Of a stretch of DNA of 64,000 nucleotides, positions 1 to 64,000 are shown one piece after another. Numbering within the stretch: the first letter of the stretch is position 1; the number at the start of each line of letters is the position of its first letter. Position numbers and translations under genes: made by a program. This stretch comes from Aquisphaera giovannonii (GTDB lineage Bacteria; Planctomycetota; Planctomycetia; Isosphaerales; Isosphaeraceae): contig NZ_CP042997.1 of assembly GCF_008087625.1 (NCBI RefSeq), positions 5,890,001 to 5,954,000 on the forward strand. Direction: 5' to 3'. The notes below the pieces were generated by a model. That model was given only the letters and a program-made list of their open reading frames with translations. It made no database searches and had not been told where the DNA came from.

Positions 1-309
1 TCGCGGGCGGGTTCCGCTGAGCGGCGGGCTAGACGCGAGGCCATCGGCCGTGGCCCTTCCGGAGGCAGGTCGTCGCGCGACGGATGCTTCGATCGAGCAC
101 CGACGGCTCCCCGCGACCGCTGCGGTCGAGGGCGTCGATGGCGGCCCACCCGCCGCGGTCATTGACGGCGGGATGGCGGGACGCTAACCTTCTTCCGGAA
201 GGCGATAGGCGCACATCATGATCCGTTGATCGTAATCGTCTCGGCTGTGCGGAGTTCGTGGTGCACGTCGATTCCGCATGGTCCTCAACAGATGAAGCGG
301 GGCCCGAGG
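1..309. other. non-coding lead-in
   Basis: No reading frame here has convincing protein character on either strand. The segment precedes the first plus-strand gene and may hold its promoter, but no clear -35/-10 pair is visible in this G+C-rich sequence. Confidence 0.4.
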
Positions 310-1008
310 ATGCGAACACTCGGCATGGCGTTCCTTGGACTCGTGCTGCTCGTTGGGCGGTGTCCGGGCCAGGACGAGGCCGAGGTGCCGAAGAGGCAGG
401 TCGACCAGCCGGACCATCTCGTGCCGATCGATCCCTATCCGGGCGACTGGCATGAATCGTACGCGAAACTCTATCGGAAGACCCTCCAGCTGCCCGAGCC
501 TGGGGAGGCCGCGGTGATGGTCTACATGCCCTCGTTCTCCGGCGAGGAGGGCCTGGTCATCCATGAGACGGAGGGAAAGGATCCCTCGTTCATCCTGATC
601 CATACGCGGGCCGACCGGAACATCTGGTACTCGATGCCAGAGAATAGCGACGACGGCAAGCCGAAGCGGGTGGTCGTCACGCGCCGGGAGGCTCCGCTCC
701 CCGCGGAGACGGCCTGGCGGGTATGCCGCCTGTGGGAGCGGATGCTTCGCGGCGTCCGCTACCCGATCCCGGCCGAGGAAGATTCCACGGGCTTGGATGG
801 CGAGACCATCGAGTTCTGGCGTCATAATATGTACGGAACAACATGGTCGCCGGAAGGCGGTGCCCTCAGGGGGCTCCTAGACCTGGGGAGGGCGCTGGCC
901 GACTATTGCGAAGTTTCCGAGGACAAGCGTGCCGCCACGCTGAAGACGGTCCAGGGACGGTGCCAGGCGCTGGAACGCTACCTGGAAGTGAAGGCTGCCC
1001 CTCGTTGA
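310..1008 (+). CDS. hypothetical secreted protein
   Basis: A 232-residue protein of no family I recognise. The first 20 or so residues are basic then hydrophobic (MRTLGMAFLGLVLLVG) and look like a signal peptide, so export is likely. The mature part is acidic and aromatic, with no zinc or nucleotide-binding motif I can see. I chose ATG 310 because it follows CCGAGG and opens directly into the signal peptide; an in-frame ATG at 292 would add six residues. The gene stands alone; the next gene begins about 180 bases downstream on the same strand. Confidence 0.7.
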   Translation: MRTLGMAFLGLVLLVGRCPGQDEAEVPKRQVDQPDHLVPIDPYPGDWHESYAKLYRKTLQLPEPGEAAVMVYMPSFSGEEGLVIHETEGKDPSFILIHTRADRNIWYSMPENSDDGKPKRVVVTRREAPLPAETAWRVCRLWERMLRGVRYPIPAEEDSTGLDGETIEFWRHNMYGTTWSPEGGALRGLLDLGRALADYCEVSEDKRAATLKTVQGRCQALERYLEVKAAPR

Positions 1009-1190
1009 CCGTCGGGCGGGCAGGACCTCGTCGACGTGGACGCGTGAACCATCGGGGCACGAGCGACGCACCGTCGCCGTGATTCCGGGTCGTCGAGCCC
1101 CTCAAGATTTCTCCGGAGGCGGTGAAATAAGGCCGTCTCCCGAACGAACTATTCCTGAGCCGCCATCCGCTCCGGCGGCCGGGAGGTTCC

Positions 1191-1616
1191 ATGATCGTCC
1201 TCAAGCCCGACCGCAAGGAGGTGGCGACCGAGAAGGAGCTGGCCGCCGAGTTTCAACGCCATTGCGACGACGGGTATCGCCAGTTCGTCCTGGTGAGCGA
1301 TGAGGGCGCCTACCTGTCGGCGATCGGCGAGGGCTTCGGCCCGTACACGCTGGAATGGTTCCCGGGTACGAGGGCGGGGAGCCACCTCAGGGCTTGCGAG
1401 GATCTCAAGAGCCGGGAGGTCATGGAGGCCCTCCTCGGATTCTTCCGCGAGGGCCCGTCGTGGCGGGGCTCGCTCGCGTGGGAGGAGACGGAGGATGAGC
1501 CGTCGCCGCTCCCGGCCCGCTGGATGGAATCCCTGGATTCGATCCGTCGGCCTGCCCCCGATGAGAACCGAGGTGAGAGCGGATCACCGAAGGATAGCGG
1601 ACGCCCCGTAGCGTAG
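1191..1616 (+). CDS. hypothetical protein, 141 aa
   Basis: A small soluble protein that I do not recognise. ATG 1191 is preceded by GGGAGG at good spacing (GGGAGGTTCC-ATG). There is no signal peptide or membrane segment. It opens with MIVLKPDRKE, has an alternating aromatic/glycine core (residues 25-60), and its last 40 residues are polar and probably disordered. A perfect 26-bp palindromic repeat lies 50 bases downstream of its stop and might act as a transcript end. Function unknown. Confidence 0.65.
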   Translation: MIVLKPDRKEVATEKELAAEFQRHCDDGYRQFVLVSDEGAYLSAIGEGFGPYTLEWFPGTRAGSHLRACEDLKSREVMEALLGFFREGPSWRGSLAWEETEDEPSPLPARWMESLDSIRRPAPDENRGESGSPKDSGRPVA

Positions 1617-1666
1617 GTGCCGGCACAGTCCGGCGACCAGGCAAGCCCCTGCCGTCGGGCCTCTTC

Positions 1667-1738
1667 GTGGGAGCCGCCTCCGTGCGGCGACCGGGTGAGC
1701 CAATGCCGGCGCGGTCGCCGCACGGAGGCGGCTCCCAC
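1667..1738. repeat. palindromic repeat, family Z copy 1
   Basis: Two perfect 26-base arms (1667-1692 and 1713-1738) starting GTGGGAGCCGCCTCCGTGCG flank a 20-base loop. A related element with the same arm start occurs at 15021-15161. RNA from either strand would form a very stable hairpin. Confidence 0.85.
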
Positions 1739-2005
1739 CGAGGTTGGCCTCGTGGCGAACGAGAGGCAATTCGCTCTGTCGCGGTTCGGCCGGCCCTCGG
1801 CGGGCCTGCGGTCGGATCGTCTCCACGAACTTCGAGACAGTTGCGCCCGCCGACGATCTCGCAGGGCCCTATCCGGAGGCCCAGGGGCGTCCGTCCCGGG
1901 CCGCGGCACATCGGCTGCATGTCCACCCGCGTCGGAGAGAACCCGTCGGAGCCGCGGCCCCCCCGGGTCGCGGAGGGTCGCTCACGTCCCGGGGGAATGT
2001 CTGCG

Positions 2006-2890
2006 ATGAGTCGGAAGGCGAAGGTCCTCGATCGGACTCGCCTGGCCGAATTGCCGCTCCCGGAGCACGGGGGCGAGGCGAGCAAGGCCGACAAGGGCAA
2101 GCTGCTGATCGTGGCGGGCTCGGCCAGCCTGCCGGGCGCGGCGATCCTGGCCGCGAGGGCGGCGCTGCGGGTCGGGTGCGGCACGGTGCGCGTCGCCTCG
2201 CCGCGCTGTGTAGCCGTCGCCATCGGCGTCGCCGTCCCGGAGCTGATGGTCCTGGCCCTCCCCGAGACGGACGCCGGCACGGCCGCCGAGGACGCCCTGA
2301 AGGTCCTCGAGGAGCAGTACGAGCGGTGCCAGGCCGCGGTGATCGGGCCGGGCCTCGGCTCGCACGAGGAGACCGACCGCCTGGCCGCGCGGTTCGTCGC
2401 GGAATCCCCGCTGCCGACGGTCGTCGACGCGAGCGCCTTGCTCGCCTGGGGCCGGGCCGGTCATCCCGGGGGGCCGGCCGCCCGGGTGCTCACGCCGCAT
2501 GCCGGGGAGATGGCCGAGCTGGCCGGCCTGGGCCCGGACGAGATCGAGGCGGACCGCGAGGGGCTGGCGACCCGACTCGCCCGCCAGTGGCGATCGACGC
2601 TGATCCTGAAGGGCCCGCGGACGCTCATCGCCGGCCGCGAGCTCTACGCCAACACCGCCGGGACGCCCGGCCTCGGGACCGCGGGCAGCGGCGACGCCCT
2701 GGCGGGCGTCATCGGCGGGCTCCTGGCTCGCGGCGCGGGGCCGACGGCCGCGGCCGCCTGGGGCGTCCACCTGCACGCCCTCGCCGGCGAGGCCGCCGCC
2801 GCGAGCCGGGGCGACGAGGGGATGATGGCCTCCGACGTCGTCGAGGCCCTGCCCGACGCGCTCCGATCCCTCCGCGGCGGGCGGGGATAG
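2006..2890 (+). CDS. nnrD: ADP-dependent NAD(P)H-hydrate dehydratase
   Basis: Repairs damaged cofactors by ATP/ADP-dependent dehydration of the S-epimer of NADHX/NADPHX. The 294-residue protein has the ribokinase-like fold signatures of the family: GPGLG (about 114-118), TPHAGE (163-168) and the nucleotide/catalytic motif GTAGSGD (224-230). The partner epimerase domain (NnrE), often fused N-terminally, is absent, and no nnrE gene is seen nearby. The frame stays open upstream to 1667, but that part is compositionally unlike protein and overlaps a palindrome. ATG 2006 was chosen because GGGGGA sits about nine bases upstream; ATG 1997 is three codons earlier and crowds the same site. Confidence 0.93.
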   Translation: MSRKAKVLDRTRLAELPLPEHGGEASKADKGKLLIVAGSASLPGAAILAARAALRVGCGTVRVASPRCVAVAIGVAVPELMVLALPETDAGTAAEDALKVLEEQYERCQAAVIGPGLGSHEETDRLAARFVAESPLPTVVDASALLAWGRAGHPGGPAARVLTPHAGEMAELAGLGPDEIEADREGLATRLARQWRSTLILKGPRTLIAGRELYANTAGTPGLGTAGSGDALAGVIGGLLARGAGPTAAAAWGVHLHALAGEAAAASRGDEGMMASDVVEALPDALRSLRGGRG

Positions 2891-3266
2891 CCGCCCCGGC
2901 GTCGGCGGGGCGCTCGCCAACCTCGCAGTCCACGTCGCCGCCTCCTCCACGATGCCCGATACTCCCGCAGCCGACCGGCCGCAGGCCGCCGACGAGGTGT
3001 CGAAGGCGCGTCTCGTCGAGTGCCGGATCCCGATGCGGGGCCCGCGACTCGCGGGCGAGATGTGCCTTCCGAAGGGGCGGCCGGGATGACAGGGAGTGTC
3101 CACAATTGGCGGAATTTCCGCCGCCTCGTCGGGCCGCCTCCCGTTGCGACGCCGCGCAAGTTTTGTGATAATTGCGGCTTGCGCTTGAGGATGTCCGCGG
3201 TATCACGTTTGCCTGAGCCGGGGCGATGCGCTCTTCCCGAAATCGAAGACCTTGGGGCTCCGCAAG

Positions 3267-4295
3267 ATGTGCCATCGCCGCGGGTTCACGCTGATCGAGT
3301 TGCTCGTCGTGATCGCGATCATCGCCGTGCTGATCGCCCTGCTGCTGCCCGCCGTGCAGTCGGCCCGCGAGGCCGCCCGCCGCGCCCAGTGCACGAACAA
3401 CCTCAAGCAGCTCGGCCTGGCGCTGCACAATTACGAGCAGACGGTGGGCTCGCTGCCGCCGCAGGTCGTCCTCGCCGGGCCGTCGGCGGGCGTGGTCACC
3501 TGGTCCAACGGGTTCGGGGCGCACGCCCGGATCATGCCCTTCGCCGAGCAGGGGCCGCTCTTCGACACGATCAACTTCACGGTCGACATGCAGACCCCGC
3601 CCAATACGACGGTGTCGGCGGCACTCATCGGCTTCCTCGTCTGCCCGAGCGAGGCCCGGCCCAGCACGCGGGACCTCGCCGACGGCACGCGGTACGGCAT
3701 CGCGAACTATGGGTTCGTCACGGGCGACTGGTTCGTCTGGGGCGGGCTCGGGAGCACGCGGAAGGGCCGGTCGGCCTTCGGCCCCAACCTGTCGCGGCGG
3801 TGGGCGGAGTTCCAGGACGGCCTCAGCAACACCCTGCTGATGTCCGAGGGCAAGGCGTTCCTGACCTACTACCGGGACTGCCCGGCGCTGGCGAACATCC
3901 AGGATCCCGACAACATCCCGGCGCCCAACGCCGACCCGCACGGGATCGCGCCGGAATACCTCGGCGGCTGCGCCCTCCGGGTCGACGAGGGCCGCACCCA
4001 GTGGTTCGAGTCGGGCTCCCACCACACCGGGATCACGACCGCCTGGCCGCCCAACAAGCGGACCCCGGGCGGGCCCGGGCAGATCTACGCCGACGTCGAC
4101 CTGACCAGCAGCCGCGAGAAGCTGGGGCGGCCGACCTTCGCGGCGGCCACGGCGCGCAGCTTCCACCCCGGCGGCGTGAATGCCCTGATGGGCGACGGCT
4201 CGGTCCGGTTCGTGAAGAGCACGATCAGCGGATACACCTGGCGTGCCCTCGGCACCGTCGCCGGCGGCGAGGTGCTGAGCGCCGACGAGTACTGA
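3267..4295 (+). CDS. DUF1559 prepilin-like protein
   Basis: A planctomycete-type secreted protein of 342 residues. The N-terminus is a type IV prepilin cleavage site and helix: basic MCHRR, then GFTLIE (6-11), then about 20 hydrophobic residues and the conserved [20 protein letters not shown] block. The C-terminus has the H-x9-DG signature (H300, DGSVRF) of the DUF1559 family (SBP_bac_10/prepilin-like group). Such proteins are expanded to dozens per genome in planctomycetes and are inferred to be pseudopilins. ATG 3267 starts just before the prepilin motif; a TTG at 3252 is possible. A small lipoprotein gene follows after 15 bases. Confidence 0.92.
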
Positions 4296-4310
4296 CGGAG
4301 GCCCGCGACG

Positions 4311-4715
4311 ATGCCGAGACGAGTGACGATTGGCGCCCTCGCGGCCGCCACGCTGGCCATGGCAATCTCCGCGGCCCCGGGATGCGGCGGGCCGGCGGGC
4401 GGCGGCTACGCGCCGACCGCCGACGAGGCCCTCGCCCTGACCCGCGGCGCACTGGACGCCTGGTCGAGCGGGAAGGCCGCCGACCTCTCGCGTCGCGACC
4501 CGCCACTCCGCTTCGTGGACCCGGTGCAGGCCCGGGGGTGGGCCCTCCTGGAGTACCGGATCCTCGAGGGGGAGCACCGGCAGGCCGGCCCCGTCGTGGA
4601 CGTGCCGGTGGAGCTCAGCGTGAAGCCCCCGAAGGGCAAGCCGCAGCCCATCAGGGCCGTCTACCAGGTCGCGACGCATCCGTCGGCCGCCGTCCTCCGG
4701 AACGATCCGGACTGA
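4311..4715 (+). CDS. small predicted lipoprotein
   Basis: A 134-residue protein with a signal sequence ending in a lipobox-like APGC at residues 22-25, after which glycine-rich linker precedes a small alpha/beta domain. The start ATG 4311 has GGAGG upstream, which overlaps the end of the DUF1559 gene, so the two are probably co-transcribed. DUF1559 genes of planctomycetes are often followed by a short lipoprotein of this kind; its role is not established. I see no catalytic motif. Confidence 0.75.
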   Translation: MPRRVTIGALAAATLAMAISAAPGCGGPAGGGYAPTADEALALTRGALDAWSSGKAADLSRRDPPLRFVDPVQARGWALLEYRILEGEHRQAGPVVDVPVELSVKPPKGKPQPIRAVYQVATHPSAAVLRNDPD

Positions 4716-4833
4716 ACGGGGGGGGCCCGGACGATTCGGCCTCCCGGCGGCGTGGAGGTATAATGCGACGGCCGGCGTGCCGGGCCGGGGACGCACCCGG
4801 CCGGCCTCGCCGGGGCGGAGCGGAGTTCGCCCC

Positions 4834-5403
4834 ATGACTCATGCCGCACAGCCCGCGGACGGGATCACCTTCGATGCGGGCCGGCGGCCGTCCGTCGCGG
4901 AGCTTGCACGAGTCCGCCGGGCGGGCGATGATCTCGCCATCGTCGCGTCGCGATCCGCCTGGCGTGAGGCCCTCGTGCGATTCATCCGGGATGCATTGCT
5001 GGTGGTCGGCTCGGCCGCCCTCGGGACGTCGCTGGGCTATTTCGGCCTGGCGATGCTCGCGGGGGCGATGGCCCGCCCCGGTCAGGAGCCGTGGCAGACG
5101 GGGTTCGGCCAGTACCTCGGCGGGCTCTTCTGCGGCGCCCCGCTCGGCGCGCTGGCCGGGGTCGCGGCGGGCGTGGCACGGATCAAGACCCGCGAGGACG
5201 ACGCGGCGTGGGGCATCGCCGCCTGGGCGGGCATCCTGGCGGGCCTGCTCGCCGGCCCGGCCCTGGCCGCCCGACTCGGCGTCCACCGGGGATTCGGATG
5301 GTGGGGGACCGCCGTCCTCGCCGCCGGGTGCGCGACGCTGGGCGGACTCCTCGGGAGCGTCCTCGCGGCGGTCGCGCCGGCCGATCGTCGCGGCCGGCGA
5401 TGA
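4834..5403 (+). CDS. four-helix membrane protein, unknown
   Basis: A 189-residue protein of unknown function with about four hydrophobic segments (about 48-75, 87-110, 118-143 and 150-176), rich in Gly and Ala and with GxxxG-like packing. The first 45 residues are soluble and polar. ATG 4834 follows a purine stretch CGGGGCGGAGCGGAG. No transporter signature is visible. Its 3' end faces the acetolactate decarboxylase gene, with only about ten bases between the stops. Confidence 0.7.
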   Translation: MTHAAQPADGITFDAGRRPSVAELARVRRAGDDLAIVASRSAWREALVRFIRDALLVVGSAALGTSLGYFGLAMLAGAMARPGQEPWQTGFGQYLGGLFCGAPLGALAGVAAGVARIKTREDDAAWGIAAWAGILAGLLAGPALAARLGVHRGFGWWGTAVLAAGCATLGGLLGSVLAAVAPADRRGRR

Positions 5404-5413
5404 AGGGCGGGCC

Positions 5414-6232
5414 TCAGTCCTTCCCGTCGCCGCGCGAGCTCTCCACGCGATGGAGCTCCTTGCTGCGGTCCTTCACGAGGTCGGCCTCGTCGAAGGCGCC
5501 GGCCGGCTCGAGGAGGACGGACCACTCGCCGCAAACATCGTGGCGGACGCGGCCGTCGCGGACCTTGCAGTCGAGGACGTGGCCGCCGGTCCTGCGATCG
5601 CGGGAGAGGAAATGCCAGTGGTAGCCGGGGACGTTCAGGCCGCCGGCCCAGGCCGGGCTGCGGAGGCCGACGAGCGTCCCCTCCTGGTCGGCCTTCGTCC
5701 AGACCGACTGGCCCTTCGCCACCTCGTCCAGCGGCCTGTACGGCGGCTCCTGGCGGGGCACGCTCCGCATCGTGAGGGAGTCGAACCGGCCGTCGATCCG
5801 GACGGCCACGAAGTGGTTCTTCTGCGGCAGAGCCTCGTTGAGTCGGGCCTCCAGCTCCTCCAGGCGATCCGCCTTCGGGCAGTCGCGCTCGCCGTCCGCC
5901 GCGAACGTCGTGACCGCCGCGAACGGCGTGGAACGCCCGGCCGGGACGTCCTCGACCACTCCGTCGCCGCGGACCTGGTACGCCTTCCCGTCCAGGACGA
6001 TCAGCTCGCCATCGAGGTGGTCGAGCGTCCCGAGCCCGAAGTCGCCGTGCCGCAGCAGCTCGCCAATCGGCATCACGCCGTCATACCGCCCGACCATCAA
6101 GGCGTCGATCACGGAGACCTGCGTCAGCCGATGGGGGGGCGCCGCGGGCGGCCGGGGCGCGGGCGAGCAGGCCGGCACGGAAAGGAGGAGGGCAACGACG
6201 CAGGGGCGGATCTTGGGGAGGAGTCGACCCAT
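5414..6232 (-). CDS. budA: acetolactate decarboxylase, predicted lipoprotein
   Basis: Converts (S)-2-acetolactate to (R)-acetoin and CO2 using a zinc ion. The 272-residue product carries the family blocks in order: GTLDHLDGELIVLDG, PFAAVTTF, NHFVAVRIDGRFDSL, and the metal-ligand region with YHWHFL followed by GGHVLD, which supplies the three histidines. Unlike most family members, the N-terminus is a signal sequence with a lipobox-like SVPAC ending at Cys22, so the enzyme is likely outside the cytoplasm. ATG 6232 follows AAAGG at five bases. No acetolactate synthase gene lies nearby. Confidence 0.9.
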   Translation of the reverse strand: MGRLLPKIRPCVVALLLSVPACSPAPRPPAAPPHRLTQVSVIDALMVGRYDGVMPIGELLRHGDFGLGTLDHLDGELIVLDGKAYQVRGDGVVEDVPAGRSTPFAAVTTFAADGERDCPKADRLEELEARLNEALPQKNHFVAVRIDGRFDSLTMRSVPRQEPPYRPLDEVAKGQSVWTKADQEGTLVGLRSPAWAGGLNVPGYHWHFLSRDRRTGGHVLDCKVRDGRVRHDVCGEWSVLLEPAGAFDEADLVKDRSKELHRVESSRGDGKD

Positions 6233-6394
6233 GGGGGCCTTTCGTCCGGCGGGGTGGGATTGTCTTCGGGGTCGCGCATCCGACGGCAGGCCCATTCTCG
6301 CGGCCCCGCCGCCGTTCCGCAACGCCGCGCGGAGGGGCCGTCCGGCCTCGCCGCGCCGCGAGGCCGCCGGGGGGCCCGTTCCGGGCCGGAGGCG

Positions 6395-7555
6395 TCACCT
6401 GCCGGTCCGCCGGACGGCCAGGGTGACCGGCTTGCCGGCGGAGAGGAGCGCCGAGCTCAGTTCGAAGCCCGCGTCCGTGGCCCGGTAGGCGAACGGCCCC
6501 GGGCCGAAGGGATCCTTGATGTCGGCGAGCTTCGCCGGGCCGTCTCGGTCGACGACGACCGCGGCCCTGAGGAGCTCGATGCGGGCCCGGTTGCGGCGCT
6601 GCGCGGCGAGGACCGTGTCGGGCGTCGTGAGGAGGTAGCCGGCCAGCGGGTGGTCCTGCTTCAACCTCCGCCGGAAGTCCGGATAGCGGGCGTCGAACTC
6701 GGCGGGCGGGAGCGCGGAGAGGGCCGCCAGCTCGTCGCAGAGGGGCACCAGATCCTCCGTCAGGCGGACGGCGTCGTCGAGCGAGTCGACCCGGTTGATG
6801 GCCTCGAGCCCGTCCGGGCGATCGGTGACGGACTTCCAGACGGTGCGCCATGATCCCGGCCGCTTCGCCTCGGCCTCCTTCATCCTCCGCACGAGCCAGC
6901 GGACGGTGTGCTCCTTCTCCGTGGTGAGGAACGCACGCTCGAAGGTGGCGCCGGGCGGCAGGGCCTCGTAGGCGGACAGGATGCCCGGCGCGAGCGGACG
7001 GAGCTCGGCGAGGTGCGAGGCCGCGAGGTCGATCGCGACGTCCTCGATGGCGAAGCGGACGAGGATGCTGATCGCGATGGGGTCGGAGCCGACGTGGCGG
7101 GCCAGCGAGAGGATGGCCTTCGCGTCCTCGGCGGCGGCCTCGGGGCGGCCCTGGCCGAGCTCGCGGCGGGCGTGCAGGGCGGCCATCCGGGCGAGGTCCC
7201 GGGCGCGGCCCAGGTGCGGCAGGAGGAGCTGGATGCCGTCCTCGTAGTCGAGGCCCCAATCGCAGGCGCCGAGGGCCGCCCCGCGGAGGAGATACAGCCG
7301 ACTCCCCTCGAACGAGGAGGCCAGCTCGAGCGCCCGGCCGTCGAGGGGGTCGTCGTTCCATCGGGAGAGCCGCCCCTCCCTGTCTCCGTCCGGTGCCGGC
7401 ATCAGGGCGAAGGCCTGCCAGTACTGGAGGGCGGCGTTGGCGGGCGGCCGATGTGCGGCCTCCGCGGGGGGGGCGCCGGCCGCCGGGACGGTCGCGGGGG
7501 CCTCGATGAGGCCGAGGGCGATCGACAGCAACGCGTGGGCCACGCTCATGGTCAT
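6395..7555 (-). CDS. secreted protein of unknown function in sigma-factor operon
   Basis: A 386-residue protein starting with a probable signal peptide (about 1-25), followed by an alanine/proline-rich linker and a mostly helical domain rich in Glu, Arg and Leu. I recognise no family. Its ATG overlaps the stop codon of the preceding membrane protein (ATGA at 7555), so translation is likely coupled. It is the third gene after an ECF sigma factor and a single-pass membrane protein, suggesting it is the envelope partner or output of that regulatory pair. The helical repeats could be TPR-like, but no clear motif is seen. Confidence 0.75.
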   Translation of the reverse strand: MTMSVAHALLSIALGLIEAPATVPAAGAPPAEAAHRPPANAALQYWQAFALMPAPDGDREGRLSRWNDDPLDGRALELASSFEGSRLYLLRGAALGACDWGLDYEDGIQLLLPHLGRARDLARMAALHARRELGQGRPEAAAEDAKAILSLARHVGSDPIAISILVRFAIEDVAIDLAASHLAELRPLAPGILSAYEALPPGATFERAFLTTEKEHTVRWLVRRMKEAEAKRPGSWRTVWKSVTDRPDGLEAINRVDSLDDAVRLTEDLVPLCDELAALSALPPAEFDARYPDFRRRLKQDHPLAGYLLTTPDTVLAAQRRNRARIELLRAAVVVDRDGPAKLADIKDPFGPGPFAYRATDAGFELSSALLSAGKPVTLAVRRTGR

Positions 7556-7998
7556 CAGGGTTCTCCGGGGAGGATCTGCCCGTCGCCGACGGGCCGTCGA
7601 AGGTCTCGGACACGGACGATGTCGCGGCCCCGGCCTAGGCCGAGGCCGGCATGCCTGGCGAGCAACGCATCCAGGTCCCCGGCCGATCTCGCCAGCGCCC
7701 TGCGATAGGCGCGCAGCGACGGCATCGCGTCGCCGTCCGGCGCGGGGGCCGGGGCCGAGCCGTCCGGCCCCGCGACGCCGGGGATACGCCCTCCGACCGG
7801 GCCCGACCGCGGCGCGAGGACGAGGATGGCCGCAATCATCCCGGCCGCCGCCGCGAGCCCGCCGGCCAGGGCGACACGGCGGAGCCGCCGCCTCCGGATC
7901 GCCAGGCGGTCGGCGACGCCCCGGCGGAGGGCGGGCGAGGTCGCGGCGGGGCGGAACTCCCGCAGCTCCGACTCGAGCGGGTCGCCCGGCTCGATCAT
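7555..7998 (-). CDS. single-pass membrane protein, candidate anti-sigma factor
   Basis: A 147-residue protein with a short cytoplasmic N-terminus (MIEPGDPLESELREF), an Arg-rich stretch, one transmembrane helix ([21 protein letters not shown], about 42-62) and a Pro/Ala-rich periplasmic tail. Size, topology and position directly after an ECF sigma factor fit an anti-sigma factor, but the N-terminus is too short to be a ZAS zinc-binding domain (no HxxxCxxC). The gene overlaps its neighbours on both sides by ATGA, so the three are one translationally coupled unit. The assignment as anti-sigma rests mainly on context. Confidence 0.7.
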   Translation of the reverse strand: MIEPGDPLESELREFRPAATSPALRRGVADRLAIRRRRLRRVALAGGLAAAAGMIAAILVLAPRSGPVGGRIPGVAGPDGSAPAPAPDGDAMPSLRAYRRALARSAGDLDALLARHAGLGLGRGRDIVRVRDLRRPVGDGQILPGEP

Positions 7999-8498
7999 GG
8001 GATCGGCTCCTCGGTCAGGCGTGCTCGGAGCCTGGCCATCGCATAGCGGTGCCGCGACGCGGCGGTATTGGCCGAGATCCCCAGCACCTCGGAGATCTGC
8101 GGGAACGACAACCCTCCCCAGACCTTCATCACCAGCACCTCCCGCTGGGCCTCCGGCAGCGCCCCCAGCATCGCCTCGATCGCCCGCCGGCGCTCCTCGC
8201 GTTCCGCCGGCCCCTCCAGGAGGGACTCGGCCTCCTGGCGGGCCGCCGCTTCCTCCCGGCGGAGCCGCCGCTCGCGGCCGCGGCGCCAGCTCAGCGCACA
8301 GCGCCTCACGCACATGTACAGGTAGGCCGTCGCGTCCCTGGCCCGATGGCGTGAGCGCCAGAACCGGACGAACGCCTCCTGGACGACGTCCTCGGCGTCG
8401 GCCCGGCTCCCCACGCGCTGGCGCGCCAGGAGGACCAGCGTCGGGCCGTGCCGATCGAGCCACGCCTCCCATCCTTCCGGTCCGGGATCGCCCGCCAT
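7995..8498 (-). CDS. ECF-type RNA polymerase sigma factor
   Basis: A 167-residue alternative sigma factor. Region 2 includes ADAEDVVQEAFVRFWR, and region 4 includes the helix-turn-helix LPEAQREVLVMKVWGGLSFPQI/ISANTAASRHRYAMARLR near the C-terminus. It is the first gene of a three-gene operon whose second gene could encode its membrane regulator. ATG 8498 was chosen; GTG and TTG codons up to 8537 would extend it by about a dozen residues. No autoregulated promoter is obvious upstream. Confidence 0.92.
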   Translation of the reverse strand: MAGDPGPEGWEAWLDRHGPTLVLLARQRVGSRADAEDVVQEAFVRFWRSRHRARDATAYLYMCVRRCALSWRRGRERRLRREEAAARQEAESLLEGPAEREERRRAIEAMLGALPEAQREVLVMKVWGGLSFPQISEVLGISANTAASRHRYAMARLRARLTEEPIP

Positions 8499-8926
8499 TC
8501 TTCGCCCCACGCCGCCGAGGAGGATGCCCACGAACAAGACGCCGCCGCCCGGGTATCCTGTCTATCCGGCCCGTCGGCCCGCAATCGCCGGCCGTCCCCG
8601 ATCCGGCGAACGGGGACGGTTGACGGACCGGCCCGGGGGCATCGGCGGCGTCGACCCACGCGGGACCGCGCATGGCAGGCCTCCGGCGCTAGGGTCCGAG
8701 AACACCCTCGCGGGCGGCCGACGGGCCCCCGAGGTGGCCTCGCGGCCGCCTCCCATCGGCGGGCCGGGCGGGGCGTCCGCCCGCATCGAACGGGAGCTTC
8801 ATCCGCCCGGCTTCAACGCCCGGCATGAGGGCCCCTGCGTCGGCCCGGTCCTCGACGACCGCGGGCCTCCCCGGACCCCGCGGCCTTCACCGCGGTGCGA
8901 TCGAACTCCCCCCGCTGGCCGGAGGG
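8499..8926. other. intergenic, no gene seen
   Basis: About 430 G+C-rich bases between the sigma-factor start and the end of the HExxH gene. Frames are open only because stops are rare at this composition. It must contain the promoter of the sigma operon, but I cannot place it. Confidence 0.4.
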
Positions 8927-9433
8927 TCACCCCAGGAAAATCGGCACCCGGCGCATCCGCGCGCCGACGGTGGCGGGGTTGTACTTGTCGTCGAAGCCGC
9001 AGGGGGGCAGCGTCTCCTCGGCGGCCTTGCTGTCGAGCGTGCCGGGGGCGCCGTTGACGTGCGCCAGCTCGTGGATGAGCGTCGCCGCGATCCAGCGGAC
9101 CGGCTCCTTGAGCGTGAAGACGTAGTCCGCGATCGAGATGTCGTTCTTGTACGTGATCCCGTAGAGCCCCTCCTCCGTGTTCGAGTTGTAGCTGACCCAG
9201 ATGCCCGGATCCTTCCACAGCGCGGCGAAGTCCCGGCGGTTCGGCAACCTGGAGAAGGCGGCATTGCAGGCCTTCAGGGTCGTCTTGCTGGCCAGGACCT
9301 GCCTGTCGATCTCCAGGAAGGCCGCGGTCACGAGCTTGATGTGGCCCGCGTCCTTGAAGGGCTCCCAGGTGTTCCCGTCCCTCGTCCGGAAATTGCTCTC
9401 GTGCTTCGACCCTTCCTTGTTGATCCTCGGCAT
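8927..9433 (-). CDS. small HExxH protein, putative zinc metalloprotease
   Basis: A 168-residue protein with HELAH at 121-125 inside a hydrophobic helix (WIAATLIHELAHVNGAP), the zincin zinc-binding and catalytic signature. Before it lies an alpha/beta region with many aromatic residues, and after it CGFDDKYNPATVG could supply the third ligand. There is no signal peptide, so it may be cytoplasmic or exported by another route. Proteins of this shape resemble the lysine-specific-metalloendopeptidase-like or effector-type zincins, but I cannot fix the family. ATG 9433 follows GAGG at six bases. Confidence 0.75.
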   Translation of the reverse strand: MPRINKEGSKHESNFRTRDGNTWEPFKDAGHIKLVTAAFLEIDRQVLASKTTLKACNAAFSRLPNRRDFAALWKDPGIWVSYNSNTEEGLYGITYKNDISIADYVFTLKEPVRWIAATLIHELAHVNGAPGTLDSKAAEETLPPCGFDDKYNPATVGARMRRVPIFLG

Positions 9434-9649
9434 GGCGCACCTCGACCCCTCGATGCCTCCGGCGGAACACCTCGAACTCCACGTCTTCATCGCGATCGGT
9501 TCGCGTGCCGGACGCAATCATGGCCGTTTTCTGCAAACGCCGGCCCGCCGACTTCCGGGCTTCGCCCGGCTTCGCTAGGCTCGGAAGGGGATTCGAGAGC
9601 GCCCCGACGTGCCTCGAATGCCCCTGCAGATCGGACTGGGGGCTGGACC

Positions 9650-10135
9650 GTGTCCGCGAGCAAGACCAACGCCGTGCGGCTGCTGGAGAAGGCGGGGATC
9701 GCGTTCGAGCTGAGGACCTACGAAGTGGACCCCGACGACCTCTCGGCCGAATCGGTCGCGAGGAAGGTGGGCATGCCGCCGGAGCAGGTCTTCAAGACCC
9801 TCGTCGCCCGGGGCGACAGGCACGGCGTCTGCCTGGCGGTGGTCCCGGGCAACTGCGAGCTCGACCCGAAGGCCCTGTCGAAGGCGACCGGCGACAAGAA
9901 GGTGGACACCGTGTCGCTGAAGGAAGTCGAGCCGCTCACCGGCTACATCCGCGGCGGCGTCACCGCCATCGGTTGCAAGAAGGACTATCCCGTCTACCTG
10001 GACGAGACCGCCGAGCTCTTCGACGTCATCGTCCTCTCCGCCGGCATGCGGGGGCTCCAACTCGTCATCGCCCCGGCGGACTACATCCGAGTGGCCGGCG
10101 CGAAGATCGCACCAATCGCCCGCGTTAAGGCATAA
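9650..10135 (+). CDS. ybaK: YbaK/EbsC-type aminoacyl-tRNA deacylase
   Basis: Hydrolyses mischarged Cys-tRNA(Pro) in known members, acting in trans to prolyl-tRNA synthetase. The 161-residue protein has the family motifs: N-terminal SKTNAVRLLEKAGI, then PPEQVFKTLV with the conserved lysine, a CELDPKALSKATG helix, and GGVTAIGCKKDYPVYLDE. The start is GTG 9650, preceded by CTGGGGGCTGG. The frame is open far upstream but that part is not protein-like. The gene converges on the redoxin gene that ends at 10381. Confidence 0.93.
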   Translation: MSASKTNAVRLLEKAGIAFELRTYEVDPDDLSAESVARKVGMPPEQVFKTLVARGDRHGVCLAVVPGNCELDPKALSKATGDKKVDTVSLKEVEPLTGYIRGGVTAIGCKKDYPVYLDETAELFDVIVLSAGMRGLQLVIAPADYIRVAGAKIAPIARVKA

Positions 10136-10380
10136 TTATAGCCATTGACGTGCCCATCGTTTCGTCCATTTCCGGGCGCGCCGCGGCCGCCCCCGTTGAA
10201 CACCGAGGCCGGTGCGACGGCAACAAGGCCGGGCGTGGCGAGAAGGCCTCCGGCGCAGCCCGCGACTCGCCCTCCCCCCCTTCCGCTCGCGGCGGGCTCG
10301 CAGTCGGGGCTCCATCACGAAGCTCCGAGGTCGTCTCGTGAGTGGGCCGGGGCCGCATCGCGGCGATGATTCGGGAGTCC

Positions 10381-11688
10381 TCATCGTCCGCCTCCCGCCA
10401 CGCCGACCCCGAGCGACTTCAGGGCCGAATCCGCCCGTGCCGCGTCCTTCACGTATCCGATCCAAGCGTCGACGACGACCCCGTCCCGGTCGATCAGGTA
10501 ATTGACGGGGATGGCACCGACGCCGTAGGCCCGCGACCAGGTCTGCTCCGCCGTCGGCGACGTGTCGAGGACGTTGGGGAAGGTGACGCCCCGCTCCCTG
10601 AGGAAATCCCGGACGATCTCTCGATCATCCGAGACGTTGACGCCCAGGACCACGAGGCCGCGGTCCTTGTGCCCCGAGTAGACCGACTGGAGATGGGGAA
10701 GCTCCTCGCGGCAGGGCGGGCAGCCGAGGCGCCAGAAGCAGATCCACACCGCCTTGCCGCGGAAGTCCGACAGTCTGATCCGGCCGCCGTCGACGGAGGC
10801 CAGGTCGAAGTCGGGGGCCTTCGATCCCGGCTTGAGGAGCGCGCCTTCGTCGTCCGGCAACCGCCACTCCGTCCAGCCCGCGGGTGGCGTCCAGGCGAAC
10901 GTGGCGTCCGGGATCTCCCGGTCGATCTCCACCGAGGACCATTCCTCCCGCGTGATGATCTCGGACTTCACGCGGACGACTTCCTCCATCCTACGCGGGA
11001 GGTGATCGCGCCGGGACAGCCAGAGTCGCCAGGTCCGCTGACCGTCCATGAAGCTGAGCTCGATCCCGTCGCAGTCCTCGCCCCGGATGGTTTCCGATCC
11101 CACCCCTCGCACGGCGTCCAGGTAACGCCGGATCGAGTCGACGTGCCCATGGAACGCGCTGGCGTCCAGGATCGGAAATCCCATCCCGCCCCCCAGCAAC
11201 GGGGCCTCGTGCAGGATCGAATGACCTCCCTCGGGGGCGGGCCTGGTCATATACGACGTGAATCGCGTCTTGGAGTCCGCATCGGATTCGGCGACGAGTT
11301 GCCACTTCGGCCGCCCTCGAGGCCAGTAGATCCAGAGATTCGCCCCGTCGCCGACGAGATTCCCGCCGGGCTCGCCCTCGTCGGAGCGGGTCTCCATGCG
11401 GAAGTAGTTCGGCTTCTTCAGCCAGATCCGGTACGAGCAGCTGTTACGGACGACGCCGCCGGACTCGCGCCCGTATCGGCTGGTGTACGACAGGGACCGG
11501 GCCCGACGCATCGCATCGTTCATCCGGTCATACGCCGCATGCGCGGCGGGCTCGTCGGGGAACGGTGCCGCGCCGACCCCGGCGGACTGCACCGCCGCGG
11601 CGAGCAGGAACCAGAAGGCCCCATGTGCGAGGAGGATCGCGGAGCGAGCACCGATCCGGGCCGAACGTGGGAAGCGATTCGCGTGCAT
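10381..11688 (-). CDS. secreted TlpA-like thiol-disulfide protein with N-terminal lipoprotein-carrier-like domain
   Basis: A 435-residue exported protein with two parts. After a signal peptide (to about 40), residues 50-280 form a beta-rich domain resembling the DUF2092/LolA-like regions found ahead of redoxins in planctomycetes. Residues 285-430 are an AhpC/TSA-TlpA thioredoxin fold with the active site CPPC (323-326) in FWRLGCPPCREELPHL, and cis-proline region GAIPVNYLIDRDG. It probably reduces or scans disulfides in the periplasm. A TACA-N2-TGTA dyad about 60 bases upstream of the start may be a BlaI-type operator. Confidence 0.88.
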   Translation of the reverse strand: MHANRFPRSARIGARSAILLAHGAFWFLLAAAVQSAGVGAAPFPDEPAAHAAYDRMNDAMRRARSLSYTSRYGRESGGVVRNSCSYRIWLKKPNYFRMETRSDEGEPGGNLVGDGANLWIYWPRGRPKWQLVAESDADSKTRFTSYMTRPAPEGGHSILHEAPLLGGGMGFPILDASAFHGHVDSIRRYLDAVRGVGSETIRGEDCDGIELSFMDGQRTWRLWLSRRDHLPRRMEEVVRVKSEIITREEWSSVEIDREIPDATFAWTPPAGWTEWRLPDDEGALLKPGSKAPDFDLASVDGGRIRLSDFRGKAVWICFWRLGCPPCREELPHLQSVYSGHKDRGLVVLGVNVSDDREIVRDFLRERGVTFPNVLDTSPTAEQTWSRAYGVGAIPVNYLIDRDGVVVDAWIGYVKDAARADSALKSLGVGVAGGGR

Positions 11689-11749
11689 GGATCACCGTCA
11701 CTCCGGCTCCGCGTCTCCCGCGGGCGAATCCCCGCATCGGCGGATGTCT

Positions 11750-11759
11750 TACAGTTGTA
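11750..11759. promoter_or_regulatory. BlaI/MecI-type operator candidate
   Basis: TACAGTTGTA, a TACA-N2-TGTA dyad, lies 62 bases upstream of the redoxin start in an unusually A+T-rich patch. BlaI/CopY-family repressors bind ACA/TGT dyads of this type. No blaI or blaR gene is in the window, so this is context-based. Confidence 0.35.
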
Positions 11760-11760
11760 G

Positions 11761-12063
11761 CATTTGCGGGCAATCGTGAACAGGATCCCCGGCCGCCCCC
11801 CAGGCCGGACTAAAGCCCGGCTCGCAGTCGCCTCGGTCGTGGATGGGTATGGCGAGGACCGTGTCGGAGGCCTCGCGATGGCCCTGGTGGTTGGATACAC
11901 CCCGTCGCTCGCCCCCTCTTCATCGGCCGACCCCGGACCGATCGGAACCCGGGCGGCGACGGCCGCTGACACGGCCGGGGCTCGCCGTTACATTGGTCGG
12001 GTCCGCCGCCCGCGCGGCGCGGCCGCCCGCGGACCCATCGAGACCGAGAGGATCCCCCGACCC
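11761..12063. other. divergent intergenic region
   Basis: About 300 bases between the divergent redoxin and DUF885 genes. Apart from the dyad at its left edge I see no distinct signal; both promoters should lie here. Confidence 0.35.
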
Positions 12064-13806
12064 ATGACATCGGCAATCCGACGCCGGCCTGCATCGGCGA
12101 CCGCGGCCCTGACGCTCCCGCTCATGGCGCTGGCGATGCTTCGAAGCCCCGCCCTCGCGGACGACGGGCCGTCGCCGTCCCCCTCGCCGTTCGCGAAGTT
12201 CGCGGACGCCTACTTCGCCTCGCGGTTCGCGGCGCATCCGACGGAGGGCACGGCCGTCGGCCTGCACCGGTACGACGCCTCGCTCGACGACGTGTCGAAG
12301 CCGCGGATCCTCGCCCGGATCGCCGAGCTGAAGGGCCAGCTCGCGGCCCTCGTCGCGATCCGGGGCGGCGGGCTCGGGTTCGACGACGAGATCGACGCCG
12401 CGATCCTCGAAGGCCAGGTCCGCGCCGAGCTGCTGGACCTGGAGACGATCCGCTACTGGGAGGTCAACCCGATGATCTACGCCGGGCTCCCCGGCGGGGC
12501 CATCGACTCGCTGATGAAGCGAGACTTCGCGCCCAAGGCCGAGCGCCTCCGCCTGGTGATCGCCCGGGAGAAGGCGATCCCGGCCGTGTTCGACGCCGCG
12601 AAAGCCAACCTGACGAACCCGCCGAAGGAGTTCACCGACCTGGCGATCCGCATGGCGAAGGGCTCGGTCGGCTTCTTCGAGGGCTCGGTGACCATGTGGG
12701 CGAAGGACGCGGCCGGCGGGGACGCCGCGCTCCTCGACGAGTTCGCGAAGGCCAACGCCGCGGTCCTCGCCGCGGTCAAGGGCTACGCCGCGTGGCTCGA
12801 GTCCGACCTCAAGCCCCGCTCCACCGGCAAGTACGCGATCGGCCCGGAGCTCTTCCTCGCCAAGCTGAAGCACGAGGAGATGGTCGAACTCCCCCTGGCC
12901 GACCTGCTGGCCCGCGGCGAGGCCCAGCTCGAGAAGGACCACGCGGCGTTCCTGGAGGTCGCGCGCAAGATCGACCCCAATCGATCCCCGGCCGAGGTCA
13001 TGAAGGCCCTCTCGAATGACCACCCGACGGCCGACGACCTCATCCCCAGCGTGCGAAGGTCGATCGACGAGGCCCGGCGCTACCTGGTCGAGAAGAGGAT
13101 CGTGACGATCCCGTCCGAGGTGCGGCCGAACATCGAGGAGACGCCCCCCTACGCCCGCTCCGGGAGCTTCGCCTCGATGGACACGCCGGGCCCGTACGAG
13201 GCGAAGGCCAAGGAGGCGTTCTACTACGTCACCCCCGTGGAGAAGGACTGGGACGCGAAGCACGCCGAGGAGCACCTGCGGCTGTACAACCCGCCGGTCG
13301 TCGCCATGATCAACGTGCACGAGGCCTACCCCGGGCACTACCTCCAGTTCCTCTACGCACCGCGCTATCCGACGAAGACGCGGAAGCTCGTCGCCTGCGG
13401 CACCAACGCTGAGGGCTGGGCGCACTACTGCGAGCAGATGATGGTGGACGAGGGCTTCGGCGGCGGCGACCCGAAGGTCCGCCTCGCCCAGCTCCAGGAG
13501 GCCCTCCTCCGCGACTGCCGCTACGTCGTCGGCATCAAGCTCCACACCGAGGGCTGGACGGTGGAGCAGGGGGCCAAGCTCATGGTCGAGAAGGGCTTCC
13601 AGGAGCCGGCCAACGCCTTCGAGGAGTCGCGCCGGGGGGCGTACAACCCGACGTACCTCTACTACACCTTCGGCAAGCTGGAGATCCAGCGCCTCCGCGA
13701 CGAGTACCTCGCCAAGAAGGGCGGCACCCTCCGCGACTTCCACGACGCCTTCGTCGCCCAGGGCGGCCTGCCGCTGCCGCTCGTGCGGCGGATCTTGTTC
13801 CGCTGA
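12064..13806 (+). CDS. DUF885-family metallopeptidase, secreted
   Basis: A 580-residue protein with a signal peptide ending about residue 34 (SPALADD). It has the DUF885 metal-binding motif HEAYPGHY (419-426) and the downstream EGWAHYCEQMM (450-460) that provides the third ligand, plus the helical N-terminal scaffold of M32/DCP-like peptidases. Experimentally studied relatives are sparse; the family is usually called an uncharacterised zinc carboxypeptidase/dipeptidase. ATG 12064 precedes the signal peptide; an upstream open frame to 11764 is not protein-like. A second gene starts two bases after its stop. Confidence 0.9.
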   Translation: MTSAIRRRPASATAALTLPLMALAMLRSPALADDGPSPSPSPFAKFADAYFASRFAAHPTEGTAVGLHRYDASLDDVSKPRILARIAELKGQLAALVAIRGGGLGFDDEIDAAILEGQVRAELLDLETIRYWEVNPMIYAGLPGGAIDSLMKRDFAPKAERLRLVIAREKAIPAVFDAAKANLTNPPKEFTDLAIRMAKGSVGFFEGSVTMWAKDAAGGDAALLDEFAKANAAVLAAVKGYAAWLESDLKPRSTGKYAIGPELFLAKLKHEEMVELPLADLLARGEAQLEKDHAAFLEVARKIDPNRSPAEVMKALSNDHPTADDLIPSVRRSIDEARRYLVEKRIVTIPSEVRPNIEETPPYARSGSFASMDTPGPYEAKAKEAFYYVTPVEKDWDAKHAEEHLRLYNPPVVAMINVHEAYPGHYLQFLYAPRYPTKTRKLVACGTNAEGWAHYCEQMMVDEGFGGGDPKVRLAQLQEALLRDCRYVVGIKLHTEGWTVEQGAKLMVEKGFQEPANAFEESRRGAYNPTYLYYTFGKLEIQRLRDEYLAKKGGTLRDFHDAFVAQGGLPLPLVRRILFR

Positions 13807-13808
13807 GT

Positions 13809-14939
13809 ATGGAGGACCGGAGCTTGAAAGTCACCCGCGCCGCGTTCAGGGCCCAGAGGGCCCGCCGGTTCGGCACCGCCAACCCGGAGCGGATGCGGCT
13901 CGCTTTCTGGGAGCGGATGGTCCGCGACGCCGAGGCGGCGCGGGCCGACGAGGAGTCGGAGGTCGAGACGTCCGTGCCCGGGCGATGGCGGACGCCCTAC
14001 GACGTGCGCTGCCACTTCGGCCTCACCGGCGACTATTCGGGCGGCCCGATCTGGTGCTTCGACCGGATGGGGATGTCGCGGACGAGGCTGGCCGATGGCC
14101 GGGTCGTCTGCGTCGCGGGGGAGCATGAGGACTACTACGACCCGGACTTCTGCATCTACAACGACGTGGTCGTCCTCGGGCCGGGGGGATCGGTGGAGAT
14201 CTACGGATATCCGGAGGATCTCTTCCCGCCCACCGATTTCCACACGGCCACGCTCCTCGGGGGCCGGTTGATCCTGATCGGGCGGGTCGGGTACAACGGC
14301 GAGCGGCGCCCGGGGACGACCCCCGTCTTCGCGCTGGACCTGGACGGCTATCGCATCGAGCCGATGCCCTCGATCGGCGAGGTGCCGGGCTGGATCTTCC
14401 GGCACGAGGCCGAACTCGACCTCGACCGCGGCGCGATCGTCGTCCGCGGAGGAGAGGTGGAGGTCCAGGGGCTGAACGACGCGAGCGGGCGGGTGATCCG
14501 CCGGAACTTCGACGACTTCGCCTACCACGTGGCGACCGGCACCTGGGAGCGGCTCACGGCGAGGGGCTGGCGGCACTTCTCCATTCAGGCTCGGGAACGG
14601 AAAACTTTCATGTTCACACAGCGATCCGGCCCCGTGCACGACCTGATGATGTCCCTGCAGGCCCAGGGCGGCCCGGCAGAGGACGTTTTCTCCTGCGTCG
14701 AGCTGGCCGCGATCCTGCCGGGATCCATCGCCCACGAGGTCGAAACTCTGGAGCCGTTCCACGGCGCCCGGATCATGGTCGAAGGCGTTCCCATCTCGAT
14801 CGGGCGCGAGGTCGATGGCATCGAGGTTATCGTCGAGGGCGACCTCGGCCCCGGCCGCGCCGAGACCCTCGCCCGGGAGATCCTGCGCCGGGTCGAGGCC
14901 GATTCGGGCGTATCCTGCGTCCTGGAGACGCTGGCCTGA
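13809..14939 (+). CDS. kelch/beta-propeller-like protein, unknown
   Basis: A 376-residue cytoplasmic-looking protein beginning two bases after the DUF885 stop, so co-transcribed and probably translationally linked. Residues 65-260 show short beta-strand repeats with kelch-like features (LADGRVVCVAGEHED, TATLLGGRLILIGRVGY, and a W at blade ends such as GTWERLT). The C-terminal 100 residues are a separate alpha/beta part. No catalytic residues are recognised, and the pairing with a peptidase is not explained. Confidence in the gene is high, in the fold modest. Confidence 0.8.
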   Translation: MEDRSLKVTRAAFRAQRARRFGTANPERMRLAFWERMVRDAEAARADEESEVETSVPGRWRTPYDVRCHFGLTGDYSGGPIWCFDRMGMSRTRLADGRVVCVAGEHEDYYDPDFCIYNDVVVLGPGGSVEIYGYPEDLFPPTDFHTATLLGGRLILIGRVGYNGERRPGTTPVFALDLDGYRIEPMPSIGEVPGWIFRHEAELDLDRGAIVVRGGEVEVQGLNDASGRVIRRNFDDFAYHVATGTWERLTARGWRHFSIQARERKTFMFTQRSGPVHDLMMSLQAQGGPAEDVFSCVELAAILPGSIAHEVETLEPFHGARIMVEGVPISIGREVDGIEVIVEGDLGPGRAETLAREILRRVEADSGVSCVLETLA

Positions 14940-15020
14940 TCGCCCGACTTCGATCACCATTCCGGCGGGAGCCGTATCGGCCCGGCAACTGCACGATCTG
15001 AGCCGACCATGAGGCCTCCC

Positions 15021-15161
15021 CGTGGGAGCCGGCTCCGTCCGGCGACCGCGCGAGCCGGCGCCCGCGAGCAACTCACCGGCGAGGGGCCGTCGATGGCCGT
15101 CGGTTATGGGACATTGATGGCCGAGGCCCGCCCCGGTCGCCGGGCGGAGCCGGCTCCCACG
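15021..15161. repeat. palindromic repeat, family Z copy 2
   Basis: Arms 15021-15047 and 15135-15161 are inverted copies of 27 bases matching at 26 positions, starting CGTGGGAGCCGGCTCCG. The loop is 87 bases. The element sits between two convergent genes. The arm resembles that at 1667-1692. Confidence 0.85.
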
Positions 15162-15202
15162 TGGGTAATTGGCCCGTCCATGTCATCGACGCCCCTTCGT
15201 GC

Positions 15203-17740
15203 TCAATACGCCGCCTCCGGCTGGCCGTTGCGGCCCGTCGTCCACGGCGTCCAGGCGAGGACGACCTGCTCCACGGTGATGTCCGCCTTCTTGGGGGACA
15301 GCTCGATCGCCTCCAGGGCGAGGGTCTCGGGCCGCATGGTGGAGTCCAGCCGCTCGACCTCGTCGCGGAACTCGCTCTCGAGCTCGGTGAAGGCGGAGAG
15401 GGCGCGGTCGAGCTGATCCTGGGCGGTGCCGATGTCGGTGGACCTCTCGTACGCCTTGCCGGCGTCCCGCGCGGCCTTGGTCACCTTGGTCGCGTTCGTC
15501 TTGCTGATCGGCTTGCGGCCGAGGAAGGCGCCGAGGATCGAGCCGCCGATGGACACCGCCGCGTCCCACTTCGCCTGGCTCGCCTTCGCCTGCTCGCGGT
15601 CGAGCCGCTCGCGCGCCCGCTCCACGTCCGCCTGGACCTTCGCCCGCTTCGAGGCGTACTTGGCCCGGAGCTCCTCGATGGCCCGGTCCCGGGCCTCGCG
15701 CGAACCCTGGCCCAGCCTCAATCGGAAGTCGCGCTCGGACTCGCCGACGCGAGAGAAGGCCTTGAGCGGGGGATACGACCAGACCGTCAGCTTGCGCTCG
15801 CGGTAGAGGTAGTTCTTCAGGGACTTGTTGAAATCGGCATACGACTTCGCCCGCGAGAGGGGCGACGGCAGCGGCGCGAAGCTCGCGCCGGCCTCGGGGG
15901 CCTTGTCGAGCTCCGGGACGCGGTCGGCGTGGACCTCGGCGCCGTCCCAGGGGTCGGCCGGGACCTCGTCGCCGACGACCTGGAGCAGGCCCAAGGTCTC
16001 CCAGTCGTCGATGCCCGTCTTCTTGTCGGCGTAATGCAGCCGGGCGACGCCCAGGATCCCCGGCCGGTACCGGATCGCGCCGCCCACCCCCGCCGCGGCG
16101 GCCGCGGTCATGCGCCTCGGGAGGAAGAACTGCGGCACGTCGGGGGGCACGACCGGCCGCGACCCCGCCGACGGATCGACCCGCGCCGAGGACGGCGGCG
16201 AGGCCGGCCCGGGCTCGATCGCCGGGGCAGGGGGGGGCGTCGCCGAGGCGGGCGGGACAGGATCGGCCGGGGCGGCGGCCGTCGCCTCGGGCCTCGCGCC
16301 CCCCCGGGACGCCCGCTGCGCCTTGACCGGGGCCATCAGCGACTGGATCTGCTCGCGGGTCAGCGGGCCGCGGAGGTACGAGAGCGCCCACCGCGACTGG
16401 AAGACGACCGGCGCGTCCTCGTGGACGTTGCTCATGAGGAAGACCCTGCTGCCCAGGCCGGAGAGCAGCCTGTCCATGGCGTCGCGGTCGAAGCCGTGCC
16501 CGGCGGCCGTCGAGGCCCCCTCCAGGCCCTCCAGCACGCGGTCCTTGTCGCGCTTCGTCTGGAGACGCCCGAGGAACCAGGTCCCGGCGTTCGACAGGCC
16601 CTTGTAGTCCAGGTCCATCGGGTTCTGCGTCGCCAGGACGATCCCCAGGCCGAAGGCCCGCGCCTGCTTCAGCAGCGTGAGCATCGGCATCTTCGACGGC
16701 GGCTTGGCGATCGGCGGGAAGTAGCCGAAGACCTCGTCCATGTAGAGGATCGCCCGCAGCGACGACGTCCCCGGCTGGGTCCGCATCCAGCCCAGGACCT
16801 CGTTCAGGAGGATCGTCACGAAGAACATCCGCTCGGCGTCGGCGAGGTGCGAGATCGACAGGATCGACACCCGCGGCTTGCCCCCCTTCGTGTACAGGAG
16901 GCTCGCGACGTCGAGCGCATCGCCCTCCATCCAGGCGGCGAAGCCCGGCGACGCGATCAGGTTGTTCAGCCGCATCGCCAGCGCGAACCGCTCCTTGGCC
17001 GGGTAGAAGGTCTCCAGGTCCAGCACGCCCACCTTGTCGAACGGCGGCTGCTGCACCTCGTGGATCAGGGCGGACATGTCGAGGTCCCGGCCGCCTCGCC
17101 ACGAGGCGTCCAGGACGTTGGACAGGAGGATGTGCTCCCGGCTGGAGATCGGGTCCGCCTCGATCCCGAGCAGGGCCAGCAGCCCGGAGGCCGCCGAGGC
17201 GACCCGCTCGCGATAGGCCTCCGCGTTGCCGACCAGCGCCTTGGGCGGTGCGTTGAACGACCGGAGGACCGTCAGCGGCAGCCCGGCGCTCGAACCGGGC
17301 GTGTAGATGGCCAGGTCCGCCGCCTCGTGCAGCCGCTCGATCCGCCCGCCGTCCTGGCCCGTCGCCTCCAGGCCCTTGCGCCAGGTCTCGGCGACCTTCT
17401 CCGCGTAGTCCTCCTTCGAGAGCCCCTTGCGGCCGGCCTCGTCGGGGTCGACCCACGGGGCGAAGTCCTCGCCGCGGAGTTGCGGGAAGGTCAGCAGCAG
17501 GTCGCTCAGGTCCCCCTTCGGGTCGATCGCGATCACGGGGATCCCGTCGATCGCCGCCTCCTCCAGCAGCGCGATGCAGAGCCCCGTCTTCCCGCTCCCC
17601 GTCATCCCGACGCAGACCGCGTGCGTCGTGAGCTGCTTCGAGTCGTACAGGATCGGCGTGGAGGTCGCCCGCTTCTCCTTCAGGTCGTACTCGTTGCCCA
17701 GGTAGAACTGCCCGAGCTTCTCGATGTCCATGTTCTTCAT
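15203..17740 (-). CDS. HerA/FtsK-like ATPase with C-terminal coiled coil
   Basis: An 845-residue ATP-binding protein. Walker A is GMTGSGKTG (45-53) and Walker B lies in ILYMDEVFGYFP (about 331-342), followed by the sensor-like ATQNPMDLDYKGLSNAGTW. This order is typical of DUF853/DUF87 HerA-like ATPases that gate DNA or protein substrates. After a Pro/Ala linker (about 470-520), residues 530-640 form a separate domain and residues 660-790 a long charged coiled coil with REARDRAIEELR-like heptads. No nurA or conflict-system partner is adjacent, so its process is unknown. A defence or mobile-DNA role is possible but unproven. ATG 17740 was chosen. Confidence 0.88.
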   Translation of the reverse strand: MKNMDIEKLGQFYLGNEYDLKEKRATSTPILYDSKQLTTHAVCVGMTGSGKTGLCIALLEEAAIDGIPVIAIDPKGDLSDLLLTFPQLRGEDFAPWVDPDEAGRKGLSKEDYAEKVAETWRKGLEATGQDGGRIERLHEAADLAIYTPGSSAGLPLTVLRSFNAPPKALVGNAEAYRERVASAASGLLALLGIEADPISSREHILLSNVLDASWRGGRDLDMSALIHEVQQPPFDKVGVLDLETFYPAKERFALAMRLNNLIASPGFAAWMEGDALDVASLLYTKGGKPRVSILSISHLADAERMFFVTILLNEVLGWMRTQPGTSSLRAILYMDEVFGYFPPIAKPPSKMPMLTLLKQARAFGLGIVLATQNPMDLDYKGLSNAGTWFLGRLQTKRDKDRVLEGLEGASTAAGHGFDRDAMDRLLSGLGSRVFLMSNVHEDAPVVFQSRWALSYLRGPLTREQIQSLMAPVKAQRASRGGARPEATAAAPADPVPPASATPPPAPAIEPGPASPPSSARVDPSAGSRPVVPPDVPQFFLPRRMTAAAAAGVGGAIRYRPGILGVARLHYADKKTGIDDWETLGLLQVVGDEVPADPWDGAEVHADRVPELDKAPEAGASFAPLPSPLSRAKSYADFNKSLKNYLYRERKLTVWSYPPLKAFSRVGESERDFRLRLGQGSREARDRAIEELRAKYASKRAKVQADVERARERLDREQAKASQAKWDAAVSIGGSILGAFLGRKPISKTNATKVTKAARDAGKAYERSTDIGTAQDQLDRALSAFTELESEFRDEVERLDSTMRPETLALEAIELSPKKADITVEQVVLAWTPWTTGRNGQPEAAY

Positions 17741-17910
17741 GCGGATGTCTTTCGATGAAACCTTCGGACGTCACACGCAGGCCGAGTACGACCAACCATG
17801 CGAGGCGGACGATAGTCGGAGCTTCGCAAGCACGGGTGGCCGACCGTGTGAGCGCGTGGTTACCCGTTTATGAATTCCTCGGAGGGATGCAGGACAGGGC
17901 GGCGGGCGTC

Positions 17911-18807
17911 CTATGAGGCGGCGTCCGACTTGGCCCCCCCGTCGCCGCACTTCTCCTTCACGCGCTCCTGGTAGTGGCCGATGAAGTGCGCGGAGATGCG
18001 CCCGAGGACCGCCTCCCAGACGCGGTCGATGTGCGTCGCCTCGAGCAGGCCGTCGGCCGCCGTCCCGGCCGACTGCTTGAGCGCGTCGATGGCCGCGGCG
18101 GCCGCGGCGACGGCCTTCATCTCCACCTCGGACTGGCAGTGCGAATAGGCGTTGGCGATCAGGCTGACCGAGGGGAGCAGGGGCACCGGATCCTCCAGGT
18201 TCACGTACCGGAAGATCTTGCCGGCGAACTCGTCCTCGAACGCCTTGGCGGCGGCCGGGTTGCCGATCATCGGCGCACCGAACGTGACGACCTCGTGGAC
18301 CGCGAGGAAGTTCCGCTGGAGCCGCCAGGCGGCCATCAGGGCGAGCGCCCCGCCCAGGCTGTGGCCGGTCACCCAGAGCGGCCGGTCGGCCGCGTCCACC
18401 GCCTCCTTCACCGCGGCGAAGAGCGGGTCCCAGATCTCGGCCAGGGCCCCCATGAAGCCGCGATGGAACCGCGCCCCCACGCCGGCCGCGGCGAAGTCCG
18501 TGCCGATCTGCCCCTCGGGGAGGATCAGGTAGTTGTTGGCGTTCGTGAGCAGCCAGTCCTTCAGGCCGTCCAGCGTCGTGGGCGCCTCGGACCCGCGGAA
18601 GGCCACCACGATGGCGGCGTCGTTCTGGCCCACGTAGACCTGGGTGTTGCCCACGCTGATCAGGCGGGCCTCCAGGCCCAGCAGGTCGCGGAAGCCGGGC
18701 GCCGCGCCGGCCTCGTCGAAGTAGGCCAGGCTGCACGCCTCGGCCAGGAACAGCGCGTTCCTCGGGGCGCCCGGGCTCGTCGGGTCCAGCACCATGGGGG
18801 AAGGCAT
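17911..18807 (-). CDS. class 3 lipase (alpha/beta hydrolase)
   Basis: A 298-residue lipase-fold protein with the nucleophile elbow GHSLGG (148-153, Ser150), the block VVAFRGSE (about 67-74) that forms the oxyanion region, a likely catalytic Asp206 in YVNLEDPVPLLP, and a C-terminal His (H274 or H278 in SAHFIGHYQ). This is the fungal-type triacylglycerol lipase (Lipase_3) architecture. No signal peptide is present, so substrates may be internal or release may be non-classical. ATG 18807 has GGAGG eight bases upstream. An LRR-protein gene lies 50 bases downstream on the same strand. Confidence 0.9.
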   Translation of the reverse strand: MPSPMVLDPTSPGAPRNALFLAEACSLAYFDEAGAAPGFRDLLGLEARLISVGNTQVYVGQNDAAIVVAFRGSEAPTTLDGLKDWLLTNANNYLILPEGQIGTDFAAAGVGARFHRGFMGALAEIWDPLFAAVKEAVDAADRPLWVTGHSLGGALALMAAWRLQRNFLAVHEVVTFGAPMIGNPAAAKAFEDEFAGKIFRYVNLEDPVPLLPSVSLIANAYSHCQSEVEMKAVAAAAAAIDALKQSAGTAADGLLEATHIDRVWEAVLGRISAHFIGHYQERVKEKCGDGGAKSDAAS

Positions 18808-18856
18808 CGCCGCGGTCCTCCGGCATCGGTTTCGGGGTGCGAGGTCGGGTCGGGGT

Positions 18857-19447
18857 TCACCTGAGCGCGCGCCGGCCTGCCCTGGCCTTCTTCCACTCGT
18901 CCACCGCCTCCTTGCTCACCTCGGTCTTCGACAGGTCGAGCTGCATGAGCGATTCCTTGCCGGCCAGGGAGGACTTGAAGCCGGCGTCGGTCACCCTCGT
19001 GTTCTTGAGCCGGAGCGTGGCGAGCGCGGGGAGGTCCTTGAGGACGGCGAGGCCGGCGTCGGTGACGGCGGTGTTGCTGATGTCCAGCTCCGTCAGGCGG
19101 TCCATCCCGCGGAGCCCCTGGAGGGTCTCGTCGGTGACGTCGGGGTTGGCCATCTGGAGGACGGCGACGTCCCGCTTGGAGCCGAGCCAGCCGTAATCCG
19201 TGCGGTCCCAGCCGGTGAGCGTGATGTGCCGCCGCCCGTCCACGATCCGCTCCCGCGGGCCCAGGTCGATGGGCACGACCAGCCGGAAGATCGCCGGGAA
19301 GGCGATGAGCGCCAGCCCCAGGGCGATCAGCCCGAGCGGCGCCAGCCCCTTCCGCCAGTTGCGGAACGCCCGGGAGACCAGCCCGATGCACCCGACCAGC
19401 ACGAGCGCCAGGCCGGAGAGGTTGAAGTAGATCGCGTAGTTGTCCAT
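18857..19447 (-). CDS. membrane protein with short leucine-rich-repeat domain
   Basis: A 196-residue protein. Two transmembrane helices lie near the N-terminus (about 8-25 and 35-58), followed by a small domain with planctomycete-type leucine-rich repeats: LTELDISNTAVTDAGL, LATLRLKNTRVTDAGF, LMQLDLSKTEVSKEAV. The repeats end close to the C-terminus, so only about three or four are present. The DAG-containing repeat is a bacterial LRR type used in protein contacts. ATG 19447 or 19450 are both possible; upstream in-frame sequence is not protein-like. Confidence 0.8.
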   Translation of the reverse strand: MDNYAIYFNLSGLALVLVGCIGLVSRAFRNWRKGLAPLGLIALGLALIAFPAIFRLVVPIDLGPRERIVDGRRHITLTGWDRTDYGWLGSKRDVAVLQMANPDVTDETLQGLRGMDRLTELDISNTAVTDAGLAVLKDLPALATLRLKNTRVTDAGFKSSLAGKESLMQLDLSKTEVSKEAVDEWKKARAGRRALR

Positions 19448-19651
19448 CATCGTCGTGGCCGGCGACCTCGTGCGTGGATCGTGCTCGACGCCGTGCGTCG
19501 TCCCCCGCGACGGGCTGCGGTGCGCCTCGGCGCGTCCCGCCCCCGCTCGCGGCCGGCTCATCATACCACGCGCCTTCCGGTCGCCTCCACGCCCCGGTGC
19601 GGCCCCCGCCGCGTGGGACCGGGGGCCGCACCGGATGCCCCCTCGCGGACC

Positions 19652-20305
19652 TCAGAAGAAGCCGGCCCCGACGTTCACGGTCAGGGCGAGGATGGTCGCG
19701 TTGAAGAAGAAGGCGAAGGCGCAATGCAGCGTGGTGATCCGCCGCATGGCCCGCGACGTCACGTTGACGTCGGCGGTGGCGCACGCGGTGCCGATGACGA
19801 ACGCGTAGTAGAGGAAGTCCCAGTAGTCCGGCCGGCCGTGGCCGGGGAAGTCGAGCCCCTCGGACGGGGCGTGCTCCGGCCCCTCGTAGTATTCGTGCGC
19901 GTAGTGGATCGCGAAGATCGTGTGGGCGAACGTCCAGGAGAGCAGGACGGTCAGGCACGCGAGCGCGACGTGCTGCCAGCCGTTGGTCGTTACGGTCGCC
20001 TTGGCCGCGGCCATCTCCGCCATGGTGCCGCCCAGGCTGATGAGCGCCGTGACGGCGACCAGGACGAGGATCGCCACCTGCCCCTCGTCCTGCATCTCGG
20101 CGCGATACCGCATGGAGCCGATGTCCGACCGCGCCATCATGACCGCCGCCAGGACGAGGTACAGCCCCGTCGCGCAATCCCAGGTCACGAGCAACCTGGT
20201 CGACCCTCGCCAGCCGTGCGGCAGCAGGAACCAGAGCACAGCGCCGACCGCCACGGCGGTGAAGAATCGCGGCTGGGCCTTCAGGAACCGGACAGGGTTG
20301 ATCAT
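19652..20305 (-). CDS. DUF1345 membrane protein
   Basis: A 217-residue integral membrane protein with about five hydrophobic helices and the DUF1345 signatures: an N-terminal helix pair, TFAHTIFAIHYAHEYY, and DYWDFLYYAFVIGTACATADVNVTS. The family is conserved but its function is not known. Length matches the family. It faces away from the malic enzyme gene, leaving about 400 bases of shared upstream region. Confidence 0.88.
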   Translation of the reverse strand: MINPVRFLKAQPRFFTAVAVGAVLWFLLPHGWRGSTRLLVTWDCATGLYLVLAAVMMARSDIGSMRYRAEMQDEGQVAILVLVAVTALISLGGTMAEMAAAKATVTTNGWQHVALACLTVLLSWTFAHTIFAIHYAHEYYEGPEHAPSEGLDFPGHGRPDYWDFLYYAFVIGTACATADVNVTSRAMRRITTLHCAFAFFFNATILALTVNVGAGFF

Positions 20306-20704
20306 CGCGCCGCCTGATCCCCGGGACGATCGCCCGCCCCCATCGTAGCTGCCCCGACAACGCCCCCACGCTTGGAGTGGACGGGCCGGCCCGCGGGGGC
20401 CGATCTACTATGCGAGGCGCCCGGCCCGGATTCAACGGGCGACGTTGGCGGCCGGGAGGGCCGTCGCCGTCGCGGACCGCTCCGGGACGCCCGCGAAACT
20501 CCCGGACGCGATGGGTCCGACCGCCGGGGCGTCGCACCAATCGCGCCCGCCCGGGCCACGGCCCATCGCCGCGAGGCCTCATTGGCCCGGCTCGACGGGG
20601 ACCGCGACAACGGCGCCCGGCATCTCGTATGCTTGTCCCGGCCGATCTCGCCGCGGCGGCGGCATCGCGCATCGAACCCCCGGGAGCCGGAGAGGAGCCC
20701 GACG
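20306..20704. other. divergent intergenic region
   Basis: Holds the upstream regions of the DUF1345 and malic enzyme genes. No motif stands out except a purine stretch GGAGAGGAG just before 20705, the ribosome-binding site of the malic enzyme. Confidence 0.4.
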
Positions 20705-22393
20705 ATGGACACCCCCAGAACACCGGGATCAACGCGACTCGACGGCGGCCCCCGCGGCGCCGAGCTCCTGGACGACCCGGTCCGGAACCGCGGCACGGCG
20801 TTCACGGAGGACGAGCGGGCCCGGCTCGGCCTGCACGGGCTGCTGCCGCCGCACGTCGAGGGCCTGGACGAGCAGGCGGCGCGTGCGTACGAGGCCTACG
20901 GGCTGAAGGACGACGACCTGGAGCGGCACATCTACCTGCGCGCCCTCCAGGACACCAACGAGGTCCTCTTCTACCGTCTGCTCCTCGACCACATCGAGGA
21001 GATGACCCCGATCGTCTACACGCCGGTGGTCGCGAAAGCGTGCGAGCGGTTCAGCCACATCTACCGCCGGCCGCGCGGGCTCTTCGTCTCCTACCCGATG
21101 CGCGACGCGATCCCGACCCTGCTGGCGAACCGCCCCAACCGCGAGGTGGACGTGATCGTCGTCACCGACGGCGAGCGGATCCTCGGCATCGGCGACCAGG
21201 GCGCGGGGGGGCTGGGCATCCCCATCGGCAAGCTCTCGCTCTACACGCTCATCGGCGGCATCCGCCCGGAGCGGACGCTGCCGATCGTGCTGGACGTCGG
21301 GACGAACAACGCCGAGCGGCTGGAGGACCCGGAGTACCTCGGCTGGCGCCACGAACGCATCGGCGGCGAGGACTACTTCGACTTCATCGACCAGTTCGTC
21401 GGCGCCGTGGAGCGGGAGCTGCCGGGCGTCTGCCTCCAGTGGGAGGACTTCGCCACGCCGCACGCCCGGCCCATCCTCGAGCGCTACCGGGACCGGCTGC
21501 TGACCTTCAACGACGACATCCAGGGCACGGCCGCCGTCGCGCTAGGGGCGCTCCTCGGCGCGATCGGCGTGACGGGCAAGAGGCTCCGCGACCAGCAGAT
21601 CGTGTTCCTCGGGGCCGGCTCCGCCGCCGTCGGCGTGGCCGACTACCTGAGGGCCGCCCTGGTGCAGGACGGCCTCTCCGAGGCCGAGGCCCGCGGCCGG
21701 TTCTGGATGGTGGACAAGGACGGCCTGCTCCACGCGGGCCGCCCGGACCTCACGCCCGACCAGCGCGTCTACGCCCAGCCGGAGGACCGCGTGGCGGGCC
21801 GGCCGCGGACCTCCCGGGGGGCCGTCGGGCTCGCGGACGTCATCGGCCGGGTCGAGGCGACCGTCCTGATCGGCCTCTCGACCGTCGGCGGCGCGTTCGC
21901 CGAGCCGATCGTCCGCGAGATGGCCCGCAAGGTGGACAGGCCGGTGATCTTCCCCCTGTCCAACCCGACCGCCCGGTCCGAGGCCAGCCCCGAGGACCTG
22001 ATCCGCTGGACCGGCGGCCGGGCCCTGGTCGCGACCGGCTCGCCCTACCCGCCGGTCCGCCACGAGGGCCGGACGATCCCGATCGCCCAGTGCAACAACG
22101 TGTTCATCTTCCCGGCCGTCGGGCTCGGCGTGGTCGCGACCGGGGCCCGGCGGGTGACCGACGCGATGATGCTCGCCGCCGCCCGGGCCCTGGGCGGGCA
22201 ATCCCCGGCGCTCGCCGACCCCAACGGCTCGCTCCTGCCCGCCCTGCGGGACATCCGGGCCGTCGCCCGCGCGATCGCCGAGGCGGTCGGCGCGGAGGCC
22301 CAGCGGGCCGGCCTGGCACCTCAGACGACCCCCGAGGAGCTCCGCGCCCGCGTCGCGGCCGCGCAGTGGACGCCGGGCTACCCGCAGGCCTGA
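20705..22393 (+). CDS. maeA: NAD-dependent malic enzyme
   Basis: Oxidatively decarboxylates malate to pyruvate with reduction of NAD(P). The 562-residue length fits the large (eukaryote/E. coli MaeA-type) subfamily. Motifs in order: IVYTPVVAKAC, GGLGIPIGKLSLYT, the metal/substrate region FNDDIQGTAAV, the nucleotide-binding GAGSAAVGVADYL and LSNPTARSEASPEDLI. IFPAVGLGVV marks the C-terminal domain. ATG 20705 has a strong ribosome-binding site. Monocistronic; its regulation is not visible. Confidence 0.95.
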   Translation: MDTPRTPGSTRLDGGPRGAELLDDPVRNRGTAFTEDERARLGLHGLLPPHVEGLDEQAARAYEAYGLKDDDLERHIYLRALQDTNEVLFYRLLLDHIEEMTPIVYTPVVAKACERFSHIYRRPRGLFVSYPMRDAIPTLLANRPNREVDVIVVTDGERILGIGDQGAGGLGIPIGKLSLYTLIGGIRPERTLPIVLDVGTNNAERLEDPEYLGWRHERIGGEDYFDFIDQFVGAVERELPGVCLQWEDFATPHARPILERYRDRLLTFNDDIQGTAAVALGALLGAIGVTGKRLRDQQIVFLGAGSAAVGVADYLRAALVQDGLSEAEARGRFWMVDKDGLLHAGRPDLTPDQRVYAQPEDRVAGRPRTSRGAVGLADVIGRVEATVLIGLSTVGGAFAEPIVREMARKVDRPVIFPLSNPTARSEASPEDLIRWTGGRALVATGSPYPPVRHEGRTIPIAQCNNVFIFPAVGLGVVATGARRVTDAMMLAAARALGGQSPALADPNGSLLPALRDIRAVARAIAEAVGAEAQRAGLAPQTTPEELRARVAAAQWTPGYPQA

Positions 22394-22514
22394 GTCGATC
22401 AGGGTGACTGCCACTCCCCCCGCGCGCCGATGCTGGCGCCCCTTGCCCCCGGCACGACCGGCTCGAGAACAGGATCCGGCGCCGGGCGGGTCGGCCGCGG
22501 GCCAGGCCGCTCCG

Positions 22515-23060
22515 TCAGCCCCGCCAGGCGGCGTAGGCGACGGCGGCCTCGTAGGCGGCGTTGAGCCGGACCATGGAATCGTGGTCGCCGCCGCGGTCGG
22601 GGTGGAGCTGGCGGGCCTTGCTGCGGTAGGCGGACTTGATCTCGTCGAGGCTGGCGACGGGGAGGACGCCGAGCAGCCGGAACGCGGCGTCCGGGCCCCC
22701 CGGCGCCCACGACGCCGCGATCGCCCGCGCCCGGGCCTGCTCCTCCTCGCGCTCGCGACGGCGGAGGATCTCGTCGGCGTAGGCGGCGACCCCGCCGGTC
22801 TCCGCCCCGTAGAGCAGGAACTGCCGCCTCGCCTTGCGGTCCGACAGCACGTCGGCCGCGCCGGCGGCCCAGCGTTCGACGATCTCGCGGAGCCTCGGGT
22901 CGGTCGCGATCCGCTCCAGGTAGGCGGCCTCGGCCTCGTCGCGGTCCCGGTACTCGCCCAGGTGCTGGGCGATCCGGCTGCGGATCCGCTGCTTCTTCCG
23001 GTGCAGCTCCACGACCACCCAGATGACCCGCCCGTCCTGCTCCGTCGTCATCAGCAGCAT
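22515..23060 (-). CDS. J-domain protein, C-terminal J domain
   Basis: A 181-residue protein whose last 60 residues are a DnaJ J domain: AAFRLLGVLPVASLDEIKSAYRSKA and the HPD motif at 153-155 (LHPDRGGDH). The first 110 residues are charged and helical, with an Arg/Glu-rich coiled coil before the J domain. J domains stimulate Hsp70 (DnaK) ATPase; a C-terminal position suggests a specialised recruiter and not classical DnaJ. No dnaK is nearby. The start ATG 23060 could instead be ATG 23051. Confidence 0.85.
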   Translation of the reverse strand: MLLMTTEQDGRVIWVVVELHRKKQRIRSRIAQHLGEYRDRDEAEAAYLERIATDPRLREIVERWAAGAADVLSDRKARRQFLLYGAETGGVAAYADEILRRREREEEQARARAIAASWAPGGPDAAFRLLGVLPVASLDEIKSAYRSKARQLHPDRGGDHDSMVRLNAAYEAAVAYAAWRG

Positions 23061-23189
23061 CGCGACGGGGCCCCGGTCGAGGACACGAGTACCACGGATG
23101 GGACGGTTGACACGGATGCAGCCCCGTCATGCAGCCAATGCTGCGGTGGTTCATCGAATTCGGGTTATGCCCGACATTGAAGAGAGACT

Positions 23190-23291
23190 ACCACGGATGG
23201 CACGGATAACGCGGATAGAATTCAAGACGCCAATCCCTGATGTTCTTGATTCTTGTAATTTTTTATCCGTGTTATCCGTGCCATCCGTGGT
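23190..23291. repeat. long palindrome, ACCACGGATG family copy 1
   Basis: Arms 23190-23217 and 23264-23291 are inverted copies (27 of 28 positions match) beginning ACCACGGATGGCACGGAT, around an A+T-rich loop. Two more family members lie on the other side of the GxxExxY gene. Confidence 0.85.
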
Positions 23292-23318
23292 GGAAAATCT
23301 CCTGATACCTGTCCCCGC

Positions 23319-23705
23319 TCAGTCCGTGCCGAAGACCAGCCGTTCGATGTGGGCCTTCGGGTGGGCGCCGAAGTTCACGAGCAGGCCGACCCGGAGGCCG
23401 CTGGCCTTCAGGTAGTTGAGGATCTGGGCCTTGTGCTCGGGGGCGATTTCCTTCGCGGCCTTGATCTCGACGATGACCTCGTTGAACACGAGGAAATCCG
23501 GCTCGTAGACCTGGTCCAGGAGCTGGCCCTTGTATCGCAGCCGGAGCTTCGCCTTGGCCTCGAAGGGGATGCCCCGCATCGTCAGCTCGCGGGCGAGGCA
23601 TTCCTGATAGACCGCCTCCAGGAAGCCGGCACCCATCTCCTGATGCACCGCGATCACCGCCCCGCGGATGGCGTAGGTCTGCTCCTCGTGATGCAGGCTT
23701 CCCAT
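23319..23705 (-). CDS. GxxExxY protein (PDDEXK_3 family)
   Basis: A 128-residue protein with the name-giving motif GAGFLEAVY (27-35) and a PD-(D/E)xK nuclease-like core: YEPDFLVFNEVIVEIKA, in which PD and ExK are the expected metal-binding residues. Family members are predicted nucleases with unknown role and are frequent in planctomycete genomes next to palindromes of exactly this kind. The gene is flanked by one such palindrome downstream and two upstream, which suggests the gene and repeats form a unit. Confidence 0.9.
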   Translation of the reverse strand: MGSLHHEEQTYAIRGAVIAVHQEMGAGFLEAVYQECLARELTMRGIPFEAKAKLRLRYKGQLLDQVYEPDFLVFNEVIVEIKAAKEIAPEHKAQILNYLKASGLRVGLLVNFGAHPKAHIERLVFGTD

Positions 23706-23756
23706 CGTCGTCTGCTCCCACGGACGTGCCGTCCTCCGCCATACCCCGCCGCGGAC

Positions 23757-23917
23757 GATGGGGAGTCACGCAGAAGTCGTTTCGACCACGGATGACGCGG
23801 ATACCACGGATACAAGATAAGAGTACGGCGCCGGGGGGACTTCGCCGCCTTGCATCCTATGCATTCCATCCGTGTTATCCGCGTCATCCGTGGTCGAAAC
23901 CCTTCGGCCCATGGCCG
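23757..23917. repeat. long palindrome, ACCACGGATG family copy 2
   Basis: Arms 23781-23811 and 23868-23898, inverted copies of 31 bases with one mismatch, start TTCGACCACGGATGACGCGG. The surrounding 160 bases recur as a direct repeat at 23949-24109. Confidence 0.88.
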
Positions 23918-23948
23918 TCGATCGACCACCCTGCCATGAGCTTCTCGG

Positions 23949-24109
23949 ACGATGGGTGTCATGCAGAAGTCGTTTCGACCACGGATGACACGGATACCAC
24001 GGATGCAAGACAAGAGTAGGGCGCCGGGAGGACTTCGCCTCCTTGCATCCTATGCATTCCATCCGTGTTATCCGCGTCATCCGTGGTAGAAACTCTTCGG
24101 CCGGTGGCC
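23949..24109. repeat. long palindrome, ACCACGGATG family copy 3
   Basis: Near-identical direct repeat of the previous element at a period of about 193 bases. Arms are 23974-24004 and 24061-24091. The loop carries the shared GCGCCGGG-GGACTTCGCC segment. Confidence 0.88.
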
Positions 24110-24119
24110 GGCTTCCGCC

Positions 24120-27100
24120 CTACCGTGCCATGAGCTTCTCCAGGGTGGGCATGACGGCCTCGGCCCAGATCTCGTAGCCCTTGGTGCTGGGGTGGAGGGC
24201 GTCGGACATGACGTCCGCCGGGATGTTGCCCGCCGCGTCCAGGAAGCGGGGGCCGATGTCCAGGTAGTGGACCTTGTCGCCGTCGTCGAGCTTGGCGATC
24301 GCGGCATTGATGTCGCGGATGGTCTGGCGTGCGGGGTCGCTCGCCGACCGGCCGCGGGGGAATACGCCCAGGAGCAGGATCTTCGCCTCGGGGAAGCTCC
24401 TCCTGAGCTTCAGGACGACGGCGCCAATGCCCTCGGCGATCTCCGCGGCGGTGTTCCGCCCGGTGTTATTCGTGCCGATCATCAGCATGACCGCCCGGGG
24501 CGAGATCCCGGCGCCTTCGCCGTCCTGGAGCCGGTAGAGCACGCCCTGCGTGGTGTCGCCGGCGATGCCGAAGTTCGCGACCTTCCACTTGCCGAAATAT
24601 TTATCGAAGACCTTCTTGCCCGCGAACGGCCCGCCCTCGTTGCGCCAGAAGTCGGTGATCGAGTCGCCCATCAGCAGCAGCTCGGCCTTGCCCTCCTTCG
24701 CGACGGCCACGTTGGCCGCATGCTTCTGCCGGAAGAACGGGGCGAGGCCGGGGACGACCGCCGAGTCGGGCGGCGGGACGCGGACCTCCAGGAGCGTCGG
24801 GACATCCTGCAGGATCGCCTTCGTGCCCGGATCGGCGGACTCCTTGAACCGCGCCAGCGCCTTCTCGACGGCCGCGACCTCCTCCGCGGTCGGCCGCTTG
24901 ATCCGGACGGCGTCCGGGACCTCGGCCCCGCCCGGCGTCCCGGGCCGGGGCGCGGGCTCCTGGGCCGGGGCCCTCGCAGGGGCTGCGGCCATGGCGAGTG
25001 CCGGCCCCCGCGCCGCGGACGGGTCGCCGGTCGGCGGCGGGGCGTGGTCCTCGGCGGCGGGCGGGCCCATCAGCTCGGTCAGGATCGGGTTCAGGGCCTC
25101 CGCCCAGGCGTCGTAGCCCTTCGCCGAGAGGTGAAGGCCGTCCGGCGACATGCCCTCGCGGAGCCGTCCGTCCGGGTCCGCCAGCCGGTCGCCGATGTCC
25201 AGGAAGCGGACCTTCCCGCCGTCGGCCAGCTTCGCGAGCCCCGCGTTGATCTGCTCGATCGCCGGCCGGAGCGCCGGGTTCTGCGACCTCGGGAAGACGC
25301 CCGTCAGGATGACCGCGGCCTCGGGAGCCTTCCGCCGGCAGACGTCCAGGATCGCCGCGATGCCCGATACGACGTCGTCGACCTTCGTCCGGTCGGCGGG
25401 GCCCGTCCAGGGGAGGTTGTTGGTGCCGGCCTGGAGCACGATCACCCGAGGCGAGACGCCGTCGAGCTCGCCGTTCTCGAGCCGCCAGAGGATGTTGTGC
25501 GTCGTATCGCCGCCCCAGCCGAAGTTCGCGGCGTTGCGGCCGTGGAACTGCCGCCTCCACTGCGACAGGAACTCGGGATAGTCGGTCGCGCCCCATCGCC
25601 GGGTGATCGAGTCGCCCTCGAAGTAGACGTCGATCCGGCCCTGCCTCGCCTTCCGCAGGAGCTGCTCGTGGGCCGCGATCGACTTCGCGTCCGTGCGCGG
25701 GATCGCCCTGTGCGAGGCCGAGGCATGCGTGCCGACGGGCGTCGGCGTCCCGCCCGGCTTCGCGAACTGCCGATCCGCCCAGCCGATGAACGACTCCAGG
25801 TTGGGCTCGTCGGTGTGGCCGCCGTCGTGCTGCCGCCAGGCGAGCTCGCCGTCGAGCAGGCCCACCTTCACGCCGGGCATCGCCTCGGTCTTGTAGTCGT
25901 CGCCGCGGCCCAGGTCGCGGGCACCCAAAAGCCGGAAGACCGGCTGGGCGGCGATGGCCGCCATGAAGCTCCCCCGGTGGTCGAGCCAGTGGGCGTCCCC
26001 GCGCTCCGGGATGCCGTGGCTGATGAACACCAGCCGCGGGGCGCAGAGGGCGATCGTCATGTGGGAGTCGACGGGCAGGTCGGCGGGGGTCCTGCGGCCG
26101 AACGAGGACTCCTCGGCCGCGTACTTGATGTAGTTGCCCGCCATCCAGTGGTACTCGCCGGGCCCGGCCAGGTTCTCCAGGCTCTCGCCGAAGTTGCGGC
26201 GATGGAGCCGCGTCCCCCCCGCGCCGCTGGACGCGATCAGGCCCATGGCGAACCGCGGGTCGAAGGCCATCGTCACGAGGGCGGCCTTCCCGTATCGGGA
26301 CACGCCGGCGATCCCGACCCGCTTCGCGTCCACGCGGGGCTCGGTCTCCAGGTAGTCGAGGGCCCGCGACGCGCCCCAGCCCCAGGCCCGCAGGGCGCCC
26401 CAGTCATCGGGCTTGCGGGGCCGGCCATGGTTGGTCAGGCCGATGATCCCACGCGTCAGCCCCGCGCCGGTCGGCTTCGCGTCGGGCTTCGCGTTGCGGC
26501 CGAACGGGTTCCGCTGCCAGCCGCCGGAGTCGTCCTGGACGGTCGTCGGGTTCAGGATGGCGCAGCCCCAGCCGGCGGCGATCAGCTTGTCTTCCCTCGA
26601 CGGCGGCCTCGGCCCGTTCCGGCCGCCGCCCGGCCCGCGCCCCATGGAGGCGAAGGGCGACGGCTCGTAGGGCGTCCAGCCGAAGCTGATCAGCACGGGA
26701 ACCCGCCCGGGTGCGTCCTTCGGCAGGGTCAGCGACATCGAGATGTTCACCTTGATCTCGGGGCAGGCCGAGTTGTCCACGACCCCGACGATGTGCTTGC
26801 GGACCGCGAGCTTGCCGCCCGCGGTGACGTGCTGCATCTCGCGGACTTCCCAGGTCACGCCCGGGACATTTGCGGGGACGCGGCCGTACACTTCCCGCTC
26901 CAGCAGCTCGACGATCTCGGGCCGTCGCCTGCTCCACCACCGCTCCGGCGAGGTGACCTTCTCGCCGCTCGCGGTGGTCAACACGTCCGGCAGGTCGGGG
27001 TAGGGGTTGGCCTTCGACTCGTCGTAATTCGCGGGATTCTGCGGCGCCTTCTCATTGGCATTCCGCCCCGGGCGCAGCCGCGTGATGCCGAGCTGCCGGA

Positions 27101-27254
27101 GCATGTCCTCGTGGTCCTGCTGCGTCGTGAAGACCACCGGCCTGCCGTCGTCCGCGGCGGCCGGCGGGGCCTGGGCGTAGAGGGCCGGAGTGCCCGCGGA
27201 GGACCCGACGATCAGCAGGAACAACGAGGAGCGGAGGGAGAGTCGGGACATCAT
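24120..27254 (-). CDS. three-domain esterase: CE15-like plus two SGNH hydrolases
   Basis: A 1044-residue secreted protein (signal peptide to about 28). Residues 85-500 resemble carbohydrate esterase family 15 glucuronoyl esterases: EVYGRVP, the nucleophile motif GVSRYGK (317-323, Ser319) and a C-terminal HDGGHT (His480). Residues 520-730 are an SGNH/GDSL hydrolase with GDSI (547), GGDTT (581), GTNN (610) and DGLH (705). After an Ala/Pro linker, residues 790-1044 form a second SGNH domain with GDSI (863), GTNN (927) and DALH (1018). All three catalytic sets look intact. A role in lignin-carbohydrate or acetylated polysaccharide breakdown is inferred from CE15 biology. ATG 27254 or 27251 both lead straight into the signal peptide. 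Confidence 0.9.
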   Translation of the reverse strand: MMSRLSLRSSLFLLIVGSSAGTPALYAQAPPAAADDGRPVVFTTQQDHEDMLRQLGITRLRPGRNANEKAPQNPANYDESKANPYPDLPDVLTTASGEKVTSPERWWSRRRPEIVELLEREVYGRVPANVPGVTWEVREMQHVTAGGKLAVRKHIVGVVDNSACPEIKVNISMSLTLPKDAPGRVPVLISFGWTPYEPSPFASMGRGPGGGRNGPRPPSREDKLIAAGWGCAILNPTTVQDDSGGWQRNPFGRNAKPDAKPTGAGLTRGIIGLTNHGRPRKPDDWGALRAWGWGASRALDYLETEPRVDAKRVGIAGVSRYGKAALVTMAFDPRFAMGLIASSGAGGTRLHRRNFGESLENLAGPGEYHWMAGNYIKYAAEESSFGRRTPADLPVDSHMTIALCAPRLVFISHGIPERGDAHWLDHRGSFMAAIAAQPVFRLLGARDLGRGDDYKTEAMPGVKVGLLDGELAWRQHDGGHTDEPNLESFIGWADRQFAKPGGTPTPVGTHASASHRAIPRTDAKSIAAHEQLLRKARQGRIDVYFEGDSITRRWGATDYPEFLSQWRRQFHGRNAANFGWGGDTTHNILWRLENGELDGVSPRVIVLQAGTNNLPWTGPADRTKVDDVVSGIAAILDVCRRKAPEAAVILTGVFPRSQNPALRPAIEQINAGLAKLADGGKVRFLDIGDRLADPDGRLREGMSPDGLHLSAKGYDAWAEALNPILTELMGPPAAEDHAPPPTGDPSAARGPALAMAAAPARAPAQEPAPRPGTPGGAEVPDAVRIKRPTAEEVAAVEKALARFKESADPGTKAILQDVPTLLEVRVPPPDSAVVPGLAPFFRQKHAANVAVAKEGKAELLLMGDSITDFWRNEGGPFAGKKVFDKYFGKWKVANFGIAGDTTQGVLYRLQDGEGAGISPRAVMLMIGTNNTGRNTAAEIAEGIGAVVLKLRRSFPEAKILLLGVFPRGRSASDPARQTIRDINAAIAKLDDGDKVHYLDIGPRFLDAAGNIPADVMSDALHPSTKGYEIWAEAVMPTLEKLMAR

Positions 27255-27344
27255 TCACCTTCGTGATCACGCGGATCGGAATATACGCCCGGACGCCTCG
27301 GATCGGGATCGCCTCGCGGCCCGCGAGGTGATCGTTGACGGGAC

Positions 27345-27575
27345 TGACGGTCTGTCCCATAAGCCCGGCGTCGTCGAACCCGGTCCCCTCGGCCCTCCCC
27401 GGCGACGGGGAGTGCCGAACGCGATTCCCTCCTTACGAAGGGGGAATACAGGGGGGTGAATTCGACCGCCCTGGCCTCCGCAATCCACCCCCTCCAACTC
27501 CCAATTCGTAAGGGGGAGAACCGGACCTTCCTTCCCGCTCACGGAGGCAATTCGAGGGGGCTTGCGGGACAGACT
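27345..27575. repeat. palindromic repeat family X copy 1 with outer GTCTGTCCC arms
   Basis: The core 27431-27524 (CCTTACGAAGGGGGAATACA... TTCGTAAGGGGGAGAACCGG) matches cores at 44135-44230 and 44382-44480. It lies between GTCTGTCCCATAAGC (about 27352-27366) and the inverted GGGACAGAC (about 27567-27575), which may be outer boundaries. Confidence 0.7.
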
Positions 27576-27840
27576 CTCATCCTATGCCGCGCCAGGGGCG
27601 TGTGGAAGGCGCGAGGGGCCCCTCGCCACCGCGGGCCTGTGGCCGCCCCGGCGGCCCCTCCCATCGCGCCCCGTCGCGATGAGTCCTGGCCGGTCGAACG
27701 GGGCTCCCGGAGGGGCGACGGGGCGGACGCGTCGCGCGGGTGCGGTGGAGCGGATTGCGGAAGGATACCGTGATGAGCCTCCCATCCCGGCAGATCGCTC
27801 CATCGCAGAGGGCGGCGACCTGTTCAAGACGGGGAGCCAA

Positions 27841-27930
27841 TCCGGTCCTCCCCCTTACCAAACCAAGGGGGAGTCAGAGGGGGTGTATGGCGCAGGCCGA
27901 GGCGATCGAAATCACCCCCCTGCATCCCCG
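27841..27930. repeat. palindromic repeat family X copy 2, reversed
   Basis: Same family as 27431-27524 but inverted: CTCCCCCTTACCA, GGGGGAGTCAGAGGGGGTGT, then GAGGCGATCGAAATCACCCC. No gene is seen in the 744 bases between the esterase start and the IS481 element. Confidence 0.7.
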
Positions 27931-27998
27931 TCGGTGAGCCTCCCGTTATCCACAACTCGACCCGAGCGGCCCTTCTGGTCCCCTCCCCCCACCGTGGG

Positions 27999-29283
27999 TG
28001 TATGGACCGGAGACATGGGTGGCGCGCGTTCGGGGACATGGGTGACGGGTCAGTGGAGGTCATTGTGCGCCCGGAGGTCGATGCCGGCAACCCGGTGGAC
28101 GCCGAAGTAGACGCCGAAGGAGCCGTCGGCGTCGGCCGGCCGCACGGCCACGCGCTCGCCGCGGAACGCCTTGCCCAGGACGGACCGGCGGCCGCGGAAG
28201 CTGATGGTCCCGTCGCAGGCCACCTTCCGCACCGCGTCGCCGGGGCCGTACTCCCACGAGGGGGGCGCCTCGGGGTAGGGCCGCTCGCTCATGCGGTAGC
28301 GGCTCGCCGGCACCGCCAGCCCCAGCGCCTCGTGCGGCCGCCGGTGGTTGTAGGTCTCGCGCCACGCCTCGAAGCCGGACCGGCAGGCCTCCAGGTCGCG
28401 GAAGGCCCGCCCCTGGATGACCTCCGCCTTGAGGGTGCGGTGGAACCGCTCGTCCTTGCCCTGGGTCTGGGGGTGGAACGGGCGGCCGTGGCTGACTCCG
28501 ACGCCCAGCCGCAGCAGCCACACCGTCAGGCCCGTGTGCCGCGCCTCGCCGCCGCAGGGGCCCCAGGGCGAGCCGTTGTCGCAGAGGATCCGCTCGGGCA
28601 GGCCGTGGGCGCGGAAGGTGGCCTCCAGGAGGCGGCGCACCGTGGCCTCGCGCTGGTCGCCGCAGGCGTAGAGGCCCACGGCGTAGCGCGAGTGGTCGTC
28701 GAGGATCGTCAGCGGGTGGCAGCGGCCGGCCCCGGCGGCGAAGTGGCCCTTGAAGTCCATCTGCCAGAGGCGGTTGGGGGCGTCGTGCTCGAAGCGCACC
28801 CAGGGCGTCGCCGCCGCGGAGGCGGCCGGCTCGAGCCGGCCGTGGCGGCGGAGGATGGCGGTGATGGTGCTGGCGGCCGGGACGGCCGCCATCCCCATGG
28901 CGGCGAGGCGGGCGCGGAGCTTGCGGCCGCCCCAGGCGGGGTGGTCGTCGCGGAGGCGCAGGACGGCGGCCTCGAGGTCCCCCGGGCAGCGGGCCGGCGA
29001 GGAGGCCGGGCGGCGGGGGCGGTCGGCCAGGGCGTCGTCGCCGCCGTCGCGGTGGCGGGCGATCCACTTGTAGGCGGTCTTGGGGCTGATGGCGAAGCGG
29101 CGGCACAGCTCGCGGACGTTGGCCCCCTCGGCGGCGGCCAGGGCGACGAACTCGAGGCGCTGGGACATGAGCGACACATCCTTCCAGGGCATGGCGGGCC
29201 TCCTCGTTGTGGGGCCCGCCATGATGCCACGATGTGTCACCCATGTCCCCGAACACCTGTTACCCATCTCCCCGGTCTATACA
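27999..29283. mobile_element. IS481-family insertion sequence
   Basis: A complete 1285-bp element. Terminal inverted repeats are 48 bases each (27999-28046 and 29236-29283), starting TGTATGGACC and TGTATAGACC; the inner 19 bases GTTCGGGGACATGGGTGAC are identical in both. The element is flanked by a 6-bp direct repeat CGTGGG (27993-27998 and 29284-29289), the target-site duplication. One transposase gene fills it. Confidence 0.93.
28050..29192 (-). CDS. IS481-family transposase (DDE)
   Basis: A 380-residue transposase. The N-terminus has a helix-turn-helix of the IS481/IS3 type (EGANVRELCRRFAISPKTAYKWI). The rve integrase core has the catalytic acids in WQMDFKGHF, CDNGSPWG and GKDERFHRTLKAEV (the DDE triad), followed by YNHRRPHEALG. 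The frame is intact, so the element may be active. ATG 29192 has GAGGAGG six bases upstream; the frame stays open to 29267, which would run into the inverted repeat. Confidence 0.95.
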   Translation of the reverse strand: MPWKDVSLMSQRLEFVALAAAEGANVRELCRRFAISPKTAYKWIARHRDGGDDALADRPRRPASSPARCPGDLEAAVLRLRDDHPAWGGRKLRARLAAMGMAAVPAASTITAILRRHGRLEPAASAAATPWVRFEHDAPNRLWQMDFKGHFAAGAGRCHPLTILDDHSRYAVGLYACGDQREATVRRLLEATFRAHGLPERILCDNGSPWGPCGGEARHTGLTVWLLRLGVGVSHGRPFHPQTQGKDERFHRTLKAEVIQGRAFRDLEACRSGFEAWRETYNHRRPHEALGLAVPASRYRMSERPYPEAPPSWEYGPGDAVRKVACDGTISFRGRRSVLGKAFRGERVAVRPADADGSFGVYFGVHRVAGIDLRAHNDLH

Positions 29284-29289
29284 CGTGGG

Positions 29290-29443
29290 GGAGGGCTAGG
29301 GAGAGGGGGCGACCGCCTCCGACATGGGGAGGAGGCTCGGGATGGTCTGTCCGGGCCCGCTCCTCTTCAGCAGCTCGCGAGACGATCGAAGGCCATCCGG
29401 ACCCCCTCTCCCTAACCCTCCCCCACGGTGGGGGGAGGGGACC
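29290..29443. repeat. palindromic element split by IS481 (right part)
   Basis: Arm 29402-29443 is the inverted copy (one mismatch in 42) of a sequence made by joining 27977-27998 to 29290-29309, that is, across the IS481 insertion with one target duplication removed. The original element was therefore about 176 bases with 42-base inverted ends, and the IS landed inside its left arm. Confidence 0.85.
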
Positions 29444-30090
29444 GGAATCACCCTCCCGACTTGTGGGGCATGTCGAGACTCGGCAAGGGGGAGCGTGCGA
29501 TGTGGCGAAGGGCGTGCCCGGATTCGCGGCACACCGTGGTCTCGCCCCGTAACCCAGCGACGCCACCGTCGGGCGGGTCGCGTGGGGAACGCGTCCCCCT
29601 CCCGCCCGCCATGACGGTCTCCTGGCATCGCGCCCGGCTCGGCCACAGCCACCCCGACCTGTCAGCCGCGGGCGGCCGATGCATGCGTCAACGCGAGGCG
29701 AATGCGGCAGGGCGCGTGATCGGGCGCACGAGCCCCGGGTGGCTGTGGCGGAGCGGAGCGACGCCACGGTCGGCGGGCCGTCGCGATGGTCGAAGCCTCG
29801 CTCGATGCCCCGGCGGTCCCGGGGCGTCGCCTTCGGCTCCTCCCCAGCCACCCGGTGCCGGGGCAGTGCGTGGAAGGGTCGCGGGTGCAAGCTTCGCGGC
29901 CACATGCCCGGCCCGTCATGAAATCCTGGCTCCGCCGCCGCGCCGGTGCCTCGCCGACGCCCCCGGTCTCCGCTCCGGGACTCGGGAAGATGCCCACTCC
30001 ATCCGCCCCGGTGGCCCCTGCCGTCTCGCCCCGTCGCGGTTAGAATGGTCCGGGCGGGTCGAGCGATCAGAGGGGCGAGGGGCGTACCCG
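29444..30090. other. intergenic, repeat-rich, no gene seen
   Basis: About 650 bases between the split palindrome and selA. It holds several imperfect inverted repeats (for example CACAGCCACCC near 29644 and GGGTGGCTGTG near 29738) and, at 29817-29853, TCCCGGGGCGTCGCCTTCG...CCCCAGCCACCC, which recurs at 46438-46474. No frame looks coding. Confidence 0.5.
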
Positions 30091-31623
30091 GTGGGAACGG
30101 CGAACGGCGGCGACGCGGACGGTCCTGACTCCCGGCGAGCCCTCCGGCGGCTGCCGGCGGTGCACGTCGTGCTCGGGGATGAGCGGCTCGCGGAGGCGGC
30201 CGGAAGGCTCGGCCGCGAGGCGGTCGTCGGGGCGGTGCGCGCGGCGATCGGCGAGGCCCGCGACGGCCTCCGCGAGGGGCGGGACGCGGGCGGCGACCCG
30301 CGCGGGCTGGCGTCGCGGGCGCTCGCGATCCTCGGGGGCACGCGCCCGGCCCTCCGGCCGGTGATCAACGCGACGGGGATCCTGCTGCACACCGGCCTGG
30401 GCCGCTCGCCGCTGGCCGAGGAGGCGATCGCCGCCGTCGCGGCCGTCGCCCGCGGGTACTCCAACCTGGAGCTGGACCTCGACGACGGCGAGCGGGGCCG
30501 CCGGACCGCCGGCGTGGCGAGGCTCCTCCGCGGGCTCACCGGCGCGGCCGCGGCGACCGTCGTGAACAACAACGCCGGCGCCACGATGCTGGCCCTCCGG
30601 GCGATGGCGAGGGGACCGGGCGGCGTTCGCGGGCCGACGCCCGAGGGCGGGCCCGCCCTCGCCCCCGAGGTGATCGTCTCGCGGGGCGAGCTCGTGGAGA
30701 TCGGCGGCAGCTTCCGGCTGCCGGAGATCTTCGAGGCCGCCGGCGTCCGGCTCCGCGAGGTCGGCACGACGAACCGGACCCGGCTGGACGACTACGCGAG
30801 GGCGATCGGCCCGGCGACCGCGGCGATCCTCCGCGTCCACCCGAGCAACTACCGGATCGTCGGCTTCACCGAGAAGCCGGCCCTCGAGGACCTCGCGAGC
30901 CTCGCCCGGGCCCGCGGCCTGCCGCTGATCGACGACATCGGCTCCGGGGCGCTCGGGCCGGGCATGCCGGGCGGGCTCGCGGACGAGCCGACGGCGGCGG
31001 AGGGGGTCGCGGCGGGCGCGGACCTCGTGCTCTTCTCCGGCGACAAGCTCCTGGGCGGCCCCCAGTGCGGGATCCTCGTCGGCTCGGCGTCGGCGATCCG
31101 CAAGGTGGAGGCCGAGCCGCTCATGCGGGCCCTCCGCGTGGACAAGATGACCCTCGCGGCCCTCGAGGCGACCCTCGCCCTGATCGCCGACCCCGCGCAC
31201 GCCGCGTCCCGCCTGCCGCTCTGGCGGATGATCGGCGCCGACGTCGGATCGATCCGCCGCCGCGCGGAGCGACTCGCGGCGGGCCTGCGCGACGAGCTTG
31301 GCCTGGACGCCTCGGTCGTCGAGTCGGAGTCGTTCCTCGGCGGCGGCAGCGCCCCGGTCTCGCCGATCCCGACGGCGGCGGTGCGCGTGGGACCCCCGTT
31401 CCCGGCCGGCTCGCCGTCGGAGTCGTCCTGGGCGAGGGCGCTGCGACGCGGGGATCCGGCGGTGGTGCCGCGCGTGAGCCGCGGCGCGGTGCTGTTCGAC
31501 CTTCGGACGGTGGCGGAGGCCGAGGAGGCCGGACTCCTCGACGCCATCCGCCGTTCGTGTCATGATCGATGGCCGGATGCCGGCCCTGGTGCGGGGGTGG
31601 ATCACGGCGGTCCGACCCCCTGA
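30091..31623 (+). CDS. selA: L-seryl-tRNA(Sec) selenium transferase
   Basis: Converts Ser-tRNA(Sec) to Sec-tRNA(Sec) with selenophosphate, a pyridoxal-phosphate decamer in known cases. The 510-residue protein has the N-terminal SelA domain, NATGILLHTGLGRSPL, VVNNNAGATMLAL, EVGTTNRTRLDDY, and the Schiff-base lysine in SGDKLLGGPQCG (Lys319). Length (about 460-510 usual) and motifs argue for true SelA and not the shorter archaeal-type paralogue. The start is GTG 30091 with GAGGGGCGAGGGG upstream. No selB, selD or tRNA-Sec gene is visible beside it; the next gene belongs to another pathway. Confidence 0.92.
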   Translation: MGTANGGDADGPDSRRALRRLPAVHVVLGDERLAEAAGRLGREAVVGAVRAAIGEARDGLREGRDAGGDPRGLASRALAILGGTRPALRPVINATGILLHTGLGRSPLAEEAIAAVAAVARGYSNLELDLDDGERGRRTAGVARLLRGLTGAAAATVVNNNAGATMLALRAMARGPGGVRGPTPEGGPALAPEVIVSRGELVEIGGSFRLPEIFEAAGVRLREVGTTNRTRLDDYARAIGPATAAILRVHPSNYRIVGFTEKPALEDLASLARARGLPLIDDIGSGALGPGMPGGLADEPTAAEGVAAGADLVLFSGDKLLGGPQCGILVGSASAIRKVEAEPLMRALRVDKMTLAALEATLALIADPAHAASRLPLWRMIGADVGSIRRRAERLAAGLRDELGLDASVVESESFLGGGSAPVSPIPTAAVRVGPPFPAGSPSESSWARALRRGDPAVVPRVSRGAVLFDLRTVAEAEEAGLLDAIRRSCHDRWPDAGPGAGVDHGGPTP

Positions 31624-31667
31624 TCGAGATAACGCGAGCCATCGCCCCGCGGGCGAGGAGCCACAGG

Positions 31668-32633
31668 ATGCGTCTCTGCCGGTTCAGCTACGAGGACATG
31701 GTCCTGACGGGCTTCTACGATGACAACGTGGTCATCCCCATCGACCAGGCCGCGGAGGCCTACAGCCGCGAGACGGGCGTGGAGCTGCTGCTCCCCTCCA
31801 CGGAGGAGCTGCTGGACCTGCTCCCGCCCGACGGCTGCTCGTTCGAGCAGGCCCGCGACCTGTCCGCCTGGCTGGACGGCCTGGACGTCATCGCCCGCGA
31901 CGAGCTGACCGTCCCCGCGGACGAGGTGCAGCTCCTCGTCCCGGTCGCCGAGCCGCCCAAGATGCTCTTCCTCGCCGGCAACTACGCCAAGCACGTCGTC
32001 GAGCGCGGGGGGACGACGGCGGAGCGCGAGGAGACGTTCCCTTACGTGTTCATGAAGCCGCCGAGCACCACGCTCACGCACCCCGGCGAGCCGATCCTGA
32101 TCCCCAGGGTCTCGCCCGACCAGATCGACTGGGAGTGCGAGCTCGGCGTCGTCATCGGCCGGCACTGCCGCGGCGTCTCCGAGGCCGACGCGCTCCAGTA
32201 CGTCGCCGGCTACACCGTGGTCAACGACATCAGCGACCGCGCCTACAAGCCCAACCCCGGCCGCAAGCCCCGCGAGCGGGACAAGTTCTTCGACTGGCTG
32301 CACGGCAAGTGGCACGACACGTTTTGCCCGATGGGCCCGTGCATCCTCTCCGCCGACGCCGTGAAAAACCCGCAGGACCTGCCGATCAAGCTGACGGTCA
32401 ACGGCCAGGTGAAGCAGGAGGCCACGACCGCCGAGATGGTCTTCCCCGTCGCCGCCGTCGTCTCGTTCATCAGCCGCTGGGTGACCCTGGAGCCCGGCGA
32501 CATCATCGCCACCGGCACCCCCTCCGGCGTCGGCTCCGCCACCGGCACCTTCCTCAAGCCCGGCGACCTCATCCGCGCCACCATCGCCCCGATCGGCACG
32601 CTGGAAAGCCCGGTCGAGGCGGAGGACTCGTGA
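31668..32633 (+). CDS. fumarylacetoacetate hydrolase (FAH) family protein
   Basis: A 321-residue protein of the FAH fold, which hydrolyses or decarboxylates C-C bonds of acylpyruvate-type acids using Mg2+. The metal-binding region DWECELGVVIG, then NDISDR, KWHDTFCPMGP and the closing TGTPSGVG are all present. The first 100 residues are the family's N-terminal cap domain. ATG 31668 has GAGGAG eight bases upstream. Substrate cannot be assigned: there is no aromatic-degradation gene around it. It lies 45 bases after selA but need not share its role. Confidence 0.92.
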   Translation: MRLCRFSYEDMVLTGFYDDNVVIPIDQAAEAYSRETGVELLLPSTEELLDLLPPDGCSFEQARDLSAWLDGLDVIARDELTVPADEVQLLVPVAEPPKMLFLAGNYAKHVVERGGTTAEREETFPYVFMKPPSTTLTHPGEPILIPRVSPDQIDWECELGVVIGRHCRGVSEADALQYVAGYTVVNDISDRAYKPNPGRKPRERDKFFDWLHGKWHDTFCPMGPCILSADAVKNPQDLPIKLTVNGQVKQEATTAEMVFPVAAVVSFISRWVTLEPGDIIATGTPSGVGSATGTFLKPGDLIRATIAPIGTLESPVEAEDS

Positions 32634-32682
32634 GCGGGTGATAGGCGGCGAGGGCACGGAATCAAATTCCGGGAGTTCCACC

Positions 32683-32913
32683 ATGAAATGGCAAGAACGC
32701 ATCGGCGTGAGCCCGGACATATGCCACGGCAAGCCGTGCATCAAGGGGACTCGCGTCCTCGTCTCCGTCATCCTGGCGGATGTCGCGGCCGGCGAGCCTT
32801 ACGAATCGATTACGCGAGGCTATCACATCACCGAAGAGGACATCCAGGCGGCGCTGCTGTTCGCGGCGGACCTTGCCCAGGATCGTTATCTCACGCTGGC
32901 TGGGACGACGTGA
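32683..32913 (+). CDS. DUF433 putative antitoxin
   Basis: A 76-residue protein with the DUF433 signature (RIGVSPDICHGKPCIKGTRV, then ADVAAGEP and YHITEEDIQAALLFAAD), which adopts a winged helix-turn-helix-like fold and is typically the antitoxin of a PIN-like toxin. It ends one base before the next gene. ATG 32683 is preceded by GGGAG; an open frame from 32638 is less likely. Confidence 0.9.
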   Translation: MKWQERIGVSPDICHGKPCIKGTRVLVSVILADVAAGEPYESITRGYHITEEDIQAALLFAADLAQDRYLTLAGTT

Positions 32914-32914
32914 G

Positions 32915-33280
32915 ATGCTCTTCAAGGTCGACGAGAATCTCCACACGGATATCGCGGAGATGCTCCGAGCGGAGGGGCATGATGCGGTCAGCGTGCACGA
33001 TCAGGCGTTGAGCGGGCACCCCGACGAGGAGATTGGCGAGGTTTGCCGGCGAGAGGGACGCGTGATCGTGACGCAGGATCTCGATTTCGCGAACATCGTC
33101 GCCTATCCGCCGGAAGACTACGCCGGGATCATCGTCTTGCGCCTGCGTGAACCGAGCCGTCGCTCGTCCCTCGCCGCAATGCGAAGGATCCTCCCGCTAC
33201 TGACGACGGAACCGCTATCCGGTTGCCTGTGGACGGTGGACGACATGGGAATCCGTATCCGACAAGGCGGGCAGCCGTAA
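32915..33280 (+). CDS. DUF5615 PIN-like toxin
   Basis: A 121-residue protein starting one base after the DUF433 stop. Its motifs MLFKVDENLH (Asp6, Glu7) and VIVTQDLDFANI (Asp55, Asp57) are the acidic metal-binding residues of PIN/Mut7-C-like RNases in DUF5615. Pairing with DUF433 fits a known type II toxin-antitoxin arrangement. It is probably an RNase held in check by its neighbour. Confidence 0.88.
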   Translation: MLFKVDENLHTDIAEMLRAEGHDAVSVHDQALSGHPDEEIGEVCRREGRVIVTQDLDFANIVAYPPEDYAGIIVLRLREPSRRSSLAAMRRILPLLTTEPLSGCLWTVDDMGIRIRQGGQP

Positions 33281-33528
33281 CGGGCGGATTGTGCTCCCAC
33301 ATCGCCGTAAAGCCCATCGGCATGCTGGCAACGCGATGGTTGCCGGCGATCGGTAATCGACGCCCGCTCGGATACCATTGCCGACGAAAAAACGAACCGA
33401 CACCAATTTCCCTCTTCCTCGCCTGGCTATCACATCACTGAAGAGGACATCTATGCAAGTGGACCCGGTTATCTTCAACTTTCCGCCCGAGCGGTCGTCA
33501 GCCGGCCATCCGTCGAGCAAACGGCATG
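33281..33528. pseudogene. DUF433-like fragment before IS66
   Basis: Bases 33425-33451 (encoding GYHITEEDI) repeat 27 bases of the DUF433 gene at 32818-32844 with a single mismatch. The rest of this interval does not resemble DUF433, so this may be the debris of a second copy or a short gene-conversion tract. The IS66 element begins directly downstream. Confidence 0.5.
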
Positions 33529-35032
33529 GTAATCGTTCACGGCCCGGGGAGGAGCGAAGGGGATGTTTCACCGCGAAAGTGGGCGGTGACGGCGTGAGTC
33601 ACGAAGTCGAGGACGTTGCGGTCCTGCTGACGGCAGGTCTCGATGACGCTCAACAGTGTCTCCACGAACCGGCTCCCGTGCGGGCTCTGCGTCCCGAACG
33701 AGAGCTTTCGCCAGATCACCGCATGGCGCAATGAGCGCTCGCCGGCATTGTTCGTCGGTTCGACCCCATCCACGTCCAGGAATGACCAGAGCCAGTCGCG
33801 ATGATCGTAGAGCTCCCGGCACATGCCCGTCAGGCGCGGATTGCCGCTGAACGCGCCGCGCAGCAGCAAGGCCTCCACTCGATGGCGGACCGGCGCCAGG
33901 GCCCGTCCCAATTCGCCGCGGCTGATCGTCCCGTCACGGCACCGCGACCACTGCCGAAACAGTTCCCGGGTCGGCCGCATCAGGTCGTGGCCCAGCCGCC
34001 GCACCTGCGGATCGGCATGATCCACCAGCGCCTGGAAGTCCCGCTTCAGATGGGCCCAGCACCACTGAAGCCGGCCACATCGCCAGTACATCTTCGCTCG
34101 ATCGCAGGTCATCACGCCGGCGAACGCCTCGCCCAGCAGCTCGCTGATCGCCGTGGCGGCGCGACTGCCGCGGAGGGCGAACACCGTGAAGGTCCCGGCC
34201 ACGAACGTCCAGAGCCATGCCTTCGTCGTGCCTTCCCTGGTCGGCGATTCGTCCCCGTTGAGATGGGGCTGCGATGGCAGGGCGGCCACGAGTCGATCGT
34301 ACGCGGGCTGCAGCGCCCGGGTCGCGATCCGCTGGTGCTTGACGGTCAACGACGGGCAGCAGGGGATGTTCAGGACCGAGGTCACGAATAGCGACGTGCG
34401 GCGCTTGCTCTGCCGGAAGTGGGCCATGAGCGTGGCGACGAAGGCGATCAGCCGCGGCCCCGACTGGCCACGAGGGACGCCCGCGGGGAGTTCGGCACAC
34501 GTGCCCTCCCCGCAGCGGGGGCAGCTCAGGCGATGCCGCTGATACTCCGTGACGACCGGCTTGATCTCGGGCAGTTCCCAGACTTGATGGCGCAACGGCT
34601 CGGGATCGACCCCCGACAGCCTCGTCCCGCAACGGCGACATCCCCCGGGCATGAGGGTGACGACCGCCTGGCAGTCCTCGGTGCGAATCAGGGGGCGCTC
34701 ATGCTTGCGATGCCCGGGCTGCCCGCCCCTTTTCCGTCTCGACTTCGCCTCGCGGCTCGCGGGCCTGGCATGTGGGTGCTGAGTGCTGGGGGGCAGCGAG
34801 GAGTTCTGCGGCGTCTTGCGCAGCGACTCCAATTCGGCTTCCAACCGGGCGATCCGACGATCTTGCTCGGCGATCCTGGCCAACAGGAGCCCGATGATCG
34901 CCTGCGCTTCGGGCGATTGACGGGCAATCAGGTCGTCCGTGATTTCCAGCGACATGGATGAGATGTTGCCAGTTTTCCCGGCGGCGCGAACCCCGGTTTC
35001 TCAAAACCCCGCCCCGACCTGTGAACGGTTAC
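33529..35032. mobile_element. IS66-family insertion sequence
   Basis: An element of about 1.5 kb bounded by imperfect inverted repeats GTAATCGTTCAC (33529) and GTAACCGTTCAC (reverse complement at 35021-35032). Both sides carry AACGGCATG (33520-33528 and 35033-35041), consistent with the 8-bp target duplication of IS66 elements, the exact edge being uncertain by one base. Only the transposase is present; there are no tnpA/tnpB accessory genes. Confidence 0.88.
33537..34955 (-). CDS. IS66-family transposase
   Basis: A 472-residue transposase of the ISBst12-like group. It begins with a coiled-coil segment (LLLARIAEQDRRIARLEAELESL) and the QNSSLPPS motif, has a zinc-finger-like CRRCGTRL/CPRCGEGTC block, and the DDE catalytic core: HLNGDESPT (first Asp), VMTCDRAKMYWRCG (second Asp) and VEPTNNAGERSLRHAVIWRKLSFG (Glu). 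The frame is intact. It fills nearly the whole element. Confidence 0.95.
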   Translation of the reverse strand: MSLEITDDLIARQSPEAQAIIGLLLARIAEQDRRIARLEAELESLRKTPQNSSLPPSTQHPHARPASREAKSRRKRGGQPGHRKHERPLIRTEDCQAVVTLMPGGCRRCGTRLSGVDPEPLRHQVWELPEIKPVVTEYQRHRLSCPRCGEGTCAELPAGVPRGQSGPRLIAFVATLMAHFRQSKRRTSLFVTSVLNIPCCPSLTVKHQRIATRALQPAYDRLVAALPSQPHLNGDESPTREGTTKAWLWTFVAGTFTVFALRGSRAATAISELLGEAFAGVMTCDRAKMYWRCGRLQWCWAHLKRDFQALVDHADPQVRRLGHDLMRPTRELFRQWSRCRDGTISRGELGRALAPVRHRVEALLLRGAFSGNPRLTGMCRELYDHRDWLWSFLDVDGVEPTNNAGERSLRHAVIWRKLSFGTQSPHGSRFVETLLSVIETCRQQDRNVLDFVTHAVTAHFRGETSPSLLPGP

Positions 35033-35108
35033 AACGGCATGGAAGCGGAATGTCGTGAAACGGGTGTCGAGAAAAACTCGGTCCACCTGCTTAGAACGCC
35101 TCGAACCT

Positions 35109-36182
35109 CTACTTATTCGCCCCCTTCCGCCGAGACTTCATGATCTGGATCAGCCTGGCATAACCTGGGTGCTTTCTCAGATTCCCCACCATGAGCGATT
35201 CCCAGCTATCGCCGTCGAGCCTACGGATATTGTTGTAACCCTTATCGACGGCCAGCGTCAGAGCATCGATCCCCCGGTCCTCGCACCGCTTGAGAAGGGC
35301 CTGACGCTCCGAGGCCGACAACTTGGGCGAGAAGCTCGGCTCCAGGATGGCTAAGCACTCGCCACGAGCTTGGACGAGCTTGATCAGGTCCACGACGTTG
35401 TCCGATTCAAGGCTGCACAGGGCGTCGATGGACGCCACCAGCTCAGGCATGTCACCACGGGTCACCATCGTCTTCGCACGATTCCTCAGGATAGGGGCCG
35501 CCACGCGAACCGGGAGGGACGTTGCGAAGGAGGAATCATTGGTAGCCCGCTTGGAATTCCTGCTGACCGCGACATCATCCTCCCGCAGAACCTGGACCCG
35601 GGGTAACGCCTCCTCGAGCGCCAGGACGCCCGCGTCCGTTACCTTCGAGCCGTCCAAGTCCAGAGTCTTGAGGTTGGCAAGCCCTTTGAGTCGGGCAAGC
35701 CCCGCATCCGTGACGCCAAGACAGCCGATGGTGAGATTATTGAGGCGGGTCAGCCCATTCACGTGGACCATCCCGGCGTCGGTCACGGAGGTTCCGTTGA
35801 GCCACAGGCTTTCTACGTGTGTCAGCCGAGCTACGAATTCCAGGGTAAGATCGTCGGCCTTTTTCTTGTTGCCTCTGCCGGGGACCAAATTCACATGGAC
35901 GACGTTGGCAACGTAATCGGGCCCGATCCGACTCGCCAGCCACTTGGGGGCCCTCCACTTTCCCTGATACGAGACGATGTTAGGGTCGTAGTTTCCCCAA
36001 TCCCAGTCGTAGGAGACAGACCCGCCGGCCTCCTTGATCGCCGCCACCGCCGCCTGCTGGGACCGGACCGCGTTCACGTACCACCCGAGCAATACGGCGA
36101 CCAAGGCCACCACCACCATCAAAACGAAGACGCTGGGCCGAAAGCGGGGCCTCCGTCGTTCGGCTCGTTCGGTCGTCGCCAT
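35109..36182 (-). CDS. membrane-anchored leucine-rich-repeat protein
   Basis: A 357-residue protein with an Arg-rich start, one transmembrane helix (SVFVLMVVVALVAVLLGWYV, about 20-40) and then an extracytoplasmic leucine-rich-repeat block (about 120-210) with HVESLWLNGTSVTDAGMV, LNNLTIGCLGVTDAGLARL and LKTLDLDGSKVTDAGVL. The C-terminal 150 residues are helical and charged, not LRR. ATG 36182 has GGAG seven bases upstream. A long hairpin (36239-36270) lies in the upstream leader. Confidence 0.8.
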   Translation of the reverse strand: MATTERAERRRPRFRPSVFVLMVVVALVAVLLGWYVNAVRSQQAAVAAIKEAGGSVSYDWDWGNYDPNIVSYQGKWRAPKWLASRIGPDYVANVVHVNLVPGRGNKKKADDLTLEFVARLTHVESLWLNGTSVTDAGMVHVNGLTRLNNLTIGCLGVTDAGLARLKGLANLKTLDLDGSKVTDAGVLALEEALPRVQVLREDDVAVSRNSKRATNDSSFATSLPVRVAAPILRNRAKTMVTRGDMPELVASIDALCSLESDNVVDLIKLVQARGECLAILEPSFSPKLSASERQALLKRCEDRGIDALTLAVDKGYNNIRRLDGDSWESLMVGNLRKHPGYARLIQIMKSRRKGANK

Positions 36183-36238
36183 CGCAAGCTCCGGGAGGGC
36201 GCCAATTGATCCTGGTTTACCGGCAGGATACCAGAAAG

Positions 36239-36270
36239 GGGGCGGGTCCAGCCTCATCGGGACCCGCCCC
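36239..36270. other. 11-bp perfect stem-loop upstream of LRR gene
   Basis: GGGGCGGGTCC (36239-36249) pairs with GGACCCGCCCC (36260-36270) around a 10-base loop. On the plus strand a T-containing stretch (TTGGATATTATT) follows, as in a terminator; on the minus strand it would sit in the LRR gene's leader. Which is functional cannot be told. Confidence 0.45.
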
Positions 36271-36334
36271 TTGGATATTATTCCTTGCTCGTTCGTTATA
36301 AAACATCCAAGTGGTTTCACATATGGAAATTAAG

Positions 36335-36650
36335 GGCCCTCGGGGTCAGGTCCTGTTTAGTCGGCCCTCGGGGTCATAGTCGGCCCTCGGAGTCATCGGC
36401 CCTCGGGGTCACATCGGCCCTCGGGGTCAGGTCCTGCATCGGCCCTCGGGGTCACGGCCCTCGGGGTCAGGTCCTGTTTAGGAAGCGGCCCTCGGGGTCA
36501 CGGCCCTCGCGCGGCCCTCGGGGTCACGGCCCTCGGGGTCACGGCCCTCGGGGTCAGCGGCCCTCGGGGTCAAGCGGCCCTCGGGGTCAGGTCCTGTTTA
36601 TGGTTTTTCGAGGAAGGGAAGTCCGTCGGTGTCAGAGTCCGTCGGTGTCA
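36335..36650. repeat. irregular array of GGCCCTCGGGGTCA 14-mers
   Basis: Fourteen units: twelve exact GGCCCTCGGGGTCA, one with a single change (36382) and one truncated (36502), spaced by about 1 to 12 bases. Four units are followed by GGTCCTG, three of those by GGTCCTGTTTA. Two diverged units GTCCGTCGGTGTCA (36621-36634, 36637-36650) close the block. The array lies between divergent genes. Confidence 0.9.
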
Positions 36651-36698
36651 GTTCTCTTTGAAGTCCGTTGTGTCCTACGCTTGCACAGGCTGGGGCGG

Positions 36699-38543
36699 AT
36701 GCCCGCCACGAGCCGGATAGGTCCCGGCGACCATGACGAGGCCGCGCAAGCCATGCTCCGCTATGCCCGCACACGAGTCCAGAGGCTCCGGACCAGGCGA
36801 CCCCGCGGGACCTCGCCGCGGCTCGATCGCCTTGACTCGAGGCAGCTCCTGACCTCATTCCAGACGGTCGCCGCCGGGGATGTCGGCACTCTGGTCGCGG
36901 ACATCAACCAGGCGAACACCGACGGCGGCTCGAGCACGATCACCCTCTCGGCCGGCACCTATGTCTTCGACGACGGGGTCGCGATCGACAACTACTGGTT
37001 CGGGCCGAATTACCTGCCCGCCATCGCGTGCGACCTGACCATCCAGGGCGGCGGGGCCACGCTCCTGGGCAACGCCTCCATCCCCGCCCGCTTCTTCTTC
37101 GTCTCCGGCGGCCTCGTCTCGGGCGGCCCCGCCGCGGGGACGTTGACGCTCCAGGACCTGACCCTGACTGGGGGCGTGGCCCAGGGCGGCAGCAGCAACA
37201 TCGGCGGCGGCGCGCTCGGGGCCGGGGGCGCGATCTTCAACATGGGGGTGCTGAACCTCGACGGCGTCTCGCTGCTGAACAACAAGGCGTTGGGCGGCAG
37301 CAGCGGGGCGGGGGTGGGCGGTCACGGCTACGGCGGCGCCGGGATGGGGACGAACTCCATCGGCGACAGCGGCGGGGGCGACATGGGCCAGGGCTTCCCG
37401 TCGAAGGGCGTCGGCGGCACGGGCGGCGTCGACGGCCAGTCCGGCGGCGGCGGCGGCGGGTTCATGCAGCCGGGGGGGGCGGCCAGCGGGGCCACGGGGG
37501 GCAACGGCGGAGGGTCCAGCGGGCTCGGCGGGAACGGCGGGGTCTACCAGGATTCCGGCCTCGAAGGCATGTACGGCTACGGCGGCGACGGCGGCGGGGG
37601 GGCCGGCACGGCCCACGCCGGCGGCGACTCGGGCAACAACGCCTTCGGGGGCGGGGCCAACGACCTGGGGGGCGGGGGCGTCGGTGCGGGGGGCGGCGGC
37701 CAGGGCGGTGGCGGCGGCTTCGGGGGTGGCGGCGGCGCGAACGGCATGGCCGGCGGCTGGAGCGCCGGGAACGGCGGCTTCGGGGGCGGCGGTGGCGCCG
37801 GCGTGGCCCAGGGCGGCCTGCCGGGCGCGGCGGGCGGCCTGGGCGGCTTCGGCGGGGGGGATGGCGGGTCGAACGGCGTCGGCGGCGGCGGGGCCGGCCT
37901 GGGCGGCGCGATCTTCAACCTCTACGGGACCGTGAACATGGCCAATTCGGAGACCTCGATCAACGTGGCGCTCGGGGGCACGGGGGCGAGCCCGGGCTCG
38001 GGATACGGCGGCGCGATCTTCAACCTGGATGGGACCTTGAACATCAGCCAGAGCCAGCTCGAGGGCGACTCCGGCGCCAACGGCGGCTCCGAGATCTACA
38101 ACCTGACCTACGGGTACACCCCCTCCGGGGGGGCCGTCGCCGCCGTGGTGAACGTGTCCGGCAGCAACATCCAGGGCTACAACCCCCCCACCCCGAGCCC
38201 CTCGCCCACGCCGTCGCAGGCCCAGCTGGATCGCCTCGAGTCGTGGCGAACGAAAGTCAACCGGAGGCTCCATAGGATCCTCGACGGCCTGCGCGTGGGC
38301 TCGACCCTGTTGAATGAAGATCGCGCATTGGATAGGAGATTCCATCGGATGCTCGATCGCCTGCGCATGGGGGCGGACGTGGTGAATGAGCGGCGCAGCG
38401 GCCCGGCGCTGTTGATCACCGCGGGCGACAACCATGTGGGCCGGTACCGGGCGCTCGGCGGCGCGAGGGCGGCCGGCCCGAGGTTCCTCGCGCGGTCCCT
38501 CCGCCTTCTCGGGCGACACCTCGCCGGCACGGCCCCGCGATAG
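36699..38543 (+). CDS. glycine-rich surface protein
   Basis: A 614-residue protein. Residues 38-50 (PRLDRLDSRQLLTS) resemble the LEPR-XLL sorting-type motif found at the N-terminus of planctomycete extracellular proteins. Residues 55-200 look like right-handed beta-helix strands (GTLTLQDLTLTGG, GALGAGGAIFNMGVLNLDG). The middle, about 200-420, is dominated by glycine with Gly-Gly-X runs, recalling PE-PGRS proteins. The C-terminus is basic and helical (RLHRILDGLR, RFHRMLDRLR). Probably exported and envelope-bound; no enzymatic motif. ATG 36699 was chosen because the open frame upstream consists of the repeat array. Confidence 0.75.
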   Translation: MPATSRIGPGDHDEAAQAMLRYARTRVQRLRTRRPRGTSPRLDRLDSRQLLTSFQTVAAGDVGTLVADINQANTDGGSSTITLSAGTYVFDDGVAIDNYWFGPNYLPAIACDLTIQGGGATLLGNASIPARFFFVSGGLVSGGPAAGTLTLQDLTLTGGVAQGGSSNIGGGALGAGGAIFNMGVLNLDGVSLLNNKALGGSSGAGVGGHGYGGAGMGTNSIGDSGGGDMGQGFPSKGVGGTGGVDGQSGGGGGGFMQPGGAASGATGGNGGGSSGLGGNGGVYQDSGLEGMYGYGGDGGGGAGTAHAGGDSGNNAFGGGANDLGGGGVGAGGGGQGGGGGFGGGGGANGMAGGWSAGNGGFGGGGGAGVAQGGLPGAAGGLGGFGGGDGGSNGVGGGGAGLGGAIFNLYGTVNMANSETSINVALGGTGASPGSGYGGAIFNLDGTLNISQSQLEGDSGANGGSEIYNLTYGYTPSGGAVAAVVNVSGSNIQGYNPPTPSPSPTPSQAQLDRLESWRTKVNRRLHRILDGLRVGSTLLNEDRALDRRFHRMLDRLRMGADVVNERRSGPALLITAGDNHVGRYRALGGARAAGPRFLARSLRLLGRHLAGTAPR

Positions 38544-38660
38544 CCCGGGGGGCGATGGGGCCACCCATCTTACGTCCCGGGGCCGGTTGGCAACGCCCCT
38601 TCGGTCGGCCCCCTTCGGCCCTCTGGCTTCATCGCCCGATCTGCGCCGCGGGCTTCGTGT

Positions 38661-39890
38661 TCAACTCCCTGCGGCTCCCGGAGACGGAAGGGATGGCGCT
38701 CGAGGAGGTTGAGGCGAAGCTTGAGGCGGGGGGGCGAGGGGCCGGGGCATGGCCGGGTCGACGGGGCGGTTCCGAGGGCGGGTGCCGTCCCGCGACCTCG
38801 ACTCGCGCTCGCGATTCAACTCCCTGAGGATCGCGGCGCCCAGGTCGGGCTCCGGGGCCTCGGGCGCCTCATGAGAGGTCAGGAAGCCGGAGGAGTCCGG
38901 GGACGCGGGGCGGTTCGGCGACGGGGCTGGCGGTGGCGGCTGAGACGGGGCGGGCGGGCTCGGCCGGCGGGCCGGGCTCGGGGGCGAGGCGTAGGCGGCC
39001 GAGTGCCAGGGGCCGCGGCCGGCGAGGAGGAGTCCGCCGGCGGTGCAGGCGGAGGCGGCCAGGATCACGCCGGCGACCAACTTGAGCCTGGCCAGCGTGG
39101 CCGCCCCCGAGGCGAGATCGGCCAGGGCCGCGACGGAGGCCGGGATGGCCGCGATGTCGCGTGCCCGGCCCGTCGCGAGGTGGAGCGTGGCGCGCACGAG
39201 CGAGGCCGGGACCGCGGCCGTCGCCTCGCGGGCCGCGGCGGCGGCCACCGCGCCCGCGGCGGACGCGGGCGCCAGGCCCCGCCGCGTGAGGGCCTCGCGG
39301 AGCCGGCGCTTGCCCCGGTCCAGGCGGCTCTTGACCGTGCCGACCGGGAGCTCGAGGAGGCGGGCGGCCTCGTCCTGCTTGAGGCCCCGGAGATGGCAGA
39401 GCTCGACGGGGGCCCGGTACTTGCCGGGGAGCCGTGCGAGCTCGTCCGCGATCGCGGTGCGGAGGTCCTCCCGCTCCGCGAGCCGCCGCGGATCCGAGTC
39501 GTCCGGCGCCGAGGTCGTGTCCAGGCCCTGTCGCAGGCGGCGGGCCTCGGCCCGGCATCGCGACGCCACGCGGGTCGCGATGCGACGCAGCCAGCCGCCC
39601 AGGGAGTCGGCCACCCACAGCGTGCCGGCCTGGCGAGCCAGGACCAGGAACGTGGCCTGGAAGGCGTCCTCCGCGGCGTGGTGGTCGCCCGCCGTCCGCC
39701 GGCAGATGCCCCAGACCAGCGGCCCGTGGCGGGCCACCAGCGTGGAGAAGGCCGCCTCGGCCTCGCCGGGGGGCCCGCCCTCGGCGGTGAAGCGCCGGAG
39801 GAGCTGGCCGTCGGTCATCCCGCCGGTGGGCCCGGACGCGAACAGGAGCCCCATCTGCCGGGGCGCGGAACCCTTGCTTCCGTGAGCCAA
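38661..39890 (-). CDS. ECF sigma factor with membrane-spanning C-terminal extension
   Basis: A 409-residue protein. Residues 25-200 are an ECF sigma factor: region 2 ([26 protein letters not shown]) and region 4 (LPGKYRAPVELCHL, AARLLELPVGTVKSRLDRGK). The extension has Ala-rich helices and a hydrophobic segment (LKLVAGVILAASACTAGGLLLAG, about 260-285) followed by a long proline-rich tail. This is the planctomycete sigma type in which the chain may be tethered to the membrane. TTG 39890 is the best start: GAGGA lies eight bases before it and MAHGSKGS matches relatives' N-termini; ATG 39965 is the alternative. Confidence 0.88.
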   Translation of the reverse strand: MAHGSKGSAPRQMGLLFASGPTGGMTDGQLLRRFTAEGGPPGEAEAAFSTLVARHGPLVWGICRRTAGDHHAAEDAFQATFLVLARQAGTLWVADSLGGWLRRIATRVASRCRAEARRLRQGLDTTSAPDDSDPRRLAEREDLRTAIADELARLPGKYRAPVELCHLRGLKQDEAARLLELPVGTVKSRLDRGKRRLREALTRRGLAPASAAGAVAAAAAREATAAVPASLVRATLHLATGRARDIAAIPASVAALADLASGAATLARLKLVAGVILAASACTAGGLLLAGRGPWHSAAYASPPSPARRPSPPAPSQPPPPAPSPNRPASPDSSGFLTSHEAPEAPEPDLGAAILRELNRERESRSRDGTRPRNRPVDPAMPRPLAPPPQASPQPPRAPSLPSPGAAGS

Positions 39891-39992
39891 GGCATCGTCC
39901 TCGCGATCGTGGTTCGGTCGACTCCTCCTTACTGTTATGCCGTCGACCGGGGAAAAGGTCCGCATTATTCCGCCGCCGGCCCGGTTTTCCCC

Positions 39993-42005
39993 TCAACGAG
40001 GGCCCCGGTCGGGGGCATTCGACCGGAAAAGCAGATACCGCCCGTCGGGCGAGAGGGCGAGGTCGGCGATCATCGGGGCCGCCGACACGGCGTCGATCCG
40101 CCGGGGCGGCTCGGGCCCGGCGGGTTGCACCTCGTAGAGGCCCATCCGCCCCGCCTCGTCCGCCGCGAACAGGCAACGGCCGCTCCGCTTGTCATACACC
40201 GCGTCGGACGGCACGAGGCCGCCCCGGGCGGGGGCCTGGAAGAGGATGCGCTTCACCGAGGCACGCCAGGGCTTCGCCACGTCGAGCAGGGCGATCTCGC
40301 GACTCGTCCCGACCTCCAGGATCGCGAGGAGGAGATCCTCGCCGGCCCATTCCGGCGCGGCGATCAGCTTCCCGCCGTCCAGACGCACCCTCTGCGACAC
40401 GCCGGCCTGGACGTCATGAAGGAAGGCGTGGATCGGGGAGCCGAAGCCCGTGATCAGGAGCTTGCTCCCGTCGGGAGACCAGAGGGGCGGCCCGTACACG
40501 CCGAGCGGGTGCGCCCCGGAGCCGTCGGCCCGCATGACCCACGCGCCGGGCTCCTCGCTCGAATCGCCCCCGGAGTTGGCGAGGTAGGCGATCTGTTCGC
40601 CGTCGGGCGAGAGGCTCGGGCAGTTGCCCGGCTTGTGCTCGATGAGCGCGGGGCGGCCGTCGCGAAGCTCCACGGACTTGATGTGCGCCATCTGGTAGAG
40701 GCCGAGCGGGCTGGCGTCGAGGAAGACGCGACGGCCATCCGCCGTCCAGGAGAGCGACCCGCAGAACGAGAGGCGCCGGGCCGGCTCGTCGAGGACCGTC
40801 CACAGCCGCTTGCTGGCGACGTCCATCAGGTACACGCGATCCCGGTCCGACCCCTGGGGGCGGAGGACCGGGTCGCGGCCGAGCGCCGCGACGAGGCGGG
40901 CGGCCTCCGCGGCCGGCGAGCGATCGTCCCGGCCCGGCATCGCGACGCGGGGCGGCCGACCCATCGGCCGATCGGCGTTGTCCGTGTGGAAGAGGAGATA
41001 GCGGCCGCCTGGCGACAGCGCGAGGCCGCCGAGATTGGGATCGTATCCGCCGCGTTCCAGGCGTCGCGGCGGCGCGGGGTCGCCGCGCCTCATCGCGTAC
41101 GTCGCCATCCCCCCCGGCCCCGCGCCGACGAAGACGCAGCGACCGGTCTCGGGCGAGTACGCGACCTCGCCCGGCTCCACGTCCGGGCCGTCCGACCTGC
41201 GCCAGAGGACCTCCCTGACCGTCGCACGATCGGGGTCCGCGACATCGACCACGGCGATGGCCTCGGGCGACTCGCCGCCGACGGCCGCGACGATCGTGTC
41301 CGGCGAGGCCCACGCGGGCACCGAGAAGATCCGCCGCCCTTCGAGCGTGATGGGCCGATATCCCCGGCCCGCGGCGTCCATCAGCGAGGGGGGCGACGAG
41401 GCGCCGGGGTGGACGACCAGGATCCGCCGGCCGTCCGGGGACCAGATGGGCTTCCCCTGGCCGCCCGCCCATCGTCGTCCGCCGCCGTCGGCCCGCATCG
41501 TCCACACCCCCGGCGCGTCCTTCGAGTCCGCCCTGCGGACGAGGGACAGGGCGATCGTCGCCCCGTCGGGGCCGAAGCTCGGGAATCGGCCCGAGCCCAG
41601 GTCGACGACCCGGGGCCTGTCGCCGACCAGCTCCAGCGCCTCGATCCGGGAGAGCTGCCAGAGGTCGAGTGGGGCCGCGTGGAAGAGGATCTTCCGCCCG
41701 TCCGGCGACCAGCAAGGCGAGCCGCAACGGGTCCGCCCCTTCTCCGGCTCCTCGACCACCGGAGCCGCCTCGCCGGTCTCGACGTCGGCCACGAACAGAC
41801 GGAAGCAATCGGTCCCCTCCGGCCGCACGAGGGGGGCCGCCTTCAGCCCCTCCGCCAGCCGATCGACGGCCTCCCGGACATCCGCCCCCGGGCCGTCCGG
41901 GGCCGGCGGCCGGGCCTGCTGGGCGCTCGCCGGGCGTGCCCCGATCATCCCCAGGAACAGGACCGCCAGGCCCGCGGCATGCCGGTAATTGCTGGATATT
42001 CTCAT
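39993..42005 (-). CDS. secreted protein with two TolB/WD40-like propellers
   Basis: A 670-residue protein with signal peptide (to about 28) and a duplicated architecture: residues 45-340 and 360-670 are related halves, each with repeated WSPDGRKILF/LSPDGRYLLF strands (PD40/TolB-like propeller blades) and the parallel phrases QGSDRDRVYLMDVASK versus EGTDCFRLFVADVETG. It is the second gene of an operon: its ATG is four bases after the stop of the 43212-42010 gene. It likely binds periplasmic partners or peptidoglycan, as TolB does, but no ligand is known. Confidence 0.82.
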   Translation of the reverse strand: MRISSNYRHAAGLAVLFLGMIGARPASAQQARPPAPDGPGADVREAVDRLAEGLKAAPLVRPEGTDCFRLFVADVETGEAAPVVEEPEKGRTRCGSPCWSPDGRKILFHAAPLDLWQLSRIEALELVGDRPRVVDLGSGRFPSFGPDGATIALSLVRRADSKDAPGVWTMRADGGGRRWAGGQGKPIWSPDGRRILVVHPGASSPPSLMDAAGRGYRPITLEGRRIFSVPAWASPDTIVAAVGGESPEAIAVVDVADPDRATVREVLWRRSDGPDVEPGEVAYSPETGRCVFVGAGPGGMATYAMRRGDPAPPRRLERGGYDPNLGGLALSPGGRYLLFHTDNADRPMGRPPRVAMPGRDDRSPAAEAARLVAALGRDPVLRPQGSDRDRVYLMDVASKRLWTVLDEPARRLSFCGSLSWTADGRRVFLDASPLGLYQMAHIKSVELRDGRPALIEHKPGNCPSLSPDGEQIAYLANSGGDSSEEPGAWVMRADGSGAHPLGVYGPPLWSPDGSKLLITGFGSPIHAFLHDVQAGVSQRVRLDGGKLIAAPEWAGEDLLLAILEVGTSREIALLDVAKPWRASVKRILFQAPARGGLVPSDAVYDKRSGRCLFAADEAGRMGLYEVQPAGPEPPRRIDAVSAAPMIADLALSPDGRYLLFRSNAPDRGPR

Positions 42006-42009
42006 GCTT

Positions 42010-43212
42010 CTACCATCCTCGATGCGCCGCCGAGGGCGGCTGGTTCGACCTTTCGCCCCGGCCCGCGACGCGGAGATCCGGGACGGGATGGGGGGCGGCG
42101 CCGACCGTGCCGGAGGCGTCACGCGGCCGGCTCGCGACGGGATCGGGGAGGGCACGCTCCGAGAAGTGACGGCCGCCGTCCCGCCCCTGCAAGACGCGGA
42201 GGGACCTCACGTCGGCCGAGAAGGCCGGGGGCAGGTCCGTCGAGCATCCCGACGCGAGCCTCGCGCCGGGGCCGATGGTGCGGGGCCGCCCGGAGTCGTC
42301 GAACCGGAGGGGGGCCCAGCGAAGCTCCCATTCGCCGTCCCGGGGCGAGTCCGCGGCGAGATAGGCCAGCGAAGGGTCGCCCCCGGGGGGCCGGCCGACG
42401 ATCGGCGACCGGAGATATCGCCCCCACTCGGCGGGGGGCGTCTCGATGAGCGGCCCCGCCTCGACGACCGCGTCGCCCGCCTCGTCCAGCCGGAGCCACC
42501 AGAGCTCGTCGCCCGCGGGCCCGTCGCCCCGGCCCGGGACCGGCCGGCCGGTGACGACCGCGAGCAGGAGGCCGCCGCGGTCCTCCCCGAGCCAGGCCGA
42601 ATCGACGACCCGGGGCGCGGACTGCGCGGCGAGCGGGCAGCGCCACTCGATCCGCCTCGGGCCGCCCGCGGCGGGGGCGATCGCCCCTCCGCCATCCTCG
42701 CCCGTCGTCCCGTGGTCCCCGGCGAAGCGATGGTGATAGAGACATCCGTCGCCCGCGGCGAAGAGCACGCGTGGGCTAGTTCCCGGGAACCAGCAAGGCC
42801 GGCCCGTCGGGACCGCGCCCGTGTCCACGAAATCGAGGACCTCGCCGTCGGGGTAGGAGACCCGAGCCAGGCCGACGCCCGCGGGCTGCGCGCCCCTCGG
42901 CCCTCCGGAGAGGCGGCCGACGACCTGGAATCGACCCGACTCCTCGCGCCAGGGGGAGCAAACTCCGAGATCCAGCAGCTTGCCCGCCGGCGCCGGCAGC
43001 GAGGTCGTCCGGCCCGGATCGCCCTGCACCCAGAGCGTCGGCCGGGGCGAATCTCTCGTGGGCGGGCTGACGAGGATCGGGACCTCCCGCGTCGGCACCT
43101 CGACCAGCCTGGCCGAAGGTCGCCGAGGATGCAGGCAGACGCACGCCACCGTGATCAGGATGGATGCCCAGAGGCATGCCCGAAGCCCGAAGACACTGAG
43201 CGGGCCCCACAT
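42010..43212 (-). CDS. secreted propeller-like protein, operon leader
   Basis: A 400-residue protein with an N-terminal membrane anchor or signal peptide (VFGLRACLWASILITVACV). The rest is beta-rich with short repeats such as GRFQVVGRLSGG, PRVLFAAGDGCLYHH, and ends in a poorly ordered tail. It is weaker than its neighbour in propeller motifs. Its stop (42010) and the next start (42005) are almost adjacent, so the two are co-expressed, with the sigma factor gene ending the operon about 100 bases further. Confidence 0.7.
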   Translation of the reverse strand: MWGPLSVFGLRACLWASILITVACVCLHPRRPSARLVEVPTREVPILVSPPTRDSPRPTLWVQGDPGRTTSLPAPAGKLLDLGVCSPWREESGRFQVVGRLSGGPRGAQPAGVGLARVSYPDGEVLDFVDTGAVPTGRPCWFPGTSPRVLFAAGDGCLYHHRFAGDHGTTGEDGGGAIAPAAGGPRRIEWRCPLAAQSAPRVVDSAWLGEDRGGLLLAVVTGRPVPGRGDGPAGDELWWLRLDEAGDAVVEAGPLIETPPAEWGRYLRSPIVGRPPGGDPSLAYLAADSPRDGEWELRWAPLRFDDSGRPRTIGPGARLASGCSTDLPPAFSADVRSLRVLQGRDGGRHFSERALPDPVASRPRDASGTVGAAPHPVPDLRVAGRGERSNQPPSAAHRGW

Positions 43213-43652
43213 GATCCCCTCCCGTCCCGCATCGCGAACATGAGCGCCTGCCGGAGCCCCGCGGCGGAAGACCGGCCGCGAGGCTCGAGGGCTGACGCTC
43301 AGGCCCCGGTCCTCCTCGTCTTGAACGCAGATCCTCTATGCGGCCCGAGGCCGGGATGGTTCCCATTTTCCTCCGGCGTCCTCCGGATTCGAGGAGGATG
43401 CCGGGTGAGGCGGAGTCGCCGATCGAGCAGGGAATCGCGGGAGGCCTGGCTGGTCGCCGGCGCGAACGGGGCCGGTCGCGCGAAGGGGGCATCGCGCACG
43501 GGGGCAGATTCAGGGAGGGAGGGCGAACGGGGCCACCGAAGCCCACCGATCAGGCGGCGAACCACCCTCGCTCATCCCCACCAGGCCTGGACGGTTGCGA
43601 AGGAAGCATGATGCTTCGTTGACAGGCGATTTGGAGGCCGGGACGAAGGGGA
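43213..43652. other. intergenic, no gene seen
   Basis: About 440 bases upstream of the propeller operon and beyond the 43653 gene. No coding frame or repeat is convincing. The operon promoter should be here. Confidence 0.4.
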
Positions 43653-43976
43653 TCACTCCGTGGGGATCGGCATGGCGCATATCGCGAGGAGGTCGTCAGT
43701 CTCGTCGGTGACCACGACCCGGATGTGACCTTGGGGCACGTCGAGGATATCGGGCCACTTCCTCGCCGACGAGCTCATGCAACTCAGCTCGACCGGGTCG
43801 ATCACCTTGGCGGTCACGCCGCTGCCGTCGTCCCGTCCAAAATCGTCGGCGACCTTCAAGGCGACGACCGGCGGCTCGTGTCCGCAACCAAGCCCCCGCC
43901 GATAGGCGTCGAGAATCTCGCCCTTCGCAACGCCCAGGAGCTGGCCCAATGCGGCTCGCTTCTCTTCCCTGCTCAT
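43653..43976 (-). CDS. hypothetical protein, 107 aa
   Basis: A small acidic protein starting MSREEKRAALGQLLG. No signal or membrane segment and no family recognised. The first 40 residues are helical, with a central VALKVADDFGRDDG and a C-terminal beta part (HIRVVVTDETDDLLA). ATG 43976 has GGAG seven bases upstream; the open frame further upstream runs through a family X repeat and is not coding. Family X copies and a palindrome begin about 155 bases upstream of its start. Confidence 0.65.
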   Translation of the reverse strand: MSREEKRAALGQLLGVAKGEILDAYRRGLGCGHEPPVVALKVADDFGRDDGSGVTAKVIDPVELSCMSSSARKWPDILDVPQGHIRVVVTDETDDLLAICAMPIPTE

Positions 43977-44134
43977 GGTCAGCTCCGAAATGGTGATGCC
44001 CCGACCGAAGAGTTCCGGGAGCGGTTGATGGTCAATTGTATCAGGGCGGTATAAGTGACTGCCCCACAATCCCTGTACACCCGGCAGGGGGCGTCGCGAC
44101 CAGTCTCCGGCAAGGGGAAGGTCCGGATCCGCTT

Positions 44135-44250
44135 CCTTACGAAGAGCGGATACAGGGGGGGTGATTTCGATCGCCTCGGCCTCGACCAATACACCCCCTC
44201 TGACTCCCCCTTCGTAAGGGGGAGAACCGGGATCGGCTCGCCTTCTTGAG
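44135..44250. repeat. palindromic repeat family X copy 3
   Basis: Core 44135-44230: CCTTACGAAGAGCGGATACA, then GTGATTTCGATCGCCTCGGCC, CCCCCTCTGACTCCCCC, TTCGTAAGGGGGAGAACCGG, followed by GATCGGCTCGCCTTCTTGAG. Copy 4 repeats this order. Confidence 0.85.
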
Positions 44251-44259
44251 AGCATCGGA

Positions 44260-44343
44260 GTAGGGTGGGTCAGCCGACGAAGTCGGCGCAACCCACCGAA
44301 ATGCGGTGGGTTGCGCCTCGCAAGCTCGGCTGACCCACCCTAC
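44260..44343. repeat. long palindrome GTAGGGTGGGTCAGCC...
   Basis: Outer arms GTAGGGTGGGTCAGCC (44260-44275) and its inverted copy ending 44343; inner arms GCGCAACCCACCG (44287-44299) and CGGTGGGTTGCGC (44304-44316). The outer arm start resembles that at 54772. It lies between two family X copies. Confidence 0.85.
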
Positions 44344-44381
44344 CCGGGAGCCCGCACGTTCGACTTGTGGGTAAAGCAAAG

Positions 44382-44496
44382 CTTCGTAAGGGGGGGATAC
44401 AGGGGGGTGATTTCGATCGCCTCGGCCTGGATCAATACACCCCCTCTGACTCCCCCTTCGTAAGGGGGAGAACCGGGATCGGCTCGCCTTCTTGAG
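44382..44496. repeat. palindromic repeat family X copy 4
   Basis: Same order of segments as 44135-44250, about 250 bases downstream and in the same orientation. Just beyond, CTTATGGGACAGACTCTGACGG matches, inverted, the sequence flanking copy 1 near 27340-27366. Confidence 0.82.
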
Positions 44497-44898
44497 GGGG
44501 ATTGCAGGAAGAGTTGCTTATGGGACAGACTCTGACGGAGCCACCCAGCTCTAGGGGGAACGACGGGCGTACGGGGCGACCCAGCTTTCGTCTCGGCCGG
44601 ACCGGCTCGGCTCGGGCCGACCTCGAGATGAATGGTCCGTGGCCGGACGGGCCTCCGGATCACAGGCCCGCGGGGCCGCTCGCGTGAATGGGGGATCGCG
44701 CACGGCGGCAGGTAGGGGGGGCGGCGCCCACGTCGCGTCGGGCGTGCACCTCGGGTCGCGGCGAGGATGGGAAGGCCTGGCGTGGGGACGAGACCGGCCC
44801 GGGGGCCGGCCAGGCGGGTGGGGAAGGAGGGGGCCTCGGCTGCCTCTCACGGCTCGCCCCGGCTCCGCCCCTTTCGGCCTCGATCGGACGAGGTGCGA
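44497..44898. other. intergenic, no gene seen
   Basis: Low-confidence open frames only. Apart from the GGGACAGACT sequence noted for the X family, nothing distinct. Confidence 0.4.
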
Positions 44899-45621
44899 TC
44901 AGCTGGGGAGCACCACGTTGTGGTAGACCTCCTGCACGTCGTCGAGGTCGTTGAGCGTGCCGAGGAGTTTTTCAAACGAGGCGAGGTCTTCCCCATCCAG
45001 GCTCTTGCTCGCCTGCGGGAGGAAGCGGATCTCCTGGATTTCTAGCTCGGTGCCGGGGAACGCCTCGAGGAGGGCCGTCTTCGCCTTGGAGAACTCGGCG
45101 GGGGGGGCGAAGATCGTGACGGTGCCGTCCTCGCATTCGATCTCCTCGACGGCGACGTCCGCGGCGAACATCGCCTCCAGCACCTTCTCCTCGTCGTCGC
45201 CCTTGAAGGAGAGGACGGCCAGGTGGTCGAAGGAGATGACGACGGAGCCGGTCGCGGCCAGTTTCGACCCGGCCCTGTGGAAGCAGCCGCGGACGTCGGA
45301 GAAGGTGCGCGTGACGTTGTCGGTCAGGCATTCGACGATGAGCAGGGAGCCGCCGGGGCCGAACCCCTCGTAGCGCGCGGCCTGGAAATCCTCGCCGCCC
45401 GTGCCGGCCGCCTTCTGGATCGCCTTCTCGATCACGTGGCTCGCGACGTTGTCGCGCTTGGCCCGCTCGATGACGCTGCGCAGGGCCGAATTGACTTCCG
45501 GGTCGGGCACGCCGTTCTTGGCGGCCATGTACAGTTGCCGCCCGTACTTGGAATAGAGCTTCGACTTCTGGGCGGCCGTCTTGAAGATCGTCTCTTTGCG
45601 CTTCTCGAAGATCCGTCCCAT
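44899..45621 (-). CDS. yebC: YebC/PmpR-family protein
   Basis: A 240-residue protein of the YebC family, described as a transcriptional regulator and, more recently, as a translation factor that helps ribosomes through proline stretches. Motifs: MGRIFEKRKETIFKTAAQKSKL at the start, NSALRSVIERAKRDNVASHVIEKAIQKAAG, YEGFGPGGSLLIVECLTDN, and FSDVRGCFHRAGSKLA. N-terminal differences (MGRIFEKRK versus MAGHSKWANIK) mark it as a divergent, YeeN-like branch. ATG 45621 is chosen. Monocistronic. Confidence 0.92.
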   Translation of the reverse strand: MGRIFEKRKETIFKTAAQKSKLYSKYGRQLYMAAKNGVPDPEVNSALRSVIERAKRDNVASHVIEKAIQKAAGTGGEDFQAARYEGFGPGGSLLIVECLTDNVTRTFSDVRGCFHRAGSKLAATGSVVISFDHLAVLSFKGDDEEKVLEAMFAADVAVEEIECEDGTVTIFAPPAEFSKAKTALLEAFPGTELEIQEIRFLPQASKSLDGEDLASFEKLLGTLNDLDDVQEVYHNVVLPS

Positions 45622-47535
45622 TCGAGTTCCCGCCTTCTCGTCTACCGGGGCCATCCCGGACCGCGCCCCCACGAGGTCGCACGAGGCAGGACGTCGGCAA
45701 GGACGTCCCGCCAGCGCTTCGAGGCCCCGGGTCCTTGCCGGGGCGGACGTCGTCGGCGACGAGGATGTCCGCGCCTGCGGAGGGTCCGAGCGTCAGGGTG
45801 CGGATCGCTGGTCGGGGACGATGCCCCTCTTCCCAAAATCGCCAGGCCGCAAGTGGTTTCGTGCCCTCATTCTAAAGAAGACGCCCCCCGGCCGCAATCG
45901 AGCGACCGCCGACGGGTGGGCGAGGGCGGCGAGCGGAACCATCGTGGGCCAGGCGGCCCTGGCGATCGCTCCCCGGCCTCGGCGGGCTCCGGGACCCCCG
46001 GCGAAATCCGGGAAATCCGCCGGGCTCGACGCGAAAACGGGCGAACATGGCGCTAGTCTCAGATAGAGGGATCGCGGCGCGGCTCTCCTCCACGATCGTT
46101 CCAGGGAGGAGCGTGGCGCCCGGCTGTTCGCGGCCGTGCAGCCTTCGGCCGGCCGCAGCCTCGGGGCGTTGAGGCGATCGATGGTGCGTCGCTCGCGGGA
46201 TTTCCCATGGTGCTCTTGAAACCGCGGGAGGCTTCGCGCGGATCCTGTTCCCGGGCGGAGTCCGTCGTTCGCGGTGGGCGGAGATCTCGGGCCCGGTTTG
46301 GCAATTCGGCGATCGGTGCCCGGGCCGTCACGGGTCGGCCCGGGCGTGGGACGCCGAACGGCGAGATGGAGCAGGTTCGGCGAGCGCAGGGAGCCGGGCC
46401 GGGCGAGTTGGACTCGCCTCGCCCGGCGACGCGGCGATCCCGGGGCGTCGCCTTCGACTCCGCCCCAGCCACCCAGGCCGTGGGACCGGGCTGGATGAGG
46501 AAAAAGGTCTCGGCGAGGGGGTGGCGAAGCCGTTCGAAAACCGAGGTCAAGGTGTCTCGCGAGAACGACTTGCGTCGCGGTGTTCGAAGCACGGCGGCGC
46601 GACGAGTGGAGCCACGCCGGGAATATCACGATCGAGCGATCAGGGCGGGCCGTCGCACCGGATCGGGGCCCGGGCCGGGGAGCCGAGGCGATCCCGCGAT
46701 GTCCGCGCGGTGCGATCACGGCCGCGTGGAGGACTCGGTGAAACGTTCCGTCAGGCGTGCAAAAGGCAGGACGACCCCGGCGGGGACGCTGGCAGACCAA
46801 TGGCCCGCCACACGGCCTGCCACCTCTTGCTCGGCGTGACCGAAGGCGAGAACGGCGAACCGCAGCAGACGGCGGGGGTGGCGACGCGGGGTCGTCCCAG
46901 ACGCCGGGGCATCGAGGCGAGGACGAGGCTCCTTCCGCGGGCCGGGGCCGGACCCACAGATCCGGCTGACGCCGGAGGCTGGAGGCTTCGCCCGTCCGAA
47001 CCACCCGCTCACGCGAGTGGTCACGTGTTCATGGGCTCCCCGACGAAGTGTCAAGTTGGGGCTCCAGCCTTTGGGGTGATGCCGGCTGTGTTGTTCCAAA
47101 ATAGATTGCAAAATGTTCCTTGCAAAAGACTTATGGCTCGTCATTTGACGTGGGGCTGCGCGGCGAGCGAAGCCGCCGGGGGGCGACTGCGGCGGCGTGC
47201 AACCCGCCGGGTAGATCGAAGGCGGCCTGGTCGCGTCGCGGGGGGGGCGGATGAGCGTGGCGAGAGCGGGGCGGATATCGATGGCTTGCTCATCGGGGGC
47301 GAGTCGGCCTTGCCGGATTTCCCGGTTTCGGGTGAAGTGCCGGCGATGTCCCGTCGATGATTGCCCGAGAACCACTTCTTCTGTCCGATCCGGGTGCCGG
47401 TCGTCGTGCCCGGGGGGGATGCCGGCGGGACATGGGGCGAGGCTCGTCGATCCGGCATGGATGCCGGGCGCGGGGTCGCCCCGATCCGATCGGCCGCGTG
47501 CCGGCCGTGGAACCGGAAAGGCTAACCCGGACCTC
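45622..47535. other. long region without a convincing gene
   Basis: About 1.9 kb. The longest frames (45793-47004 minus, 46207-46839 plus) are Arg/Pro-rich and lack ribosome-binding sites and family motifs, so I do not call them. It contains the repeat TCCCGGGGCGTCGCCTTCG...CCCCAGCCACCC at 46438-46474 (also at 29817-29853) and an A+T-rich island around 47085-47145 with TTCCAAAATAGATTGCAAAA. Could be a decayed gene or hold an RNA. Confidence 0.45.
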
Positions 47536-50500
47536 ATGCGCAAGGGATGGCGCGAAGTCCTGTTCGTCCTGGCCGCGTGCCTGATGGGCCCGCTCGCCCG
47601 GGCCGCGCCCGGCGAGGGCAAGCGGGCCGGGGCCGAGGACCGCGTCGGCATCGCCGTCGAGCTCCGCTGGTCGCCCCCCGCCGCGGCCGACGCGCCGGGC
47701 CCGGCCGAGGCCGAGGAGATCTCCCTGTCCACGTCCGACGGGCAGGTCGCGGACGTCGTCGCCTGGCCGGCGGAGAAGCACGCGGAGGGGCCGCGGCCGC
47801 ATCGCGGGCCCGACGAGGACTGGCGGCTCGGCTCCCAGCCGAGCGGCCGCGTCCGTGCGCGCCTGGAGGTGACGCCCGCGGCGGACCTGGTCGTCCGCAA
47901 GGGGGGCAGCACGGTCCGGATCCCGGTCGCGACGATCCTGGAGAAGCCCCAGCAGGGGCCCCCGCAGGCGGCCGTCGCGGTGACCGTGGAGCGGCTGGCC
48001 TGGGACTCGCTGATGATCGACCTGGGGCAGGGGGCGGAGTCCGGCGTGGTCGCGCCCTCGACGGCCGTGCCGCTCTCGCTGCGGCACAACATCGTCTGGC
48101 CCGACGCGGCCGAGGTGATCGTGCGGACGACCGCCATCCTCCGGCCGATGGGCGGCACCGAGGCCCTCTGGCGCGACGAGCGCCGGGAGACCATGCCGGC
48201 GAACCGCCTGGAGCCCCCGACGTCCCTGTGGACCGTCCCCGCGCCCCGGCAGGAGGGCTCCTACGTGGTCGAGTTCCACTCGGCCTGGGAGCCGGCCGGC
48301 CCTCGCGAGGGCTCGCGCCTGGGCCGCCTGATCCGCCGCCGCAAGCCGACGCCCGTGGCCAGCTCCGCGACCCGCCGGGCGGTGCTCGCGGTGGTGGCGC
48401 CCGCCGAGCCGCCGGCGGAGGCCTCCGCGCGGGAGACCGAGGTGGACGCCGTGGATCCGGCCCGGGTCCGCAACACGCGGTTCTCCGCCTCCGGCCGGTC
48501 GCCGGCCTCGCGGTCCAGCCGGACCGTATGGGCCGTCCCGGCGGAGGTCCTTGCCGAGGCCGCCCGCAAGGAGTCCGACCGCGAGCGGCTGCGGGCGTGG
48601 ATCGGCCGGAGCGAGGCCGCGAGCCTCCCCCCGGCGGACGAGTCGGGGCTCGGCTGGTCGGCCGTCGGCCTCCGCGTCCCCCACCCGGACAGGCTCCATC
48701 GCGTGACGGTCACGGTGGCCGGCGGCGACCCCTCGGCGCTCGGCGTGGCCCTGGTGGATCCGGGCGGGCCGGGCCGCCGCCCCCGCGTGCTCCTGGACGC
48801 CTGCGCCTCGGGCCCGCCGATCCTCAAGGACGGGCCGGCCGTGACGTTCTCCTGGCTGGTCTGGCCGGACAGCCCGGACCCGCTGCTCGTCTTCCTGAAC
48901 CGGAACCCGGGCGGGCCGGTGCGGCTCGGGCCGGTCAAGGTCGCGGAGCTCTCCGGCGTGCCGGCCGGCCCCGCGATCCGGGCTCCCGGCCCCGACGCGA
49001 GCCGCTCCATGGGGCTGTACCTCACCGGGGACAGGGCCCTCGACCGCTTCGGCGGCCATGGGGAGGTGGGCCTGGTGGACAACCTGGAGGTCGCGCGGAA
49101 CCTCGCCGCGTACCTGGGCTACTGCGGCGCCTCGCTGGCCGTGCTGCCGGAGCCGCCCGCCGACCGGGCCGCCCGGCGGGGCCTGCGCGGCCAGGCCGAC
49201 GAGGATGCCACCGGGCCCGACCAGGCCGGCGTGGTGCTCCGCCTGCTGGCCAGGCAGGGATGCGCCGCCTGGCTGGAGCTCTCGCTGGACGGCCGCGACG
49301 CCCTGCCCGGCCTGCCGCCCCCGGATTCGCCGGAGGCGCTGCGGCTGGGGCTGGTGCGCGTGGACCGGCAGGGGCTGGCTGACGGCCCGTGCTACCACCC
49401 CCTGCACCCGGACGTCCGCCGCGCGATGAGGCGGCGCGTCGAGGGGGCCCTGGCCCGCCGCGACGACGGGGGCAGAGTCGCCGGCGTCCTGCTCCAGCTC
49501 GGCCCCGGGCCGACCCTGCTGGGCTCGCCGGACACGGGGATGGACGACGACACGTTCACGCGGTTCGTCCGCGAGGCCTTCGGCCCGGAGACCGCCGCGA
49601 GCATCCCGGGGACCGACGCCGTCGATCCCGGCCGGTTCGCCGCGCGGTCGAAGTACCTCCAGGGCGTGGGCCGGATGCCCTGGATGGCCTGGCGATCCAA
49701 GGCGATCGCCGGCCTCTACGCGGAGCTGGCCGAGGCCGCCCGGGCGGCCTCGCCGGAGACGTCCCTGGCGCTGGCGACCCCGTCGCTGCACGACGGCGCC
49801 GCCGGCGTGGAGGCGCGGCGGGCGGACCTCGCGGGCCTGGCGCCCAGCCAGGCGTGGCGGAGCGTCGGGCTCGACCTCCAGGCGTGGCAGGCCGGGGCGT
49901 CGTCGCCGATCCTCCTCCGCGGCGTGGAGCTCTCCACCGACGCCCTGGCGCACGACCTGGCGGTGAGCCCCGACCTGGACGCCCGCCTGTCCGCCTACCC
50001 GAACCGCGGCCTGCTGCTGAAGATCGACCCCGACGCGGCCGGGCCCGCGGCCGACCCGGAGGACGACCGCGGCGGGCCGGCGGCGGGCGACGCCGCGGGG
50101 GCGGCCGCGGCCGACTCAGGGGCCCCCGGCGCGGTGACGCTCGCCGCGCTCCCCCTGGGCGACGGCGTGGCGGCCGACGAGCCGCTCGGGCACGCCCTGG
50201 CGGCGCTCGACGCCCGCTGGGTCGTGCTCGCGGCCCCGGCGATCGCCGGCCACGAGGACCGGCTGCGGCGGTTCGCCTCGGTGCTCCGTGGCCTCCCCGC
50301 CCGGCCCGCCCGCCAGGCGATCTCCGGCGGCGGCACGAAGGACCACGGCGTGTCGGTGCGGACGATCGAGGACGCCGGCCACACCTTCCTCCAGGTGGCC
50401 AACGACACGCCCTACCCGATCCGCCTGGCCGGGGTGATCGACGCCCCGGCCGAGGCCCCGGTGGAGGACCTCGGGCGCAACCTCAAGCTGATGCCCCAGC

Positions 50501-51441
50501 CGGCGGGCGGGGGCCGGCAACTCGTGCTCGACCTCCTCCCTTTCGGCGTCGCCGCCATCCGGGTGGGGGCGCCCGGGGTGCAGATGGCGGAGATCACCCC
50601 GTATCCCTCCGAGGCGGTCCTCGCCAGCATGGAGGCCCAGTACCGCGAGCTCTCCGCGCAGCTCTCGCGGCTCAATCGCGGGCCGGCCGCGGCGATCGGC
50701 GAGCCGCTCAACCCGGGCTTCGAGCCCGTGCCGGCGGAGCCGCTCCGCCGGGTCGGCAACGTCGAGGGCGCGGCGCCCGCGGCCGACGGCGCGGCCGTCC
50801 CCGGCGGCTGGAAGGCGGAAGGGGCCGCGGGGGCGGAGGTCGCAATTGATGGCGAGAGGCCGCACGCGGGCCAGGGCTGCCTGAAGCTGACCGCGCCGGC
50901 CGCCTCGGCCTCGGCGACCAGCGGCGACTTCCCCACCGGCGGCTCGCCGAGCCTCACCATCCAGGCGTTCCTCCGCGCGGAGCCCGCCGGCAGCGCCGTG
51001 CGGCTCTGGATCCAGGGCGAGGTCGGCGGCCAGCCCTACCTGCGCCGCACCGAGTTCCGCGTCGGGCCGGACTGGGAGGCGAAGGCCGTCCGCGCCGCGG
51101 ACCTGCCGGCCGGCGGCCTGGACTCGGCCCGCCTCCGGTTCGAGATGCTCGGCCCCGGCACCCTCTGGATCGACGACCTGCGGCTCGCCGGCGAGGCCCC
51201 GTCGCGGGCGGTCCGGCTGAACGCCCAGCGGACGCTCATCGCGGCCCTCCAGGCCTATCGGGCGCAGCACTACGCGGAGTTCGCCAGGCTCTCCCGGTCC
51301 CACTGGGCGCGGCACCCCGGCGTCCTCGCCGCCGGCCGCCCGGGGCGCCCGGGCGAGATCTCCGAGGCGGCCCGCGGGCGCCGCCCCGGCCAGGGGCCGG
51401 CCGAGGCTTCTGCCCTTTCGCCTGAGAAGACGCTGCGGTAA
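47536..51441 (+). CDS. very large secreted protein, possible GHL10-like TIM barrel
   Basis: A 1301-residue protein with signal peptide (MRKGWREVLFVLAACLMGPLARA). After a beta-rich N-terminal part (about 30-470), residues 490-960 look like a TIM barrel of the glycosyl-hydrolase-like GHL10 kind: NLEVARNLAAYLGYCGASLAVLPE, YHPLHPDVRRAMRRRVEGAL, VAGVLLQLGPG, WRSKAIAGLYAELAEAARAA. Residues 1090-1230 resemble a carbohydrate-binding jelly roll (FRVGPDWEAKAV, FEMLGPGTLWIDDLRL). The closing 60 residues are helical. No catalytic acid pair is certain, so an enzyme role is inference. ATG 47536 is the best start despite an open frame further upstream. Confidence 0.8.
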   Translation: MRKGWREVLFVLAACLMGPLARAAPGEGKRAGAEDRVGIAVELRWSPPAAADAPGPAEAEEISLSTSDGQVADVVAWPAEKHAEGPRPHRGPDEDWRLGSQPSGRVRARLEVTPAADLVVRKGGSTVRIPVATILEKPQQGPPQAAVAVTVERLAWDSLMIDLGQGAESGVVAPSTAVPLSLRHNIVWPDAAEVIVRTTAILRPMGGTEALWRDERRETMPANRLEPPTSLWTVPAPRQEGSYVVEFHSAWEPAGPREGSRLGRLIRRRKPTPVASSATRRAVLAVVAPAEPPAEASARETEVDAVDPARVRNTRFSASGRSPASRSSRTVWAVPAEVLAEAARKESDRERLRAWIGRSEAASLPPADESGLGWSAVGLRVPHPDRLHRVTVTVAGGDPSALGVALVDPGGPGRRPRVLLDACASGPPILKDGPAVTFSWLVWPDSPDPLLVFLNRNPGGPVRLGPVKVAELSGVPAGPAIRAPGPDASRSMGLYLTGDRALDRFGGHGEVGLVDNLEVARNLAAYLGYCGASLAVLPEPPADRAARRGLRGQADEDATGPDQAGVVLRLLARQGCAAWLELSLDGRDALPGLPPPDSPEALRLGLVRVDRQGLADGPCYHPLHPDVRRAMRRRVEGALARRDDGGRVAGVLLQLGPGPTLLGSPDTGMDDDTFTRFVREAFGPETAASIPGTDAVDPGRFAARSKYLQGVGRMPWMAWRSKAIAGLYAELAEAARAASPETSLALATPSLHDGAAGVEARRADLAGLAPSQAWRSVGLDLQAWQAGASSPILLRGVELSTDALAHDLAVSPDLDARLSAYPNRGLLLKIDPDAAGPAADPEDDRGGPAAGDAAGAAAADSGAPGAVTLAALPLGDGVAADEPLGHALAALDARWVVLAAPAIAGHEDRLRRFASVLRGLPARPARQAISGGGTKDHGVSVRTIEDAGHTFLQVANDTPYPIRLAGVIDAPAEAPVEDLGRNLKLMPQPAGGGRQLVLDLLPFGVAAIRVGAPGVQMAEITPYPSEAVLASMEAQYRELSAQLSRLNRGPAAAIGEPLNPGFEPVPAEPLRRVGNVEGAAPAADGAAVPGGWKAEGAAGAEVAIDGERPHAGQGCLKLTAPAASASATSGDFPTGGSPSLTIQAFLRAEPAGSAVRLWIQGEVGGQPYLRRTEFRVGPDWEAKAVRAADLPAGGLDSARLRFEMLGPGTLWIDDLRLAGEAPSRAVRLNAQRTLIAALQAYRAQHYAEFARLSRSHWARHPGVLAAGRPGRPGEISEAARGRRPGQGPAEASALSPEKTLR

Positions 51442-51533
51442 GATTCCCGAGGCGGCCGGAGGACCGGACCCTCCGCCGCGGGCCACCGGGCCGCACGGCC
51501 GGGGCCGAGGAGAGGACAGGACAGGAGGGGTCG

Positions 51534-52304
51534 GTGTTCGTCGCCTGCAGCACACTCTGCTTCGCGAGGGAGCCGCTGGAGAAGGCCCTGCGCCTGATCG
51601 CGGAATTCGAGTTCGACAAGTTCGAGCTGGCCCTCACCGAGGGCGGCCAGCACCTGCGCCCCTCCGAGGTCGGCGAGGACCCCGAGGCCGCGCTCCAGCG
51701 CCTGCGAAGCGCGCCCAGCCTCATCCCCTCGGCGATCTACGCCGACTTCGGGCCCGTGGACTGGGGCGACCCCGCGATCCGCAAGCGGTTCGAGGCGATC
51801 TGCCGGTTCGCCAAGTCCCTGGGCGTCGCCGTGATCACCGTCCACGCCGCGGCCGCCGGCACGCCGGTGGACGCGGAGGTGAAGCGGCTCTCCGGGCTCG
51901 TCTCCTTCGCCCTCCGCAACGGCCTGGTGCTCGCCCTGCTGACGCACTCGGAGACCCTCGCCGGGGATCCCGCCGTCGCGGTCCAGCTCTGCAAGGCGCT
52001 GCCGGGCCTGGGCCTCACACTGGACCCCAGCCACGGGCTCCAGGGCGGGTACAAGGAGGCCGACCTGGACGCGATGTATCCCTACGTCCAGAACTGCCAC
52101 CTCCGCGACACCGGCAAGAACCCCGGCGAGTTCCAGGTCCGCGTCGGCCAGGGCCAGATCGAGTACGCCCGGATCGTCACGCAGCTCCAGCGCCACGGCT
52201 ACAACCGCGGCCTGACGGTCTCCATCGTGGACCGGCCGGAGAACACCTTCGACCGCGAGGTCGAGGTCCGCAAGCTCAAGCTCCTGCTCGAAACCCTCCT
52301 GTGA
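51534..52304 (+). CDS. sugar-phosphate isomerase/epimerase-like TIM barrel
   Basis: A 256-residue member of the xylose-isomerase-like TIM-barrel (AP_endonuc_2) family. Candidate metal ligands are His138 and Glu140 (LLTHSET), Asp164 and His167 (LDPSHG) and His189 (NCHLRD). The usual final Glu in the eighth strand is replaced by a VSIVD sequence, so the metal site may be altered. GTG 51534 follows AGGAGG. It starts the tight operon with the kinase (24 bases) and the enolase-like gene, which points to a shared small-molecule pathway. Confidence 0.85.
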   Translation: MFVACSTLCFAREPLEKALRLIAEFEFDKFELALTEGGQHLRPSEVGEDPEAALQRLRSAPSLIPSAIYADFGPVDWGDPAIRKRFEAICRFAKSLGVAVITVHAAAAGTPVDAEVKRLSGLVSFALRNGLVLALLTHSETLAGDPAVAVQLCKALPGLGLTLDPSHGLQGGYKEADLDAMYPYVQNCHLRDTGKNPGEFQVRVGQGQIEYARIVTQLQRHGYNRGLTVSIVDRPENTFDREVEVRKLKLLLETLL

Positions 52305-52328
52305 ACATCCCCTGATGTCATCGCCTCC

Positions 52329-53420
52329 ATGCGGGAACTGACCGAGGCCAACGCCGCCCTCTACCTCCGCGAGTCCGGCCGCGTCCCCGACGGCGTGGGC
52401 CTGTCCGTCCGCGAGCTCGCCGGCGGCGTCTCCAACGTGGTCCTCCGCGTGGACTTCGACCCCGCCGCGGGGAGCCCGCCGATCGTCATCAAGCAGTGCC
52501 GCGAGCGGCTCCGCGTGGCCATGGAATGGCTCGCCCCGCTGGACCGCATCTGGGCCGAGCGCTCGGCGCTGGGCCTGCTCGCGACGATCCTCCCCGACGG
52601 CATGGTCCCGGCCGTCCTGTTCGAGGACCGAGACGAGTACCTCTTCGCGATGTCGTGCGCCCCGGACGACTCCGCGACCTGGAAGTCGCACCTGATGGCC
52701 GGGCGCATCGACCCGGAGATCGCCCGGGGGCTCGGCGAGACGCTGGCCCAGATCCACATCCTCGCGCCCGGCCGCCCGGCGCTCCGGGGGGAGCTCGCCG
52801 ACCGCTCCCTCTTCGAGAAGCTCCGGGTCGACCCCTATTACCGCACGATCGCCCGGAGGCACCCCGAGGTCGCCCCCGCGATCGAGTCGCTCATCGCCGC
52901 GATGGACGACCTGCCCGAGGAGGAGCGGACCCTCGTCCTGGGCGACTACAGCCCCAAGAACATCCTCGTCCACGCCCGCGGCGTCGTCCTCCTGGACTTC
53001 GAGTGTGCCCACGCCGGGGACGCCTCGTTCGACCTCGGCTTCTTCATGAGCCACTTGCTGCTGAAGGCCGTGCGTGCCGACCTGGCCCATCCCGGCGCGG
53101 GGGGCCCGTATCTCCGCCTCGCGGATGACTTCTGGTTCGCGTACTTCGGCCGGCTCGATCGGGATTGGTGGCCCAACGGGCCCTCGTCGCCTCCCTACGG
53201 GCGTCGGTACGAGATGGGGCAGGCGCACCTGGCGGCCTGCCTGCTCGCCCGGATCGACGGCAAGAGCCCCGTCGAGTACCTTGACGAGGAGGCGAGGGGG
53301 TTCGTCCGCGACGTCGCGATCGAGGCCCTCCGCCAGGATCCCAGACCGTTCGGCGGCATCCGGCGCCTGCTGAAATCGAGGCTCGAGGCGCGGCGGGGCA
53401 CGACGCACGGCGGAGGCTGA
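52329..53420 (+). CDS. aminoglycoside-phosphotransferase-fold kinase
   Basis: A 363-residue kinase of the APH/choline-kinase-like fold. The catalytic loop is LVLGDYSPKNILVH (Asp206, Asn211), where the usual HGD-H is GDYS, and the metal-binding aspartate is in LLDFECAHAGDASFDL (Asp223). An N-terminal lysine in IVIKQCRER may bind ATP. The sequence is nearest in style to methylthioribose kinase and related sugar kinases, but the substrate is not known. The gene is second in the isomerase-kinase-enolase operon; it likely phosphorylates the operon's intermediate. Confidence 0.85.
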   Translation: MRELTEANAALYLRESGRVPDGVGLSVRELAGGVSNVVLRVDFDPAAGSPPIVIKQCRERLRVAMEWLAPLDRIWAERSALGLLATILPDGMVPAVLFEDRDEYLFAMSCAPDDSATWKSHLMAGRIDPEIARGLGETLAQIHILAPGRPALRGELADRSLFEKLRVDPYYRTIARRHPEVAPAIESLIAAMDDLPEEERTLVLGDYSPKNILVHARGVVLLDFECAHAGDASFDLGFFMSHLLLKAVRADLAHPGAGGPYLRLADDFWFAYFGRLDRDWWPNGPSSPPYGRRYEMGQAHLAACLLARIDGKSPVEYLDEEARGFVRDVAIEALRQDPRPFGGIRRLLKSRLEARRGTTHGGG

Positions 53421-53425
53421 CGGGC

Positions 53426-54757
53426 ATGGCGACGGCGACTCTTCGGGGGCTGAAGGCGCGGCAGGTGCTGGACTCGCGGGGGCGGCCCACGGTGGAGGTG
53501 GACGCGATCGCCTCGACGGGCGCGGTCGGCCGGGCGATCGTCCCCTCGGGGGCGAGCACGGGCCGGCACGAGGCGCTCGAGCTCCGCGACGGGGACCCGA
53601 AGCACTACGGCGGCCTCGGCGTCCGCAAGGCCGTCGGCCACGTCGCCGCGACGATCGCCCCGGCGCTGGCGGGCATGGGCCTGGACGACCAGGCCGCGAT
53701 CGACGCGAGGCTCCTGGAGCTGGACGGCACGCCGAACAAGGGCCGCCTGGGCGCGAACGCCCTCCTGGGCGTCTCCCTGGCCGTCTCGCACGCCGCCGCC
53801 GCCGCGCGGGGCGAGGAGCCGTACGTCCACCTCAACCGCCTCTGGAGGGGTCGCCTAGCGGCCCTCGGCCCGGACGCCGCCGCGATCGACGCCGGCCCGA
53901 CCATGCCCCTGCCGATGGTCAACATGATCTCCGGCGGCCTGCACGCCGGCGGCAACCTGGACATCCAGGACGTGCTCGTGATGCCGATCGGCGCGAAGGA
54001 CTACAGCCACGCCCTGGAGATGATCGTCGCCATGTACCGGGCCGTCGGCGCGGTGCTGGCGGAGCGGGGGCTGGAGTCGGTGCTCGTCGGCGACGAGGGG
54101 GGCTACGGGCCGAAGCTCCGCGACAACGAGCAGGCGCTGGAGATCGTCGTGGACGCCATGGTCGCCTGCGGCTTCGAGCCGGGCCGGGACGCGGCGATCG
54201 CCCTGGACATCGCCTCGACGCACTTCTTCGACCCGGCGAGGAGCTCGTACTCCTTCGCGAACACGAAGGGGGCGTCGATCAGCAGCGACGCCATGATCGA
54301 GATGCTCTCAAGCTGGGTGGAGCGTTACCCGGTGATCTCCATCGAGGACGGCCTCGCCGAGGACGACTGGGCCGGCTGGACGAAGCTGACGCAAGCTCTT
54401 GGTGGCAAGGTCCAGCTCATCGGGGACGACCTCTTCGCCACCCAGTCTGCCCGACTCGCGAAGGGCATCGAGGCGAAGGCTGGCAACGCCATCCTGATCA
54501 AGGTGAACCAGGTCGGCACCCTGAGCGAGACGCTGGACGCCCTGCTCCTCGCCCGCCGGAACGGCTACCGCCCCGTGGTCTCCGCCCGCTCCGGCGAGAC
54601 CGAGGACGCCACCATCGCCGACCTCGCCGTCGCCACCGCCGCCGGCCAGATCAAGATCGGCTCCGTCGCCCGCTCCGAGCGCCTCGCCAAGTACAACCGC
54701 CTCCTCCGCATCGAAGAAGCCCTCGGCGAAGCCGCCCGATTCGCGAAGATCCGATGA
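53426..54757 (+). CDS. enolase homologue with altered active site
   Basis: A 443-residue enolase-superfamily protein beginning five bases after the kinase stop. Most enolase residues are kept: Ser41 in the PSGASTG loop, His173, Glu224, Asp261, Glu307, the GDD at 333-335, Lys359 in LIKVNQVGTLSETL, Arg388, Ser389 and Lys410. However, the yeast Glu168 position is Asp182 (LDIQDVL), and the yeast His373 position is Ala387 (VSARSGE), a residue that binds substrate in canonical enolase. A second, true enolase is probably elsewhere in the genome. Likely a derived phospho-sugar-acid dehydratase. ATG 53426. Confidence 0.9.
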   Translation: MATATLRGLKARQVLDSRGRPTVEVDAIASTGAVGRAIVPSGASTGRHEALELRDGDPKHYGGLGVRKAVGHVAATIAPALAGMGLDDQAAIDARLLELDGTPNKGRLGANALLGVSLAVSHAAAAARGEEPYVHLNRLWRGRLAALGPDAAAIDAGPTMPLPMVNMISGGLHAGGNLDIQDVLVMPIGAKDYSHALEMIVAMYRAVGAVLAERGLESVLVGDEGGYGPKLRDNEQALEIVVDAMVACGFEPGRDAAIALDIASTHFFDPARSSYSFANTKGASISSDAMIEMLSSWVERYPVISIEDGLAEDDWAGWTKLTQALGGKVQLIGDDLFATQSARLAKGIEAKAGNAILIKVNQVGTLSETLDALLLARRNGYRPVVSARSGETEDATIADLAVATAAGQIKIGSVARSERLAKYNRLLRIEEALGEAARFAKIR

Positions 54758-54767
54758 TGTGATTCTC

Positions 54768-54931
54768 TTTTGTAGGGTGCGTCAAGCGGAGCGCGGACGC
54801 ACCGCGACCGCCTTCGATCCGGGAATGGACAATCGCGGGACACCGGGCCGGGCGTTCTCCGATCCCGTGTCCGCCTGCGTCGCCGGGCCGATCGCGGTGC
54901 GTCCGCGCTGCGCTTGACGCACCCTACAAAA
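54768..54931. repeat. long palindrome, bidirectional terminator candidate
   Basis: Arms 54768-54806 (TTTTGTAGGGTGCGTCAAGC...) and 54893-54931 are inverted copies of 39 bases with one mismatch, around an 86-base loop. It lies between convergent genes and has T-runs on both strands, so it may end both transcripts. The arm start GTAGGGTG-GTCA matches that at 44260. Confidence 0.88.
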
Positions 54932-54946
54932 AAATGCTTGTTATTC

Positions 54947-56776
54947 TTACTTGTTGGATTTGTCGAGCCGCATGAGGATGGCGTCGAGCTTCCGCTCGAT
55001 CTCGGAGATCCGGCGCTTCAGGTCGTCATCCGGGAGCGGCTCCCGGGAATTGCGTCCCGTGCTCCGATCGTAGTAGATCGCGGGCGGCCTCGCGGGTTCG
55101 GACGCCGCGCCGCGGGTGCCGGCGGCCCGGACGGTCGGGTCGAGGGCGGAGCCCGGGAGGGGACGCTGGGCCTTGACGTTGGGGGGGACGACGATCCGGT
55201 CCCCCGGCATGAGCTGATAGTTGGTCGAGGAGTCGGCCCCCATCGTGATCTGATCGTAGTCGATGGGCAGGACCTGGACGGCAGAGCCTTGCGGGTGGCT
55301 CCGGACCAGCTTGATGCCCGCGCGGTCGGCCCAGGACAGGACGCCCCCGGCATAGTGGATCGCGTCGAGCACGCTCTCGCTGCCCGTGACCGGGAACCGG
55401 TCCGGGTGTGCGACCTCCCCTTCGACGTAGTACACCTTGCTGTTGTAACCCGTCACGTCCACGAACACGGTTTTCGATTCCCTGGCCAGCCTTGCGAGCT
55501 GTTCCTGAGGGACGGGCTTGGCGATGTTCTGATTGTCATCGAGCTCATCGCTTTCCTTCCCGAGGCCGAGGTGGTAGTCGCTGAGATCCTGCCTCAGATG
55601 GAGTACGATCTTCGCCTTGGCCTCGGCCAGCGTCAGGCCGGCGACGTAGACCTCGCCGTACCAGCCCAGCGAAATCTTGCCGTCGGGACGTACCAGGCGT
55701 TCGCCGCTGATCGGACGGCCGGGCAGGGCCTCAAGGACCTCGACGAGGACGAGGTCGGGCGGCTCGATCACATAGTCCTCGAGGGATTTCTTGCCCGGGG
55801 AGGGACGTCTCACGACATCGATGGTCGCGGCGTGCGACGTGCGATTCAGCGCGGATTCAGCCTTGTCGGGGCTCGGCCGCTGGGCCCACGCGTGGGCGGT
55901 GGCCAGCAGGGCGGCCGCGGTCGTGATGGCGGTCGCAATCTTCGTCAGCGTGATCATGGTCAGGCTCCGGAGCACCTTGCGGGATAGCGATTCCGCGCCG
56001 GCCGGGACGATCCCGGCGACGGGGAGGCCGGCCGCGATCGACATCGCGGCGGCGACGGCGGAGCGGACCAGGTCCGGAGGAGGGGCGGGCAGGGGGGTGA
56101 TCGTGAGGGCCTCGGCGGCCGTAGAGCCCGTAAGTGCCGCAACGGCGACGGACGTCGGCGCCAGGCCCCGCCGGAGGAGCCGCGTGCGGAGCAGGTCGCG
56201 GGCGCGGGCCACGCGGCTGCGGACGGTGCCGACGGGGCATCCCAGCCGGGCGGCGGCCTGCTCGTGCGTCAGGCCCTCCCAGTAGCAGAGGAGCACGACC
56301 GACCGGTATTTCTCCGGCAGGTGGCTCACCTCCTCCTGGATGATCGGCGTGGACAGCGTGAGCTCGTCCCCCGCCGATGCATCGACCGTCGCCGGTGCGA
56401 TGCGGATCGCGGCCGCCTCGTGACGCCTCCGGCGGGCGGCCTCGACGCGGGCCCGGGCGGAGACCCTTGAGGCGATGCCGTAAAGCCAGCTCGCCAGCGA
56501 GTCCCGCTTGCGGAGCGAGCCCCGCCGCGAGGCCAGCACCAGGAACGTCGCCTGGAAGGCGTCCTCCGCGTCCGAGGCCGCCCCCAGGACGTTCCGGCAG
56601 ACCCGCCAGACCATCGGCCCGTGGCGGCGGACGATCGCCTCGAACGCGGCCTCGGCGCCGGCGTCGGCCGGGCCTCGGAAGCGCTCGACGAGCTCGCCGT
56701 CGCCCAGCCCGGTGAAGGTCCCGGCCTCGAACAGCCCCTGGACGTCGCGATCAATCGCCGCCGATGCCCTGGACAT
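54947..56776 (-). CDS. ECF sigma factor fused to Wza-like polysaccharide export protein
   Basis: A 609-residue chain. Residues 25-200 are an ECF sigma factor: region 2 ([33 protein letters not shown]) and region 4 ([37 protein letters not shown]). A hydrophobic helix ([20 protein letters not shown], 277-297) follows. Residues 332-530 are a polysaccharide-export (Poly_export) plus SLBB unit: [49 protein letters not shown], and [10 protein letters not shown] short coiled coil (585-605) closes it. The predicted topology puts the sigma domain in the cytoplasm and the export domain outside. A very strong ribosome-binding site (GAGGAGGGGAGGG) directly precedes ATG 56776. Confidence 0.9.
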
Positions 56777-57017
56777 CCCTCCCCTCCTCAGGACCTGGAT
56801 TCCTCTCTCGTCTTCCGCGGGTAGTGCCCGGGGTGCGAGGAACCTATCCATGACTTTCGCGGATTTCTTGGGATTCGTAAATGGACGCGACGGAAGGTCC
56901 CCCGAGGCATGGGTTTGTCGAGCATCCGGGGCGAAGCGATGATAGAATCGCGCGAAACCCGCCGCCCTTGTCGCGTGCATCGCAACGAAGAGAACTCCCG
57001 CAGGAGGATCCCGCACC

Positions 57018-58382
57018 ATGAAGAGCCGGGCGAGCCGTCGTGACTTCTCCCGCGTGGCGCTGGGCACGGCCGCCGCCTCGATCGCGGCCCCGGCGGCCTC
57101 GGGCCGCGTGCTGGGGGCGAACGATCGGGTGACGATCGGGTGCATCGGCGTCGGCAATCGCGGCGTGCAGGTCCTGGAGGCCTTCTGCGCCCAGAAGGAC
57201 GCCCGGGTCGTGGCCCTCGCCGACGTGTACGAGCCGTACCTGCACGGCAAGTACGACCGGATCGACGCCCGCTTCCGCGACCTGGGCAAGCGCGTCCCGT
57301 CGCGTCAGCCGGACTTCGGCGGGGAGGTCGAGCGGGTCAAGGACTTCCGCCGGCTGCTCGACCGGAAGGACATCGACGCGGTCATCGTCGCCACGCCCGA
57401 CCACTGGCACGCGATCCAGGTGATCATGGCCTGCGAGGCGGGCAAGGACGTCTACGCGGAGAAGCCCCTGTCCGCCACGGTCCGCGAGGGACGCCGCATG
57501 GTCGAGGCGGCGCGGAAGCACGACCGCGTCGTGCAGGTCGGGCTCCAGCGGCGGTCCTCGACGCTCTACGCGAGGCTCGCGGAACTGGTGCAGTCGGGGG
57601 CGATCGGCAAGGTCACGGGCGCCCGGGCCTGCTACGCCAGCAACATGGCCCCGAACGGCGTCGGCCTGTCCGCCGACTCCGAGCCGCCCGCGGGGCTCGA
57701 CTGGGACCTCTGGCTCGGGCCGCGTCCCTCACGCCCGTTCAACGACCGGATCATGCCGTACAAGTTCCGATGGCAGATCCTCTATTCGTCGCAGATGGCC
57801 AACTGGGGCGTGCATTACTTCGACGCGATGCGCTGGATGGTCGGCGAGCGGGCCCCGGCCTCGCTCTCCGCGCACGGCGGCAAGTTCGCGCTCAAGGACG
57901 GGCGGACGATCCCGGACACGGCCGAGGTGATCTTCGAGATGCCCTCCGGGATGCTGATGACCTTCGGCACGTACGAGGCGAACGGCCACGACGGGCTGAA
58001 GGCCGGCGAGATCGTCCTGCGCGGGACGCTCGCCACCGTCTTCGCCGGGATGGACCGGTTCGAGATCGTCCCCGAGCGCGGGGGCGCCTTCCAGGACCCG
58101 TCACCCCGCCGCAAGCCCCAGGTGGAGAAGACCGGAGACCGCGCCGACGACCTCGACAAGGCCCACGCCCGGAACTTCCTGGACTGCGTCAAGTCCCGCC
58201 AGAAGCCGCACTGCGACGTCGAGGAGGGCCACCGCTCCACCACGTTCGCCCTCCTGGCCAACATCGCCCTGGCCACGCGGGCCCGCCTCGACTGGGACGC
58301 CGACGCCGAGCGGTTCACGAATCACGACGAGGCCAACCAGTTGCTGGACTACGACTACCGGCCGCCGTGGACGCACGCGTAG
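57018..58382 (+). CDS. Tat-exported Gfo/Idh/MocA oxidoreductase
   Basis: A 454-residue oxidoreductase with a Tat signal (SRRDFSRVALG, 6-16) and the NAD-binding fold start (VTIGCIGVGNRG). The lysine motif AEKPLSATVREGR, with upstream HWHAIQVIMAC, is that of the family. Gfo/Idh enzymes oxidise sugars or inositols; planctomycetes have many such exported copies. ATG 57018 has AGGAGG about eight bases upstream. It diverges from the sigma-export fusion gene, sharing about 240 bases. Confidence 0.93.
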   Translation: MKSRASRRDFSRVALGTAAASIAAPAASGRVLGANDRVTIGCIGVGNRGVQVLEAFCAQKDARVVALADVYEPYLHGKYDRIDARFRDLGKRVPSRQPDFGGEVERVKDFRRLLDRKDIDAVIVATPDHWHAIQVIMACEAGKDVYAEKPLSATVREGRRMVEAARKHDRVVQVGLQRRSSTLYARLAELVQSGAIGKVTGARACYASNMAPNGVGLSADSEPPAGLDWDLWLGPRPSRPFNDRIMPYKFRWQILYSSQMANWGVHYFDAMRWMVGERAPASLSAHGGKFALKDGRTIPDTAEVIFEMPSGMLMTFGTYEANGHDGLKAGEIVLRGTLATVFAGMDRFEIVPERGGAFQDPSPRRKPQVEKTGDRADDLDKAHARNFLDCVKSRQKPHCDVEEGHRSTTFALLANIALATRARLDWDADAERFTNHDEANQLLDYDYRPPWTHA

Positions 58383-58562
58383 GCCGGCCGCTGTCGGAGC
58401 ACAAGCCGGTCCTCCGCGGAGCAAGGTCGGAGATCAGGGGTTGCTTTCTCCCACACTGGTAGAGCGCGAGACCACCGAGGCGATGGGCCGTTGATCGGAG
58501 AAGAGTAGCCTGTCTGTCATAAGTCCGCGGTGCAACACCGATCCGGCCTTGGTCGCTACCCT

Positions 58563-59396
58563 TCAGTTGCCGCGAAACTGAGCTGCGGGACGCATCTGTC
58601 CACGAGGTCGCTCGTGAGATGCGCGGAAAACTCGGCCTTGGATCCTCGGCGGTTGGTTGGCTACAAAGTCCAGCTCAGTCTTCAGTGCCTGCCACTGTTT
58701 CTTCTCGAGGACTGACGTAAAAGTCGTCTCTGGCATACGGGATACTTGCGACAATAAATCGCCCAAGCGATACGGCACGAGTTTATTCGATGGCCTCGTC
58801 TGCTTGGTCAGGACCGCCTGCAGGCGGCTGCGATGAGTGTCATCCAGCCCGAGGGCCTCCCCTTCGATCTCTACGAATGTCTCGATTGTTTCTTGCCACT
58901 CGTTCGACAGCAGTTGCTCAAAGAGTGCCTCTGCTTTCATGGCTTGGGATTCTGGTAGGGCCTTCCTCAGTGCCTTCCAGAAGAGAGACCCCTTCAGGAA
59001 TGGATTCGTGATCCAGGCGTCCTGCAGGGGCCGGATCTCCGCGAGCAAGTGCTTGACCCTCACTGGGTCGCCCTTCACTGCCAGAAATACCCGCCGCTTT
59101 TCATCAACTTGATCCAGCAAATGTTCGATCTGGATCTCACCCGCAATGCGTAGCTTGAACTGCTGCTCCTCGTTGAGGCCGCAGTTGACATCGATCAGAA
59201 TGATCGTGGACTTCAGAATGGACACCAACTTCTCTCGGGCGAGATTCGGGGTCAGCGTCGTGTCCACGACTCCCTCACCGAAGACCAAGTCATAAAACTG
59301 TTCCTCGGTGCTTGGAGCGGGCTGGGCAGCGACAATATTCTGGCCGAGACTGCCGCCACAAATCACCCCCGCTATGACGACGACGACACGCCACAT
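58563..59396 (-). CDS. secreted helical protein, unknown
   Basis: A 277-residue protein with signal peptide (MWRVVVVIAGVICGGSLG) and a mostly helical remainder with many Glu, Leu and Gln (EEQQFKLRIAGEIQIEHLLDQ). No family recognised. The coding region looks less G+C-rich than its neighbours by eye (more A and T in the third codon position), so recent acquisition is possible. ATG 59396 has GGGAG upstream. It converges on the Gfo/Idh gene. Confidence 0.75.
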   Translation of the reverse strand: MWRVVVVIAGVICGGSLGQNIVAAQPAPSTEEQFYDLVFGEGVVDTTLTPNLAREKLVSILKSTIILIDVNCGLNEEQQFKLRIAGEIQIEHLLDQVDEKRRVFLAVKGDPVRVKHLLAEIRPLQDAWITNPFLKGSLFWKALRKALPESQAMKAEALFEQLLSNEWQETIETFVEIEGEALGLDDTHRSRLQAVLTKQTRPSNKLVPYRLGDLLSQVSRMPETTFTSVLEKKQWQALKTELDFVANQPPRIQGRVFRASHERPRGQMRPAAQFRGN

Positions 59397-59851
59397 GATC
59401 GCTCTCCCGGGCCTATGAGATTCGCTTCTGAGGATGACCGCTTCACGCGTCGACCCGGCAAGGTCCCACCGGAGCTTCCATCTCCAGCCCGTCCGTTCGA
59501 CGTTGCCCCGTATGTCACCCCGACCAGTTCGTAGCAAGGGATGAAGAGGCGCGGTCAGTCGAGTCGGGAGCCTCTAGCAAGGACTATAGGGGTATCGGTA
59601 GAGGGGCGACAAGAGCGACTGCGACCGACCTGGCCCGCTCGCGGAGGGAGACGGTGTCTGCCGATGGCACGCGCGTCGCAGTCGGCTCCGAGATGCTCCC
59701 GCGGAGTCCCGGAGATGCCTCGGGCTTCACCCGTAAGCCTCGGCCGCCCGCGCAGTCAGTGCCGGGTCTATCGGCTACGATGGAATTGGCCCGGCATCGC
59801 GATGGGTTTGCGGCGCGGCCAGGATGCCACAATCCCTATACGGAGCAACCG
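59397..59851. other. divergent intergenic region
   Basis: About 455 bases between the secreted helical protein and the inositol-phosphatase-like gene. No repeat or motif is clear; a frame open from 59654 is not protein-like. Confidence 0.4.
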
Positions 59852-60694
59852 ATGATGACCCGACGCGAGCTTCAGGTGGCCGAGGAGGCGGCCCGCGCCG
59901 GCGGTGCGGTGGCGATGCGGTTCTTCCGGAAGGATCCGGCGGTCTCCACGAAGGAGACGGACGGGAAGGTCACCGCGTACAACCTCGTCTCCGAGGCCGA
60001 CGTCGCCGCGGAGCGCGCGATCGTCGAGGTGATCCGCCGGGCCTTCCCGAAGCACGCGGTGCTCGGCGAGGAGCTGAACGGCGGCGACGGCACCTCCGAG
60101 GCCGTGCTCACCGCAGGCGACCTCTGGGTCGTGGACCCGATCGACGGCACGAACAACTACGTCCACGGCGTCCCCCACTTCGGCGTCTCGGTGGCCTACT
60201 ACCAAGGCGGCGAGGCCGTCTGCGGGGTCATGGGGAATCCGCCCCGGGACGAGTGGTTCCTGGCCTCTCGCGGCGAGGGGGCGACGTTCGCCGGGGAACG
60301 CGTCCGCGTCAACGGCAACCCGAGGCTCGAGGACGCGCTCGTCGCCTACGGATACTACTACGACCGCGGCGCCATGATGGAAGCGACGCTCTCGGCGGTC
60401 CGGGACCTGCTCCTCCGCGAGATCCACGGCGTGCGGCGGATGGGGGCCGCGACGCTCGACCTGGCATACGTGGCGCTCGGCCACTTCGGCGCGTACTTCG
60501 AATATGAGCTCGCCCCCTGGGACTTCGCGGCCGGCCGGCTCTTCGTCGAGGAGGCCGGCGGCAGGGTCACCGACGGCCGGGGCAACCCGCTCCCCCTCGC
60601 CCGGACCAGCCTCGTCGCCTCCAACGGCCTGATCCACGACGCCGTCCTGGACATCGTCGCGGCGCGGCATCCGGCCACTGCTCCCGACGCGTAA
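59852..60694 (+). CDS. inositol-monophosphatase-family phosphatase
   Basis: A 280-residue enzyme of the Li+-sensitive, Mg2+-dependent phosphatase superfamily. The metal ligands appear in LGEEL (Glu), the DPIDGTNNYVHG motif, and ELAPWDFAAGRLFVEEAGG (Asp). This set fits inositol-1-phosphatase or histidinol-phosphatase-like members; the substrate is not fixed by sequence. ATG 59852 (or 59855) has CGGAG upstream. Single gene; the next gene converges. Confidence 0.93.
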   Translation: MMTRRELQVAEEAARAGGAVAMRFFRKDPAVSTKETDGKVTAYNLVSEADVAAERAIVEVIRRAFPKHAVLGEELNGGDGTSEAVLTAGDLWVVDPIDGTNNYVHGVPHFGVSVAYYQGGEAVCGVMGNPPRDEWFLASRGEGATFAGERVRVNGNPRLEDALVAYGYYYDRGAMMEATLSAVRDLLLREIHGVRRMGAATLDLAYVALGHFGAYFEYELAPWDFAAGRLFVEEAGGRVTDGRGNPLPLARTSLVASNGLIHDAVLDIVAARHPATAPDA

Positions 60695-60763
60695 GGCGAA
60701 TTTAGCCACAGATGAACACGGATTGGATGGGATGAGGTCGGGCTGGGTCTGCCCGATTGCCCG

Positions 60764-62089
60764 TCACCGGGGGGAAGACGGCTGTCGGGTCGTGGCGGGC
60801 ATCGGGGCCGGGGCGTGGAGGCAGTGGGTCAGGGAGAGCAGGGCGAAGGCGGTCCCATAAGGCTGGTGATAATTGTAGAAAGGGTAATCCCACCACGAGC
60901 CGTCGCGTTCCTGGTGGGAGAGGAGGATGTGCGTCAGGTGGTCCTGGTAGAAGGCCCGGTCGGCGGTGGGGAGCAGCCCGGCGCAGAGGGTCGCGTAGTA
61001 GTGGCCGAAGTAGTAGAAGTAGCCGGCGACCTGGAAGTGGGACTCGTGCGGGATGGGGCGCTTGCGGCCCATGTCGAGCCAGCCGTTGCGGGCGATCAGG
61101 CGGTCCAGCCACTCCTTAAGGACTGCGTCGGTGACCTTCTCGTCGCCCCAGACCCGCAGGGCGTAGTTGCACGCCTGGGAGCGGCCGAGGCTGCCGCCGG
61201 GGCGGTTGACGCCCATCATCGGCCGGTAGCGGAGATAGATCCCGTACAGGTAGCTGAAGTCCGGCTTGCGGGTGGCGACGAGGTTCTCGACGCCCCGCCT
61301 CGTCAGCTTCTCCGGGGGCGCCACGCCGATCGCGGCGGCGTCGTGGAAGGCGGCCAGCACCGCGGCGTCCACGAAGCTGGCGGAGTCGCTATTGGGGCGC
61401 TGGGTGCCCGCGGCGAAGTCGTAGTAGCCCCAGCCGCCCTCGGCCGACTCGTAGCGCGCCAGGCGGTCGTACTGCTCGCGGATCAGGGCCTCGATGCGAT
61501 CCCGCCGGGCCCCCTCGCCGGGGAGCCGGCCGTGCATCCGGACGAGCGCGGTGATCCCGTAGGCGTGGGCCCAGACGTTGTAGATCAGCATCGCGTCGTG
61601 GCGACGGACCCGAGGTAGCTCCCGGAAGAGGAAGTCCTCGCCGCGCTCGATTGCGCGGCGGACGTCCTCCGGGCGGGCGAGCTCGACGCGGCCCGGCGTG
61701 CGAGCCTCGGCGGCCTGGGTCGCCTCCGTGAGGGCGGCGACGCAGAGCGCGGTGGTCGCCACGCGGAACGCGTGGTGCGAGCCGACTCCCGCGATGATGT
61801 TCAGCTCCTTGGTCCGCTCGGGCGAGCCCCAGGAGCCGTCGGGCCGCTGATCCTTCAGGAGGAACGCCACGCCCCGGTTGATGCTCGCGGCGATCTCCGC
61901 CGGCGGGATCGGGGCGGGTGGCCCTGGATGGAGGCCGGGCTTCGGCGCCGGGGCGGCCGCCGGCGTCCCCGCGGCGGCCGGGTCGTCCGCGTGCCGGCCC
62001 TCGGCGGGGCCCTTCGCCGGCCCCTGGGCCGCGGCGGACGTGGCCAGGGCCGCGAGGACGAGGGTGCGGAATCCATATCGCATGAGCAT
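60764..62089 (-). CDS. squalene-cyclase-like (alpha/alpha) secreted protein
   Basis: A 441-residue protein with signal peptide and QW-type repeats (KDQRPDGSWG, ESAEGGWGYYDF, QERDGSWWDYPFY) typical of squalene-hopene cyclase and prenyltransferase alpha/alpha barrels. It lacks the catalytic DXDD motif of squalene-hopene cyclase, so cyclisation is unlikely. Such stand-alone domains are common in planctomycetes with unknown function. It lies 25 bases after the HlyD-type gene stop on the same strand and is probably co-transcribed. Confidence 0.87.
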   Translation of the reverse strand: MLMRYGFRTLVLAALATSAAAQGPAKGPAEGRHADDPAAAGTPAAAPAPKPGLHPGPPAPIPPAEIAASINRGVAFLLKDQRPDGSWGSPERTKELNIIAGVGSHHAFRVATTALCVAALTEATQAAEARTPGRVELARPEDVRRAIERGEDFLFRELPRVRRHDAMLIYNVWAHAYGITALVRMHGRLPGEGARRDRIEALIREQYDRLARYESAEGGWGYYDFAAGTQRPNSDSASFVDAAVLAAFHDAAAIGVAPPEKLTRRGVENLVATRKPDFSYLYGIYLRYRPMMGVNRPGGSLGRSQACNYALRVWGDEKVTDAVLKEWLDRLIARNGWLDMGRKRPIPHESHFQVAGYFYYFGHYYATLCAGLLPTADRAFYQDHLTHILLSHQERDGSWWDYPFYNYHQPYGTAFALLSLTHCLHAPAPMPATTRQPSSPR

Positions 62090-62114
62090 CTTCCTGTGTC
62101 CGTCGCCCGGCGGG

Positions 62115-63740
62115 TCAGGGTTTGGCGGCGAGGACCTCGTCGCCCTGGCGGAGGCCGGAGAGGATCTCGGTCCTGCCGCCGTGCACCTTGCCCGCCTTGA
62201 CGACCTGGCGCGAGGGCTTGCCGTCGGGCCCGGGGCGATAGACGACCTGGACCGGCGAGCCGTCGTCGGCCTCCTCCTCGAAGACGGACGAGGAGGGGAG
62301 CGACAGGGCGTCCCGGGCGCGGTAGGTCGTGAACTTCAGGGTGCACGCCATGCCCGGCTTGATGAGGGCGGCCTCCGGGCCGAGCTCGACGTCGGCGACG
62401 ATGTCGAACTTGCCGGCCTCGCGGGGGACGGGCGTCAGGCTGACGAGGTGCGCCGGGGAGGCCAGGGCGGGGTCGATCGTCGGCACGGCCAGGCCCTTCA
62501 GGTCGGCGCGGCCGGCCAGGTGGCGGAGCTCCTTCTCCTCCACGGAGGCGACGGCCACGAGCGGCCGCGGGGCGACGATGGTGATGAAGACCTCGTCGGC
62601 CGCGAGGGTGCCCCCCTTGCGGAGCTTGGAGGCGAGGGCCGCGGCCTGGGGCCACGCCCCGCGCTCCTCGCGGCCGTAGTAGACGAGGCCGTCGGCCGGC
62701 GCGTGCACGGACATGGCGTCCCGGTCGCGCCGCAGGTCGGCGAGCTTCTCGGCGGCCCTCGCGTGGTCGTGCTGGAGCTTGGCCAGGGCCTGCCGCTTCT
62801 GGTTGAGCGTCAGGGGGAGCCCGGTCCGTGCCCGCTGGATTTCCAGGGCCTGGCGCGCGGCCGCCTCCCGGGCGGCGATCTCCTGGCGAGGGAGCTGGAT
62901 CTTGAGGGTGGCCTCGCTCTGGAGCTGGGCGGACTTCAGGTAGACCTCGGCGGATTCCACCTGGAAGCGGGTGCGGCGGAGGATGATCTCCTCGGTCTCC
63001 TCCGTGAGGTCCTTGGAGCGGTACATCTTCTCGAGCTGGCGGAGCTCCTCGCGCGAGTACTCGAGGGATTCGGTCGCCGACTTCAAGGAGAAGGCGGCCA
63101 TCTTCTCCGCCTGGGGCCGGTCGATCTCCAGGAACCGCGCGAGGTCCTCGTCGGCCTGGGCCTTCGTCCGCTCGGCCGCGGCGAGGTCCAGGGGCAGGAG
63201 CTTCTCGAGGATCGGCAGCTCCTCGGCGGCGTGCTTCAGGGCGAGCTCGCCGGCGGCCAGGTCCACCTCGGCGTCCTGGATGGCCTTGTCGATCTTCTCG
63301 CGGTCGATGTCCACGAGGATGTCGCCCCGCTTGACGGCCGTCCCCAGGCCGGCCGCCCGCTCGACCATCATGGGCTGGGCCCAGGCCTTCGGGCTGATCG
63401 AGACCTCCACCGCCTTCACCGGCTCGAAGACGGCGGGGACCGAGACGTCCACGCGGAACGTCCCCTTCTCGACCTTCACCGTCGCCGGGGCGTCCGCCTT
63501 CGGCTTCGTCGCGTCCGCCTTCGGCGCGGCCTGGGATTCCGGCTTCGGTGCGGCCGCCTGCGGGCCCGGGGCCTCGGGCTTCCGCTCCAGCTTCAGCAAT
63601 GGGGGCGAATCGGTGATTTCTCCGAGGCGGCCCGGGAGTGGCTCCTGCGCGACGGATTCGGCGACACCGCCGGCGACGACAAGCGCGGCCGTCAGCCAGA
63701 ACGTTCGAACCACCAGGATCCCCCTCGCCATCGCCTTCAT
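62115..63740 (-). CDS. HlyD/RND-type periplasmic adaptor protein
   Basis: A 541-residue membrane-fusion protein. An N-terminal anchor is followed by a Pro/Lys-rich linker, the biotinyl-lipoyl half (ISPKAWAQPMMVERAAGLGTAVKRGD), a long coiled-coil hairpin (about 200-320; AELALKHAAEELPILEKLL and neighbouring helices) and the beta-barrel domain (LPSSSVFEEE, RQVVKAGKVHGGRTEILSGLRQGDEVL). Adaptors normally pair with an RND, ABC or MFS pump and TolC; none is adjacent. It is co-transcribed with the squalene-cyclase-like gene. ATG 63740 was chosen. Confidence 0.9.
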   Translation of the reverse strand: MKAMARGILVVRTFWLTAALVVAGGVAESVAQEPLPGRLGEITDSPPLLKLERKPEAPGPQAAAPKPESQAAPKADATKPKADAPATVKVEKGTFRVDVSVPAVFEPVKAVEVSISPKAWAQPMMVERAAGLGTAVKRGDILVDIDREKIDKAIQDAEVDLAAGELALKHAAEELPILEKLLPLDLAAAERTKAQADEDLARFLEIDRPQAEKMAAFSLKSATESLEYSREELRQLEKMYRSKDLTEETEEIILRRTRFQVESAEVYLKSAQLQSEATLKIQLPRQEIAAREAAARQALEIQRARTGLPLTLNQKRQALAKLQHDHARAAEKLADLRRDRDAMSVHAPADGLVYYGREERGAWPQAAALASKLRKGGTLAADEVFITIVAPRPLVAVASVEEKELRHLAGRADLKGLAVPTIDPALASPAHLVSLTPVPREAGKFDIVADVELGPEAALIKPGMACTLKFTTYRARDALSLPSSSVFEEEADDGSPVQVVYRPGPDGKPSRQVVKAGKVHGGRTEILSGLRQGDEVLAAKP

Positions 63741-63886
63741 GGGCCGTGTCCCCGATTCCGCGGCGTCCGCCACTCGACGTCGGCGGGCTCGCCACCGCGT
63801 CCCACTCATCTTGCCACCAGGCCCGGCCGGGTGCTAGTCTCCGTTCTCGAAAGCGAGTCCACCCCGCGTCCTTCCCCTCGCCCCCG

Positions 63887-64000
63887 ATGCCGAACCCATC
63901 CCCCGCCGATTACGAATGCGACGGCTGCGGCGCCTGCTGCGGCGCGTACCTGATCTTCGCCTCGGTCGACGACGCCCGCCGCGAGCCCCGGATCGAGGCG
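63887..64000 (+). CDS. YkgJ-family cysteine-cluster protein, partial at window end
   Basis: The first 38 codons of a protein with CDGCGACCGAYLIFAS, the CxxCxxCC motif of the YkgJ family, which binds a metal ion or iron-sulfur cluster. The start is ATG 63887, and the rest lies beyond the window. It diverges from the HlyD-type gene. The family's role is not established. Confidence 0.8.
   Translation, partial: MPNPSPADYECDGCGACCGAYLIFASVDDARREPRIEA

Follow-up and report, generated by a model that had tools for sequence, protein, structure and literature searches.

The window, by which we mean the whole 64,000-nucleotide stretch of DNA that was analysed, carries a gene in which an ECF-type RNA polymerase sigma factor and a Wza-like OPX domain share one reading frame (Table 1). 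The gene runs on the minus strand from 56776 to 54947, stop codon included, and begins with ATG; the plus-strand frame 1 reading of the same interval contains stops. An earlier note, made from the letters alone, had described a single unbroken frame with a very strong ribosome-binding site. Both observations hold: the 609 codons run through with no internal stop or frameshift, and AGGAGG stands 6 nt before the main start.

Table 1. Features of the sigma-OPX fusion gene, in window coordinates
Feature	Position	Strand	Basis
Whole fusion gene, 609 aa + stop	54947..56776	-	open frame; orthologues
Shine-Dalgarno AGGAGG of main start, 6 nt before ATG	56783..56788	-	
Sigma-70 region 2, aa 48-110	56447..56635	-	Pfam PF04542 (Sigma70_r2)
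Sigma-70 region 4, aa 146-194	56195..56341	-	Pfam PF08281 (Sigma70_r4_2)
GGAG, candidate internal Shine-Dalgarno, 7 nt before internal ATG	55965..55968	-	family statistics
Candidate internal ATG, codon 274	55955..55957	-	Met conserved in family
Predicted second product, aa 274-609 (336 aa), signal-peptide-like segment + OPX domain	54947..55957	-	inferred
Hydrophobic helix, aa about 277-297	55886..55948	-	hydropathy; structure model
Poly_export domain, OPX D1, aa 332-396	55589..55783	-	Pfam PF02563; fold match
SLBB domain (SLBB_2), OPX D2, aa 448-530	55187..55435	-	Pfam PF22461/PF10531
C-terminal helix, coiled-coil-like, aa 583-607	54956..55030	-	structure model; similar ends in alignment; coil by eye

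All four Pfam domains score above their curated cut-offs. The sigma half also exceeds the cut-off of the NCBIfam sigma70-ECF superfamily, in agreement with a profile search against the PDB, and contains both region 2 and region 4, the feature of ECF (group 4) factors. Linker, hydrophobic helix and a low-complexity stretch make up the interval between the sigma and OPX domains. The helix is modest (best 19-residue mean hydropathy 1.59), and by eye its segment resembles a signal peptide. Between the sigma part and the membrane part, no anti-sigma or zinc-finger domain gave a Pfam match up to an E-value of 10. Windows along the sigma half have a GC content of 0.74-0.76 and those along the OPX half one of 0.65-0.69, a contrast that fits a chimeric origin.

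A structure model built from 33 rows (mean pLDDT 75.7, pTM 0.41; 61 for a first model from 8 rows) is confident in the sigma and OPX domains and places helices at 259-297 and, at the C-terminus, 583-607. Its best fold matches in the PDB are Wza-type proteins, including the short OPX protein WzaB, followed by ECF sigma factors, and the profile search finds the same two groups. Pfam, hydropathy, model, profile search and fold match thus bear out what had been read from the letters: intact ECF regions 2 and 4 at a sigma-like inner end, a hydrophobic helix, and a Poly_export/SLBB pair at a Wza-like outer end.

The further suggestion that the outer end forms part of an exopolysaccharide channel is not supported. 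Pfam, model and fold match find the one PES and one SLBB domain that define D1D2OPX proteins, and the outer half resembles such a short protein with no outer-membrane part: the model has no outer-membrane D4 helix, and what follows the SLBB domain is limited to a stretch of low confidence and a single short helix. D1D2OPX proteins have been modelled as octamers with no outer-membrane part (PMC9601211). The lipobox, the lipoprotein signal typical of most D1D2OPX members, is absent from the aligned fusions; in the OPX tree set its motif GCQT occurs in 16 stand-alone OPX relatives and is missing in two (L055 and L078). By eye, the fusions also have no counterpart of the C-terminal segment seen in the stand-alone proteins; in most of them a helix ends the chain instead. 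Given the absence of lipobox and D4 we reject an outer-membrane channel, and by eye no polysaccharide genes were recognised beside the gene.

Conservation, neighbours and origin of the fusion

Of the 59 genomes in a first search, 17, the window's own among them, hold the two halves in a single frame; a contig end truncates one of these 17 aligned copies, and two carry a long insertion that separates D1 from D2. In a search of the family, at least 23 of 45 genomes have a match that spans both halves, and two more (G025 and G066) hold both halves in one longer frame, which brings the total to at least 25 of 45 genomes and at least 11 of 21 genera. One of the three genomes in the window's genus (G001) has, among the matches listed, just one, covering the OPX half. 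An artefactual fusion is ruled out by the 17 aligned orthologues together with the family genomes, and a frameshift splitting the domains, which the earlier note had allowed for, is excluded by the intact frame. The sigma-helix-OPX fusion is, as far as sequence can tell, real and conserved. Variants of the architecture occur as a 1450-aa frame (L301, G066) and as a sigma-OPX protein in which D1 occurs twice and a full D1-D2 match is missing (L300, G010); a D1-only gene (L064:10711-12750) lies just downstream of the fusion in G022.

Both halves are under constraint. The dN/dS ratio is 0.09-0.30 over the sigma half (5 of 5 pairs), 0.26-0.93 over the linker with the helix, and 0.28-0.46 over the OPX half in four of five pairs, the fifth being saturated. 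The neighbourhood is uninformative as a clue to the signal sensed. Four genomes of a single genus (G018, G059, G060 and G061) have an exported OPX gene immediately downstream of the fusion, and in a fifth genome (G031) the two genes are on separate contigs. The proteins at L035, L076, L080, L084 and L085 are exported OPX proteins of this kind, paralogous to the fused domain and with a coil-like C-terminal end. A gene that we read by eye as an enolase faces the fusion in three genomes. No polysaccharide gene or cluster was recognised next to the fusions, as judged by eye only, and the ten genes scanned around the stand-alone OPX copy of the window's genome include no known export part. Beside that stand-alone lipoprotein lies a tyrosine-phosphatase-like gene (L077:7923-8705, minus strand), an arrangement that recalls capsule loci. 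A contig titled Candidatus Kuenenia stuttgartiensis (L093) carries an Isosphaeraceae-type OPX lipoprotein at zero branch length to that family and is probably misassigned.

The trees, from which identical rows were dropped, suggest that the fusion probably happened more than once, short of proof. On a sigma tree of 114 rows with 22 fusions, 7 changes are needed and at least 3 are forced, whether gains or losses; the D1-only gene of G022 was counted as unfused there since its copy is cut. On the OPX tree, a clade of fusions alone is rejected (p-AU 0.023, and 0.011 on a second tree that left out three rows with no full D1-D2 match, L064, L149 and L300), and a single origin is not rejected once tandem exported genes are allowed into the group (p-AU 0.234). 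The clearest separate event is in G025, where the fused domain pairs with a lipoprotein of the same genome (99/97 support, 74% identity); even so, joining this fusion to the main clade is still not rejected (0.161). For outlying fusions taken one at a time, placement with the main clade instead of the lipoproteins was not rejected (p 0.16-0.38), or they were already together.

The fusion belongs to a large family within its own genome. Forty-nine genes there, the window gene among them, have the same sigma domain and a following extension, and 48 of the 49 contain a best stretch with a mean hydropathy of at least 1.4. Their outer parts vary: CarboxypepD_reg occurs in 12 of 49, Big_1 in 10, AhpC-TSA and SBP_bac_10 in 3 each, besides WD40-type propellers and further families. 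Poly_export is matched in member 1 and falls outside the 25 most frequent of the 74 families found in these outer parts. Two cysteines, C60 in sigma 2 and C164 in sigma 4, are invariant in 8 of 8 fusions and kept in at least 90% of the 49 paralogues. A conserved pair of this kind, split between sigma 2 and sigma 4, is described for the planctomycete group ECF57 (PMC8999054). The family is probably this known group, and we file it as ECF57-like rather than as proven ECF57. The window holds a second member at 38661-39965 (minus strand), of 434 aa with a Pro-rich tail and no recognised outer domain; just upstream of it is a 720-aa frame (39993-42155, minus strand) that by eye resembles a PD40-type propeller. 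Another paralogue (L019, G000:C1:4850396-4851247) has an in-frame TAG inside its sigma match and is perhaps a broken copy.

A candidate internal start before the helix

Family alignments place a methionine just before the helix. It is present in 104 of 114 non-redundant family genes, which are those most similar to the window gene rather than a random set, and in 20 of 22 fusions, against 19% by chance. By a fixed rule, 37 of the 49 genes of the window's own genome have it. Two fusions escape the rule, and the window gene is among them: it is missed by a single residue, because Met274 is itself the first residue of the stretch picked.

Across the family, pairing to the anti-Shine-Dalgarno upstream of the internal Met is stronger than in synonymous recodings (-6.65 vs -5.21; 104 genes, p 1e-8), the excess peaks 8-15 nt before the last Met, and the mRNA at the Met is less folded than expected (-7.81 vs -9.75, p 2e-10). 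The window's genome alone gives the same pairing result (-7.15 vs -5.90; 23 genes, p 0.002). Three sets of control methionines were compared. Pairing is -2.57 vs -2.65 at the conserved Met of HGPMV (92 genes) and weaker than expected at 557 downstream Mets (-3.12 vs -3.38); 121 other sigma-region Mets do have a small excess too (-3.93 vs -3.47, p 0.01). At all three control sets the mRNA is more folded than expected. Codon choice points the same way: the motif glycine, a pattern that was widened between successive analyses, is GGA in 43 of 55 cases vs 897 of 6,093 in the background, and 14 of 20 pairs retain GGA, vs 21 of 122 elsewhere. In the fusions the commonest internal arrangement is GGAG at 7 nt (9 of 22). 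The window gene's sequence GGAGCCTGACCATG is identical in A. insulae, while the codon holding its first two bases goes from Arg to Trp.

Gemmataceae, a second family tested afterwards (70 taken of 112 matches), give a similar picture. A pre-helix Met is present in 46 of 68 genes and absent from the other 22; pairing is -7.00 vs -5.92 (p 0.0003), folding -7.99 vs -9.56 (p 0.0001), and the motif glycine is GGA in 12 of 18 vs 424 of 3,945. The first 29 genes alone give p values of 0.053 and 0.014. As a control we used protein kinases, of which the window's genome (G000) has 172 domain matches. Thirty loci were taken and 20 had a usable helix, under a rule that differed somewhat (the first stretch with a mean hydropathy of at least 1.9). 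None of the 20 has a pre-helix Met, and Shine-Dalgarno strength is as expected.

Other observations weigh against an internal start. In the window gene, 18% of recodings have an internal Shine-Dalgarno as strong, and the mRNA at the internal ATG is not relaxed relative to expectation. Close pairs show no raised codon identity over the motif (75 of 117 vs 4,164 of 6,963, p 0.39), in a comparison where the Mets failed to align in 12 of 38 pairs. Among 92 other family genes, 41 have a gap of 11 nt from Shine-Dalgarno to ATG, which is long for a ribosome-binding site. An internal start separating the domains had been named in the earlier note as a point against the fusion. The start itself has a good family-wide signal and a weak one in the window gene; the separation does not follow, since such a start would add a second product and leave the frame unsplit.

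A proposed tethered sigma factor and its possible second product

We favour a reading in which the gene encodes a tethered ECF57-like sigma factor, probably freed by proteolysis, together with a separately initiated exported outer domain, and we put its probability at somewhat under one half (about 0.45). The sigma factor would be held at the inner membrane by the one helix, with its N-terminus inside and its C-terminus outside, and the D1D2-type OPX domain would sit on the outer face, where it may join or monitor a polysaccharide-export ring. Changes in the ring would lead to cutting of the anchor, and the sigma part would then direct transcription of its regulon. The internal ribosome-binding site before the helix, for which the support is at the level of the family, would yield the outer domain alone as a second exported product. 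A small number of tethered subunits might then assemble together with many copies of the free domain. In favour of this reading we count the exported OPX gene directly downstream in four genomes of one genus, the constraint on both halves, the exchangeable outer domains of the 49-gene family, and the recovery of some ECF sigma factors of a related planctomycete, Tuwongella, in membrane fractions, two of them in the Triton fraction alone (PMC8567305). Against it stands the lack of any polysaccharide gene recognisable by eye next to the fusion.

The same gene could instead make only the full-length protein. This would be a single-chain sensor that releases its sigma part through intramembrane proteolysis, as in IutY (PMC8999054), with the Shine-Dalgarno-like sequence serving, for example, as a membrane-targeting pause. 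The weak signal in the window gene and the flat codon identity at the motif fit this account, as does the IutY precedent. We nevertheless consider it rather unlikely: Shine-Dalgarno strength tracks the distance to a conserved Met in relaxed mRNA, and the complete lack of the signal in 20 kinase-helix genes of the same genome makes a targeting pause the less likely cause. The sigma part might also work while still attached, switched by protein contact or conformation like WD40-bearing ECF57. Such switching has been suggested for ECF57 with its conserved cysteine pair (PMC8999054), and cysteines 60 and 164 are kept here; it would leave the helix and outer domain with no clear role in release, and we think it improbable.

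The family-level internal-start signal could also be read as two genes in one frame, the internal start giving the main product, an exported OPX protein, and the long form being a minor by-product with no signalling. This is more improbable again, given the strong Shine-Dalgarno of the main start, a sigma half more constrained than the OPX half, and the persistence of both halves in one frame across at least 11 genera. Least probable is that the protein serves as a subunit of an outer-membrane polysaccharide channel and that its sigma domain is vestigial: sequence and fold do match Wza, but there is neither lipobox nor outer-membrane helix, a helix precedes D1 instead, and the sigma regions are conserved.

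Beyond this gene, we would lay even money on many members of the planctomycete sigma family being dual-coding, each giving a tethered sigma factor as well as a free exported outer domain that is translated from a conserved internal ribosome-binding site. Such a fusion would be an unusual wiring of cell surface to gene expression. For the most part, ECF sigma factors depend on a separate anti-sigma factor to sense the envelope; here sensor and sigma factor lie in one chain, in dozens of copies per genome with exchangeable outer domains, and the nested start may control the proportion of tethered to free sensor. If dual coding is true, a class of exported proteins is missed by present annotation, and the use that planctomycetes make of dozens of such genes becomes testable gene by gene. 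For the OPX case it would imply rings of mostly free and a few sigma-bearing subunits, in which assembly of the export ring is read out as transcription. We found no description of an ECF-OPX fusion, or of an internal start in these sigma factors, in the open-access literature.

The closest known systems each share part of this design. ECF57, in its Singulisphaera acidiphila representative, has the same long C-terminal extension and sigma 2/sigma 4 cysteine pair in a planctomycete; its extension is named as WD40-like repeats, whereas the window gene carries an OPX domain, and the passages on ECF57 in that source make no mention of an internal start, for which the fusion family has a candidate (PMC8999054). 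IutY and groups ECF48, ECF52 and ECF53 likewise combine sigma factor, transmembrane part and outer domain in one chain, but carry an anti-sigma or zinc-finger part, for which the fusion gave no Pfam match, and the outer domain of SCO4117 is described as carbohydrate-binding, unlike the OPX domain here (PMC8999054). The D1D2OPX proteins EpsY, ExoA and WzaB share the single PES domain (D1), the single SLBB domain (D2) and the lack of D4. They are described as mostly lipoproteins; the fusion instead has an inner helix and an N-terminal sigma factor and no lipobox (PMC9601211). The two-polypeptide phage endolysins are unrelated proteins in which translation from an internal in-frame start yields the C-terminal part as a polypeptide of its own, able to assemble with the long form (1:5 in one case); what is predicted for the fusion has been demonstrated there by experiment (PMC9430671).
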